NCBI GenBank assembly: GCA_963682025.1
Contig: OY821517.1
Span: 111,303,625-111,367,624 of the forward strand
Source: Cordilura impudica
Lineage: Eukaryota > Arthropoda > Insecta > Diptera > Scathophagidae
Reading direction: 5' to 3'
Length of the DNA stretch: 64,000 nt
Below the pieces are notes generated by a model that saw only the letters and a program-made list of their open reading frames with translations, made no database searches and was not told where the DNA came from. Positions 1-64,000 of this stretch are shown piece by piece. Within the stretch, counting starts at the first letter, position 1. Every line of letters starts with the position of its first letter. Position numbers and translations under genes: made by a program.

Positions 1-508
1 ACAAAGGCTTCGATCTTCGAGGGTTGAATTCCTAATCTGGATTCCTCCATACACAATCTTGATGTTAAATTTTTTAGAGTTCGTTCCTATTTAGCCGTAG
101 CTTCCCATGATGCAAAGAAATGTTTGAAATCTTCCGGCAACGTAATCAAAATCTTGGTTATAAGCATATTATTTGAAATTTTCTCACCAAGATCTTCAAG
201 CTGCTTTGCCATCTTCTGTAATTTGCAAATGTGAACAGGAATTTCATCTTCAGGAACTTTCTTATATTGGAAAAATTGTTGTTGAAGCAAATGTATCGAC
301 GTCGCAGATTTATGTTCGTATATGCTTTCGAGAACACACCACATAGCTGCCGCTGAATCACAACTTAGTATGTGCAACATTGGCTCCTCACCCATGGATA
401 TCACCATAGTTTTTTGAGTTTTGGCGTCTGCAGTACCACCTTTATCTGGAATTTCCTCAGGGTCCATTCTTCTAAACCTTCCAATTTGCTGATCTTGAAT
501 TCCTGCAT
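1..508 (-). pseudogene. copia-type LTR retrotransposon Gag, 3' part off the window, broken
   Basis: Reading leftwards, an ATG at 508-506 opens a peptide beginning MQEFKISKLEGLEEW, the usual copia Gag start in which a short KLxG motif precedes a tryptophan. The frame then shifts near 460, and the main stretch (467-87) has the copia gag-polypeptide pattern: AMWCVLESIYEHKSA, a LQQQFFQYKK segment and LPEDFKHFFASWE. A TAG at 89-87 interrupts it, after which ERTLKNLTSRLCMEESRLG continues in frame to the window edge, the familiar 'LT..L..EE.R' segment. Gag would form the virus-like particle that packages the element RNA. The frameshift and stop make this copy non-functional. A matching primer-binding site lies just upstream at 600-613. 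The zinc knuckle, protease and pol, if present, lie outside the window. Confidence 0.85.
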
Positions 509-599
509 TAGCTTATTTACAGCAATCACACGTTCCAGAAAACAATGTAAATACACGAAAATAACTAACAACCAATAATTTAATTATTTAGTTACGGTT

Positions 600-613
600 C
601 TGGGCCCATAACC
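600..613 (-). other. copia primer-binding site (initiator Met-tRNA half)
   Basis: On the minus strand this is GGTTATGGGCCCAG, the internal stretch of initiator methionine tRNA that copia elements use to prime minus-strand DNA synthesis. It lies about 90 bases upstream of the gag ATG and directly abuts the CA-ending LTR remnant at 614 upward, which is exactly where such a site belongs. Confidence 0.8.
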
Positions 614-651
614 TGTTAGCAGAGAAAAAGACTTGTTTTCTATGGTATAGA
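614..651 (-). repeat. 3' end of a copia LTR, split by the LINE
   Basis: The sequence immediately upstream of the primer-binding site ends in ACA on the minus strand, as an LTR should. Only about 40 bases plus the 13-bp duplicated target (652-664) remain before the LINE. The rest of the LTR should continue beyond the other TSD copy at 5593 and onward; its outer end could not be located. Confidence 0.6.
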
Positions 652-664
652 TAAATTGTGAATG
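652..664. repeat. target-site duplication of the LINE, 3' side
   Basis: TAAATTGTGAATG, identical to 5580-5592. It defines the 3' boundary of the LINE and shows the insertion was into the copia LTR. Confidence 0.85.
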
Positions 665-1040
665 TTAGTTAGTTAGTTAGTTTATTTGAGACTTTTAGAA
701 AACACACAATATTTAAGAGATTAGATATGATTATAATGTAAACTTAAAACTGTAATGTTTTGTTTCAATTGCATTAGTGAATATACAGCAACAGGCCTGT
801 CGGTTTTAGTGGGTGTGTGAGGACAGATGTGGGTATAGTGCTTGCTCCCGGCACAATGTTGTTTTGTAATTTAATTAATGTCATACTTAAAATTATACTT
901 AAGGCTAAAAAAAAAAAAAAAAAACAATAAATTATAATGATAGAGTTGAATAAGAGAAAGGAAAGGAAAATTGTAAAGTTATGATAGAAGAAGAAGTGAA
1001 AGAAATAAATAAATAAATAAATACGAAGGCAGATAGTAAA

Positions 1041-3930
1041 TCAACCTCTGTGGGCACCTGGAATCTTGGCAACGTAGAATTTCGGCGTTAAACTGTTAAC
1101 ACATGCTACTTCATGTTCCACATATCCCAAAGGCGAGTAATAGTTGGTATTAAGCCAATTAAGACCGGATTGATCGCGTAATATATTTTGAATTAAAGTA
1201 TTTTCAATATGACGTAAAGAATCAATGAAACGTTTCATCAATCCAAAAGCATAGGAAGCTAATGGTTTAGTGTTAGCCGAATCGTATATGAAGTTATTTG
1301 AAAACCGTTTGTTAACTTCTTCGTAGTGTTTATTGATACAGACCCTGAGGACCTTCCTTTCAAAAATTTCAAACTCCCTCATAACAGTTGGTGAAATTGA
1401 GAACCAGATAGAAAAGGCGTAAAGAAGAACTGGTCTTATGCTCGTTTTGTAGATCAATAGTTTTGTCTTCTCTGGTAGATATTTGCTATTGAACAGTTTT
1501 CCAAAAGAACCTTTTATGCGACATGCTTTATTAAGAATGATTCTAGCATGACGATTAAACTTTAGTAGTTTTTCAAAATGTACTCCTAAATATCTTAAAT
1601 TATGTACGAAGGGAATTTCATAACCATTCAAAAACAAAGCAAGTTGCTTACTTTCCGGTACAACAAACCATTTACATTTACCGGATGCGTTCCTTAAACA
1701 AATAGCCTCACTTTTAGCAACGTTTATCTTTATACCCCATTCTTTATAATAGTCGCTAACAACTTTTAAATGCAACGCAACTGTCCTTAGAGTTTCAATT
1801 GGAGAGATTCCATGTGCATAAAGCAAGGAATCATCGACATAAAGAATCCCAGTTGACCCATCATATTCATGTGGGAAATCGTGAATAAAGAGATTATACA
1901 AATGTGGTGCCAAGATGGAACCCTGAGGAACACCGCAATTAATTTCCCCAATCGTGGAATATTCGTTCTGTAGTTCAACGCGAAACTTTCTGTTAGCAAA
2001 GAAATTGGCTATCAATTTTACTATGTATAGTTCAAAGCCTATATTAATCATTTTGAATATGATTCCATTATGATATGCGCGATCGAATGCCTTCTCTATG
2101 TCAAGAGACACTGCAACAGTACATTTCCCCTGTCTCAGATTTTCTATAACATCGTTTTGAAATTTTAGCAGTGCATGATTACTGGAATGTGACTTTTTGA
2201 AACCAAACTGATGATCTGGGATATATGTCATTCCCAAGTTTTCATCCATTTTCATATGTATTACCTTTTCGAAAAGCTTTCCTACATTTGATAAAAGCGA
2301 TACAGGTCTAATATTACCCAGATCATAATTGTTCGGTTTCTTTGGTATTGGACAGATTTTAGCCAGTTTCCAAGCACTTGGGAAATAACCATTGTTTATA
2401 CAATTGTTGAAAATTATTGCCAAGAATTCAGATGCTAGAATAGGGAGTTTTTTGATGATAAAGTTTGAAATACCGTCTAAGCCCGAGGATTTTTTGTTAT
2501 TCAAAGATTTTATAATAATTTCAAGTTATTTGGCATCAGTTAATTTCGCATCTTCTTGAATATTTGTCGAAGGTAGATGCTCTTCAAAATTAAATATATA
2601 ATTTGGTATCTGATTCAATTGTATATTTATATTGTTTTCTACTTCTGCTCTATCTCTGTTCGGCGATGAGCCCGAATAAATTAATGAAAAGTGCTGTTGA
2701 AGATGTGGTAACTTGTGTGTATTATCCGTAATCTCTATTCCATTTACTAAAACCTTTGGAATTGCAGCTTTCTTATGGTTTCCTAAAATTTTATAAATTT
2801 CTTTATATGCTCTTGGACCTGGTTTGATGTTTCTAAGACGCTCACCAAAAATTTCAGCTTGTTCGATCTGAACCTGTTCCCTTATAATGATTTTTATCAA
2901 CTGAATCTGCTTTGATATCAATATGTAATCTGGGTGGTTTCTATTTAAAGTTCTTTTATATAATCTTTTTAAATCTCTTTGCCATTCAAACTTAATTTTA
3001 TATAACTTTCTTATCATTTCCGAAACAAAAACACGTTTATTCTTTAATTCGGTTTTCTCGCAATGATTATCCGTTACTTGGTTAATGCTTGAAGAAAATT
3101 CTTCGACAAAATTATCAATTTCAGAGTTTGATAAGTTAGTGTTAGATGGCGGAAAATTTACAGAAATTTTCGAATTGATTTCTTCCCTAAAGGAAGTAAA
3201 AAGACGTGGTTGTTTCAAAACAAATTCAAAATTTAGAAACTTTAATTGTAAATTTAAAGGAAAATGGTCTGAGAATGTGGGAAGAGCCTTAACTGAGTAA
3301 TTCGGATTAAAAATATCGACCAAATTCGTACTTATCAAAAAATGGTCCAAAAAGGAATTTCCATAAGGAAAGGAAGGCATCGAATCCGAAATTCTTATAA
3401 AGGTGGAACAGTTATCCGTTAACCAATCATACAATGCAGTGCCATTACGGTTAATTAAGATGTCCCCCCACGTTAGATGCTTCGCATTAAAATCGCCCCC
3501 CAGAATAATACCATCATAGACGGAACAAAAGTTTTTGATGACAGATAACCCATTGTAAATTAAATTATAGTCCGAATTGCATGGAATATACAAAGAACCA
3601 AAAATAAATCTTCTGCATGCCCCGTCAATCATCAATAAAATTTCAATAAATATATTTGGAAATACAACATTCTCAAGGACAATACGACGAAATGAATAAT
3701 TTTCCCTCAGAGCAATAGCAACACCCACTGCGCTGTCATCTTTCACAAATGTATAATTTTCTAAAAAAAATTCGGTGATTTTTACTAAGATGAGTCTCCT
3801 GGACAAAGCCTACATCAATCTCATTACTTTTTAATGTATTAGTTAAATCTAATTTTCTACTGGTGTTCACCAGAGAACGAACGTTAAAAGTTAAAATATT
3901 CATTTTTCTATTTGCCATAATTGGTTTCAA
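1041..3930 (-). pseudogene. LINE ORF2, AP-like endonuclease and reverse transcriptase, one frameshift and one stop
   Basis: Reading leftwards from 3930: an exonuclease-endonuclease-phosphatase domain with NILTFNVRSLVN, FVQETHLSK, GGDFNAKH, SFLDHFLI and SDHFPL, which nicks the target DNA; then a reverse transcriptase with SSGLDGISNFIIKKLP, LDIEKAFDRAYHNGI (first catalytic Asp), GVPQGSILAPHLYNLF and the active-site box YVDDSLLYAHG. The C-terminus ends at 1041 without RNase H. Total length of about 960 residues suits the Jockey clade. The frame shifts between about 3806 and 3740, and a TAA at 2528-2526 splits endonuclease from reverse transcriptase while the frame continues on both sides. Two lesions in 2.9 kb suggest recent death. 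The active site reads YVDD rather than the common FADD or YADD. Confidence 0.9.
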
Positions 3931-5464
3931 TTCCCTTGAGAAGTCTTAAGCAATCAGATTTAGCCTGCGTTCTCGAACAATTTTTGTAGTTATCAATGAA
4001 GTTCTTGATTTTATCTTCTAAAGACAATATCTCCTCTTTACAAAGCTCTCTAGCTATAATCATAAATTCCTCAATTATAGGCGATTTCCGAGGGAGATTA
4101 CTTTTCTTTCCTGAATTATCGAAACATTGTGCAAAATTCTTATCAACTGAGACATAATTTGATTTATTTATTATTTTCCTAACATTTTGTGAAGCTAATA
4201 AATTCCTTTCTCTGTCAGTGTCTGCAATTTCCTTCCTACGGTTGCTGTATTTTAAAAAAACTGGACAACCCCGCCAATTCGCCGGGTGTCCGCATTGTTT
4301 GCAATTATTGCAAAAGGGCTTAGAATTCCCATCATTCACTAATTTACACTCACCCGGTCCATGTTTTTCGGAACATTTAACGCATGCCTGAGGTCTATTG
4401 CAATTACTAGAAAAATGGCCCCATTGTTGACAACGCCAACATTGAACCTCTCTGTAATTTGCTTTTGGTGATTCCCATGATATAGATTGATTTAGTAAAT
4501 ACCTTATATGTGTAAAGTCATTAGCCTGTTTGCCGGGAAGCAATGTGATCATAAATAAGCCGGTGTCAATATCAACTTTTCTTGAATGCAATGTCTGAAA
4601 TTTCGAAACTTTATCCACGGTGTTAGGTATAATCAAATCGAGTTCATTTTTAATATCATCAATTCCAGTTTTGTGGTATAATCCTCGGAGAACAATATTC
4701 TTCTTCTTGAGCGCCCTTGGAGTGAATGAGTACGATTCAACATTTTTTTCCTTTAGTAATGACATCATTTCTTGATACACTGATGGGTCGCGTAAGTAAA
4801 GTTTACTTTTGTATCTTGATTTATTTACTATCTTGAAGTCAATGTTTTTGGTTTTCAATTGATCAACCAAAGCTTTGATATTTAGGTTAAATAAAAAAAT
4901 AGGCGGGCAAAAACTATCCACTTTTGGTTTAAAAGATTTATTTTCGCTTTGAACCTTTTTGTACATGTTGGCTTTGGTAGTTTCTACTTCGATTTCCCCC
5001 AGAATTTGAAAACGATTACTGGTGTTCTTTTTGTCAACATTGGGAGCATCAAAATCTGACAAATCTAGTTGTACAGAATGTACACGTTTCCTTCTTTTGC
5101 CACTGACGTTGATAAATTCTTGTAGATCCTTTGTCAAATCATCATCATCAAAATCCATTGATGTGTTATGCGAAAAGTTATTTGGAATCTCTTCATCACG
5201 TTTTCTCGATGACATTTCTTCTAAATGCATATTTCCACCTCGGTCATTTAAAGCCTCATTAATCGATATAAAAGATTCATCATTTTTACTTTTAGAGTTT
5301 GAAGCTGTTGTAGACAATGAAGCGCCATTTTCATTCTGTCTATAACCGAATGGTTTCGTTTTATCAGGCGGTAATTTCAATTTCGGAGCTCCGCCCCCCA
5401 ACTGCTTGAAATCGACATTCATTTTCCTACTTTTTTTTTTCTTTTCTGTTTCTTTCTCTTCCAA
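3908..5464 (-). CDS. LINE ORF1, Gag-like nucleic-acid-binding protein with three CCHC zinc knuckles
   Basis: A 518-residue open frame starting at 5464 (MEEKETEKKKKSRK), with a lysine-rich, probably disordered N-terminus of about 160 residues. A region around residues 190-320 resembles the RNA-binding domain that precedes the knuckles in Jockey-clade ORF1 proteins. Three cysteine-histidine knuckles follow at about residues 340-405: CWRCQQWGHFSSNC, CVKCSEKHGPGEC and CNNCKQCGHPANWRGC. Such proteins coat the element RNA and act as chaperones in the ribonucleoprotein. The C-terminal 100 residues are charged and of unknown role. The stop overlaps the start of ORF2 (possible ATGs at 3930 and nearby), suggesting coupled translation. 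Unlike ORF2 this frame is intact. Confidence 0.88.
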   Translation of the reverse strand: MEEKETEKKKKSRKMNVDFKQLGGGAPKLKLPPDKTKPFGYRQNENGASLSTTASNSKSKNDESFISINEALNDRGGNMHLEEMSSRKRDEEIPNNFSHNTSMDFDDDDLTKDLQEFINVSGKRRKRVHSVQLDLSDFDAPNVDKKNTSNRFQILGEIEVETTKANMYKKVQSENKSFKPKVDSFCPPIFLFNLNIKALVDQLKTKNIDFKIVNKSRYKSKLYLRDPSVYQEMMSLLKEKNVESYSFTPRALKKKNIVLRGLYHKTGIDDIKNELDLIIPNTVDKVSKFQTLHSRKVDIDTGLFMITLLPGKQANDFTHIRYLLNQSISWESPKANYREVQCWRCQQWGHFSSNCNRPQACVKCSEKHGPGECKLVNDGNSKPFCNNCKQCGHPANWRGCPVFLKYSNRRKEIADTDRERNLLASQNVRKIINKSNYVSVDKNFAQCFDNSGKKSNLPRKSPIIEEFMIIARELCKEEILSLEDKIKNFIDNYKNCSRTQAKSDCLRLLKGIETNYGK

Positions 5465-5579
5465 TTGAAAATTGAATATTAATATTCTTCGAAAAAGAAT
5501 AAAATTATTAATTTAAATTAATTAAATATTCGTAGCAAGAAAATTTTCAACCGACTTGCTTGACAAATAAATCAATTCC

Positions 5580-5592
5580 TAAATTGTGAATG
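5580..5592. repeat. target-site duplication of the LINE, 5' side
   Basis: Second copy of TAAATTGTGAATG; it fixes the 5' end of the LINE at 5579, showing that the element is not 5'-truncated. Confidence 0.85.
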
Positions 5593-6447
5593 AAATTTTA
5601 TTTTTTCTATTTGACTAAAAACTAAAATACTAATCAATGCATATGTGTCTATAAAAACAGAAACAAAACAAGTGTTTTATTACAAAGTATGAATGAATAA
5701 ATATGTAAACAAATTGATCCTCAACAACTTCGCACTCGCGCCGAATCTCCCCAAATGAAATTTCACGAAATTTTCCTCAGCCCACAATTACATACTTGCT
5801 CAAATGTTTAATAAGTGAAGAATGTCAGTAATATTATATTCGGTAAATCTATAATAATTTCTTCACTGTACTTCATTTTAAAATAGTAAGATTTTACTTT
5901 TTTCCTCAACTTTCACCATATCTTTTATCTTTAAGCCTTATAAATTCTTTTATTTGATAATGTCAAAGGCACTTCACTTCTAAGTATCAAAAGTATGAAA
6001 AGTATGAAAAGCGCAAAAAACATAGAAATGCGAAAAATCTACCAATTGATAATTATGTTTTTGATATTGACGATGATTTCGATGTTATTGAAAAGTTCTT
6101 ACTAGAAAATATGTTGTTACATACTTGTTAAAATTCTTTAGAGATTTTTTATACAAAAATGTTTTCAATTGGAAAAATTTAACATAACTCTATATTCAGT
6201 TGCTGTTATGCAAACTTAGGTATTCTGGTGTATTGTAGTTTTGTATGTATTTATATTTTCAAATTAAATAGTAATGTAACTATGTGTGTGGAGTGTCCTG
6301 TTTTTAAGATAATTTTAATTTATGATTTATATGTACAATTTTTTCCTATTTATACAATAATCAGAGACAAAATAAATGTTGTATCTAAATTGTAAAATTA
6401 GCACAAAAGAGAAACCGCATGATTATGTCGCTTATTGTTTATTTTTG
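5593..6447. other. AT-rich stretch, partly the continuation of the split copia LTR
   Basis: The first couple of hundred bases should be the outer part of the LTR broken by the LINE, because they adjoin the second TSD copy. I see no LTR end, gene or terminal repeat that can be fixed here. The rest is unremarkable AT-rich sequence. Confidence 0.35.
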
Positions 6448-7242
6448 TACCCTATACCACTATGTGGTTTGGGTATAATGACTTTGTGCTGCTGTTTGTT
6501 ACTACCAAAAATATTTGACCTAGACCCATCTTTTATTATACCGATCAAATCAGAATCACTATCTGATTCGATTCAACGATGTCCGTCCGTCCGTCCGTCC
6601 GTCCGTCTGTGTGTCCATGTAAACCTTGTAATCAAACTGCATGTCGCAAATATGAATATATTTTGATAATATTTGGTATATAAGCTTTTATTGATCATAG
6701 GATGAACTCTGTTGAAATTGGTGAGAATCGGTCGATGTTCACACCTAGCCCCCATACAAATGACCCCTATGAAATCGACTTAAATTGCCATAAGATACAA
6801 ATTATCATATAAATCTTATTCAAATTGGGTTTGTATGTGTTTATTACATCCATTAATCAGTAGTACAAAAATGATCTCTATGGGACAACTCTTAGTCATA
6901 TGCCCCATATAGAGCTGCTTCCTGATCTTCACTTAATTCTATCAAAAAACAAAAATATAATATAATGCACAATTTGGTTTGTATATATTTTTGCAAAATA
7001 CAAGAGACCTTACCAAACATGGTCAGGATCGGTCCATTTTTGGGCCTTGTACCAATATAGATATAGCATCCGATATGAAATTTTTCATAACTGCAGCCAA
7101 AAAAATTAAGAAAAATCCCACTCAAATTTGGTTAACGCTTATTTTCTATATCCAGTTAGTTAGGTCTGAGAGATAGGGTCTCTAAACGGATGTATAGGGT
7201 ATCATATAGTCGGTTTAGACCGACTATAATTTTCTTACTTGT
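6448..7242 (+). mobile_element. mini-me/DINE-type repeat, full-length copy
   Basis: Reference copy for the most abundant family in the window. It begins TACCCTATACCACTATGTGG, has a (GTCC)n tract at about 6581-6606 followed by TGTGTGTCCATGTAAACC, then several conserved blocks, and ends with the palindrome GTCGGTTTAGACCGAC followed by TATAATTTTCTTACTTGT. The sequence TACCCTATACCA near the left end recurs inverted near the right end in most copies, that is, subterminal inverted repeats. The (GTCY)n tract and organisation match what is known of dipteran mini-me/DINE elements, non-autonomous relatives of Helentrons. No coding capacity. Assignment to that family is by recognition, not search. Confidence 0.75.
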
Positions 7243-7435
7243 TTAATTAAAGGTTTTAAGTATTGAATGCAAAACGTTATATTACTTTGTTTTATCGACG
7301 TTAAAAAACAATTATTTCGCTCAATAATAGTGCTTTGGCACATTCGTTGCCTACCTGTTTGCGTAGCACTTCAGTGACGGAATTTTTATTTGCACGCGAA
7401 TATCTTAATGATCCCTCGCTTGATCTGACTGCACC

Positions 7436-7822
7436 TCGTCAAGTCTTGACCATATTTGGTACTCACCTATTTTTTGCAAAAACACATACAAACCAAATTG
7501 GATAAAAATCTGTGGAATATTTTTGTTTTTGATCGTGAAGCAGCTTTTATATGCGAGATATGACAATTTTTTGAGTACTGTTTAATGGAAGTAATAAGTA
7601 CACGCAAACCTAATTTTACCGAGATCTATGTTATATTTTGAATCTTATGGCAATTCAAGTCGACCTCATTGGAGTCATTTTTATGGGGACTAAGTCTGAA
7701 CATGCACCGATTTTCACAAATTTCAGTAGTATTCTCTCTGTGAGCGATAGAAATTAACACATCAAATTTTATAACAATATATTCCTATCTGCGTCCTGCA
7801 GTGCGATTACAAAGTTTTCTTT
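7436..7822 (-). mobile_element. degenerate DINE-type fragment
   Basis: Blocks such as 'cttgaccatatttggta', 'gaatcttatggcaattcaa' and 'tctgaacatgcaccgatttt' match the family in reverse orientation. There is no (GTCC)n tract and the ends are lost, so it is much older than its neighbour. Confidence 0.6.
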
Positions 7823-7959
7823 CTGATGAAAATATTTACTTTTAAGTATTCCAAAAATTAAACAAATTTCGGGAAATTGTTAAACTTTCAAAATTTCTTT
7901 AATTCTACCGTTAAGTTGAGTCCAAATGCAAAATTCTTAAACTAAAAAAATTTATTTTT

Positions 7960-8560
7960 AAAAAAATTTTCTGCAAAAAATAGTTTTTTTTAATAAAGCA
8001 CACCTTTTCTTGAATAAGAAACTTTTCTTAAACAAGTTCATTTCATTTAAAATGTCAAATTTCTTTAAAATTTCTTTAAAGTATATTTCTTAAAAGTTAA
8101 CTATTCTTTAAAAATATTTTCTCTTAAATAAGTATCTTTTCCCTTTTCTTAGTTAATAGCTACTTAGACAAATACGTTTTTCTTAAAGTAACTTTTCTTT
8201 AAAAAACTTTTTATTTAAAAGAAGCTTTTCATTTCCCCAAAAATTAAATTTTCTTGAAAAAGTACCTCTTTTGAAAAAGGTTTATTTTCTTCCAAAATAA
8301 ATTTTTTTAAAAATTCATCTTCATATCGAAAATATCATTTCTTAGAAAGCACTTATTTTTAAAAAGTATACCTTTTCTTATTTTAATACCTTTGCTTCAA
8401 AAACCAAATTTTCTACAGAAAGTAAATTTTCTACAAAAGTTCATTTTCTTAGAAAAGTTAATTTTCTTAAAAAAGTGCATTTTCTTAAAAAAGTATATGA
8501 TACTAAAAAAGTACCATTTCATCAAAAATTACCTTTCCTTAAAGGCACTAAAAATCAGAC
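7960..8560. repeat. degenerate minisatellite, 18-bp unit
   Basis: Units of the form AAAGTTCATTTTCTTAGA repeat with an 18-bp period, clearest at 8440-8550 and decaying leftwards. Because 18 is a multiple of three, it creates a spurious open frame with a six-residue repeat (NFLQKV, FIFLEK, LIFLKK), which I do not regard as a gene. Confidence 0.65.
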
Positions 8561-9498
8561 ACAGATGTTTATATTGTTCCACTCTTGCCACTTAAACAAA
8601 ATATTCTAGTTTCTAAGTCTCTAGTTAAGCTTGCTTCAATAATTCACAACCTTGACAATTCTTGGAAAAAGCTTTTGATTTTTAAATATACGAGAATGCA
8701 CAATGTTAGCAAACTGGTGACAATCAAACCGTTACAAGACACCAAACCAATAGTCATTCATCCATAGAAAAACCTATGGAAAGCTTTTTATATTTTCATT
8801 GAGAAAAAAAAAGACATAAAATGTTAACTACAAAGAAGAAAAAATATATGAAAAAACTTGCGATAAATGAACTTTTCTTGTTCACGAACGATGAACAATG
8901 TAAAGTACAACACACATACATTGATGTTACAACCTTAAAGAATGAATGACACACACAATAGGAGAAATTCAATTCATCGAATCACTAACGCCAGCTAGTG
9001 GCTGATTCGAAGATTAAATTAACAGAGCAGATGCTTGCCAATGTTTTCAAATACGTGTATGTTAGTATGTGTTTGTATTAAGACAATAAGGCAAAAAGCC
9101 CTTGAGAATTATAATGAGGATATATAATACATTTAGTGATGGTTTACATTGAGTGAAACTGTTAAAAGTCAGCTCCATAAGCACAAACTTAACTTAAGAA
9201 ATAATGTTTTAAATTGGATTGAATAGGTAGATTACATGTAAAGTCGATGAGTTTTGCATTCATAATATTATTGAGTATGCTATAATTGTTGATATTTTTG
9301 TGATATGTGAAAACAACATGAATTTATAAAAAAGATTTATTGTGATAATCGAATCATTTTGATTTTTTAAGAAATATTGAAACGGTTTTATCAACAACCG
9401 TTAATCACCAAAATAGAAAATATATAATTTCTGCCTACCAGCTAATGTACAACAAGTTGTAGTAGGAGCCTCTTTCATATAAGCTTATATAAGGAAAA
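8561..9498. other. no recognisable feature
   Basis: AT-rich sequence. No convincing frame, repeat end or RNA gene was found. Confidence 0.4.
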
Positions 9499-10115
9499 AC
9501 AAGTAAAAAATTTATAGTCGGTCTACTTTAGTCGGTCTACCCTATACCATGCGTTTAGAGACCCTATCTCTTAGATCCAAATAACTAGACAGAGAAAATG
9601 AGCATAAACCAAATTTGAGTGGCATTGTTATTAATTTTTTGATGTGGCAACATCTATACGCGCAGGGTGGTAAATTTATATTTAACAATACAATCACAAA
9701 AACAGCGTAACATGTGAGGCGTAAGACAAATCGGTGTAAATTATGATTGTATTGGTGAAAAAATTATAATATAAAATTGTTTCAGCTAATTCAACAACCC
9801 TTTGCTGTAAAACGACAATAATTTCACAATATAAACGTATAACATATACATAATTCAACAACCTCACAATTATAATCAGAGCCTCTGCAGTTGTTTGCTA
9901 TAAGTGATACATAGATGACGCTTTCTGTTTGATATTAAAAAAGTGACACAAAAAAATCTTTAATTACTAGATGTTTACACATCTCCCCTGTGATCGGACT
10001 CACATGATTTTTTTACCTTCGGATATGGTTCTAAGTCAATTATTTTTGGTAGTTAAAAACATCAGCTCAAAGTCATTATACCGTCACGACATAGCGGTAT
10101 AGAGCATACTTAATT
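9499..10115 (-). mobile_element. DINE-type copy with its centre replaced or interrupted
   Basis: The left part (9499-9650) is the palindromic terminal block in reverse orientation, including CCCTATACCATGCGTTTAGA and AGCATAAACCAAATTTGAGT. The right part (about 10026-10115) is the opposite end in degenerate form ('caaagtcattatacc'). Between them 9651-10025 is unrelated to the family and ends in a 33-base segment shared, inverted, with about 37346-37378. Confidence 0.55.
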
Positions 10116-11084
10116 ATTCCTACCTCTAACATTAAAAATTAAGGTTAGGTTAGCAAAAGTTAGGTTGATTCTGAGAGTGAGGGGTGAAAATAGAGACCAA
10201 ATTAGAAGACCCGTATCGCGGCGTTTGTTATGTTAGTTCGAATTTTTTTTTTAATTGACCTTCGAACTTTGCAGTCAAATGCCGATTTTCAGCATATTGT
10301 TTATATGGTTTTTTGGCTATAACTCGTCGACTGATTGATATTTTTTCAATCTGTAAAAGCTAAATTATCGGCAATAATTAAAATTTTTAAAAAAATTGAT
10401 TTTGAAAATTTTTGTGGTGCTTATGAAGCAAAATGTTGGCAAAATTATTTTTTTTCATGCTTTTTGAAAATATTTTCCACAAAACTAAGTCTTTTTTGCT
10501 TTCTGTTTCATCTATAATATGCTTCTCAGTTTCTTCAATAAATTTCATTTGAAAAGAAAACCATCATAATACAAAACTTGCGTTTTCTAGCTTAATATTA
10601 ATTTACTTTCCATTTTTTATGTACCAATTTTGTTAAGTGTTGGTTTTGAAGAAACATTGAAAAAGAAAATATAAAAATATGGAAAAATATATTTTTGAAA
10701 TGTTAGTTATGAAAAGTTTTAAGTAAACAAAATAAATAAATTAAATTAATGATTTGGCCAGTTGCCATTTAGCAGGCAGCTGTGGATCAACATCGATATG
10801 CTGTTACTTTGGTACCTTTCGCCAGCAAATTATATCCTTTAAAAAATTTTAAATATGGTATAGGTAAGAACTTCTCTGTAAAAACTTTTTTTTATATAAA
10901 TTGGAAAATCAGTAAAAGCACAATAATACTGTCACCGAAGCGCGGACACACAGCAATCTATGAAGTAGTTTTAGTGATACCAAAGCCACCAAAATTTCGC
11001 CCAAGCCTAAAAATATTCACGGAATATAAATTGACAACAAAACAAATAGTTGTTTTTAATTATTTATTATTTTCTTATTTTTTA
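10116..11084. other. no recognisable feature
   Basis: AT-rich. A short frame at 10782-11105 has no family resemblance I can name. No terminal repeats were located. Confidence 0.35.
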
Positions 11085-11415
11085 TCTATAATATTAATAG
11101 GCTAGGCGATGCTTTGTTCTTCCATTTTATCCAGATTTTGACCAAATGTATATTAGTTTAAATGTATTTTTTAGCCGTTTTGCAGATTTACAGAATCTTA
11201 ATTTTTTTCCTTTTATTTTGAGCAAATTGCATTTAAAGTTACTACTAACAAATACATAAAGTTTTACATATGCTATGTGTGTTTTATTAAATTTTTTTAA
11301 TGTGTTTATTAATGAGTTTGTTATCTTCATTCACAATGATAATAAACCTTAAAAGTGTTGGTTTGTGAATTGGCTAAGTTGGCTTGATTGGCTTGATAAA
11401 AAATAGTTCAACTAA
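11085..11415 (+). mobile_element. short non-autonomous Helitron, small family, copy 1
   Basis: Starts TCTATAATATTAATAGGCTA after an A and ends CTAA before a T, fitting Helitron rules (5' TC, 3' CTRR, insertion between A and T). It shares its length and most of its sequence with the reverse-orientation copies at 14961-15314 and 19627-19952. Non-coding. The 3' hairpin is decayed in this copy. Confidence 0.6.
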
Positions 11416-12689
11416 TGCTAGGAAAAAAGGCTAAGAGGAAAAACGTTTATTAAAATTTTTTCGTTATCACTTCTTAAAAAAAAGCGATTCTTTAATTGCC
11501 AACTGTCATCAAAATAACTATAATACATGTTATAAAAAAAAAACAACATCAAACTTAATGATAATAAATTGCTTGGGGATTTCCACAACAATTACTGGCA
11601 AAGCACTTTCAGGAAATATTGGGAGAGCACCGTGTACAATAATTTGACAGTGCTTTCTTTTCGGTATAAATATTGTAGAAATGAAAAAATCCTGGCTTGA
11701 AATTAATTTCACTATTAAGTATTTACAAAAGCAATTGATAAACTAATGCCGTTGGCTTTTAATCATTATATCCACAAAATATTATTCTTATGCTTATTGT
11801 TTGATAATATTAAAATTATTATTCTAAATCATTTTGTTTTCCGATTAAGTACAATTTTTTTTTTTTTTTTTTTTGAATTTCGTTTTTATATTCAGTTGTC
11901 ATTTGAAACGTTTTATATCTTTTGACTTAGGAATTGCTTTGTGACAGTATCCTTTAGCAAAAAACAAAAAATATCAAATTCAAATACAAAGAAAACCATT
12001 TTTCAACAATTTACATTACTGAACTGATTTTGCTTTGATGTTATATTGTTATCTTTAGTTTTTGAACGTACATATTTATATATTAATTTCCCTCTAACGG
12101 TCGTAATATGACAAACGTCATGCTGCATTCATTTGCAGAACATAAATGGTAAGATTTTTAAAAGAACGCGATTGTTACAAAGGAGATGAAAAAAAGTATC
12201 CCAAGGGCCTGGAATCAAATTACGCAACATAATATTTCAACATTGTTTCTTTTTTTTTTTGTAATTGTTCTGAAAAAAAAATATATATCTATATATACTA
12301 AGATATAGTTAGATAATAAACAAAACATTTCAACTGAAAAAGACAGTATATTTCCTTTATTTAATTAAATAAAAAATATATGTATGAACAAAGGTGTACA
12401 AAATAACAAGAAATTCTATTACTTGTTTTACATTATTTTTAAGCATAATTGGGTAATTCAAAATAACAGAGTTAGGCAAGTAGCACAGAAAGCATAATAG
12501 TGTATGTCGTATAAATAATCATTACATATTACGTACGAGCCGGATAATATAACTATGAAACAAATTGAGTAGTTTTTCATTTCAGAAGAACTTTAAAGTT
12601 TCAAAGGATTACATTAAACCAAAAAATATTTAAATATTTACAATTGCCTTACAAAGGCATTAGTAGCAATTTTATAAATCTTTTTATTT
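11416..12689. other. AT-rich sequence without a recognisable feature
   Basis: Contains long T and A runs (about 11858-11874 and 12246-12260) and nothing else that can be supported. Confidence 0.35.
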
Positions 12690-13565
12690 TAAAGGGAAGC
12701 CAATAAAGTCTGTTCATAATGGCATCTGTCAGTATGCTTTCAAAATTTCCAAAAAATTCTTTCGGAAAAATTATGTAGAGAGTTCAAGACTCCGGAAAGA
12801 TGTGAAAATGACTTCTTTCAGCACACTCCTCACAGGATTTGTCAAAGATTCGCAGAACCATTGAAGACTGTGAGAGTAGTCTGGTTAGAAACACACTCCG
12901 CAGTACCTATTGAAAATGCGAAATGTTTCGTGCCACTTTTCAGTTTGTTTCCTTCGCCGCAACTCTTGAACCACTGTTCTTGTTTGACCTGAAGATACTT
13001 TTTGGGATCTACTCCGCGATCTGTTACTTCAGATTATACTTGGAGTGTGGCCAATTTATTTTTTTACCGACCATACCAATAGCCCATGCCTTTAAGCAAA
13101 AATGGGAATGGGTGCCGCCACGACAAACTAGGAAATTAAATTATATAAGCCAATTTTCACAAAATATCCAACATACAAGTGGGTCCGATAACGTCGTTTT
13201 TATGCTATCCAGATGCCGACAACAGCTTTTCGAGAAGCAGGCAAAATGCAACGAGGAATAGAATCCCTTACGATCTCTGTCCCTGCCAAAGGTCAAATTG
13301 GCATGCTATAATGGCGAGATCATCTGCGACACATCCACAGGAAGACTACGTTCGTAAAAAAATAAAATAAATAAAAATGTTTCGCTGGGTGGTATATGAA
13401 GCTCCTTTTTTCACACCCTTGTGTTAAAGGTTCAGTTAAATTAATATCTACGAACAACGTCATACCACTCACAATCAGATGGTCTTATCGAGCGTTGGTA
13501 TCGGGTTTCAAAAGCTGCGATAAAGTGCCACTTACCAGACCGGAATTAGACGGACGTGCTACCCA
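12690..13565 (+). pseudogene. Ty3/gypsy pol relic, RNase H and start of integrase
   Basis: The clearest part (about 12990-13250) reads GIYSAICYFRLYLECGQF, PIAHAFKQKWE, WVPPRQTRKLNYISQF and IQHTSGSDNVV, the end of reverse transcriptase/RNase H in insect gypsy elements, where the last motif usually precedes a 'DxLSR' box (here FMLSRC). Beyond a stop at 13261, frames switch but the integrase zinc-finger region is still visible: GEIICDTSTGRLR, then SHPCVKGSVKLIS. No LTRs, gag or protease are present. It is therefore a short internal fragment with several frameshifts, and its ends are approximate. No envelope gene is present. Confidence 0.8.
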
Positions 13566-13755
13566 TAGTAATGTTGGGTAAGAAATATCATTGGCTCTAG
13601 GAAATATCGCCCAATGAAAAGTCGCCCAAAAATAAAACTGAAAAATGCCCCGAAAAAACTCTCCCATACAAAAATTTCTCAGATGAAAAACTAATAATGA
13701 CCCAATTTTTTCGGATATTTTTTGCTTCCTACTTTTTTTTCATTTTTCAGTTTTA

Positions 13756-14530
13756 ACAAGTAAGAAAGTTATAGTCGGTCTAGACCGACTATACGATACC
13801 CTATACCATGTGTTTAGAGACCCTATCTCTAAGGACAAACTAACTGGATGTAGAAAATAAGCATAAACCAAATTTGAGCGGGATTTTTATCAATTTTTTT
13901 GGCTGCAGATATGAAAAAGTTCATATCGGAAGCTATATCTATAGGCCCAAAAATGGACCGATCCTGATCATGTTTGGTAAAGTCTCTTGTATTTTGCAAA
14001 AATATATACAAACAAAATTTGAGAAGAATCAGTGCAATATTTTTGTTTTTTAATAGATTTAAGTGAAGATCGGGAAGCAGCTCTGTATGGAGTCAAAGGT
14101 ATCATTTTTGGACTACTCATTAATGGATGTAATGAACGCATACAAACCCAATTTGAGTAAGATCTATATGACAATTTGGATCTTATGGCAATTTATGTCG
14201 ATTTCATAGGGGTAATTTGTATGGGGGCTAGGTCTGAACATGGACCGATTCTCACCAATTTCAATAGCGTTCATCCCATGGCCGATAAAAGCTTATATGC
14301 CAAATTTCATCAAAATATGTTAATATTGCGACCTGCAGTTTGATTACAAGCTTTACATGGACACACAGACGGACGGACGGACGGACGGACGGACATTGTT
14401 AAATCAACTCGGAAAGTAATTCTGATTCGATCGTTATAATTAAAGATGGGTCTAGGTCAAATATTTTTGGTTGTTACAAACAGCAGCACAAAGTCATTAT
14501 ACCCAAACCACATAGTGGTATAGGGTATAA
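13756..14530 (-). mobile_element. DINE-type repeat, full-length, reverse orientation
   Basis: Begins with ACAAGTAAGAAAGTTATAG and the palindrome GTCGGTCTAGACCGAC, contains (GGAC)n at about 14370-14395, and ends CACATAGTGGTATAGGGTAT. It belongs to a sub-family sharing a private 'gtcaaagg.atcatttttgg' block with the copy at 32073-32852. Confidence 0.75.
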
Positions 14531-14556
14531 AAATGACACACAAATCAAAAATGAAC

Positions 14557-14940
14557 AAGAACGAAAATTATAGTCAGTCTAGACCATCTATACGATACCC
14601 TATACCATGGTTTAGAGATCTTATTTCTTCGGTCAAACTAATTGGATATAGAAAAAAAGCATAAACCAAATTTGAGTGGCATTGTTATTAATTTTTTTTT
14701 GGCTCCAGATTTGAAAAGTTCATATCAGGTGATATATATATATGTGGACTATGTCAAAAAATTAACCAATCCTGACCATATTTGGTAAAGTCACTTATAT
14801 TTTGAAAAAATATATACAAACCAAATTTGAGAAAAATCTGTGCAATATTCTTGTTTTTTGACAGATTTAAGTGAAGATCGGGAAGCAGCTCAAGGATATC
14901 GTATAGTCGGCCTAAACCGGTTATAATTTTCTTACTTGTA
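14557..14940 (-). mobile_element. internally deleted DINE-type copy with both palindromic ends
   Basis: Reverse-orientation terminal block at the left, running as far as 'gaagatcgggaagcagctc' at about 14892, where it jumps straight to a second terminal palindrome in the opposite orientation ('tagtcggcctaaaccggtt', ending TTTTCTTACTTGT). The (GTCC)n half is absent. The structure looks like a deletion or a small fold-back derivative. Confidence 0.6.
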
Positions 14941-14960
14941 TTATAATGTATTTGTATAAA

Positions 14961-15314
14961 CCAGCAGATTCCAGCACTCAATATTCGAGTGCAATTTCTA
15001 GGCAACTTTGTTTTTCAACTTTGCCAATTCAGAAACCAACACTTTTTTGATTTATTATTATTGTGAATGATGATAACAAACTCATTAACAAACACATTAA
15101 CAAATTTAATAAACACACACGAAACATATGTATAATTTTAGCAACTTTAAATGCAGTTTACTCAAAATAAAGGAAAAAATTTAAAAATTCTTCAAATCTG
15201 GTGAACAGCTACAAAGAAATGCCTTTCGAATAATGTAAGTTTGATCAAAATCGGGGTAAAACGGTAGAACAAAACATAGGTAAAAAATATCGCCTAGCCT
15301 TTTAATATTATAGA
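14961..15314 (-). mobile_element. short non-autonomous Helitron, small family, copy 2
   Basis: On the minus strand it starts TCTATAATATTAAAAGGCTA and ends in CTGG, flanked by A and T. The 3' end retains a hairpin (GCACTCGAATATTGAGTGC) about 10 bases before CTGG, as expected of Helitrons. Confidence 0.65.
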
Positions 15315-17440
15315 TTTTTAGTATAAAGTAAAAAAAGTAATAAAAGCGTGTCTTTTACAACTGCAATTTCAGAGAAAACAGTTGACAAATAAAAATTTGT
15401 ATAGCTGTACATAAAAAGTGGGCGTAAAAGTAGGCGTGGCCCGTATAAAGCATACTGCGACCTTCCTTGGGGTGCAGAGATCGTGTGTACCAAATTTCAG
15501 AGAATTTTAAAACTGTCACTTTATAATTTCCATTACGAATTGTAGCCTCTTGGTGAGGATGACAAAAAGCTGATGGGCTCAACAACTTAATATATATTAA
15601 TATCGAATGAACTCGAAAGGCTTTCACAGCTTACCTATTTGGACCGCAGGCTGCCACTTACGGCTTATATTATCAAAACAAGCAAAAACATTGATTTTAG
15701 TATAGATATTGAAAACTAATTTTAACTTGATGATCAAACGTCACGGACTGTAATGTGACCTCATAACAAAACTGTAATGCTTCATTTTATTCGTTACTAG
15801 AGTGGACTTAAGAAGACGTTACTTTCAAACTTTTATGAAATATCCGTAAATCTTTCTGATAACTTGTAAGTAATATGTACAAAAAAAAAATAAAATAAAT
15901 TAAAATATATAAAAATCTTCTTCACTCCAGACGAAAAGAAGTAATTTATAGCGAATGACTTTAACAAACTAACAACCAATAGAACCCACTTTTTTATAGT
16001 CAACACAATAAACATGTGTCTAAATAAAACTTACTTAAGTGCAACATAAATAATATAGATGAAGTTAGACAAAACAAAAAACGAACTAGCGGTCAAATAA
16101 TGTGGCAGAAGTTGAAAAGGGGCATTTGTTAAGCAACGATTGAATCATATTATTCTTTGATATCATCTTCAAGGATATCAATACAAATAATGTATGTTCA
16201 TACGTACACAGACATTATAAGTGTTTCTTTGCCTATGTATGTGTATTTGTAAGAACTATGTCCCATATGCTTTCTAAACTCAAACAATTTTTATTTATAA
16301 GTACATTTTTTGGACACCATTTTGCTTGCTTTTTTTCTATCCACTTCATGATTATATAGTGTATGAATACGAACGTGTTTGTGCACTCTAGAAACTCAAA
16401 CAAACAAAAACAAAAACGAAAAACTTACAAAAACAAGACCTTATAATACAAATATGTTCTCAAAAAAAGACCTAAATTTATTTTGTATGGATACACCAAT
16501 TTTTTTTGATAGTACTACGGGTACATACAAATGATGTTGTTGAATTCCATTTTATTTTTTAATTCTTTTGTACACCGTGTGCAAGTAGCAGACGGAATTT
16601 TTAATGTAAACGAAAAAAGTAAATTTATTATCAACTTATTGACAAATTATCGAATATATATTTCCGATTCGTTAAGCATATCACTTTAAGATGCCGCATT
16701 GAAGTATTGGTCAATATTTTATCAAAATTCGGCCTAAATTTTTAAGCATAGTGTATGTGATTGCAGTTGTAAGTGTTTACTTGACAAAAAGACACAAAAA
16801 CTCAATCCAATATTTATGTGCTCTTGTATGTATGTGTTCATGTGTCTTAATGGCCTTGGGAGCACTGAGATTTGTAAGTGAATTCATATTTCATATTCAC
16901 TCATTCTGTTGCAAGTCTGTCGACTTTTTTCCGATGTTTTTTCTTGTTATTATAATTTTGTATAATTCTTTTCTTGTTTGTTGTTGTTACTTATTCTTTA
17001 TGAATATTTATTTTTATTTTTTGTGTACCACCTAAAAAGTAAAATAAAAAATATATTTTTTCCATCGGATTCACAAAGAGAATAAAGTGCATTTTAGGGG
17101 TACTCTTAGAATATAGTTGCTGCAGTTAAAACGTCATTGTTAACTGTACATGCAATCATTTAGAAGTATATACACATAACAGCGCAACACAAGTTTCAAT
17201 ATTTTCAATTAAAAAAAAGCAAAATATCTAACAATTTTAAAATCTCAAATGAATTAAAAAATGTTGTATTTTACAAATACGCAAATCACATTAATCTAAT
17301 TTATAATTAAAGTTATACTCGTATCTTTCTAAAGCCATTTAACACATAAATATTAAAAATAATAAGGAGGGTACGGCAGCGGTAACGGTATTCTCATGTT
17401 TAACATTATATATTACGTGCGCGATCCCAGAACTTGTAAG
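15315..17440. other. no gene recognised; decayed repeats
   Basis: At 15380-15560 'gtgggcgtaaaagtaggcgtggcc' type text resembles decayed fly repeats but has no definable ends. The remaining open frames (for example 16751-17035, hydrophobic) have no recognisable domain and are probably chance. Confidence 0.35.
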
Positions 17441-18109
17441 CACGGAAAAAATTGGTAATTCATTACTTTCATTTGAAAGGTCTCAGCCACTGCACTGTGG
17501 CCGAAAACCCCAAGTCGCGGCAAAAAATATTTACCGACAATCTAGCTTCACCAAATTGGGTATGCAGACTTCTACTATCAAAATATTGAATTTGAGAAAA
17601 AAATGGTAGGTCCACGCCCCCTTCTTCCAGTAGGCTGCCAATAAGGTTAATTTGCGAAAAAGAAAATTATGCTCACAGAACTATATTACTAAAACTTTCA
17701 CCACATAATTTGCTAGAGACATTTCTGTAAACCTTAGAAATATTTTAAGAAAAAATTATGTAGGTCGTATCAGATTTTTCGTGCGGCTCCTATAACTTAA
17801 TTTTGCGAAAGCAGCACTAAATCCTTTAAAGGTAACATAAAAGTAAACTAACGCCTTAGAACTTACTGTAAAGCCTTTTATAAATTAAGATAAAATTAAA
17901 AAAATGGGTCTATCATGCCCTCTTTTAATGGACCCCCATTTTAGTTTTTTTTTTAACGAACTTAGAATGCAGTTAATAAATTCATTTATTTTTTATTCAA
18001 TGCATAGTTTAAATTTAAAATTGCCAAACTAGTTATTAAAAACTCATGGATAAAACTGAAAAAAAAAAAAAATACAAAAATAATGGATACACATATATAT
18101 CGCAATAGA
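17440..18109. other. non-coding; possible crumb of mariner at the left
   Basis: About 17446-17487 ('tactttcatttgaaaggtc') matches part of the mariner relic at about 26560-26610. Nothing else could be assigned. Confidence 0.3.
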
Positions 18110-18560
18110 TGATATAAGGCTTAAATTACCATGGTCAGTTCCTATGTTTTCATCCGCTTCAAATTCCATCGAATAATTACCTAGCGACTCTGCGCTGACG
18201 TCAGAATCATCAGAATTATAATTTCCGCTGGAGGCTTGTGGGGATGTAAAAGGCAATTGGTGTTGTAATGATAATTCAGGCATTTTGAAAAGACCAATGA
18301 CTTCTGGAGGAAACGGAAGTTTTTTTGAATTAGTTTCACGTTCTTGCAAACATAAACTTAAAATATATGGATCAGAGCTATCCATAGCTCTATGATACAT
18401 ATCAAGTATATTGTGTACCCTTGAATCTTTTTCAGCGTGACCAGTTCGATCTTTTTTATACAATTTGTTTCGCGCCTCTGACGCATTTTCTGGAACACAA
18501 CCTACGCACTGTGGCTGAAATTTTGATTTCATTGGCCAAAAGTGCAATTTTTTTTGTCAC
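18110..18560 (-). pseudogene. RAG1/Transib-like transposase, C-terminal fragment (copy A)
   Basis: The minus-strand frame contains CVPENASEARNKLYKKDR, then RVHNILDMYHRAMDSSDPYI and an acidic serine-rich tail. Lined up by eye with the other copies here (TEEAQEARNRD in the 58983-60200 copy, LSEEAQEKRNKEY in the 27380-29510 copy) and with the end of vertebrate RAG1 (SEGNESGNKLFRRF), the Glu before 'ARN' corresponds to the third catalytic acidic residue, E962 of mouse RAG1. Everything upstream of that segment is missing or degraded beyond 18548. It is more divergent from the other three copies than they are from one another, suggesting a separate lineage. The frame remains open through to 18044 but the last residues are low-complexity. 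Confidence 0.65.
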
Positions 18561-19626
18561 CGATGTTTAGAATTTTAACGCCATTTTGTGGCTAATATAT
18601 CCAAAATATTGTAGCCAAAAAATTAGGTTAAACTATTGCTAATTGTGGGCATGGCATGCTGTCAAACTCAAATGTTTTTTTTAATTTCAGAAAAAGATGA
18701 TTTTTTGTTTTTTTATCAAACATAAATGGTTACAACTCGCAAGTTATCGTCGATAATGACCTGCGGTCTTCTTTAAAATGTTGGAAGGATCGCAGTTTTT
18801 AAATGTTGCAAGTGGTCAAAACCCTACCGTTTAACATTAAAGGAGTTCTAAAATATTTATTAAACTACTATATTAGTGTCAAATTTCAATTTAGTGGAAT
18901 CGAAGTTCCATGGAACAAAAGGGAACAAGTAGCGTATACCACCCAGAGAAAGGTGAAAGTGTCGTCTATAACACTATGTATACTTTTTTACCCGTGACGA
19001 TCCTGGGGTAGAACACTTTTTTCATTTTAAATTAATTAAAAAAAATTTCAAATTACGGTAATTTAATGTGAAAAACTTAGTTGCAACTTTCGGCGTTGAG
19101 TACTTAGCACCCAATGCACAAATTCCCAAAAAAAATAAACTTATTGCACAAAACTTTTTACGGAATTGGCGGAGTAAATTAATTTTGTTATTTCAATTTA
19201 AAATTTTTTGGGGAGTTTTTTCATTTCTTTATTAAAAATTTTGTGGACCAAATTAATTTTTTTTATAAAACGCTACAACAAAAATGCTTTAGCGAATCGA
19301 TTGCAAATTACGGGAATCAGAAGTTTTAAAAATCAAATTATTTTATTCAACGAAAGTGTTTGATTGATGCGGCGTTTAAAATTATTCCTCAAGGTTACTG
19401 TTTATATTAAATGTGGCTTATTTATCAACAGGTAATTTTTGCAAATACGTAGATAAAATTTATCATAAGGCTTTTCGCTGAGCTGTGTTCCGCTTTCGCG
19501 TCACTTGTCGTCTACTTATTTTAGTCGCTAAATATATTTCATTTTGATGGTTAAGAAAACGCAAAATTTTCACTTAAATTAAAAGCTTAACAAAATTAGT
19601 TAATAAAGTATTGCATTAAATAAGAA
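18561..19626. other. no recognisable feature
   Basis: AT-rich and without supported frames. I looked for a terminus of the RAG1-like fragment here and could not find one. Confidence 0.35.
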
Positions 19627-19952
19627 CTAGCAAATTCCAGCCCTCGAAATTCGAGTAAATTTTATTTTTTCATTAAATAAATTCAATTCACAAATCAACG
19701 CAAAAACACTAATTTTTATTACAAACACATTAACAAATTTAATAAACACACACATAGCATTGTATAATTTTATGTATGTGTTAGTAGCAACTTTAAATGC
19801 AATTTACTTAAAATGAACGAAAAAATTTAAAAACCTTCAAAACGGCTAAAAAGAAATACCTTTCAAATAATATACGTTTGGCCTAAATCGGGATAAAATG
19901 GTAGAACAAAACATCGGTCACAAGAAATCGCCTAGCCTAGTAATATTATAGA
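19627..19952 (-). mobile_element. short non-autonomous Helitron, small family, copy 3
   Basis: On the minus strand it starts TCTATAATATTACTAGGCTA and ends GGCTGGAATTTGCTAG followed by T, preceded by the perfect hairpin CTCGAATTTCGAG. This is the cleanest Helitron terminus of the family. Confidence 0.7.
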
Positions 19953-19992
19953 TAGATATGCAAAAATTTAGGAATGAATTTGGGGAGTAAGT

Positions 19993-20680
19993 TCATTATA
20001 TATATCACTATGTGGTTTGCGTATAATGACTTTGAGCTGCTGTTTGTAAGTACCAAAAATATCTGACCATCTATTATTATACTTTTCCACTCAGAATAAC
20101 TTTCTGGGTCGATTTAGCGATGTACGTTCATCCGTCCGTCTGCCCGTCTGTGTGTCCATGTAAAACTTATAATCAAACTACAAGAATATATTTGATGATA
20201 TTTAGTATATAAGCTTCTACCAGCCATAGCATGAACGCTATTGAAATTAGTGAAACTCGATTCATGTTCAGACCTAGTCCCCATACAAATGACCCCTATG
20301 AAATAGACATGAAGTGCCATAAGATCCAAATTATCATATAGATCTCAGTCAAATTGAGTTTGTATCCGTTTATTATATCCATTAATCAGTAGTCCAAAAG
20401 TAATCTCTTTAGGACAATTCTTAGTCGTATGCTCCATATAGAGCTGCTTGCAGATCTTCACTAAAATCTATCAAAAAACGAAAATATTGCACAGATTTTT
20501 CGCAAATTTGGTTTGTATACATTTTTTTCAAAATATAAGTGACTTTAGCAAATATGGTCAGGACCGGTCCATTTTTCGACCTAGTACCCACATAAATATG
20601 GGCAGCCGATTTGAACTTTTTCATATCTGCAGCCAAAAAAAATAATAACAACGCCTCGACTATAATTTCCTTACTTGTTT
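19993..20680 (+). mobile_element. DINE-type repeat, slightly shortened
   Basis: Forward copy with a short (GTCC) region around 20130. The terminal palindrome is reduced to 'cctcgactataatttcc'. It lies head to tail with the next copy. Confidence 0.7.
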
Positions 20681-22222
20681 TACCCTATACCACTATGTGG
20701 TTTGGGTATAATGACTTTGTGCTGCTGTTTGTAACAACCAAAAATATTTGACCTACACCCATCTTTAATTATACCGATCGAATCAGAACCACTATCTGAT
20801 TCGATTTAACGATGTCCATCCGTCCGTCCGTCCATCCGTCCGTCCGTCTGTGTGTCCATGTAAAGCTTTTGATCAAACTGCAGGTCGCAAATATGAATAT
20901 ATTTTGACGAAATTTGGTATTTAACCTTTTATCGGCCATGCGATGACCTAGCCCCATACAAATGAACCCTATGAAACCGACATAAGATCCAAATTATAAT
21001 ATAGATCTCAGTCAAATTGGGTTTGTATGTGTTTATTATATTCATTAATCAGTAGTCCAAAAATAATCCCTATAGGACAATTCTTAGTCATAGGTCTCAT
21101 ATAAGCTGCTTCCCGATCTTCACTTAAATCTATCAAAAAACAAACCAAGTAAGAAAATTATAGTCGGTCTACACCGACTATACGATAGCCTAAACCATGC
21201 GTTTAGAGACCCATCTCTAAGGACAAACTAACTGACATAGAAAATAAGCATAAACCAAATTTGAATGGGATTTTTATTATTTTTTTTTTTTGGCTGCAGA
21301 TATGAAAAAGTTCATACCGCATGCCATATCTATATGGGGACTAGGCCCAAAAATGGACCGATCCTGACCATGTTTGGTAAGGTCTTTTGTATTTTGCAAA
21401 AATATATACAAACAAAATTTGCGAAGAATCAGGGCAATATTTTTGTTTTTTGATAGATTTAAGTGCAGATCGGGAAGCAGCTCTACATGGGGCCTATGGG
21501 TAAGGGTTGTCCCATAGGTATAATTTTTGGGCTACTCATTAATGGATGTAATAAACGCATACAAACTCAATTTGAGTAAGATCTATATGATAATTTGGAT
21601 CTTATGGCAGTGTATGTCGATTTCATCGGGGTCATTTGTATGGGGGCTAGGTCTGAGCATGGACCGATTTTCACCAATTTTAACAGCATTCATCCTATCG
21701 CTGACAAAAGCTTATATCCCAAATTTCATCACAATATACTCATATTTGCGACCTGCAGTTTGATTACAATGTTTACATGGACACACAGACGGAAGGACGG
21801 ACGGACGAACACACGGACGGACATCGTTAAATCGAATCAGACAGTGATTCTGATTCGATCGGTATAATAAAAGATGGGTCTAGGTCAAATATTTTTGGTA
21901 GTTACAAACAGCAGCACAAAGTCATTATACCCAAACCACATAGTGGTATAGGGTATAAATATTGCACAGATTTTTCTCAAGTTTGGTTTGTATATATTTT
22001 TTCAAAATATAAGTCCATTTTTCGACCTACTCCCCATATAAATATAGCACCCGATATGAACATTTTCATATTTGCTGCAAAAAAATTAATAACAATGCCA
22101 CTCATATTTGGTTTATGCTTATTTTCTATATCGCATTAGTTGGGCCGAAATATATGGTCTCTGAACCATGGTATAGGGTATAATATGGTCGGTCTAGACC
22201 GACTATAATTTTTATACTTGTT
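20681..22222 (+). mobile_element. DINE-type repeat split by another copy
   Basis: The left half is 20681-21144 and the right half about 21957-22222. The left half stops at 'tctatcaaaaaacaaa' and the right half resumes at 'attgcacagatttttctc', exactly adjacent in uninterrupted copies. The interrupting element is the reverse copy at 21145-21956. Confidence 0.7.
21145..21956 (-). mobile_element. DINE-type repeat inserted in the 20681-22222 copy
   Basis: Reverse-oriented and complete: palindromic end at 21145, (GGAC)n near 21790-21825, and CATAGTGGTATAGGGTATAA at 21938-21957. Confidence 0.7.
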
Positions 22223-22795
22223 TATTATATCGATCGACTCCGAATCAATTGCCGCCTATGAGTCCATGTAAACCTAGTAATCAAACTAGATGAAATTTGG
22301 CATTGACCATCGGCAAATACGCTATTGAAATTGGTGGAAATTCGTGCATATTCAGACCTAACACCATACAAATGATCCCAAATCGAATTTAATTGCCTAA
22401 GACCCAAATTATCATATAGATCACAGTCAAGTTGGGTATGTCTGTATTTGCTAAACCTTATAGGACAATTCCTAATGATAGCCCGCATATAAAGCTGCTT
22501 TCCGATCGTTACTTAAACCCAATAAAAAACTAAATTTTGTTTATATACGCTTTTGTAATAATTAAATTTATCAAGTATGGTCAGGATCTGTCCACTTTTC
22601 AACTTAGTTCCCACATAAATATAGCACCCGATATCACCTTTTTTTTGGATCAGTGGTCAAAAAAATTCCACTCAGATTTAGTTTATTCTTATTTGCTATG
22701 CCCAATTACTTGGGCCTAAGACTAATTCTCTAAACGGGTGGTATAGGGTATCACATAGTCGGTCTAGACCGAGTATAATTTGCCTATTTATTTAA
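22223..22795 (+). mobile_element. 5'-truncated DINE-type copy
   Basis: Begins at the block after the (GTCC) tract ('gagtccatgtaaacc'), is strongly diverged, and ends at GTCGGTCTAGACCGAG near 22757-22772. Confidence 0.6.
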
Positions 22796-24048
22796 ATATA
22801 ACTTGATTGAATACAAAAGTTAAATAATGTTTGTGAGAAAAGTTAAGAGCAAAAGCGTGCGTAAAGATTTTTTTCCATCTCACGCTTTAAGTAATAAAAG
22901 TAAGCTATATTTGACGGCACCGGTAATCAGAAAAAGCTCACTATATCTTGACCATAGAGCAATATAGACAAGATAGTTTATTAAACTGACTAATTAGATA
23001 TTTAAGTAAGTTTTAATGAAACCATAACAAAAAAATCTAACTACACAACAAGAACTTAATTTTTTTCTGACATATCCTTAAACAACCTGCTGGTAAACTA
23101 AAATATTTTGGTTGTTGCTTCTAGCTGAGTTAAGTTGTATATACTTCAACTGTCCATTTTGTTCGTTTATCTGACAGGAATACCATGCATATCTGATAAC
23201 TTTGTACTGATTAAGGACAAGGTAGAAGAAACTAATACAAAACCTGGACTTGTTAAAAAAATCGTTACAAAAAAAAAACATGCTTTATATATGAAAATAA
23301 ACTGTTTAAAAAACAACAACATTTTATGTAAAAAAAAAAAAAACGAAAAGGTATCTTGTCAGTTAAGAATACAAGAAATTAAAAAAACAAACAACATGTA
23401 TGCAAAGCACAGTGTTTTAAATGTTTTTGCCGAAACTCAAAGACAGTAAATAATATTTCGACGATCACAAGTAGACACTTTGTAATGCCATTAAACTTTA
23501 TATTTTTTATTCGAAATATAGTAAAGGTTAGTTTCGTTTTACACCGCAGCATGACAAAAAGTATCATGAATAAACAAAACAAAATAAACAATTAAAATTA
23601 CATAAACTGATTTCTACACATACAATTCAGAATATAATTACCGCTACTTTCAAAATATAAGTTCAATAAATTATTTTTCAGTTCGTAAAATAAATTATTT
23701 TCAAATATTTTTAGTTAATACACTCATTCTCTGTATGGCACAAGGTCAACATATCTATCGCTACAAACTATAACATGCTGAGTCGAAGTAATGAGTTTTA
23801 CAGAAAAACTGTCATATATTTTTTGTAATCGGTGTAAAATTGGGTCTTTCACTCCTTCAGTTGCAATTTTATTAAAATTTGTCTAGCACCTTTTTTTGGT
23901 TTCTTTTCGTCTAAGTACATACAGCATACAAAAGTGTAATAAATATGCTAAATAAATTTAAATATAGAATCTACAGAAACGTTTATTCTATAAAATTCTA
24001 AGGCTATTTAAAAATCTCAAATAATAACTCCAAACCAAGGTATGCTTA
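22796..24048. other. no recognisable feature
   Basis: AT-rich, with poly-A runs. Small frames at 23078-23591 overlap on both strands and carry no recognisable motif. Confidence 0.35.
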
Positions 24049-24446
24049 CTGCACATACCGCACCTGTACATCTAAAGTGAGTCAACTCAAAATTTTTCAA
24101 TTTTCACTCTATCTATCCACTGTAAAAATCTTACATCGGTTTTTCTATTCTTTCGCAAAAAAAAAATACAGTTGTAACCCTCTTTGTGTTATAAGAGTAG
24201 CTTCTTTAGGATCTACTAAAAAGATATATTTTGAGTTGCACCCAAAAAACTTGCTATTTTTGGTGATCACTAAAAAATCGCAAAAACAACTACTGTTGTA
24301 TACTTATTATTCGCAATTCTTTACAATGAAACAACTGTTTTTAAATTTTATAGTAAATATTAAAAAAACCGTTTTTGCCTCTACTTAAAATTTGTAAATT
24401 TTGAGTTGACTCACTCTAGAGGTAGAGGTACAGGTGCGATATGTAG
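24049..24446. mobile_element. MITE with about 45-bp terminal inverted repeats
   Basis: The left end reads GCACATACCGCACCTGTAC...GTGAGTCAACTCAAAATTT and the right end is its inverse (AAATTTTGAGTTGACTCAC...GTACAGGTGCGATATGTAG). About 300 bases of non-coding AT-rich sequence separate the arms. I could not settle the target duplication, so the superfamily is unassigned. Confidence 0.6.
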
Positions 24447-24448
24447 TC

Positions 24449-26185
24449 TACATTTTTGCTTATAACCTTTGATGATTAGATTGGCCGATCACTACCAACG
24501 TTTGACAGACTTGCAACTGAGGAACACAGACGCAAATATTCTCATTGCGTTCAATTAAAAAACCATGAATCCCAGATTCTTAAAGGAAATTATCCCTCAA
24601 CTGCTACATCAAATTACCCATATTTTTAACACTGTTATCACAAAAAGTTTATTTCCTCAAAGTTGGAAAAATGCTAAAATTTTACCTATTCCTAAATCAA
24701 ATAAAGAATATCGTCCTATAGCTATCCTACCATACTTGTCTAAAGTGCTTGAAAGCTTATTGCATCAGCAAATTGGAAAAGATGTCAAGAATATGGGCCT
24801 ACTCTCAGACAGACAATCAGGCTTTCGTCCTAAACATAGCTGCATAACTGCACTCACTGATGTGTCTGCAGATATTCGTGGGTATACTGATAGTGGTAAC
24901 ATTGCATTTCTAATGCTCTTAGATCATTCAAAGGAATTTGATACTGTGAATCATGAAATACTCTGCATGAAAGTAAAAACTTTTTTTGGTTTCTCTCCTT
25001 CCGCAACTCATCTTATATCGTCTTATTTAGAAAATCGACAGCAATACGTTAACGCCAATAATAAAATATCAAATGTGCTTCCAGTAAAAAAGGGCGTTTC
25101 GCAAGGTTCGATTCTAGGACCACTTCTTTTCACTATATATATAAATGATTTGCCTAGGCAACTTTCGTATCGTAAAGTTCATATATATGCTGATGATGTG
25201 CAACTTTATGTTTGTAGTCGTTTCGATGAACTAAATAACTGTGTTGCGAACCTAAATGTGGATCTTAATCGAATTCACTTATGGGCTCTGGCAAATGGGC
25301 TATGTCTCAATCCTTCAAAGTCTAAATGCATCGCTATTACTCGAAGATCAGTGCCTTCCCTTGCTATACCAGATATTATGCTTAACCGTCAAATTATTGA
25401 AATTACACAAAAACCAAAAATCTTGGAATTATTTTCAATAAAACTCTCAGCTGGTCTGATCATATAAATGTCGCTTCGGGAAAAACGTATTCAATGCTTC
25501 CATCACTGTGGAAAACTCAACATCTTACACCAGTCCATGTACGAGTTCTACTTGCAAAAACCTGTCTAATTCCAACTTTGTTGCACGGATGTGAACTATT
25601 TGCTAGCTGTGATTCAATTAGCAACAACTACGTTTTATTCTATATTAAGATACGTCTACAATTTGAAAATATCATCCCACATAACACAGTATGTACGAAA
25701 ACTTTACGGTGTGAATTTTTGCGATCTCTTGAAGATACGATACGATACTGATGCATAAGATTATATTTACACGTGAGCCTACATATCTTTTTAATCGAAT
25801 ATCCTTTTCTAATTCAAGAAGAAATAATTCTATAATTCAAACAAGGCATAAAAGTTTGGTCTCTGAATGGCAGTTCTATATACAATGCATACGTCTTTGG
25901 AACTTGCTACCACCAACATTACAATATATAAGCTACGCAGGACATTTTAGGAAACAAGTTTTCCAATTTTTCAATACCATTTAAATATTGTTTAAACTTT
26001 GCTCTGTTTTGAATATATGTATGTAAAATAATTTTTGTTATCTTATTTTTATACAAATTATAAACTATGTTATATTTTCATTAAATACTGTATCACATTA
26101 TACCGATCCTCTACTTTAATTATAAGACTCTTAGTCTTGTTGTGCAGGAAACCAAATAAATAAATAAATAAATAAATAAATGAAT
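24449..26185 (+). pseudogene. LINE reverse transcriptase, 5'-truncated, broken into frames
   Basis: The frame at 24565-25467 is a reverse transcriptase with RPIAILPYLSKVLESLLHQ, GFRPKHSCITAL, LLDHSKEFDTVNHE (first catalytic Asp region, with a Ser/Lys change from the usual SKAFD), GVSQGSILGPLLFTIYIND and the active site YADDVQLY. The frame then shifts near 25435-25490, and 25494-25751 and 25751-25984 cover the thumb and the 'RLWNLLPPTLQ' C-terminus common to CR1/Jockey-group elements. A 3' tail of (AAAT)n at about 26154-26180 marks the end of the element. There is no endonuclease or ORF1. The upstream limit is approximate, close to the MITE's right end. Confidence 0.85.
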
Positions 26186-26284
26186 ATACATTTTTGTTAA
26201 TTATTTTATTAATTTTAAATATATTGTAAAGATGTTTAAAATATTGTGTATAGAACTTAGATGAAGGGTATCAAAGGTTCGAAT

Positions 26285-26832
26285 TTAATACTGTTTGTTG
26301 TTAATCTTTTTCCTCGAACTATGTACGAAGATGGTTCCAGAACAGCCTGACCTAAAACAATATCTTAACTCTTCAAAATAGCCATCAACCTCAAACTTCA
26401 ATTCCCCCTTGTTGGCAAATAGGCGGTCCCAAAACAACCCGGCCTGACGTAAAAATTGCGAATATAGTTTGAAAAAGAGCAACCGTATAAAATATAACTT
26501 TCAAGGTGCCACGTTGTTTAGTATTTTTTGGATACATCAAAAGCGAATTCGTAAACATGGAAAAATTGGTCACCGTTATGCAAATCAATACTTTCATTTG
26601 AAAGGTCTCAGTCCAACCAATATTAAAGCCGAGCTAGAATCTAATCCAGGGAGGCTACTCCTTCACTAACGACTATAAAATATTGGCTGGCTTAGTTTAA
26701 ATGAAGCCGTATAAGCTGCCAAGAAAAACACCATAGTGGTTGACCCACTGAGGTGGCCACGACAGAAGGTAAAAACAGTTCCATCCGCAGGAACGGTTAT
26801 GACTTCTGTTATATTTTTTTTGATGCGCGTTA
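26285..26832. pseudogene. rearranged mariner transposase relic
   Basis: On the plus strand (26560-26670) YFHLKGLSPTNIKAELES is the N-terminal helix-turn-helix of a mariner transposase. After a stop, KYW.. and SGRP-like crumbs lead to TVMTSVIFF near 26795-26815, normally far downstream, so the middle is deleted. On the minus strand (about 26450-26300) NKGELKFEVDGYFEELR looks like the C-terminal end of a mariner protein, which would mean an inversion. The plus-strand call is firmer than the minus-strand one. Confidence 0.55.
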
Positions 26833-27060
26833 TACCCTATACAACTATGTGGTTTGGGTATAATGACTTTATGCTGCTGTTTGTGACTACTAAAAATATT
26901 TGACTTAGACCCACTTTCTGAGTCGATTTAGCGATGTCCGTCCGTCCGTCTGTGTCCATGTAAACCTTGTAATAAAACTATAGGTCGCAAATATGAATAT
27001 ATTTTGACAAATATGGTACGTATGCTTTTATCGGCCGTAGCATAAACGCTAATGAAAAGG
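26833..27060 (+). mobile_element. DINE-type copy, 3'-truncated
   Basis: Starts TACCCTATACAACTATGTGG, includes GTCCGTCCGTCTGTGTCC at about 26937-26955, and ends abruptly after 'cataaacgctaatgaaaa'. Confidence 0.7.
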
Positions 27061-27379
27061 TAGAATACCATTTTTATTTTAAATAAATTACTCAAAACAA
27101 ATTTCAAATTTGTTTGAAATTACAAAACACACACCACACTTTTGATATAATTGTAAGTAAGAATGTCAATACACAGAGGATGTAATTCATTTGTAACCCA
27201 GGTTTCTTAATTATCATACCTTTTTTATACCTTCTATTTTACGTAACGATGCACTAATGCAAGTAGTAACGAAAACATTATTATTGTAGGTAGTAATGCA
27301 CTAATACCATTATCTTACCTTTTTATTTTACCTAGAAACATAGTATTATGTATACAAAATCAATTGTTATAATATATTT
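27061..27379. other. no recognisable feature
   Basis: AT-rich. It holds two related 'gcactaatgcaagtagtaac' type segments (about 27249-27305), possibly a small decayed duplication. Confidence 0.35.
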
Positions 27380-29510
27380 CAGCAATAGCAGTCGCAAATA
27401 AAAATATTCGGAAAAATCTGGAGAACTTCAGTTATAAAAAACTGGCCGAGAGTATTTTAGAAACAAGAACCAGAAAGATGTTCTTAGTTACGTAAAAATA
27501 AAATTTAACTTAAGTTCATGTAGCACCCAAAATCCAAGAGCAATTATCTAGTTTCGTCAAGCAGTTAGCTACAAAGAAGTTATCTACAGTAAACAAAATT
27601 TTTGTATAAAAAGTGCAAGCTAGTTAGAAGGCCCATTTTTGTCGTTGCAGAAACAGCAAAGCAAGATAAGGCGTAAAGACCACGTAAATGATTGGACAAC
27701 TGCAGTTGTAGAGCCAAGAGGCAGAAACTTAAAGATATCAACGATCACATTTTGTGTACAGATATAAAAGAACCTTTCTTACATCAATTACGATCACAGA
27801 AGCAATTAACTAAAGTGGATATCATTGAAAACTGTGTTAAAGATAGTCCAGTGAGAAAAAAAAAGTATTCTTTAAAGTGTACCAACTCCAAGCGATGCAA
27901 AACAGTTCACAAATGAGGAGGCATTAGCATTATTTCTGAATTTTATTTTAACAAAACAGCAATATACTCAGCTCAGATTGCGTGCGATTGAAAAAGGATT
28001 AATTATGTATCCAGGATATTATCACAAACCCGCTGCTAAAGTGAACTGTTTGCCATCAAATGGCACGTTTAAAATCACAACAATTTCGCCCGAAAGCTTG
28101 CCATAATCAATAAAAGCAAATGAGTTAAAGAAATATGGAAACACAAAGCTGATTCCATTTCGTAAATGGGGATGTGATGGTTCTTCAGGACAAAAATAAT
28201 ACAAACAAAAAATATGTGAAAATATCTCGGAAGATATGTTAAGATATGTTCATGGTATCATTTGTACCATTGCGATTGAAAAAGATTTTGGAAGATTCAG
28301 AGCCTTCGGCTAGTACAATAAAAACAATAGATATTTGATAAAATGAGACACCATATTTTACGAAATACTGCAGGCCAATCAAATTAGAATTCAAGGCCCA
28401 AATTTCATCACAACAGCCATTACAATTACATTTAGATGGGCAGCAAATTCAGCTACCAGTTAATGCTGAAAATGATATGTGGAAAAGTCGGCCAGGCTTT
28501 GACTAACACGAAGGCTGCAACCAGCTAAATTATATGCCAAGTAACATCAAGCAAATTAAGCCCCGACAAAATCATTAGATAATACCTATCCACATGAATT
28601 TAGATTATCACTACTACATGCAAGAATACGATTTATGGAATACATACTAAAAATCAGTTATGATTTGGATTTCGGATCTTCAGGATCAATAAGAAACCAG
28701 TTAAAAGTAAGAAGTTAAAAAAGAAATATGTTCAAGACGAATATAGCAAATTTACATTGATTATAGACCAGCCAAAACAAGGGTCGGGTAATACAAATGA
28801 TGGCAATGCACCAAGAAGATTCTTTTCAGATCCAGAAACAGCATCTGGAATAACAGGAGTGGATTTAAACCTTATTTTCAGATTCAAAGTAATCCTAGAA
28901 GTAATTGCGTGCAATGAAAAAATTGACTGTAGAAAATTTTGAGATTATGCTAAGGAAACTGCAAGGGTCGGGTAATACAAATGATGGCAATGCACCAAGA
29001 AGATTCTTTTCAGATCCAGAAACAGCATCTGAAATAACAGGAGTGGATTTAAACCTTATTTTCAGATTCGAAGTAATCCTAGAAGTAATTGCGTGCAATG
29101 AAAAAATTGACTGTAGAAAATTTTGAGATTATGCTAAGGAAACTGCAAAAATATATACAGCCAAGTACCCATGGAGAAATATGTCTACACCAATTCACAA
29201 AATCCTATATTATGTACAAGATGTCATTAAATATCATTTGGTGCCATTTGGAGATCTATCAGAGGAGGCACAAGAAAAAAGGAATAAGGAATACAGATTT
29301 TATAGAGAGCACAATACAAGAAAAATTTCATGAAATTCCACAAATGAAGATTTATTTAATATATTATTGGCAATGTCAGATCCGTTCATTTTCAGTATAC
29401 GAAATCAATGGAAAGTGGAACATCGGGATTTAGATGAAGAAGTCAAAAAACTACTAAAGAACAGAAATAACACAGAACAAAATATGGAATATTTGCAACC
29501 ATGAATCAAA
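27380..29510 (+). pseudogene. RAG1/Transib-like transposase, nearly full length, heavily mutated (copy B)
   Basis: The relic is read in several frames. An N-terminal segment (ENFSYKKLAESILETRTRKM, about 27418-27478) and a basic region (27690-27916) lead to KWGCDGSSGQ, whose Asp codon at 28176-28178 matches the first catalytic Asp of RAG1 (D600 in mouse). KILEDSEPSAST matches RAG1's 'KVFEEPKPNSE'. MICGKVGQAL (28472-28500) stands where the Transib copy at 58983 has MIDGKV, so the second catalytic Asp codon (28478-28480) has become Cys. LLHARIRFMEY, GSGNTNDGNAPRRFF (duplicated in tandem), TPIHKI and LSEEAQEKRNKEYRFYREHN follow, the last containing the Glu equivalent of E962. Many stops and frameshifts. 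No terminal repeats were found around it. Confidence 0.75.
28778..29145 (+). repeat. 184-bp tandem duplication inside the RAG1-like relic
   Basis: Two nearly identical copies (28778-28961 and 28962-29145) differ at only about two positions ('tctggaata'/'tctgaaata', 'gattcaaag'/'gattcgaag'). Each encodes the GSGNTNDGNAPRRFF to CRKF segment. Since 184 is not a multiple of three, the duplication shifts the frame. It is far younger than the decay of the surrounding gene. Confidence 0.9.
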
Positions 29511-29927
29511 TTAATAATAATTATAACTGCACGAATACTAATTATAAGTACGAAAAACATAGTATTAGTAAAAAAAACAATAATAAACGGAACCTCCCAT
29601 TGTTACAAATGCTATTAAAATCTATTGCAGTTTTTTTTAATGTTTTTTTTACCCACATATGTATGAAATGTTTTAATAAATAAGAAAGATTCAAAAAATA
29701 AAAACTCTTATTTTCATACCAAAATCGAAATCATTGCGCTAATATTGAGCAGATTTATATTGCTAAAATTGACAAATTGTACAGTAAAAAGTTATAAATT
29801 TTTCTGTAGTAATAACAATAATTTTCGATAATAATAATAACGTTTTTTTTAAATTTGCAAATTTGACAGCAAAAAATTTTTAATTTTTCAGTAGTAATAG
29901 CAAAATTGCCACTGGATTTTACTTTTT
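29511..29927. other. AT-rich, no recognisable feature
   Basis: Contains repeated 'gtagtaataacaataat'-type low-complexity text at 29805-29905 and no supported gene. Confidence 0.35.
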
Positions 29928-30698
29928 ATACCTTATACCACTATGTGGTTTGTGGTTTTATACCCTAGACCACTATGTGGTTTGGGTATAATGACTTTAT
30001 GCTGCTGTTTGTAACAACCAAAACTATTCGTCCTAGACCCATCTTTAATTATACCGTCCGTCCGTCCGTCTGTATGTCCATGTAAATCTTGTAATCTAAC
30101 TACATGTTGCAAATATAAATATATTTTGATGAAATTTGGTAGGTAAGCTTTCATCAGCCATATGATGAACGTTGTTGAAACTGGTGAGAATCGGTTCCTG
30201 TTCAGACCTAGTCCCCATACAAATGACCTCTATGAAATCGACATAAATTGCCATAAGTTCCAAATTATCATATAAATCTCAGTCAAATTGGGTTTGTATG
30301 TGTTTATTACATCCATTAATCAGTAGTTCAAAAATAATCGCCATAGAAAAATTCTTAGTCATAGGCCCCATATAGAGCTGCTTCCCGATCTTCACTTAAA
30401 TCTATCGAAAAACAAAAATACTGCACAGATATTTCTCAAATTTGGTTTGTATATATTTTTTCAAAGTACCAAATATGGTCAAGATCGGTCCATTTTTCGG
30501 CGTAGTCCCCATATAAATATAGCACCCGATGTGAACATTTTTATATTTGCAGCAAAAAAATTAATAAAAATGCCACTCAAATTTGGTTTATGCTTATTTG
30601 CTATATCCAATTAGTTGGACCGAAGAGATAGGGTCTCTAAACCATGGTATAGGGTATCGTATAGTCGGGCTAGACCGACTATAATTTTCTTACTTGTT
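29928..30698 (+). mobile_element. DINE-type repeat with duplicated left end
   Basis: A partial first block (29928-29950, 'taccttataccactatgtgg') precedes the true start at about 29958. (GTCC)3 at 30055-30068. The right end is complete: AACCATGGTATAGGGTATCG, then the palindrome and TTTTCTTACTTGT. Confidence 0.7.
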
Positions 30699-32072
30699 TT
30701 TAGTGTAAAATTTTTTTTGAGTATAAACTTAAAAAACACATCCCATTACTTCAAAAAATGCTTGTAATTCGACATTGCTTATAATAGCATGCGATAGTGT
30801 CAATCATTCAATCTTATTGTCTAAACTTCATATATATGGTATAAATGGAGAATTATTTTTATTTTTTTAAAAGTTTTTTAATTAATAGAAAGCTTAAGGC
30901 AAAAATTGGCACATCATATTCTAGTTATGAAATAAATGCGTTCTCAGGTATTCCACGAGGTACTCATTTGGGCCCGTTACTATTTTTAATCTTTATTAAT
31001 GATTTGCCAAAGTGTCTAAAGTTTTGTAAACCTTTAATGTTTGTGCATGACTTGAAAGTTTTTGCCACTTTTTCAATCTAATCACATGCAACTATGATAG
31101 AAAATGATTTGATAGCACTGGATAATTGGTGTGTTTTAAACAAACTTGTTTCTAATATTGGAAAATGTTGTACTATTTCTTTAACACATTGTCATAATCC
31201 AATTGTATACAGTTACACTATTGGCGACGTTGTACTTAAAAGAGTTGTCGAGGTAAAGAATATTGGAGTTATTTTTGATGCTAAATTGCATTTTGGTAGA
31301 CACATTGATTATATTACTTCTAAAGCCTATCAATGTTAGGTTTTATTAGAAGGAACTCGTAGGACTTTAAGGACCCCATCACTCTGAAGTCTTTACATGT
31401 TTCACTTATCAGAAGTAAATTAGAATTTTGTTCCCTAATATGGAACCCTTGTACAGCTACTCATTTAAATAGAATTGAAAAAATTCAAAACCTTTTCACG
31501 AAAATGCTTTTAAAAAAATAAATTGGGCTGATGAAAATAGACGTAAATTTCTAGGTCTTCAATCTTTAAAGATCGTAGATCATCTTTATACCCCGTACAA
31601 CTATGTGGTTGGGGTATTATGACTTTGTGCTGCTGTTTGTAACTACCAAAAATATTTGACCTTGACCCATCTTTAATTATACCGATCGACTCAGAATCAC
31701 TTTCTGAGCCGACTTAGCAATGTCCATCCGTCCATCTGAGTGTCCTCGTAATGAAACTACAAGTCGCAAATATGAATATATATTGATGAAATTTGGTATA
31801 TAAGCTTCCATCAGCCATAGGATAAAATCTGTTAAAATTGGTGAAATTCGGTCCATATTCAGACCTAGCCCACATACAAATGACCCCTATGAAACCGACA
31901 TGAAGTGCCATAAGATCCAAATTATAATATAGATCTCAGTTAAATTGGGTTTGCATGTGTTTATTATATCCATTAATCAGTAGTCACAAAATATTACCTA
32001 TAGCACAATTCTTAGTCATAGGTCCCATATAAGCTGCTACCCGATCTTCACTTAAATCTATGAAAAAACAAA

Positions 32073-32852
32073 CAAGTAAGAAAATTATAGTCGGTCTAGA
32101 CCGACTATACGATACCCTATACCATGCGTTTAGAAACCCTATCTCTTAGGCCCAACTAACTGGACATTGAAAATAAGGAAAAACCAAATTTGAGTGGGAT
32201 TTTTATTAATTTTTTGGCTGCAGATATGAAAAAGTTCATATCGGATGCTATATCTATAAAGGGACTAGGTCCAAGAATGGACCGATCCTGATCATGTTTG
32301 GTAAAGTCTCTTGTATTTTGCAAAAATATATACGAACAAAATTTGAGAAGAATCAGTGCAATATTTTTGTTTTTTAATAGATTTAAGTGAAGATCGGGAA
32401 GCAGCTCTATATGGGGTCAAAGGGATCATTTTTGGACTACTCATTAGCGGATGTAATGAACGCATACAAACCCAATTTGAGTAAGATCTATATGACAATT
32501 TGGATCTTATGGCAATTTATGTCGATTTCATATGGGTAATTTGTATGGGGGCTATGTCTGAACATGGACCGATTCTCACCAATTTCAACAGCGTTCATCC
32601 CATGGCCGATAAAAGCTTATATACCAAACTTCATCAAAATATATTCATATTTGCGACCTGCAGTTTGATTACAAGGTTTACATGGACACACAGACGGACG
32701 GACGGACGGACGGACGGACATTGTTAAATCAACTCAGAAAGTGATTCTGATTCGATCGGTATAATTAAAGATGGGTCTAGGTCAAATATTTTTGGTTGTT
32801 ACAAACAACAGCACAAAGTCATTATACCCAAACCACATAGTGGTATAGGGTA
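32073..32852 (-). mobile_element. DINE-type repeat inserted in the 31588-33062 copy
   Basis: Complete reverse copy: palindrome at 32080-32108, (GGAC)n at about 32692-32720, and CATAGTGGTATAGGGTATAC at the right. Very close to the copy at 13756-14530. Confidence 0.75.
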
Positions 32853-33010
32853 TACAAAATTGCACAGACATTTTTCAAATTTGGTTTGTATATATTTTTT
32901 CAAAATAAAAGTGACTCTGCCAAATATGGTCAAGATCGGTTCATTTTTCGACCTAGTCCCCATATAAATATAGCACCCGATATGAACTTTTTCATATTTG
33001 CAGCAAAAAA

Positions 33011-33062
33011 ACAAGTAAGAAAATTATAGTCGGTCTAGATCGACTATAATTTTCTTACTTGT
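33011..33062. repeat. 52-bp near-perfect palindrome made of two fused DINE ends
   Basis: ACAAGTAAGAAAATTATAG...CTATAATTTTCTTACTTGT with GTCGGTCTAGATCGAC in the centre. Only one mismatch separates the two arms. It would form a strong hairpin in single-stranded DNA. Confidence 0.85.
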
Positions 33063-33876
33063 CTTACTTGTTATACCCTATACCACTATGTGGTTTGGGT
33101 ATAATAACTTTGTGCTGCTGTTTGTAACAACCAAAAATATTTGACCTACACCCATCTTTAATTATACCGATCGAATTAGAATCACTATCTGATTCGATTT
33201 AACGATGTCCGTCCGTCCGTCCGTCCGTCCATCTGTGTGTCCATGTAAAGCTTGTAATCAAACTGCAGGTCGCAAATATGAATATATTTTGATGAAATTT
33301 GGTATTTGATCTTTAATCGGACATGGGATGAATCCTGTTGAAATTGGTGAGAATCGGCCCATGTTCAGACATAGCCCCCATACAAATGACCCCTATGAAA
33401 TCAACATATATTGCCATAAGATCCAAATTATCATACAAATCTTAGTCAAATTGGGTTTGTAAATATATATTACATCCGTTAATCAGTAGTCTTAAAATGA
33501 TCCCTATTGGACAACTCTTAGTCATAGGCCCCATATAGAGCTGCTTCCCGATCTTCACTTAAATCTATCAAAAAACAAAAAATATTGCACGTATTCCTTC
33601 CAAATTTGGTTTGTATATATTTTTTCAAAGTATAAATGACTTTACCAAATATGGTCAGGATCGGTCCATTTTTCGACCTAGTCCCCATTTAAATATAGTA
33701 TTCGATATGAACTTTTTCATATCTGCAGCGAAAAAAATTAATAAAAATGCCACTCAAATTTGGTTTATGCATATTTGCTATATCCAATTAGCTGGACTAA
33801 AGAGATAGGGTCTCTTAACCATGGTATAGGGTATCGTATAGTCGGGCTAGACCGACTATAATTTTCTTACTTGTTT
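33063..33876 (+). mobile_element. DINE-type repeat, full length
   Basis: Starts TATACCCTATACCACTATG at 33072, (GTCC)n at 33208-33230, ends with AACCATGGTATAGGGTATCG, palindrome GTCGGGCTAGACCGAC and TTTTCTTACTTGT. Head to tail with the preceding copy. Confidence 0.75.
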
Positions 33877-34230
33877 TCTATTACTTTCGTTTTTAATATT
33901 TTCTCAAATGATATTAACTGTGACTATTTATATAATCTGGTTAATATATATAATCAGCCTCGTGTTTTGCGTCATGAACGGCTGCTTTGTGTGGATTTGC
34001 ATCGAACAATTTATGGGAAAAATGAACCAATTGCAAGATGCTTAAAACTTTGTAACAATTTCGCGCCACTATTGGATTTTAATTTAAATAAAGATAATTT
34101 TAAATTAAACTTATTTAAAATATTTGATTTAGATATGTATCTAAGTTATCATTATTATAATACTTTTATATTAGTCTGTAAAATGTAAAATTAGTAGACT
34201 CTATAAGTAAATAAATTATTATTAAAATCC

Positions 34231-34805
34231 AAAAATGATATTCTTAGTAAATAAAAAGAATAAAAACCCTAATTTCACGTTAAAAGTTAAAAAGAAACAA
34301 ATGAAAAGTTCAATTTTGAAATAGAATTCCTTAAAAAATATCCAATCTTTAATAATGAAATTAAAAGTGACTCAAGGCCAACTAAATATATACTCATTAA
34401 AAAATACTTACTAAAACATTTTGATTGGTTCAAAGGTTACAGAATTTTAGCCAATGAAAAACGATTTTCAGCCACTGTGTGACGTGGATGGTCTGCCAGC
34501 AAAATGCTTTGAGCTAATTTCACTCGAATCCAAATAGTCTTTCAAAATATACCAAAAATTGATACCACTGACAATAGAATTCTGATACTAAACAAAGAAG
34601 AGTGTTTTCACTGATCTAACACAACTGACTGACTATTTTCAATGTACAGTGCCACTATTTCGACGGGCTGTTTTGGTGTAAAGCGATAAATGATACAAAT
34701 GTTATTGAATTGACATTTGTTCTTAAGTCAGTCGGTTGACACATGTCAAACTTTTTAAATATTTCCATACAGATATTAAGGATGGCGTATCCTGTGTAAG
34801 TGTTA
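34231..34805. other. no gene; possible isolated transposon terminus at 34462-34479
   Basis: The 3' flank of the LINE relic and unassigned AT-rich sequence. Position 34473-34479 reads CACTGTG preceded by TTTTCAGC, which on the minus strand is CACAGTGGCTGAAAA, similar to the Transib end at 57348. No matching partner was found, so I do not call an element. Confidence 0.3.
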
Positions 34806-34925
34806 GGTCTAGTTTTCAACGTAGTCCCCGTATAAAAATAGCATTCGATAAAAACTTTTTCATATCTGCAGGCCATACATTTATAACAATGCCACTAAAA
34901 TTTGACTTAAGTTTATTTTCTATAA
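34806..34925 (+). mobile_element. small DINE-type fragment
   Basis: 'tttttcatatctgcagg', 'aacaatgccact.aaatttg' and 'ttattttctata' blocks in family order; the rest is lost. Confidence 0.5.
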
Positions 34926-36150
34926 ATAATTATGAAGCTAATAATACAGGCTATCACAGAATCGGCTTAGAGCTACTTTAAACTTCTTTTTTGTTCTTAT
35001 ATTATTTTACATAAGTAATAGCGAAATATTTATCTTTGTACAACACATTGTGAACCACTGTACATGGTTATAAACGCTAGATTACAAACATAAAAATTCA
35101 TAAGTTTGCTTTAAGCAATGATTGTGTTGATGACAATATTGTTGATGTTTTTTTTTTTCTAACATATTTTTATTATTATTATTTTTTTTTGCTTTTTGAA
35201 GGGCCAAACGGAAATAATAGATATTACGTTCATATGTACGAATATTAGAAACTCCGACTACTTAAATAAAATTACTTATAAAATATACTCATGATTTATT
35301 CATGCTGTATAACTTTAAAAACTCTTTATGAAATTCTCAAAAAAAAGGTAAAGAAAAGCATCACTAACTTGTCTACTACTTACTGCTAACCAACAATTTT
35401 GTACTTTCTATTACAAGTTTCCCATAATAAAAACATATTTCATATTAGATATTTTTACTTGAGATTTTTTACTTGTTTGTATTTTACAATTCAGAAAGTA
35501 AAACCTATACACGTAACTCATTTTCCAAACAACTAAGCATTTCATTTCGTACCACACCTTTTTATTTTTCTTGTCTACCCTTTCCAGGACGGATATTTAA
35601 CAGAAACATATTTTATTTATTTTGTTTTCATATATTCCTAAATTTTGGCTGATTTGAAAATGTCCTAAGAACATTATTTTATGGAAGTTCCATATATGTT
35701 CCAAGTTAAACAATTGAATAAGCTGATAAAAATAATTTTAGCTGTTTTAGATTCGTAAATATATTTGAAAAGGACATAACATTAAAAATTAACAAAATAA
35801 GAGTCTCATATGTTCGCAGTGATTCCCTCTGGAAGTATAACTAAAAAAGTTCGATAGCTATAGACAGTCTAGATCGACTACAGTATACCTTGTGAAGCTG
35901 ACTAGATGTACGAAGGTGATAAATGATAGAGGAAAAAAATTTAATCAAATTGGAGTGCCGTTGGATATATTTTTCACTAATATTGCTACGTACTTTCCCC
36001 CAGTCAGAGTCATTCATGACTTATAAATATCATATTAAACTCGATATACAATTTCGTCGATACTTCATACTTAGACTATAAAAATTCAAGTTGATCCAAA
36101 TATGGTCACTTTCTTACAAGAAACTTTCCATTATCTAACCTTAGCACAAT
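34926..36150. other. AT-rich; a decayed DINE end near 35857-35990
   Basis: At about 35864-35885 'agacagtctagatcgacta' and downstream 'gtataccttgtgaagctgactag' recall a reverse DINE end. The rest is featureless to me. Confidence 0.35.
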
Positions 36151-37228
36151 GAACTCCAAGGAGAAAACAGAAGAAATGGTTAAAAATTACACGGATTTTA
36201 TATCAGAAGCTATAAACTATAGTGTGTTTAGGAGAACAATGCAAATTTCTGAAAAATTCTTACCAACATACATAAAGCAAATGATCCAACTCCAAAATAG
36301 ATATAGATAGAAAGATATCGAAATTCTCTCGATCATTAGCAGTTAAAAAAATTAACCAAATTAATTACCACTAATATTGAAAATTATCGAAATTTTTCGT
36401 GGTATAATATGTAATATACATTAGATAAAGGATCTGCATCATTTTGGAAAGTTTTTAAAATTTTAAGAAAGTAATACAAAACTATCACATCCCTAAAGCT
36501 AAACAATAATCTATATTATTGCCAGCACGAAAAATGTGAAGTTCATGTAGAAACCTTTACTGCAAATCACAGCTTTACTCAAAATCTTAACGATACATTG
36601 ATGATGTTGAAGAGACTGTACTTAATTTGAACACTGTAGGACTAAACAGACAAAATATTAATTCCATATCCCCAAACAGTATTAAAAATATAATAAAAGA
36701 GTCTAGACGGAAAATATCGCCTAAAAAAGGTATTAAAATTATTACTGATATAATAAATTCCTGTTTCAAATTAAAAAATTTTCTAAAATCCTGGAAAAAA
36801 TCTAAAACTGTACCAGTTATAAGCCGACCGATTGCCTACCTTCATACAGAACTATTAACTTACTGTGAGTAAAATACTCGAAAAAGCCTTAAAGAATAAA
36901 CTCGCAGAGTTCGTTGAGTCCAAAAATATTTTACGATCCCAACAATTTTCTGATTTCGAAAGCAGCATAACACGATCCAACCGCTGGTAAAAATCAGAAA
37001 CATAGTTAAATCGAATTTTAAAGCACAAGTTTCGACTGGAATGGTTCTCTTAGATATTAAAGCAGCCTTCGACTCGGTGTGGCGCAATGGGCTATTTAAA
37101 ATTGTGGTTGGATTGAACTTTCCGATACAACTGATCAAAATAATACAAAGTTTTCTTTCTGATCGAGTATTCAGGATGTTTCTGGCCTTGACTTTTTCTC
37201 ATGTCTGCAACATAACAGCCGGCTGTCC

Positions 37229-37280
37229 ACAAGGTTCTAGCCTCTCTCCTCTTCTCTACAATATCTACACATCAGATTTC
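37229..37280 (+). repeat. 52-bp flanking duplication, left copy
   Basis: Runs from ACAAGGTTCTAGCC to ACATCAGATTTC, in the reverse-transcriptase 'PQGS' region. The partner at 38631-38682 differs at about four positions. Confidence 0.85.
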
Positions 37281-38630
37281 AAATTCTGTTAATGAATTCA
37301 ATATAGTAAGAAATTTTCACTCAAAAAAAAAAAAAAAAAATCAATGTGAGTCCGATCACAGGCGAGATGTGTAAACATTTGCACATTTTCCAATTGTATT
37401 TCAGAAAGTGTCAAATATATTTCAGAGAACATCAAATGTATTTCAGAAATTATCAATTGAATTTCAGAAAATATCTATTGAAATTCTGAATTAAAAGTGG
37501 TTTACCCTACAATACCGAAAAGTTATTATTGTTTCTATTAGTGATTTTGAATCGCAGAAAAAGGTTAGCGATATTTGTACTTATTTGTTATGCACTGGAA
37601 AATAAACTATCAAGGGCGGCCTTCTATTCGACAGAAGATGAGGACTTCATTTGTTAATCAGCTGCAATATAAACACCAGGATAGAAGTTCGACTGATTTT
37701 GAAGTCATAATTTTAAAAAAAAACTCGTTTATATCGTCACCTGAAATGCAAAAGGCCGTAACTAACAAAAAGTTCAAAATTGACTTTTTGTATTGCTGTT
37801 ACGGCTAACAAAAAGTTCAAAATTTACTTTTTGTATTGCTTTTTGTATTGCTTTTTACTTAAAAACTACTATTTTACCATAAATTTATTTTCATAAATAA
37901 AAAGTAGTTTTCGGTTTATGATGTTTTTTGCTTCTCCCGTAAAAAAAATAAAAATATTAGTTACGAGTTTTTTCATTTTAGGTGACGATATGTAGTTTTC
38001 AAGAAATATAAATACTTAAAAAAATATGTTTTTATATAGCGTTCTGACTAATTTACTGAGACTCAATTGATATATTCTGAAATTCAATTCATATTTTCTG
38101 AAGTAAATTTAATAATTTCTGAAATACATTTGATATTTTCTGAAATACAGTAGATAATTGCTGAAATACATTTGATGTTTTCTTAAATATATTTAAAATT
38201 TTCTGAAATACATTTGATGGGTTTCTGAAATACATTTGATAATTGCTGAAATACATTTGATAATTTCGGAAATACATTTGATAATTTCTGAAACTCAATT
38301 GATATTTTCTGAAATTTAATTGATATTTTCTGAAATACAAATTAAACTTTCTAAAAATCAATTGATGCTTCCTGAAATACAACTTATTATTCCTGAAAAT
38401 CAATTGATGTTTTCTGAAATTCAATTGATACTTTCCGAAAATCAATTGATACTTTCTGAAATTTTGTAACAATTAGAAACTTTTGACCTGTTGCCAGGTC
38501 GAAAATAAAAGTTAAAATAATAAAAAAAGTCCACTTAAAAATTTACGACAGCGAAAATTCGCTGCGCTACCTGTACTATTTTTTTTAGCGGTTACTGAAT
38601 TTAACACAATAAAATAAAAATTATTGATTT
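37281..38630. mobile_element. foldback-like element with inverted arms of 21-bp minisatellite
   Basis: The left edge AAATTCTGTTAATGAATTCA and right edge (CGCTACCTGTACTATTTTT...TGAATTTAACACAATAAAA) also occur together in a shorter relative at about 50040-50336. Inside, the left arm (37386-37490) has units such as ATTTCAGAAATTATCAATTG, while the right arm (about 38060-38465) has the same unit inverted (TTTCTGAAATACATTTGATAA, 21-bp period). The arms flank about 570 bp of unique sequence. Tandemly repeated inverted arms recall Drosophila Foldback elements. No transposase is seen. It interrupts a LINE and is flanked by a 52-bp duplication. Confidence 0.6.
38060..38465. repeat. 21-bp minisatellite, right arm of the foldback-like element
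   Basis: Roughly 19 variants of TTTCTGAAATACATTTGATAA. The period is a multiple of three, which explains an open frame on the minus strand with a seven-residue repeat (FRKHQLI, FRNYQMY), not a real protein. Confidence 0.85.
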
Positions 38631-38682
38631 ACAAGGTTCTTGCCTTGCTCCTCTTCTCTACAATATCTGCACATCAGATTTC
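38631..38682 (+). repeat. 52-bp flanking duplication, right copy
   Basis: ACAAGGTTCTTGCC to ACATCAGATTTC. Far longer than a normal target-site duplication; it may reflect a wide-stagger insertion or unequal exchange between LINE copies. Confidence 0.85.
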
Positions 38683-39058
38683 CCAATTTTAAATGGATGT
38701 GCAACATCTATTTTTTCTGATGACACGGCAATCTTAAGTAGTGGCCTGCTTTTAGTGATAACAAATCTGCAAGCAGTAGCCCGTCTCCGTATTTCTCGCA
38801 TCCAAAAATTTTCCGCATGAAACGAGTGAATTGATACAAAAAATGGGTTTTCTCACGCAAGTGTTTCTGTATCGTTACTTTTCGAGAATTAACTGTCATT
38901 TAAATAATGTTCAAGCAATTATTGGAAGGATGTGAAAAAAAGTGTTTCTGTAACAATATTTTTCGAAAAGTTTCTCACAAGAACTGTCAAAAGAAATCAC
39001 ATTTAAATTTGCCGGGAGAAAACAAAATTTAGATATTTCTATTATTATTTGTATTAAT

Positions 39059-39925
39059 ATGGGGCCGAAATCATCCGACAAGGTAGGTAGCAAAGAGTTT
39101 TAATAAAATAATTATGTGTGTTTGTAAATTATTTTTTTAATTTTAATAGAAAGTAGAAAGAATTTCCAAGCAACAGAAGCAAAAGCTAGGTGACCACATG
39201 TGCTCCAATTTAGAATTTGCTAGAGGTCCGTTTGACAAAATGAATGCAAGTTCAAGTTTCAAGGAGCAATGGGAGTCTCTTAAAGTTTCTTTAAACTCTA
39301 TGGGTGGAAGTGAAAAGAGTGTAGAACAATGGAAAAAGTTAAGATTTTTTTGTATGTAACATAATAGTAACTGATCTAACTTGGTTTATTGTTCTTAGTG
39401 TTCGATAGACTTCAAATAGGGCGTTAAGAAGTCCATTAATACCACAAGAAAGTTTATGAACAGCAGACGTACCCCGTGATTTGAATCAATTGGAACCGAA
39501 AGTGCTCAATATTATTTGAGTTGGTGGCGACTCATGTACTCCTGAATCCGGTATTTTATTGGACGAATCAGAGGTAGATATATATATTTTATGAATATGG
39601 AAATTTATTAATATAATACATATTTTTCTAGGATTTCGAATCCGTTAAATTTATAGAATGCGACGAACTATATATCCCGCCAGCTAAAAAACAAAAAACA
39701 GCACAGCAGTCACCATCATCAATTTCAAAAAAAGTTTTGCAACATACAACTAGATCGTCATCAAAATACGCCAACGCTTTAAATGAAGCAAAATCAATGC
39801 AAAACGCCGTGATGGAACGATTGGATAGAATTGAAAAACAAAATTCTGAAATTTTAGAAAAACTAGGCAAAATTTTAACTACGGGCTCTGACATGCATTT
39901 CTTATTTATTTTCTTTTTTCAATAA
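39059..39925 (+). pseudogene. Harbinger Myb/SANT-like DNA-binding protein, spliced and damaged
   Basis: Exon 1 is MGPKSSDK (39059-39082), ending at a GTAGGT donor. Exon 2 starts after TTTTAATAG (39150) with KVERISKQQKQKLGDHMCSN, FARGPFDKMN and SEKSVEQWKK, the trihelix/zeste-like Myb domain of Harbinger accessory proteins, which bring the transposase to the nucleus and DNA. A further exon region around 39420-39480 (INTTRKFMNSRRTP) contains stops. The last exon (39632-39925) encodes DFESVKFIECDELYIPPAKK and a coiled coil NAVMERLDRIEKQNSEILEK. Introns are short (about 65 bp). Stop codons around 39427 and 39520 show it is dead. Its start is chosen at the only ATG in frame with a plausible donor. 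Confidence 0.75.
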
Positions 39926-40046
39926 AAAATTACAAGTTGATTTAAAACTGTCTACAGATTCTTGTTTTCAGCCTTTCGCGAAGACGATAAGCTTCACGAA
40001 GTGGTTCTTCTACTACTTTATCGTTAATTGAAATATTTCCTTCATT

Positions 40047-41220
40047 TTATAGAACTATTTCAGAATCATCGCGCATTAAGCCATGTTCCTTTCTAAAATT
40101 GTGAATAACCGTGCATGCATTTATAATTTTTCCTGCCGCTTGTGGCGTGGTGTGCAATCCAACTTGCAAACACCTAAAAATGCCTTTTAACACACCATTT
40201 AAGCGTTCAACCCAATTTCTGGCTTTGGCATGTACTTTGCTAAATTGTTTTTCATGGCCGCAAGGGGTAGCCAGAGTCACCTAAATAAATCGACACAAAA
40301 TTATAAATAATATTTTAGACAGTAAAAATAAATAAAAGTTAAATTGTAACTGCAATTTAAAGTAAACACATATGTACATATGTTTATATGTACCTAACAA
40401 CAAAGAGTTATTGTTTCTGTCTCTTTCGTAACGCTGTTGCAATAAAACGCTAATGCGCGAAGCTTCCCAAATATATGAGTCGTGGGCTGCTCCACAAAAC
40501 CTTGCAAAACCTCCTAAAATTTTCAAATTATAATCTCATATTTGTAAATGTATGTTTGTTGTTTTATTTCTATAACTGTAAGAAAATTCATAATGAGCAA
40601 AATCCTTACTAGCTGTTCATTTTTCGAGTGGTAGCCTTTTCTATTTAAATAGAAGCCCTCAACTTCTTGTTTTGGTTTTTTAATACGAACATGTCTATGG
40701 CTCCTATCACTCCAGGAAAACCAGTCTCTTCATAAAATCTGGAAATCGTTATCAAAATCGAAGTGGTTCATAACCTTCACATATGTATGTAGAAAATACT
40801 TACTTTTGTTTTATAGATTCAAATTCAGAAACTGATGGAAACTTAATCCATTTTGCCATTAATTTTTGTTCCAAAATATATCCTACCTCATGAGCAGAGC
40901 GGCAGGCAACACTTTTGTTACAGAAGCTGTAAAATCCTGTCCAATGTCTCTGTAGTAGGAACCGGTCGCAAAAAAATGAAATACTGTGCACATTCGAATA
41001 GGTTGTGGTATAAACGTTTTTTTCTTACCCTGCGCCATGTAGGGACTTATATTATTGAACAGTGCAAGAGATTCGTCTCTGCTCAAACGTTATAGATCCC
41101 TAAATCGCTGCTCCGGAATGCTGAATGGGTCAGTTGCATCCCTCAGTTTTTGGTGATAAAGCCGCAACTATTTCGTCGATCAAGCTGTTCAGCAGTTACT
41201 AGCGCCGCACTATACATATT
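40047..41220 (-). pseudogene. Harbinger DDE transposase (HARBI1-like), broken
   Basis: Reading leftwards: LSRDESLALFNNISPYM and FFATGSYYRDIGQDF (about 41086-40930, the helix-turn-helix region of HARBI1 relatives), EVGYILEQKLMAKWIKFPS, then GVIGAIDMFVLKNQNKK at about 40715-40665 with the first catalytic Asp (usually 'GCIDGTH'). GAAHDSYIWEASRIS (about 40500-40450) corresponds to the second Asp region ('GSVHDSRV'), and NWVERLNGVLKGIFRCLQVG (about 40230-40170) contains the catalytic Glu ('ERxFGxLK'). Frames are separated by short likely introns and stops. The transposase would cut and paste the element with its Myb partner; this copy cannot. Confidence 0.8.
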
Positions 41221-42063
41221 GTTTTATATTTAAATATAGAAAATCAGTAAAACACAATTGTTATATTTTGGTATTATATTTTTTTTTATAATTTCTTTCT
41301 TTTTTGGCGTTTTGCTTCCATTTGACACTTTATTACTGGAAATATTCCAGTAAGAACAGAATCAGTGTTGTCTGTTTTCGCATTGAAATACAGAAACACT
41401 TTTTTCTCACAAATCGAGAAACGATGGAATTTTTTGTTTCACACTTCATGTGAGAAATTTTACGATGCGAGAAATACAGAAACGGGCTGCAGCATTAGTC
41501 AATGTTATAAGTTATTTTGCCAAATGGACAATATTGGTAAACACTCAAAAAACCAAGCAATATAACATAACTCGTAAACGTAAATCATGTTTTATTCCAA
41601 ATGCTTGTTTGAAATCCAACAACGACGACATTAAGTGGAAGAAAACAGTTAAATACTTCGGTGTTATAGTTGACACCATATTGAACTTTTGCAATTATAT
41701 TCATTTTATTATACACAAAATTAAAATACATATTAAATTGCTTTATGGATTAATTAATAGAAACTAAATTCCCTTTCTGGAACACACCATATTCTATGGA
41801 GCTCCCGTATGGGCTAACTGCTCAAAATGTCATCCTGCTAAACTACAAATATCACAAAACAAAATAGCTGAAATTTATCTTAAAAGCACCGTGGTATTTT
41901 GCAACTAAGAGACTACTCAACAACAAACGTGGATCCTATAATTCTAGATGATTAAATTCAGGAGAAAATTATATAGCTGAGCTGGCATTATCATCTTTTT
42001 AACCTTTAATTTTATGAACTCTTTTAATTAAATTAATGACAATAGAGATAAATAACTTAATAA

Positions 42064-42960
42064 AATAAAACAAGTACTATGATAGGTAGAGCTTTGCAAA
42101 TTTGTGTGAAATGGTCAAGATCGCATAAGTGGGCGTAGTACTTTCCATACAAAGTAATTACTCAATATCTTGTGTCTCAAGTACTATGACACAGACAGCT
42201 TTGCAAATTTGTCTTAGGCCATCAATTATTAACGTAAGTAGTCAGAAAAAAATGGACGGAATCGGTCCAATGGACGTGGAACCTCCCATATAAAGTAAAT
42301 ATAAAATGTTATATATCTGGAGTACATCAATAGTGAGAGCCTTGGGACTTTGCGGGAGCCCTTTGCGGTAATGTGTGTTTGTATGTTTGTCGGAGGTAGT
42401 CTCCGCAAATTCTGATCTGATTTTAAAAGTGTTGGCTCCTGTACTTAGAATGGTCCTGAAGGATGGACATAGGCTATAAATTTTTTTATATTTTTAGTGG
42501 GCGTAGTACCTCCCATATAAAGTGAACTTTTAATATCATATATATTGAGTATTATGGGAGCTGTGAAAATTTGTGTGATGTCACCTTTTATTTACATTAG
42601 TGTCCATGCCGAAAATGGGCGGTGTCGGACCAATAGGTGTGGCACCTCCCATAAAAAGTAAATATAAAATATCATGTATCTGGAGTGCTGCAATAGTGAG
42701 AGCCTTAGAGCTTTGCCTGAGCCCACAAGTTAATGATGTGATAAGTGCACAAAAAATGGGCGTGATCGGAGCACTGGGCATGGTAACATCCATACAAAAT
42801 AAATACATCATATCATATAACTGGTGTATAAAAGGGGATGCCTCGACACTTTGCATGAGCCCATCAGATATTTAAAATTGTGCGGGATAGAATTAGTGGG
42901 CGTGGCACCACCTATATAAAAAAAATAAAAAGTACTACGAAAGAGACAGTCTTTAAACAT
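42064..42960 (+). mobile_element. decayed Helitron of the 'gggcgtggcacc' family
   Basis: Series of similar blocks such as 'gggcgtagtacctcccatataaagt', 'tggagtactgtaatagtgagagcc' and 'gagcccataagtta', in the order seen at 46148 onward. No proper 5' TC or 3' CTRR terminus remains. Confidence 0.5.
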
Positions 42961-43073
42961 TGACTAGAATATTAATTACACAAGGGAACAAGGTTTTTGT
43001 TGATTAAGTACTGAATGTTGTTTTTGAAGTTATTTTGGACGCTGAATTCAAATCTGCACTTGGCTTTTTTCTA

Positions 43074-43506
43074 ACAGCTAGACTATTCGCGGTATACCGT
43101 TATATCCAAAATTAAGGCGCTTTCACTACATATATTGGAATAACTTAAAAACGGATCACCATTTCTTAGCAAATTGTGAACAAAATCAAAAGTTGTGCAC
43201 CGATTGCAATGAGATAAAGCTCATTTCATTTAGAATATTTATAGCTAAATGCTTCCAGACGAAACCTGTGATTCATGACGTATTTTTATTTAAAATGAAT
43301 TTTTAAAGAAAAAAAAAAAATTGTTGGTTTTAAATTGTTCCTTTTTTCAAAATTCCTACGATATCTCTGAAGCTGGTGGGTAAATTTTAAACCAATCTAA
43401 GCACGGCTTAAAAATAATATTGTTCACGAGTTTTGGATTTTTGTCTTAACTAAATAGATGACCGTGTTCAAGTTATTCCAATATATATCGCGAAAAGTCC
43501 AGCTGA
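43074..43506. mobile_element. MITE, probably Tc1/mariner type (TA target)
   Basis: Terminal repeats ACAGCTAGACTATTCGCG at the left and its inverse CGCGAAAAGTCCAGCTGA at the right, and an inner inverted pair TATATTGGAATAACTT / AAGTTATTCCAATATAT. TA flanks both ends (43072-43073 and 43507-43508). About 30 extra bases sit between the two inverted parts on the left. Non-coding. Confidence 0.6.
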
Positions 43507-44277
43507 TAAAAAAACTAAGTTCAGCTTTGAAATCAGCGACCTTAAATTAGTAAAAATTGCAATAAAGTTCCAGTCAACACCGAAAAAGTTCAATATTGTT
43601 CTCTTGTATTATCGTGGAAAATATGAGCGGGATCGCAAAATTAAAAAATCGCTAAAATTAAAAATCGCCAAAATCAAAAATCGCTAAAATGAAAAATCTA
43701 TGTTTTTCGTGGACAGATATATGTATCTCGATCCAGAGCTGTTTTACTTGTTAAATAATACTGAGATGATAGGGTTCAATCTTCTGTTATACAAAAACAT
43801 ATTTTTGTCCCTCTCAGCTGGTTAGGGCCTTTCTAAATTAGCATCACACACCTCATCTACATACACCCTTTATGTTTATTCACATCTATTTAAGTAGTTT
43901 TATTTATCAAAAACTTTAAATGAAAAAAGAACAAGTATTAGAATAAGTAAGTAAGAAAATAAACGTATCTTTTTCTGCACATTTAAATGTTAAATCTTTC
44001 ATGAAATAGTACCTTTCTGTTTGTTTATTTTATAAGTATTAGCTATTGTTTTTTGTTTCACGAATACTTCTTCAAGTAGTCCTTAGCATGTGTAGTTCAC
44101 AACGTCTCTCATTTTGCAATTCACTATTTAGTTAGTATACTCGTATATATAGAGATATAAATATTTATTGCAATTACTTTGTTTGATGAAGTTTTTTGTT
44201 TTACAGAAATACGTAACATTAAAATTTCAAATTGTATACTTTCAAACCATCAAAAATTCTGTTTTCTAACATCATTA
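43507..44277. other. no gene; short tandem 'aaaatcgccaaaatc' array
   Basis: 43630-43705 has a short array of AAAATCGCCAAAATCA-like units, also present at 47215-47325 and, in traces, near 13590-13640. The rest is AT-rich. Confidence 0.45.
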
Positions 44278-45076
44278 TACCCTACACCACTATGTGGTAT
44301 GGGTACAATGACTTTGTGCTGCTGTTTGTAGCTACCAAAAATATTTGACCTAGAACCATCTTTTATTATACCGATCGACTCAAAATCATTTCCTGAGTCG
44401 ATTTAGCGATATCCGTCCGTCCGTCCGTCTGTCATCTGTGTGTCCATGTAAACCTCTTAATCAAACCACAGGTCACAGATATGAATCCATTTGTACAAAA
44501 TTTGGTATGTAAGCTTTCACCAGTCACAGGATAAACCCCAATGAAATTGGTTAAATTAGGTCCATGATCAGATCACGTCCCCATACAAATGAACCCTATG
44601 AAATCGACATAAATTGCCATAAGATCCAAATTATTATATAGATCCCAATCAAATTGAGTTTGTATGCATTTATTATATCCATTAATCATCAGCCCAAAAA
44701 TAATACCTATAGGACAATCCTTACTCATAGGCCACATATAGAGCTGCTTTACGATCTTCACTTAAATGTATCAAAAAACAAAAAAATTGCACAGATTTTT
44801 CTCAAATTAGACTTGTATATATTTTTTCAAATTATAAGTGACTTTCACAAATATGGTCAGTATCAGTCCATTTTTCAACCTAGTCCCAATACAAATATGG
44901 CATCCGATATGAAGTTTTTCATATCTGCAGCTAAAAAAAATAATAACAATACCACTCAAATTTGGTTTATGCTTATTTTATATATCCAATTAGTTGGAGC
45001 ACAGAGATAGGGTCTCTAAACCATGGTATAGTGTATCGTATAGTCGGTCTAGACCGACTATAATTTTCTTACTTGT
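44278..45076 (+). mobile_element. DINE-type repeat, full length
   Basis: Starts TACCCTACACCACTATGTGG, (GTCC)3 at 44413-44428, ends with CCATGGTATAGTGTATCG, palindrome GTCGGTCTAGACCGAC and TTTTCTTACTTGT. Confidence 0.75.
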
Positions 45077-46147
45077 TTTAGTATTTTGTTTGCTTGCAAT
45101 GGCATTCCAGATTTATGAAACTGAGTTTTTCTCTAGAAAAAATTTAAATAAAATAGTATAAAATTCATTATCTACTTTTATATAAAATCAAAGAAAATTA
45201 ATTGTCATAATGTTTCGGATATACATAAGATGGCAACGTTTAGTGTTGGTAAACGTCATTATTTTGTAACGTCATTATTCAGTGTTACAATGTTGTTCAA
45301 CTGAACAATGCTGCCATTGACGACTTATTCTACAGGTCTCAATACAGATTCTGAAAGGTGATAAAAATAGCTTTCAAACAAGCCCAGATTGAGAAATCTA
45401 CTGTAATTCTATCCGATTTTATGACGAATTTAATTAAATTATTCTATGTATACATCGAAAAATATTTACTTTGTAATTTTGGGGGGCTCAAAATCCGACT
45501 TATAGCTATGGTCTCTTGAGAAAAATTTCTCAGAATCACCTATAGATTACGTTTTTGCTATACGCTTCATCAAAAAAAATCGTTCCATACAATTTGACCC
45601 GCCCTAATATATATATATATATTATTAATATATATATATATGTATATTAAGACAGGTCGACTTCATACAACCCAAAAAAAGGTGCTGGATGCATCTGTCA
45701 GTCGATAAAATTATTTTGGGAAAAATATGTCAAATATAACAAGAAATAAAAGTGGGACATATGTCGACCATAGGTCGCCAAAGTGTTAATGAACATCAGT
45801 GTGTAAGCAAGATAGTTTAAATAATGTTTAACAAAATCAAATTTATTTAAAATTTTATTAAAAAGATGAAATAATTCACACACAGTGCTGCCTTTCCTAA
45901 AATAGCGTGGCAAAAATCCAAAAATTTTATAGAAGCATTCAGTAAAATCAATGAATGTATAGGATAGAGAATTTCTCATAAATTAAGAATCAATGAACGG
46001 TTTTATAATCGGATAGAGGTTATGGATGATAGAGCTCCACAAAATTTAAATTTTTTTAGCTCTTAGAAAAAGGTACAAAAATTTCTCAAAAATATCCTCT
46101 TTCAAATAAAATTGTAGGCTTTTAGTATCGTTTGAAAGGCATTTTTA
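45077..46147. other. no gene; AT dinucleotide palindrome
   Basis: 45608-45646 is (AT)n interrupted by 'attaat', a likely cruciform-prone simple repeat. Otherwise unassigned. Confidence 0.4.
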
Positions 46148-47340
46148 TCTATACTAATATAATAAAGAGGTAATGTGTGTTTGTTTGTTTGTTTGTAGGA
46201 GGTAATCTCCGTAACTAGCCATCTGATCTTCCTGAAATTTTCACAGAGTCTTACTGCGGATATGCGAAATGCTACAAGCTATAATTTTTTAAATATTTTT
46301 GGTGGGCGTGGCACCTCCCACACAAAGTAGATTTTTATTATCACATGATAGGGAGAGCTTTGCAAATTTGTGTGAGGTCACCTATTGTTAATATTAGTAG
46401 CCACGCCAGAAATGGGCAGGATCGGATAAGTGGTCGTGGTACATCCCATACAAGTAATAGTACAATATTACATATCTCTAATACTGAGATAGAAAGAACT
46501 TTTTGCAAATTTGTCTGGTGCCACTTATTATTAACGTGAGCAGTCGGACAAAAAATGGACAGTATCGGATCAATAGGCGTGGCATCTGCCATACAAAGTA
46601 AATATAAAATGCCATTTATCTGGAGTACTGTAATAGTGAGAGTCCTGGGACTTTGTGTGAGCCCATAAGTTATTCATGTGATTGGTTAGACAAAAATGGG
46701 CGTGATCGGAGCAGTGGGCGTGGCACCGCCCACACAAAGTAAATATATGATATCATATAACTGGTGTACTAAAAAAGGGAAGCTTTGACACCTTGCACGA
46801 GCCCATCAGATCTTAATATGAGAAGTCGGACGAAAAATTGGAGGGTTCACACCATTGGGCGTGGCACTCCCCATGCAAAGCAACTATTTAATGTCATATA
46901 TCTGTAGTCCTGTAAAAGAGAGAGCTTTGTGGCTTTGCGTGAGCCCATAGGTTCTTTTTGTGATTAGTCGAACAAAAAATGGGCGTGATCGAAGCAGTGG
47001 GCGTAGCACCACCCATGCAAAGTGGATATCAAATATCACATAACTGATGTACTATAAAAGGGAAAGACTCGACATTTTGCACGAGTCCATCAGATATTAA
47101 TGTGAGTAGTCCAATAAAAATATAAAATCCTATATAAAAATAATATGAAGTACTACGAAAGCGACAGCCTTTTGACAATTACAGTAGCTATCAATGTGAT
47201 TTGTCGTGGGAAATATATCGCCAAAATCAAAAATCTCCAAAACCGAAAATCGCGAAAAATAAAAATCGCCCAAAAAATCTTCAAACTCAAAAATGGCAAA
47301 ATCAAAAATCACTAAAAAGAAAAATTGTCAAATGATATTC
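46148..47340 (+). mobile_element. Helitron of the 'gggcgtggcacc' family, 3'-truncated
   Basis: Starts TCTATACTAATATAATAAAG after an A, followed by the tract GTGTGTTTGTTTGTTTGTAG and 'atctgatcttcctgaaatttt'. Several tandem-like blocks follow ('gggcgtggcacc.cccatacaaagt'). It ends in the aaaatcgcc array without a CTRR terminus. Confidence 0.65.
47215..47330. repeat. degenerate minisatellite of aaaatcgcc units
   Basis: Units such as CCAAAATCAAAAATCTCC and GCGAAAAATAAAAATCGCC with a period of about 16-18 bp. Confidence 0.6.
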
Positions 47341-47713
47341 TAAGTTCAAGGCCAATAGTTATATGTTGCCAGACCTAATTTGGATAATCCATCTACAAGT
47401 AGCTTGCTCCAGGGTAGGAACACCGAAAAATCTGATAATTGTTCTACCGAATGAAAAAACAAAAAACTTTCTATATCAGTAAGCACTGAAATAAAAAAAA
47501 TCTATGCTAATAATCTATACTAACATAATAAAGAGGTAATATGTATGTGTTTGTTTGTTTGTTTGTTTGTAAGAAGTAAACCCCGTAACTACTCATCTGA
47601 TCTTCCTGAAATTTTCACAGAGTCTTACTGCGGATATGGGAAGTGCTATTTTTTAAATATTTTTAGCGGGTGTGGCACCTCCCATACAAAGTAAATTTAA
47701 AATATCATATATA

Positions 47714-49295
47714 CGGTATATTTCACAATTATAACGTCACTCTTTTTTTGATTATAACTCTTTCAATATAATATGATTCCCTTAGGTCTCTTCGGATGAA
47801 TTACTCTTCTTTGAATATGCTCTTGGCTGATAATTGTTTTATTGTTATAGTTGCATTTGTTGTAATTTGTTTTTGCAATTTACCGCATGTTAGTGTTTCA
47901 TAATTATAACGTCGTTTTGCAAAAAATAGGAAAAAAAAGATCAGTAAGTGATTAGACTTTGATGAAATTTGATCTTTTAAAATATATTTCCTTATCTGTC
48001 ATCGGATGCCTCGCGGAAAAATTCTGACCGACCTTGAAAAAGGTCAAATTTTGGCTTTCAAAACCGAAAACGTAAGTTTACGAGAAATTGCTCGAAGATT
48101 GTATCGAAGTCTAAGGGTGATTCAAAATTTTTTAAAGAGTCCCACAAATTATGGAAAAATAAAATGTTCAGGGCGAAAAAAAATTCTATCGCAGCGCGAC
48201 ATTGCTCATATTGCCCGACTGGCAAGCAACTCCTCAGCTAGTATTGCGAAAATTCGAGCCCAATCTGGAGTAGTTGCATCAAAAACAACTGTTTGGAGGG
48301 CATTAAATGGAGAAGAAAACATAGTACGTTGTAAAATGGCCATTGTACAGAGACTTCTTCCACGTCACATAGCTGTTAGAATGAAGTTTGCACATGACAA
48401 CATGGGTACGGATTGGAAACAGGTAAGTCGAATAATCATAAAAAAAAACTAGAATTGAAATAAAACTTAAAATGGTTAAAAACATTAAACATTTCACTCT
48501 AGGTCATATTCTCCGACGAAAAAAAATGGAACTTAGATGGCCGGCAACCGAGGTTACTGGAGAGACGTAAGAAAGGAACCCCTAACTTTCACAAAGAGAA
48601 ATTTTGGAGGAGCATCATTGATGGTATTGGGAGCTTTTTGTGCCGATGGTACGTTGGAAATCCAATTTGTTTCATGTAGGATGAATAGTGCTGACTATAT
48701 AAGAACGTTAGAAATGAGTTTGGTTTAATTTTTGGAAAAAAAATGCAAACAAAAGCTTCATTTTTCAACAGGATAACGCAGCTATCCATAACAGTGCTGC
48801 GACTAAAAATTGGTTTTCTTCCAAAAATATTAATGTTTTGGAATGGCCTGCGTGTTCCCCTGATCTGAACCCAATGGAAAACGTATTGGGTATTTTATCT
48901 AACAGGGTCTACTCCGAAAATCGCCAATACGCAGATGTCGCCTCACTGAAGAATGGGAGAGAAGGAGCGAAACTCAAATAAATAATTTAGTTGAAAGTAT
49001 GAAGAATAGAATTTTTACTTTAATACAAAATAAAGGTGGAAGAATTCCTTATTAATTTTATTACAATTGCATTTTATTTAAGAGAAATTTTTAATGACGT
49101 TATAATTCTGAAACACTAACATGCGGTAAATTGCAAAAACAAATTACAACAAATGCAACTACAACAATAAAACAATTATCAACCAAGAGCATATTCAAAG
49201 AAGAGTAATTCATCCGAAGAGACCTAAGGGAATCATATTATATTGAAAGAGTTATAATCAAAAAAAGAGTGACGTTATAATTATGAAATACACTT
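47714..49295 (+). mobile_element. Tc1-like DNA transposon with IR/DR ends
   Basis: Flanked by TA on both sides (47712-47713 and 49296-49297). Each terminal inverted repeat is about 200 bp and starts and ends with the same direct-repeat core TTTCAnAATTATAACGTC: outer left near 47721, inner left near 47896, inner right about 49093-49112, outer right about 49268-49287. This two-site layout is the IR/DR arrangement known from Sleeping Beauty-type elements, in which both sites bind transposase. It carries a transposase pseudogene and lies in a Helitron. Confidence 0.88.
48006..49055 (+). pseudogene. Tc1-type DD34E transposase with one intron, frameshifted
   Basis: Exon 1 (48006-48422) starts MPRGKILTDLEKGQILAF and holds the paired-like helix-turn-helix region, ending at DWKQ. 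A canonical 80-bp intron (GTAAGT...CACTCTAG, 48423-48502) follows. Exon 2 restarts VIFSDEKKWNLDG with the first catalytic Asp. Frame is lost at about 48535, then NRGYWRDVRKEPLTF and MVLGAFCADGTLEI; a second shift after 48728 leads to FQQDNAAIHNS (second Asp) and WPACSPDLNPMENV (Glu), with 34 residues between the last two catalytic residues. A further shift near 48945 precedes the end GGRIPY. Three lesions kill it. The role was cut-and-paste transposition at TA. Confidence 0.85.
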
Positions 49296-49984
49296 TATTA
49301 ATATGATAGAGAAAGCCTTGCAAATTTAACTCAGGTCATCAATTATTAACGTGAGTAGTCAGACAAAAAAATGGGCGGGATTGGACAAATGCGCGTGACG
49401 CCCCCACACAAACTTAATATTAAATGTGATATATCTGAATTACTGTATTAGTGACAGCCTTAGGACTTTGCATGAGCCCTTTCACAACGATTCGAGGGGG
49501 AGGGGGAGGGTGTAGCGAAGCACACCGGGTTACATCTAGTTTTTTATAAAACAAAATAAAAATTTTGTTATTTGCTCTTTTACCTTTTTTACGTTCTCAG
49601 TTTTTCAAATATATTATATTTTGGTAGTTTTTTCTATTTTGATAAAATAGAACTAAAAATGTTTAAATATGTTCACTTAGATATTACCTAAAATGGTTCA
49701 GTAATACAACACTCTAACTAGCTAAAGTGAACTTGGCTGCATATACCTGTCAGTCTGTATGCATTGACCATAAAGTTGTAAAAACATCCTGACATAAACT
49801 GTATAGACAGGTAGACGTGTTTGGCCATAACTCAGTGAAAAATCAATCGATTTGACAGTTACATGGCTTATTGTAAAGCTTATAAAATGCTAAATATTAT
49901 CAAATTTTTGCAGATTTTTATATTATTTTTCACGATTTTTTTTTTTTGGTGCTTGAAAACAGAAATTTAAATTTTTTTCATATA

Positions 49985-50345
49985 TTATTTTGATGAATTC
50001 AGCACAATAAAAATTCCGCCTGCGGCCCAAAATTTTCAATGTTAAAATTCTGTTAATGAATTCAATATAATAAGAAATTTACACTCAAAAATAAAAAAAA
50101 TAATGAAAAAATTTGCTTGCGTTACCTCGATTATTTTCTAAAGTTCGAAAATTTACAATCAATGTATTTTGCAATAATTAGAAACTTTTTACCTGATACC
50201 AGGTCGAAAATTGAAGTTAAGATATTAAAAAATTTGCACTTAAAAATTTGAAACAACGAAAATTCGCTAGCGCTACCTGTACTATTTTTGAGCGGTTAGT
50301 GAATTTAGCCTAATAAAATAAAGATGATTGAGTTTGATATTATAA
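49985..50345 (+). repeat. relative of the foldback-like element without the minisatellite arms
   Basis: 50040-50100 matches the left edge of the 37281 element (AAATTCTGTTAATGAATTCA) and 50180-50336 its right edge (CAGGTCGAAAATTGAAGTTA, CGCTACCTGTACTATTTTT). In between there is only about 80 bp. A related 'tgaattcagcacaataaaa' also precedes it at 49993, so edges recur in direct orientation. Confidence 0.6.
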
Positions 50346-53014
50346 TATATTACAACTAGTGGAATGTGTGGCGCCTAGGCGCCCGTTTATTTTGACTTTA
50401 ACAAACAAATTTTTTTTCCATTTCAGAATTTTCTATATTTTACATATTTAAAAAAATAAATTTTAATGTTTTTAAAATTTAAAAAAAAAAAAAAACGAAA
50501 CACAGTTGTAAAAAATACACACCAAAAACTTCGATTTCCAAATGAAGTTTTACATAAGGTCCAGTAGCCACTCCTTGCCTTATACTTTCTGCTTCTATAC
50601 ATAAGGAGTTTTTAATATTATAAGATTTTAAAAAATATTTTATTTTGATAGAAACTCGGTAAATTTAGTTTTATTAAGACAAACTATTAATATGTATCTT
50701 TTTAATAATTTGATTTAATAATTTAATAATTTAATTATTTAATAATTTAATTATTTAATAATTTAATTTATGTTTTATAACTTGCATCAAAATAAATTAA
50801 AAAGTTAATAAAAGTCGTATTTTGCATAATTCTTTTTTAAAGACATGAATACACGTTATAGCATAACATTTGAAGAATCTTTGAAAAAATTTTCAACTAA
50901 AAGTTTTAATAAATAAGTCCGTGACAGCCAACATCCGGAGGCGTTGTTGTTTTGTGTTGAACATCACAACTCGTTACCGGACCATGTGAAATAAAAAAAT
51001 CGAAATGCGTTTAAAAGGTGACATGTTTCCTGAAGTAGTGACGAAGAGTTTTAAATTTTTTTTTTGCAGCATTTTGAAGTGAAAAACGATTTTTGCTATA
51101 CAATTTCGGGAATTTGTTGTTAAAAAAGAAGAAAATGGAATTACAAAAACCTTCGTGGTTGCCTGATGATTTATGTGTAGATATAGTGTCTAAAATTTCA
51201 AAAGAATCGGTCAAGAGGATTATGAATTATGATGTTCACGGACTTCGAACACTTATTTGCGAGAAAATCGGTTTAAAGTTTTTTAAAAACGGATTTATAT
51301 ACTATATGTATACCGTATGAGGCCGGTCGCTGGAAATGCTGTATCTTCTTAAGTTTTGCTCTGATTTGCTTAAAGTTTTGAAACAACACTCTCGACATGT
51401 TGTGCATTCAGGAAGAGAAATGCAAAAAAGGTTTTAAAACCTACCACCCCTTAAGGAAATGCAAACACCAATACACCTACACAAAAAGGAAAGGAATATT
51501 TCATATTTCATCATACATGTAAACTGAAAAAAGAGAACTAAATTTTTTGCAAAGTTATCTATAAATCCAAAAAAGAAAAAATAAAAAATAAGTGTGTATT
51601 AGTTTTACTTAAAAGAAAAAAATCGCCTTTAATTCCTCCATGATAATTTCAATAAATTATTCAAATTAAAATCTTAAATAAACCTATTTACGTAATTGAT
51701 GTTTGTCAAAATTTTTTTAAAAGCAAGTTATGCAAAAATTAATATTATGAGTGAAAAAAAAATTATTCTCCCACCTCTCACTAAAATTACAATGTAATTT
51801 AATTATACAAAGTTACAATAATTTAAATTTTAAACTTTATATTGCACTATTTTTTTAAGGGGTTTTCAATACAGAGCTATAAACGAAATCATACGTTGGA
51901 CAACAACAAAATCCACATTGAAGATCTCTTTTTTCTCAAATATTTATCAAAAAAAGCATAGTCTTTGGTAAGTGCTGGCCATCAGAGAACCTGAGCGAAA
52001 GCACTCTTAACAATACAAAACAAAACAATTTTGAGATGAAAAACAAAACAGACAAACGGATAAGTTTAGTTTGATAAAAAAAAGTGTGTATGCATATCGG
52101 ACGACGTTAAATATCATTCATTACTTTTTTGCAGAATTTTTTCATTGTCCAATAATGGGAATTTAAAGAAGAATTTGAATAAATATTAGTTTTTTTTTGA
52201 TGAATTTTTTTTTCCATATGTAACACGAAATCTGCATATGTAGTGCTATTGTCGTTAGCAGTGTTGCCAATTTTGACAACTTATTGTAATTTAGACGATT
52301 TTTCAATATGTTAAAATGATTTGTTAAATTTCTTAAAATGATGATTGAAGATTTAAAATTTTCAGTAGTATAAAAATTACGATTTCAATGGTTAACAATT
52401 AATGGGTTGTTTATCGAAAATTGATAGTTTTTGTTCAGTGTAAATGTAAATTACAAAATATGTATAGATTTAATTCTGGGTCAAGTCGTTTCAAAACGGA
52501 AACACCTTGAATAGCATCTCCATTTAAGATTTAAGTTTTAATTACGACTATACTTTAAACCTATATTATATGTTTCAGCTATAGATACATATCAATAAAA
52601 TTATTTAGATGATTGCTGTGTTAAATTTTTTTCGTTGAAATTTCATCACTAATAGATTTTTATATATCGAAATAACCAATGCTGTAATAATATTCGTAAT
52701 ATGAATGATATAAATAAATTTTATTGTTTCCTTTTGTAATATTTTGTCGAGTTTTAATTTTATTTTCTTAACAATTTCTTGTTTTAAAAATGATGATTTT
52801 GGCGATTTAGTTTCCAAAATTGTCGATTTTCAGAAGATTTTATTAGCAGCACTGGTCGGTAACATAGAAGAGAGAAAATTGTGTGTGGGTTTGTATAAAA
52901 TGAGAAAGATTAAATTTTGTTTGTGTATTTCGCATAGCATTTTTATGTGTATTATTTCAGCGTTACAGAATCAGTCAGTCAGTCAGTGAGTCAGGGATCA
53001 GCGTAAATATATTT
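50346..53014. other. AT-rich region, no gene supported
   Basis: 50700-50770 is an imperfect array of AATAATTTAATTATTT units. A short frame at 51135-51320 (MELQKPSWLPDDLCVDIVSK) has an F-box-like start by eye, but it is brief and stops; I do not call it a gene. 52976-52990 is (CAGT)n. Confidence 0.35.
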
Positions 53015-53075
53015 AAGATATCAAACTCAATCATCTTTATTTTATTATAATATATTATAATATCAAACTCAATCA
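53015..53075 (-). repeat. inverted echo of the sequence at 50306-50345
   Basis: 'ATCAAACTCAATCATCTTTA' here is the reverse complement of the sequence just after the foldback-family relative at 50318-50340, and a second partial copy follows at once (53055-53072). Confidence 0.6.
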
Positions 53076-53454
53076 TTAATCACTAAAATGATAAAGATCA
53101 AAAATAAGATTTTTTATTTTTTTTATAGCAAATGATGAAAATAATAAAATAAAAATAAAAGTAAATAAAACTTTTATGCATAGTATTATTGTGTTGATGA
53201 CTAATATATATTGACCTTCAATTCCGCGCTGAAGCCAGTTGGTATTTGACTCAATAAGAGACCAGAAAATATTTTGGTAAAAAGTAAAGAGAGTGAAGTG
53301 CTATAAGCTCGGAAGACGACAGCGCATCTAGATTAGCTGCTATAAAAGAATTAGACGTTTTACCAGAACAGGAAGAAAGAAAACTTCACACCATTCTCAT
53401 GAATATTAAAACAAGATGGAAAGCCTCTAATCGTACAAAGGAAATCTCCATTAA

Positions 53455-54344
53455 TATATGTAATGTTTTTTTCAATATTTTCATTACAAATGAAAGAAAA
53501 AATTAAATATATCTTCTTCATTTGAAGCACATAAAATATTTATTTTTTTGTAAATCCAAACTTATTATCATATTAATAATACTAAGGCCGAGGCCACGCA
53601 AAGAGCGGCAAAGCGGCGAACGGCTGAGCGATGAGCGGAAAAAATTAAAACATATAAAATACTACTGAAGTGGCCACACAATGAGCGGCATGTGAGCGGC
53701 ATTTCTGAGCGTCTAAGTGGCGTCGCTCAGGAATACAACTTGTTCCAATTTTTAGTTATTTTCTGAGCGGCAAAGAATAAAAATGGCAAAAAATGGCTTT
53801 TCTTTGTTTTGTCAATCTGTAGCGCGATTCAGTAACTTCTTGTTAACGATAATCGAATCGTTAGAAAAAAAAACAACAAAATTATCGATTTTGGTATTCA
53901 ATAAAATTTTTAAACGATATTCGGTATGTTAAAGTCAGATGTTGTTGCTATCTTAACGACAACCATCTTTGTGTTGTTTCTCAATCGATAAAAAGTTAAA
54001 AAGGTTGAAATGTAGCCATACATAAATAAAAATCATAAAATAGTGAAAATATTTTGCTTTTATTATAAAAACTTTTGATGTAAATAATAAATAATAACAT
54101 CCACAATGGCATTTTGACAACTAACCGCTCAGAATTGACGCTCAGTAATAAGCCGCTTGCCGCTCGAACTCGCCGCTGTGCCGCTCACCGCTCTGCCGCT
54201 TGCCGCTTTGCCGCTCATTGCGTGGCCTCGTCCTTAGGGACTTTGTGTATATATAAGTATACAAAACTAATATTGAGAACTAGTGTTTATTATAGTTTAA
54301 GTTTTGCCTCAATATTGTGAATAAATAAACGATATAAAAAAAAT
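53455..54344 (+). mobile_element. retroposed 890-bp insertion with a 13-bp target duplication
   Basis: AAATCTCCATTAA stands at 53442-53454 and again at 54345-54357. The right end is A-rich (AATAAATAAACGATATAAAA), with AATAAA signals. A 13-bp duplication plus an A-rich tail is the mark of LINE-mediated retroposition. No protein is recognised. It carries the GAGCGGC inverted-repeat element at 53592-54238. Removing it restores continuity of the host RAG1-like frame (TKEISI to LLTWLYEF), supporting the boundaries. Confidence 0.7.
53592..54238. mobile_element. inverted-repeat element rich in GAGCGGC
   Basis: Left end CTAAGGCCGAGGCCACGCAA followed by GAGCGGCAAAGCGGC; right end is the inverse (TTGCGTGGCCTCGTCCTTAG preceded by GCCGCTTTGCCGCTC). 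The arms are built from many GAGCGGC/TGAGCG motifs and are strikingly GC-rich in this AT-rich window. No clear target duplication of its own. MITE- or foldback-like. Confidence 0.6.
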
Positions 54345-55653
54345 AAATCTCCATTAAAAGGCTTTTAACCTGGCTGTATGAATTCGCAACATTTAAAATC
54401 TTCGAAAAAGCCCATACATCTACTGACTGAACCATAAGAAGACCAGGAAAATCTTTGGAAGAGTGTTCGTCGTACACAAAAAAATGGAAAGTTCAGGATG
54501 TTATAGAAGCAATATCTACCGCTCATCTGTCATAAGCGTTATCCATAAAAATACACGAAAGACCAAGAAAAGTTCTGATTTTACAAAAGTAGTAGCGATC
54601 GCAAGCCCTTTGCGATTGCACAGGATCGAAGAGAGTATTCCAATGCCAGCAAATGCTTTACCCACAAAGTATAGCATAGAAGAAGCTTTGGCGTTGTTTA
54701 TGGACTTGGGATTGTCAAAGGAATGATGAATCATCTGGTCAAAGTGCTTACAAACAAACAAATGACACAACTATTACAGATGCAAATATGTTTATGGCTC
54801 CCGTAGTTCCTTTACGACTGAGAATTGAAATCTCTGAGCATTGATAAAATCCTCGTCCATCATCAGTTCTTTTTTACGTCCAAAGCCTTCTGTTCTTGAA
54901 ATGACGAAAGGAAAAACTGTTCTGATTGATTATGAATTTTTCTTACAATGATTGATGGCAGTCTTAAATGTAATAACAGATACCTCGTCAACTTTGAAGT
55001 GTGCTTGCAAAAACTCACAGAAAGACTTTCAAAACATTGATGATTCAAGTGATGAGCAAAATTATGAGTATGGAATTTCTCCGTTAAAGTTGAAAACACG
55101 AATATTCGTCGTCAGAAATAAAACACATATGTGTATATGAAAATGCACACAATCAGTGCGTCGAACGAAATACGTAGTACGTAACGAACTCTGCGATAGG
55201 TTTATTTCTATTTCTAATGCCGACGAACGACGAATAAATTCGTGTAAAAAGACCGTATTTTATTTTAGTTTTTCAAATGTTTTAGTAAATAAAGTAATTT
55301 TTATCTTTATGAATTATTTTATATATTATTTATACCTTATAAGATAAATAAAATATATTTTTAACTATATAAATTTCTTTTACATAGTATTTTGTTAATT
55401 TTTATTCTTTTTCGCTTAGTGCTTCTTTTTTTTTTTAAATATGGTCACACTATCAGCAACAACATGTAAACAAAAATGACATAAAATTAATTTATGAATG
55501 AAAATTTATGTAATTTTTTCAGAATTAAAAAATTAAACGCTGCCGTACAAAAATTAAGGCTTTTACCATCGTGAACATGATGTTTACAATTATAATAACT
55601 CGTACCAAGTTAAAAATTCTTTTATTCATATTTTTCCAATATTTATTTATATA

Positions 55654-56842
55654 CATTAGGGTTATGACTCTTTTATTTTTTTTTTTTTTTCTTTAAATAT
55701 CAAATTTTACATGCCCTAGCCAAAAAGTCTATTAAAAAATATTAAGAAACGCAATTTTACTTCTTCGCTGCTCTCAAAAAAGTTTCCGCACCAAACGCGT
55801 TGAAATTTGGTCTATATTGTTCTATTTGATTTAAAACATTTCTTCTACGTTTTAAAGACCACTGTGTATTTTAGGTGCGATGCCCCGAATGATTTCAAAT
55901 TTTCACCACTTATAACACATTTTGTTGCAATTCTAGCAAAATATATTTTTTTCGACAGTCGAGATATTTTCCGAGTTATGGACCTCCAAAGTTTGGACAT
56001 TGACTTATATATAACTTTTTAGTATCGGAATTGATTAATATATACATCATTTTGAAGTTCACATGAGTGCCTTTTATGTGATATTTTTAAATTTGAAATC
56101 CAAAACTTGTCATTATCTCATAAAACGATCTCTGCAATGTTGATATCTACAACAACTGAATATAAAAAAATTTAGATCCACTAGCTTCATTTCGATGCTC
56201 GGTGGAATTCTAGAAAAATTCTGGCAATATTAGCATATTGCTGACTTTAGTATTCATAAATTCTTTTAATATATAAGATAAATAATTATACCTCGTATTA
56301 AAATCTACATTGTTTAAATAATTTTTTTTACTATGTATACATATACCTAAAACCTCGATCTGCGTCGATAATTGGGACCCAAAAAAGACGACGCAAAACG
56401 AAACGACGCAAATTGAAATTAATTTTCCTATACATAAATATTTTGTTAATTAGTACTAAAATAAAACATTTACTTGCATTCCTACAGAATTAAATGGGAA
56501 ATCCCCTTTATATAAAATTTAAGCAACGCAGATAGAAAATTTTACGATGCAAATAAAAATTTTAACGACGCGACTCTGAAATCACGAAAATTCAAGAACG
56601 ACGCAACTTCGAAAACGATGCAATCGAAACGACGCAAATCGAGTTTTTAGTGTATTAAATTAATAAAAAATATAAAAATAAAAATAAAAAAAAATTCAGT
56701 GAGTTTTTTGAAATTGCATTTGGTGCGGAAGGTTTTTCCGGCAAAATGACCTGCAAACACGATTTTTATTATTAGTTTAGTATTGCCTATCACGTTGTGA
56801 TGGGTTAAAATTTTGTAAAAAATTATTCATAACCCTAATGTA
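55654..56842. mobile_element. nested inverted-repeat DNA element with TA flanks
   Basis: Left end CATTAGGGTTATGA preceded by TA, right end TCATAACCCTAATG followed by TA. The arms reach at least 140 bp, since TTTCCGCACCAAACGCG (about 55782-55798) is matched inversely by GCATTTGGTGCGGAAGG (about 56716-56732). No transposase visible. Probably Tc1/mariner superfamily by TA duplication. Confidence 0.55.
56346..56652. mobile_element. pogo/Tigger-like MITE
   Basis: Left CCTAAAACCTCGATCTGCGT, right CAAATCGAGTTTTTAGTG (inverse), flanked by TA (56344-56345 and 56653-56654). The 'CTCGATTTGCG' terminus is of the type seen in pogo/Tigger elements. The interior repeats 'cgacgcaa' many times. Confidence 0.6.
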
Positions 56843-57342
56843 CATATTATAAATTAAAAACAATTTCAAATGACGTTACTGCTGTTATATGAATTCGTCG
56901 TAATTGTATTTCATTCGACGAATTTACGCAACGAATTGTTGCCGACAAATTCATCGAGCTGTGCGAAATTCATCATTCGTTCCAGTTGTGTTTCAACCTT
57001 AAATACCAGAATTAGGTGCATGGAGTTCATTTTAAAACTAGCGTATACAATTTCGCGAGATGGGGAATATTTTGATAAGAACGCAACACCAAAAGGAAAG
57101 CTATCTGCTCGAGAAAAAATTATACAAAATGAATTTCTTAAGAAGCTTGGACTGAAATTAAACTGGCCAAAGCAGGGTTATGGAAATAATAACAATGCTA
57201 ATATGTCCATATCATTTTTTGAAAATGATGAGGTAACAGCCCGAATAATTGGGGTCGACAATAATATTATGAAAGAGTCGAGAGTCGATTTGGCGATGTC
57301 CGTCCGTCCGTCTGTGTGTCCATGTAAACCTTGTAATCAAAC

Positions 57343-57347
57343 TACAG
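57343..57347. repeat. 5-bp target duplication TACAG, left
   Basis: Identical to 61806-61810 and part of the DINE sequence 'aaactacaggtcgcaaat'. Confidence 0.85.
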
Positions 57348-58857
57348 CACAGTGGTTCAAAAGCAAAAAAAAGTGGTAATAAGTCTGGAACTTCTAAACT
57401 GTTGGTTGGATTGGAATAGTATATTCTAGGCGATTGTAGTCAAGGATATAGGCTTTCAAAATCTTTATCTTCGAGATACCCTGTTGTAACACAGGGTGAA
57501 CTACAGGATGCCAAAGTCGACCACCTCGGGGTGGAAAATGCTTTCAAAGCTTGTAACTTTTATAAATATGAAGTGATTTTTACGTTTTTTAAAGTTTTCC
57601 AATAACCATTAAATTATTAACAAAAAACAAGCTTATACTACCTAGTTATCGCTTATGGTTTAAAAAATATTTGATTTTAAAAATCAACATTTGAACTTTT
57701 CACCAAATTCTTTCTTGGTTTTTCGCAAATAAAATTTTTATTAAATTAGACAAAAAAAATCTAAAAATATGTGGCGATAGCCAGTACTTTTGAAAAAAAT
57801 ACGTTGAAGTATTTTTTGAATTATTTCAAACTTTTTAGTGAGCACAAAATCTTAAAGTTGACTTTTTGAATCAGGTTCTAAAAATTGCAAATTTTTGCCA
57901 AAAAATACCCTTCATTCTTTCACTTTTTTCTCACAACCTTGGTAAAACATGTATATATTTTTCTACATATTTTAAAAGAATATGCTTCAAGAATGGTTGT
58001 AAGTGAAATTTTTAATATTTTTGGACATGCACCCTACGTCCAGCATTGGACGAAATTGGGCAATTTAAAAAAAAAAAACTAAGTTTTAAACGTAAACGAT
58101 TTCTTCAAATATTTCACCACAGTATTAAAGCTCCAAATACTTTTATTTATTTGCCGCAATAAAATTCACCGCCATTACATAAACGTGGTCAGGAGGCCTT
58201 AAATGGTGAAAAAAGTCAAATTTTCATACGAATTTTTTTTGTTAACATAAAAAACATATTAACATTAGCTATTTTTATACTTTGGTTATTGATTCGGAAC
58301 GGCATTTAAATTATCTAAAACACTTCACAAAATCGTTTTGATAACGTTAATAGTTTTTGAGATATTTATATTCAAATTTCAGAAAAAAATATAGAAAAAC
58401 TATGGTTTTTCGTTTTTTTTGGTAAAGTGTTCCCGAAATTTTTGAATTTTACTTATTGTTATATACATTGTTAAAGAAGACATATGTATCTATTCAACGA
58501 TATATAACGTGTCTATCAAATATATTGCAACATGCTGAAATAATGACCCCAAACCACACTCCACAGGCAAAAATTTAGCTATTTCTCTATTTGTTCATAT
58601 AAATGGTCATTTACATAGTGAATGACATATTTTTTTATTGTTTTTTGGTAAAGGGTTGCACACGTTTTTATTACTTCAAATAATTTTATATATCTTTTCA
58701 AAGAAGGTATAATTATAAGTTAATGGTGTATGAAATATTAACCTAATGAGTTTCGGCTGATCATAAAATTGCCCGAAACTCTGATACCTATTGCAAAATA
58801 TCTGTAATTCACAATACCTTTTTATGCAAAAAAAAACAGGTAAAAGCCAAATGCTTA
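57348..58857 (+). repeat. left terminal inverted repeat of the Transib element
   Basis: About 1510 bp, matched inversely by 60309-61805. It runs from CACAGTG to 'caggtaaaagccaaatgct' at 58837-58855. In the outer 105 bp I count about five mismatches between arms. Its open frames are mirrored in the other arm and look like chance. Confidence 0.88.
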
Positions 58858-58982
58858 GATTCACTAAAACAAAATGTAAGTACTGGTTGAAGTACCTGCT
58901 CGATATATTACCTTTCAAATAGTTTTTTCAGTATATAACCATGAGTTTCTTGTTTATTAAGATCACTTACGTATAATCTATC
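58858..58982 (+). promoter_or_regulatory. short unique leader between the left inverted repeat and the transposase ATG
   Basis: Only about 125 bp of unique sequence separate the inner edge of the left arm from the ATG, so any promoter of the coding region must lie here or in the arm. I see no clear TATA or initiator motif. Confidence 0.25.
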
Positions 58983-60200
58983 ATGGAAGTTACATTAAAG
59001 TATTATTCACTTTGCAAAGTTATTTGGGAAAGTCCTTCCGATTCTACTATTCATTCATCACGTTCGGAAAAAGTCTCGAAATTATTTTATACAATTAACA
59101 ACACTTACGGTTTAAATGTGAGATCTGAAGATGTTGAAAATTTTTACAAAGCTTACGAAAGAAGATTTAGCCAATACACAAAGGAAGATAAAATTACAAC
59201 ACAAAGCTTAGTGAGTTCAATAAATCAGGAAATTTCGACATTGTCTCCAGTTTTTGTGGAAATATCTGGAAGTGTCATTAAAGTGTTATTTCAACCACTT
59301 TTTACAATGATTGATGGGAAAGTAGCCAATGCCGTTACAGATATAACATCTACTTGGAAATGTAATATTTGTGGAAAGAAAAGTTCAGAATTTCATAACA
59401 GTTGTGATGAAATTCCTATTAACGAAAATGCTTTAAAATTTGGAATATCACCACTTCATGCAAGAATACGATTTATGGAATATTGCTTGCATCTCGCATA
59501 TGATCTAACATACCGGCAAATTCCAGAACAAGAGAATATACCAGTTAAAAATAATACTGATCTACACGCCATACGAAAAACTGAGAAGAAAAGAATTCAG
59601 GATGAATTTAAAATGCAACTTGGTCTAATTATCGATAAGCCTCTTTATGGCTATGGAAGTTCAAATGATGGTAATACAGCAAGACGTTTCTTTGAAGATC
59701 CCGAAACTACTTCTTTGATTACTGGCATTGACACGGCTTTAATCGCACGGTTTAAAGTAATATTAGCTGTCATTGATAGTAAACAACAAATTAATGCGGA
59801 GAAATTGAAAATATATGCTAGTGGAACTAAGGAATTAATAATGAACTTATATCCTTGGAGGCCAATGACACCAACTGTACACAAAGTATTAGCTCATGAG
59901 AAAGAAATAATACAAAATAGCATCCGGCCCTTGTGAGAACTGACTGAAGAAGCACAAGAAGCTAGAAACAGAGATGTCAAACACTTTAGACTTTTTAATA
60001 CAAGAAAATGTAGCAAAGAAGCCCAAAATTCCGATTTAATGGAATATTTATTGATATCATCAGATCCAGTAATATACTCCATAAGAACAAAATGGTTACC
60101 AAAAATAAGTCTTGAAATAGAAAATGATGATTCCGAAGCTATGGATATAAAACATCTTTTATCTTTTGATATTTCTGATTGTTTTGTAGAAAATAACTAG
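58983..60200 (+). pseudogene. RAG1-core-like Transib transposase, N-terminally incomplete, one in-frame stop (copy D)
   Basis: Residues 1-317 are open from ATG 58983 to TGA 59934-59936, and the same frame continues to TAG 60198-60200. Motifs in order, compared by eye with mouse RAG1: KVIWESPSDST (RAG1 KVFEEPKPNSE), TMIDGKV with Asp111 (second catalytic Asp, D708), Cys127 and Cys130 in CNIC (zinc ligands C727/C730), SPLHARIRFMEY, GYGSSNDGNTARRFF (RAG1 MRMNGNFARKL), His300 and His305 in HKVLAH (zinc ligands H937/H942), then past the stop TEEAQEARNRD whose Glu at 59958-59960 fits E962. The first catalytic Asp (D600 region, KWGCDGSSGQ in copy B) lies upstream of this start and is absent; the left inverted repeat begins there instead. 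So it is a truncated, probably non-autonomous relative of a DDE recombinase. Confidence 0.85.
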
Positions 60201-60308
60201 TAAAAAAGCAGACAATTGTTATGTAATTTTAAGCCTATTATAAAACAAATAAAAAAATACTCATTAAAAAAAATTTAGTTATATTTTTTATTTAATAATG
60301 AAAATATC

Positions 60309-61805
60309 TTAGGCATTGGCTTTTTACCTGTTTTTTTTCGTATAAAATCAGCATCAAAGTTTCGGGCAATTTTATGATCAGTTGAAACTCATTAGGTAAA
60401 TATTTCATACACCATTAATTTATAATTATACCTTATTTGAAAAGATATATAAAATTATTTGAAGTAATAAAAAATTATGCAATCCTTTACCAAAAAACAG
60501 TAAAAAAATATGTCATTCACTATTGAAATGACCATTTATATGAACAAATAGAGAAATAGCTAAATTTTTGCCTGTGGAGTGTGGGTTGGGGTCATTATTT
60601 CAGCATGTTGCAATACATTTGATACACATGTTATATATCGTTGAATAGATAAATATGTCTTCTTTAACAATATATACAACGATAAGTAAAATTCAAAAAT
60701 TTCGGGAACACTTTACCAAAAAAACCAAAAAAATACGAAAAACCATAGTTTTTCTATATTTTTTTCTGAAATTTGAATATAAATATCTCAAAAACTATTA
60801 ACGTTATCAAAATGATTTTTTGAAGTGTTTTAGATAATTTAAATGCCGTTCTGAATCAATAACCAAGCTATAAAAATAGCTAATCTTAATATGTTTTTTA
60901 TGTTAACAAAATGAAAATTTGACTTTTTTCACCATTTAAGGCCTACTGACCACATTTATGTAACGGCGGTGAATTTTATTGCGGCAAATAAATAAAAATG
61001 TTTGGAGATTTAATACTGCTGTGAAATATTTGAAGAAATCGAGCGGATATTTTTGTATTTACGTTTAAAACTTATTTTTTTTTTTAAATTGCCCAATTTC
61101 GTCCAATGCTGGACGTAGGGTGCATGTCCAAAAATATTAAAAATTTCACTTACAACCATTCTTGAAGCATATTCTTTTAAAATATGTAGAAAAATATATA
61201 CATGTTTTACCAAGGTTGTGAGAAAAAAGTGAAAGAATGAAGGGTATTTTTTGGCAAAAATTTGCAATTTTTAGAACCTGATTCAAAAAGTCAACTTTAA
61301 GATTTTGTGCTCACTAAACAGTTTGAAATAATTCAAGAGATACTTCAACGTATTTTTTGAAAAAGTACTGGCTATCGCCACATATTTTTAGATTTTTTTT
61401 TATCTAATTTAATAAAAATTTTATTTGCGAAAAACCAAGAAAGAATTTGGTGAAAAGTTCAAATGTTGATTTTTAAAATCAAATATTTTTTAAACCATAA
61501 GCGATAACTAGGTAGTATACGCATGTTTTTTGTTACTAATTTAATGGTTATTGGAAGCATTTAAAAAACGTAAAAATCTCTTCATATTTATAAAAGTTAC
61601 AAGCTTTGAAAGCATTTTCAACCTCGAGGTGGTCGACTTTGGCACCCTGTTGTTCACCCTGTGTTGCAACAGGGTATCTCGAAAATAAATATTTTGAAAG
61701 CCTATATCTTTGACTACAATCGCCTAGACTATACTATTCCAATCCAACCAATAGTTTAGAAGTTCCGGACTTATTACCACTTTTTTTTGGTTTTGAACCA
61801 CTGTG
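60309..61805 (-). repeat. right terminal inverted repeat of the Transib element
   Basis: About 1497 bp. The inner edge 'aggcattggctttttacctg' (60311-60330) is the inverse of the left arm's inner edge. The arms differ by small indels, for example extra bases around 58775-58825 in the left arm. Confidence 0.88.
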
Positions 61806-61810
61806 TACAG
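61806..61810. repeat. 5-bp target duplication TACAG, right
   Basis: Second copy of the duplicated target directly after the right CACTGTG. Confidence 0.85.
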
Positions 61811-62402
61811 GTCGCAAATATTTTGCTGAAATTTGGTATATGAGCTTTTATCGGCCATAGAATGAACGCTGTTGAAACTGGTGAAATTCGGTCCATGGCC
61901 AGAGCTAACCCCCATACAAATTACCCCTACGAAACCGACATGAAGTGGCATAAGATCCAAATTATAATATAGATCTCTGTCAAATTGGGTTTGTATGTGT
62001 TTATTATATCCATTAATCAGTAGTCCAAAAATCAACCTTATAGCACAGTTCTTTGTCATAGTTCCCATATAAGCTGCTTCCCGATCTTCACTTAAATCTA
62101 TCAAAAAACAAAAATATTGCACAGATTTTTCTCAAATTTGGTTGGTATATATTTTTTCAAAATATAAGTGACTTAACGAAATATGGTCAAAATTGGTCAA
62201 TTTTTCAACCTAATCCCCATATAAATATAGCCCGATATGAACTTTTTCATATTTGCAGCAAAAAAATTAATAACAATGCCACTCAAATTTGGTTTATGCA
62301 TATTTTCTACATCGAATTAGTTGGACCGAAAGATAGGGTCTCTAAACCATGGTATAGGGTATCATATGGTCGGTCTAGACCGACTATAATTTTCTTACTT
62401 GT

Positions 62403-64000
62403 TTTTTTCTAGACTTTCGGATTTAGACAATATGTGTTGTTAAGTTATAAGTCCTTTGAGTGGTTAATTAATAAAATTTCATTGCGAAATTTGGAATTTT
62501 GTGAACATTGGGTGTTTTTTTTCATTAAAACAGTCGGGAAAATAGGTTCAAAAGTGGTCCGTTTTCATTAAAAATTTACAGTGTTTTTTGCATTTTTTTT
62601 GTAAATTTTTTAAATATAATACAGAAATTAGCAAATTTGACATCTTTAGTGGCATTTTAATCAAATTTTGAATTAGATTTGTACGGGGACTAGGAACCAA
62701 TGTAGAGCGACTTTAATGATTTTTTTATAGATATCATCACTGGCCTAATATATTCTTATGATTCAAATTTCATCGGAATAGAATAACAATTGCTACATTC
62801 AGTGGCATTAAAATCAATTTTTTAGGAAAATTTATGTGGGGAATAGGTCGATTCCAACAGATTTAAGTAGGGTTCATCTTTGGGTCAAAAACACTTTAAG
62901 TTCCAAATTTCAGCACATTACATTTATATTTGCAACATGTAAAAGTAGCACCAAATTAATACTGAACTTTGATAGGATATGTTGAAGCCCCCTGTGGACC
63001 TAGCGGCCTCAGCCAGCTTTCATTTTAAAGGCAAAGAAGTCGTCTTTCATTTCAAATTTGTGAAGTGTCTTAATTAGTTTAAAAGTTATGATTTTTGCAA
63101 CAAAAAATTCAAAGTGCCTCACTGTGAACTATGAGAAAATATTTGAGGGATTCCAATGAGAACATACCAAATAAAAAGTCCCTACCCGCAAAACAAATAT
63201 ACGAAAATGCTTCCAGTATGCCACCGTCCTTGACAGCAATGAACTGGGAGGGAATGTATTTAGATCATATGCTGTTAGCTTGTGGCCAGAAAAAAATAAG
63301 AGACTCTAAATCCGCGGAATAATACACACAATTTTGAGCACGGTGATAGCGGCTTGGAATGCTATGGCTTCAATTGGATTTGGAAATTTGAAAATGTCTA
63401 TGTTAAGAAGAACATGAACAAAGCTGATTATTTTTTATTTTGAAGTTCGATTTTCTATTTGTCTGTGATAATGATATAAGTACTCTACCTACATTTCAAA
63501 GAAGTGAATGTTATATAACCAAAAAAGTATTATCTCATGCACCCTTGAGCCCATATCTGAATCTAGTTAGTAATTTATTGATACATTATTGAAGAAATTT
63601 AACATTTCTAGCAAAGATATACTGAAATATTGGGAACAGACACATGTACTCTAATTTCTAAAGATTACACTAGATTCCTAGATACCAGAGAAGACAAGGG
63701 CGTGCACACAAAATATAATTTTTTTGTTATATTAATGTATTTTATATTTTTGGTTAAAGGTCTTGTTTTCCAATGAAAATTGGGTTATTTAAGTTGTTGT
63801 CCATTTTAAACAGTGTATTAAAACTAGCTTTTAATTCCATATATAATTAAATGTACCCCATTTTATTTCAGTTTAGTAAGTGGAGAACTTATTTTTGTTT
63901 GACTGTAAAATATTTGCTAATATTTAGTTCGTATATTGTTTAGTTACTTACAACGTTTTCTTCTTTCACACTTACTGATGATTCCGAAGTAGGTGCAGGA
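62403..64000. other. no recognisable gene
   Basis: Moderately AT-rich. A 63-residue frame at 63131-63322 (MRKYLRDSNENIPNKKSLPA) has no family resemblance I can name, although its composition is less AT-driven than chance frames nearby. 62640-62940 has a few DINE-like phrases ('aaatttcagcaca', 'atttgcaacatg') but too diffuse to call. Confidence 0.35.

Follow-up and report, generated by a model that had tools for sequence, protein, structure and literature searches.

Structure and insertion site of the element

A transposon copy of 4458 bp occupies positions 57348-61805 of the window, the whole 64,000-nucleotide stretch of Cordilura impudica DNA that was analysed. Sequence and alignment place its boundaries where the preliminary description had placed them. 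The features of the element and of the host repeat around it are as follows.

57282..57342, host interspersed repeat (labelled DINE in the preliminary description), left piece, split by the insertion
57343..57347, left 5-bp target-site duplication TACAG, identical to 61806-61810
57348..61805, + strand, internally deleted Transib-superfamily copy, 4458 bp, recognised by its termini, its duplication and homologous copies genome-wide
57348..57354, + strand, left terminal heptamer CACAGTG
57348..58785, + strand, left inverted arm, 1438 bp by self-alignment, with a weaker match to about 58857
58983..60197, + strand, remnant transposase gene, 405 codons including a stop at codon 318, with TAG at 60198-60200
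59175..59176, + strand, deletion junction, where longer copies hold about 816-828 bp with the first catalytic Asp
59313..59315, + strand, second catalytic Asp codon (TMIDGK, aa 111), aligned with TGYDEK of RAG1
59934..59936, + strand, in-frame TGA stop, ahead of the motif ELTEEAQEARN
59958..59960, + strand, catalytic Glu codon (EARN), past the stop (E515, invariant in alignment A1)
60353..61805, - strand, right inverted arm, 1453 bp by self-alignment, with a weaker match to about 60310
61799..61805, - strand, right terminal heptamer CACAGTG (CACTGTG on the + strand)
61806..61810, right 5-bp target-site duplication TACAG, single in sister repeats and there often TGCAG
61811..62407, host interspersed repeat, right piece

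The left end and the reverse-complemented right end both start with CACAGTGGTTCAAAA. The empty site is preserved in the host repeat, 13 copies of which elsewhere in the window align over the joined flanks without a transposon insert; relative to the flanks in the window, 11 of these are longer by 7-8 bases, located a few bp rightward of the site, and the remaining two show a small deletion adjoining it. Precise ends, the TACAG duplication, and the 13 sister repeats thus confirm the boundaries proposed earlier, and the sequence agrees with the preliminary description in that both termini read CACAGTG (a heptamer of the recombination signal [RSS] type), that TACAG flanks both ends, and that the empty site can be read from sister repeats. 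The description of the element as complete holds for the ends but not for the gene. That description is silent on the deletion inside the gene, the in-frame stop, and the long inverted arms. No tandem repeats were found within the element, and an end search around a second Transib relic in the window (27861-29357) gave no convincing pair.

Copies of the family across the genome

The window copy is a damaged, internally deleted member of a Transib family with many copies. A search of the 1.486-Gb genome for the 33-nt terminus CACAGTGGTTCAAAANCAAAAAAAAGTGGTAAT gave 378 + 377 = 755 matches, and that for its reversed control 0 + 0, so that the ends recur more often than expected by chance. For a looser end pattern, fixed in advance of knowing the ends, the matches numbered 123 + 127, compared with 49 + 55 for its control. 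Among 20 other loci fetched from the genome, 19 have both ends and one (L052) has a single end. The 5-bp duplications are identical in 18 of the 19 two-ended copies, the exception being L056 (TGGCA/TGCCA), and CACAGTG is present in 39 of the 41 family ends (all but one end each of L048 and L053). Other copies with CACAGTG ends and 5-bp duplications, as anticipated by the preliminary description, therefore exist, and they share the same ends genome-wide.

A full-length gene without a stop is present in 4 of the 65 gene copies that were scored. Because an intact pair of ends was seen for none of these four, a working source element is only putative.

The transposase gene and its internal deletion

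Alignment with longer copies shows that about 820 bp are missing from the gene of the window copy, and with them the first catalytic Asp. The lost segment contains the motif KWGCDG, which aligns with KWGFDG of HzTransib and KESCDG of RAG1. With this Asp deleted and the Glu located beyond the stop, the window copy does not hold the DDE triad in one open frame; all three catalytic acids are present in the frame of another copy (L057).

The deletion junction is identical in the window copy, L044, and L046, whose target-site duplications differ, and it is spanned by 7 of the 40 scored places, which lie on five contigs and include the window. An exact search for the junction gave six matches in the genome (control, 0). 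Since the same junction occurs at seven genome places, it is very probable that the deleted form itself was mobilised in trans. The copies that share the junction could in principle also stem from separate deletion events at one position.

A further explanation is selection on the short protein itself, which the deleted subfamily might encode as a repressor or a dimer partner, for instance. The recurrence of the junction at seven places and the preservation of the reading frame across the deletion in the window copy and L046 are in line with such a role, but a frame is kept by chance in one of three cases, the window copy contains an in-frame stop, tblastn splits the gene of L044 into two pieces, and the frame of L046 breaks at aa 251/252, which together render selection for the short product highly improbable. 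Highly improbable, too, is that the window harbours a complete, autonomous Transib whose gene encodes a working transposase. Although the ends and the duplication are undamaged and the catalytic and zinc region is mostly readable, the first catalytic Asp has gone with the deleted segment of about 820 bp and a TGA stands ahead of the catalytic Glu, which leaves an open product of 317 aa that would hold only one of the three catalytic acids. At the level of the sequence, autonomy is refuted, and an assembly error would be its sole rescue.

Placement of the transposase and relationship to RAG1

Match scores place the transposase in the Transib superfamily. When the stop is read as X, the window gene matches the HzTransib transposase structure (PDB 6pqn) with an E-value of 4.1e-58, and the longer open frame of L057 does so with 1.5e-76; matches to RAG1L are remote (0.0087 and 1e-6, respectively). 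A family profile built from 34 sequences scores 602.8 bits against HzTransib, 64.0 against ProtoRAG RAG1L, and 54.7 against the best RAG1, with E-values of 4.6e-14 to 3.5e-12 for RAG1 chains. The preliminary assignment to the Transib type is upheld by the wide lead of HzTransib over RAG1L and RAG1, and the reported resemblance to the RAG1 core persists as remote homology; the profile search that had been proposed as a check, with a placement outside the RAG1/Transib group as its adverse outcome, puts the protein with Transib.

The element also combines the other features of the superfamily, namely a 5-bp duplication, inverted CAC-heptamer ends, and a single gene without a RAG2 partner, with HzTransib as the closest transposase. 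Within the window copy, no other frame exceeds 100 aa. L057 has 13 listed frames, including the 544-aa transposase frame; nine others of at least 60 aa that lie inside the element were scanned without a Pfam family above the cut-off, and the remaining three overlap the ends. The nine scanned frames of L057 thus show neither a kelch nor a PHD domain, and a RAG1L-RAG2L gene pair was found neither among the frames of the window copy nor among the scanned frames of L057.

A RAG-like transposon of the ProtoRAG type (RAG1L-RAG2L), in direct line to the V(D)J recombinase, is therefore highly improbable. In its favour are the identical RSS heptamer, the remote match to RAG1L, and the profile match to RAG1, but the bit score for HzTransib is more than nine times that for RAG1L, the window copy has no second long frame, and the nine scanned frames of L057 contain neither kelch nor PHD. 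ProtoRAG and RAGL elements resemble the present family in their heptamer-like ends, 5-bp duplications, and homologous transposase core, whereas they carry RAG1L plus RAG2L and their transposase similarity to it is far weaker than that of HzTransib.

All 41 ends were scanned at spacers of 0-39 for nonamers resembling ACAAAAACC, the nonamer that in V(D)J recombination signals stands 12 bp from the heptamer in one partner and 23 bp from it in the other. None of them contains an RSS nonamer (5 or 6 of 9 positions match at spacer 12, and 4 or 5 at spacer 23), and there is no 12/23 asymmetry across the 41 ends. The window ends match at 4-5 of 9 positions at spacers 12 and 23 and reach 6 of 9 at best, with equal spacers at both ends. 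The preliminary description had regarded the element as direct evidence for the kind of element from which the V(D)J recombinase would descend, which is overstated as a claim on V(D)J ancestry: RSS-like ends are already on record for Transibs (PMC8355894, PMC4411706), and a RAG1L-RAG2L transposon is held to be the closer precursor of RAG (PMC7204232). Views on how V(D)J recombination arose are left as before.

A Pfam scan of the window gene and of L057 yielded no family above the cut-off, and in P0001, a 73% relative, PF12940 (RAG1) remained below it (21.4 bits versus 25). PF26100 is precomputed for many relatives in the protein search, including P0001, but is absent from the direct Pfam scan of P0001. 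The UniRef name of a relative from Stomoxys is "V(D)J recombination-activating protein 1 RNase H domain-containing protein".

Long inverted arms

The two arms of the window copy are 93.2% identical with gaps counted, and a further 38 bp match at 84%. Described Transib ends are mostly short, which would be in keeping with arms that are foreign to the transposon, either a duplication of flanking DNA or foldback DNA from a single capture, but 19 two-ended sampled copies at differing sites have long arms at both ends with the duplication directly outside them, so that a foreign origin of the arms can practically be dismissed. In some sampled copies, the arms are broken by nested inserts, and those of L055 are down to about 630 bp. 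Insertions in the arms were considered as an extra part of the transposon and rejected; they consist of the host interspersed repeat.

On average over the sample, an arm resembles its partner in the same copy more closely than it does arms from other copies, and the partner arm is the nearest arm in 10 of 17 cases, though not in all. Arm homogenisation is not visible in the window copy, because its two arms are as far apart as arms taken from separate copies (3.8%) and the right arm is only the fifth nearest of 37 to the left one.

Very long inverted arms (here 1438 and 1453 bp) are a likeness to Foldback and Galileo of Drosophila. Galileo, however, is assigned to the P superfamily (PMC4168063), whereas the enzyme here is of the Transib type. 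In Table 2 of a study of Galileo, divergence between the two arms is 0.2% in copy 1 and 0.7% in copy 2, which is below most values between copies, whereas copies 4 and 5 have unlike arms (6.3 and 5.7%), explained there as chimeras of ectopic recombination (PMC2775673).

Among open-licence papers, no Transib paper with "long terminal inverted repeats" was found. A single transposase gene, CAC-heptamer ends, and 5-bp duplications, documented for the superfamily (PMC8355894, PMC4411706, PMC7204232), link the present element to the Transibs of flies and mosquitoes, from which its arms of about 1.45 kb set it apart; a paper that mentions Transib in Anopheles does not give the arm length in the text cited (PMC3212995). 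The original Hztransib element of Helicoverpa zea (PDB 6pqn and related) has 3518 bp, a 5-bp duplication, and long terminal inverted repeats, the length of which is unstated in the cited text (PMC1852546). It shares with the present element a homologous transposase, the duplication size, and the long repeats but represents a different family in sequence, and the window copy is deleted and broken.

Probable origin and spread of the deleted form

The element is a candidate new member of the already known Transib superfamily. Taken as a whole, the window copy is best explained, with a probability of about 95%, as a non-autonomous, deleted Transib copy with arms of about 1.45 kb that moved in trans and then decayed, in a family whose arms are homogenised. 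A full-length transposase from other copies would recognise the CACAGTGG ends, excise the element via a RAG-like nick-hairpin route, and re-insert it with a 5-bp stagger. Such a transposase may have dispersed the deleted form in trans, and the window copy probably decayed in place after insertion. Across the family, the two arms of one copy may repeatedly have been made alike by conversion or inter-arm copying.

A bolder, tentative proposal, which is somewhat less likely to be right than wrong, is that this is a Transib family of high copy number which still moves, whose Foldback-like arms of 1.45 kb convert one another inside each copy, and which includes several deleted subfamilies mobilised in trans. 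If true, the family would offer a natural case of a RAG1 relative at work on ends that carry precisely the V(D)J heptamer.

The RAG1-related superfamily gains a well-delimited, abundant, and very long-armed Transib family, which offers hundreds of exact ends together with a set of deletion derivatives and a small number of open transposase frames and is suited to studying the effect of Transib ends and arm length on movement. Its target-site duplications are rich in G+C (62%, versus 31% for the window).

Structure and boundaries of the element

The ends of the window element, the duplication TACAG outside both of them, and the empty site in 13 sister copies of the interrupted host repeat bear out the boundaries proposed in the preliminary description (57348 and 61805). 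All 13 copies, which lie in the same window, align across the joined flanks, and none carries the insert. Eleven of them have 7–8 bases more than the window flank a few base pairs to the right of the site; the other two (at 20134 and 22252) have small deletions adjoining it. The heptamers are as described, but the description omitted the long inverted arms of 1.4 kb, which are 93.2% identical to each other with gaps counted (38 bp more at 84%). Tandem Repeats Finder detected no tandem arrays inside the element.

Features of the window element and of the interrupted host repeat (window coordinates)
57348, + strand: left end of the element, starts CACAGTGGTTCAAAAGC
61805, − strand: right end of the element, reverse complement starts CACAGTGGTTCAAAACC
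57343–57347 and 61806–61810, no strand: target-site duplication TACAG, abutting both ends
57348–58785, + strand: left inverted arm, 1438 bp, inverted copy of the right arm
61805–60353, − strand: right inverted arm, 1453 bp, inverted copy of the left arm
58983–60197, + strand: remnant transposase gene, taking up the greater part of the inter-arm region
59313, + strand: second catalytic Asp (aa 111), kept; TMIDGK aligned with RAG1 TGYDEK
59934–59936, + strand: in-frame TGA upstream of the catalytic Glu codon
59958, + strand: catalytic Glu, only beyond the in-frame TGA
57282–57342 and 61811–62407; 6444–7244, 13755–14531, 32070–32857, and others: host repeat (putatively named DINE), many copies in the window

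The terminal CACAGTG equals the consensus heptamer of V(D)J recombination signals. In a scan with the recombination-signal nonamer, the window ends match at 4 or 5 of 9 positions with spacers of 12 and 23 and at 6 of 9 at best, with equal spacers at both ends, and thus show no 12/23 arrangement. Such an arrangement has been claimed for some other Transibs in a passage of PMC8355894. Heptamer-like ends and 5-bp duplications, which the window element shares, were already known for Transib transposons (passages in PMC4411706, PMC8355894, and PMC7204232), and the first Hztransib element (3518 bp, duplication GCTCG) was likewise described as having long TIRs (passage in PMC1852546). Since all these features have precedents, the window element adds to an already known kind of transposon, and its family may already bear a name in Repbase.

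Transposase gene and its kinship

The window copy lacks 816–828 bp at 59175|59176 relative to other copies of the family (L042, L045, L056, and L057, the last with a transposase frame of 544 aa). The missing piece encodes the region aligned to residues ~2 to 166 of HzTransib, the solved transposase of Helicoverpa zea (PDB 6pqn), including the motif KWGCDG. In the profile alignment, KWGCDG stands opposite KESCDG of RAG1 and TMIDGK opposite TGYDEK; the CDG Asp, YDEK Asp, and GNES Glu of the printed mouse RAG1 chain are spaced as the catalytic residues 600, 708, and 962. Because KWGCDG falls within the lost piece, the window copy lacks the first catalytic Asp. The open product of its gene comprises 317 aa with one of the three catalytic acids.

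The window gene (stop read as X) matches HzTransib with an E value of 4.1e-58 (query 66–370 on chain 167–463) and the amphioxus ProtoRAG protein RAG1L with 0.0087; the same search returned nothing else at E ≤ 1. For the 544-aa frame of L057, the values are 1.5e-76 (HzTransib 2–446), 1e-6 (RAG1L), and 0.07 (mouse RAG1). A profile built from L057 plus 33 relatives (33 of 120 listed, with at least 357 found among 7997 candidates scored) gave 602.8 bits for HzTransib, 64.0 for RAG1L, and 54.7 to 48.4 for the RAG1 chains. Because the match to HzTransib far exceeds the others, sequence comparison identifies the family protein as a Transib transposase whose kinship with the RAG1 core is real but remote; the resemblance noted in the preliminary description holds in this limited sense. 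A relative named from Stomoxys is 47% identical over 76% of L057, which fits a fly host without being proof of one. No RAG2-like gene was seen in the window copy, which has no other frame >100 aa inside the element, and none of nine further frames inside L057 contained a Pfam family above the cut-off (three frames overlapping the ends lay outside the scan).

Distribution of the family in the genome

Other copies with CACAGTG ends and 5-bp duplications were found in the same genome (855 contigs totalling 1.486 Gb). When this was searched with the initial 203 bp of the element, 40 of 1343 candidates were scored; all 40 match at ≥96% and correspond to the window copy plus 32 further loci. A 33-nt terminus with one position free occurs 378 times in forward and 377 times in reverse orientation (reversed control, 0 and 0). 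Twenty of the 32 loci were fetched, a non-random sample selected by likeness to the window left end. Both ends are present in 19, with L052 having a single end, and identical 5-bp duplications flank 18 of these 19, the exception being L056 (TGGCA/TGCCA). The heptamer CACAGTG occurs at 39 of 41 ends, window copy included; the left end of L048 reads TACAGTG and the right end of L053 CGCAGTG.

The duplications of the window copy and the 18 perfect cases (n = 19; L056 and L052 excluded) have a G+C content of 62%, versus 31% in the window as a whole; read in gene orientation, 14 of them carry G at position 5 and 12 carry C at position 4. This fits the preference of Transib transposons for G+C-rich targets. 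Among the exact ends listed for contig C1, 30 facing pairs, picked by eye, are 1030 to 7298 bp apart, excluding one pair 12.1 kb apart.

Evolution of the inverted arms

The first 1060 positions were compared for 38 of the 41 arms; the left arms of L047 and L054 and the right arm of L055, which contain nested inserts or are short, were left out. Within a copy, the two arms differ on average by 2.0% (17 copies); between copies, the averages are 3.6% (left–left), 3.5% (right–right), and 3.5% (left–right). With the first 203 positions excluded, within-copy divergence is 2.1% versus 3.9% for shuffled partners, the within-copy value being reached in none of 10,000 shuffles, and the nearest relative of the left arm is its own right arm in 10 of 17 copies. 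As these comparisons across the sampled copies revealed no left-specific or right-specific arm lineage, we infer that conversion or copying homogenized the arms of a copy at some stage. This does not hold for the window copy, whose own arms are 3.8% apart, as distant as those of separate copies; jointly with L046 it shows the highest divergence in the sample, which suggests an old insertion. Similarly low own-arm divergence is given for two copies of Galileo (0.2 and 0.7%) in Table 2 of PMC2775673, where a passage explains the unlike arms of two copies at inversion breakpoints by ectopic recombination.

Deleted subfamilies and candidate source copies

The deletion junction of the window copy is present also in L044 and L046, at other sites with different duplications. 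With a 111-bp junction query, 40 of 768 candidates were scored; seven (window included) span the junction at 96–100% and are distributed over five contigs (C1 to C5). In the remaining 33, the match is confined to the left 56–57 bases. The exact junction 26-mer occurs six times in the genome (control, 0). The deleted form with this junction was probably mobile. Further recurrent breaks are located, in positions of the window element (W), at W1358 and W2584 in six copies (L039, L040, L041, L050, L053, and L054), which carry other sequence of varying length between them, and at W1486–1487 and W1828 in three (L048, L051, and L058). The simplest reading is that transposase produced elsewhere mobilized several deleted subfamilies.

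Open transposase frames exist in the genome. Using a 680-aa relative (P0001; 73% identical) as query, 65 of 40,695 candidate places were scored; in four of the 65 the match runs from residue 1 or 2 through residue 679 with no stop in between. Short stretches fetched at the expected ends contain one end with an intact heptamer at all four places; the other end is changed in L061, disrupted in L063, and outside the stretch in two. Further stretches at those two places show that the host repeat interrupts the arm; the place on C3 additionally contains part of the gene of a second copy. In none of the four were an open frame and two good ends seen together.

Nested and neighbouring elements

The host repeat (~0.79 kb) is inserted into Transib copies L045, L046, and L048 and into arm stretches L067 and L068, whereas the nesting order in the window is the opposite, with the Transib inside the host repeat. 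In two of these five arm insertions, the repeat adjoins TTA- or TTTA-rich runs. Directly left of the interrupted repeat, fragments of a different and older Transib-like gene are scattered over 54559–57298, with 34–39% identity to the L057 protein; the stretch 56963–57280 matches HzTransib 254–347 with an E value of 2.1e-9. The host repeat, followed by the window element, seems to lie beside or inside this relic. A third Transib-like relic (27861–29357), with pieces 32–62% identical to the L057 protein, is riddled with stops and includes a short internal duplication; a search for its ends found none that are clear.

A predicted second transposon is nested in the Transib copy L047, where a 551-aa open frame (4696–6348, − strand) matches Pfam PF13843 DDE_Tnp_1_7 (E value 4.4e-66), presumably a piggyBac-type transposase. 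The L057 copy seems, judged by eye, to be inserted in a non-LTR retrotransposon, with LINE-like − strand frames on both sides, and retroelement gag-pol-like frames, also recognized by eye, are found beyond the one-ended copy L052.
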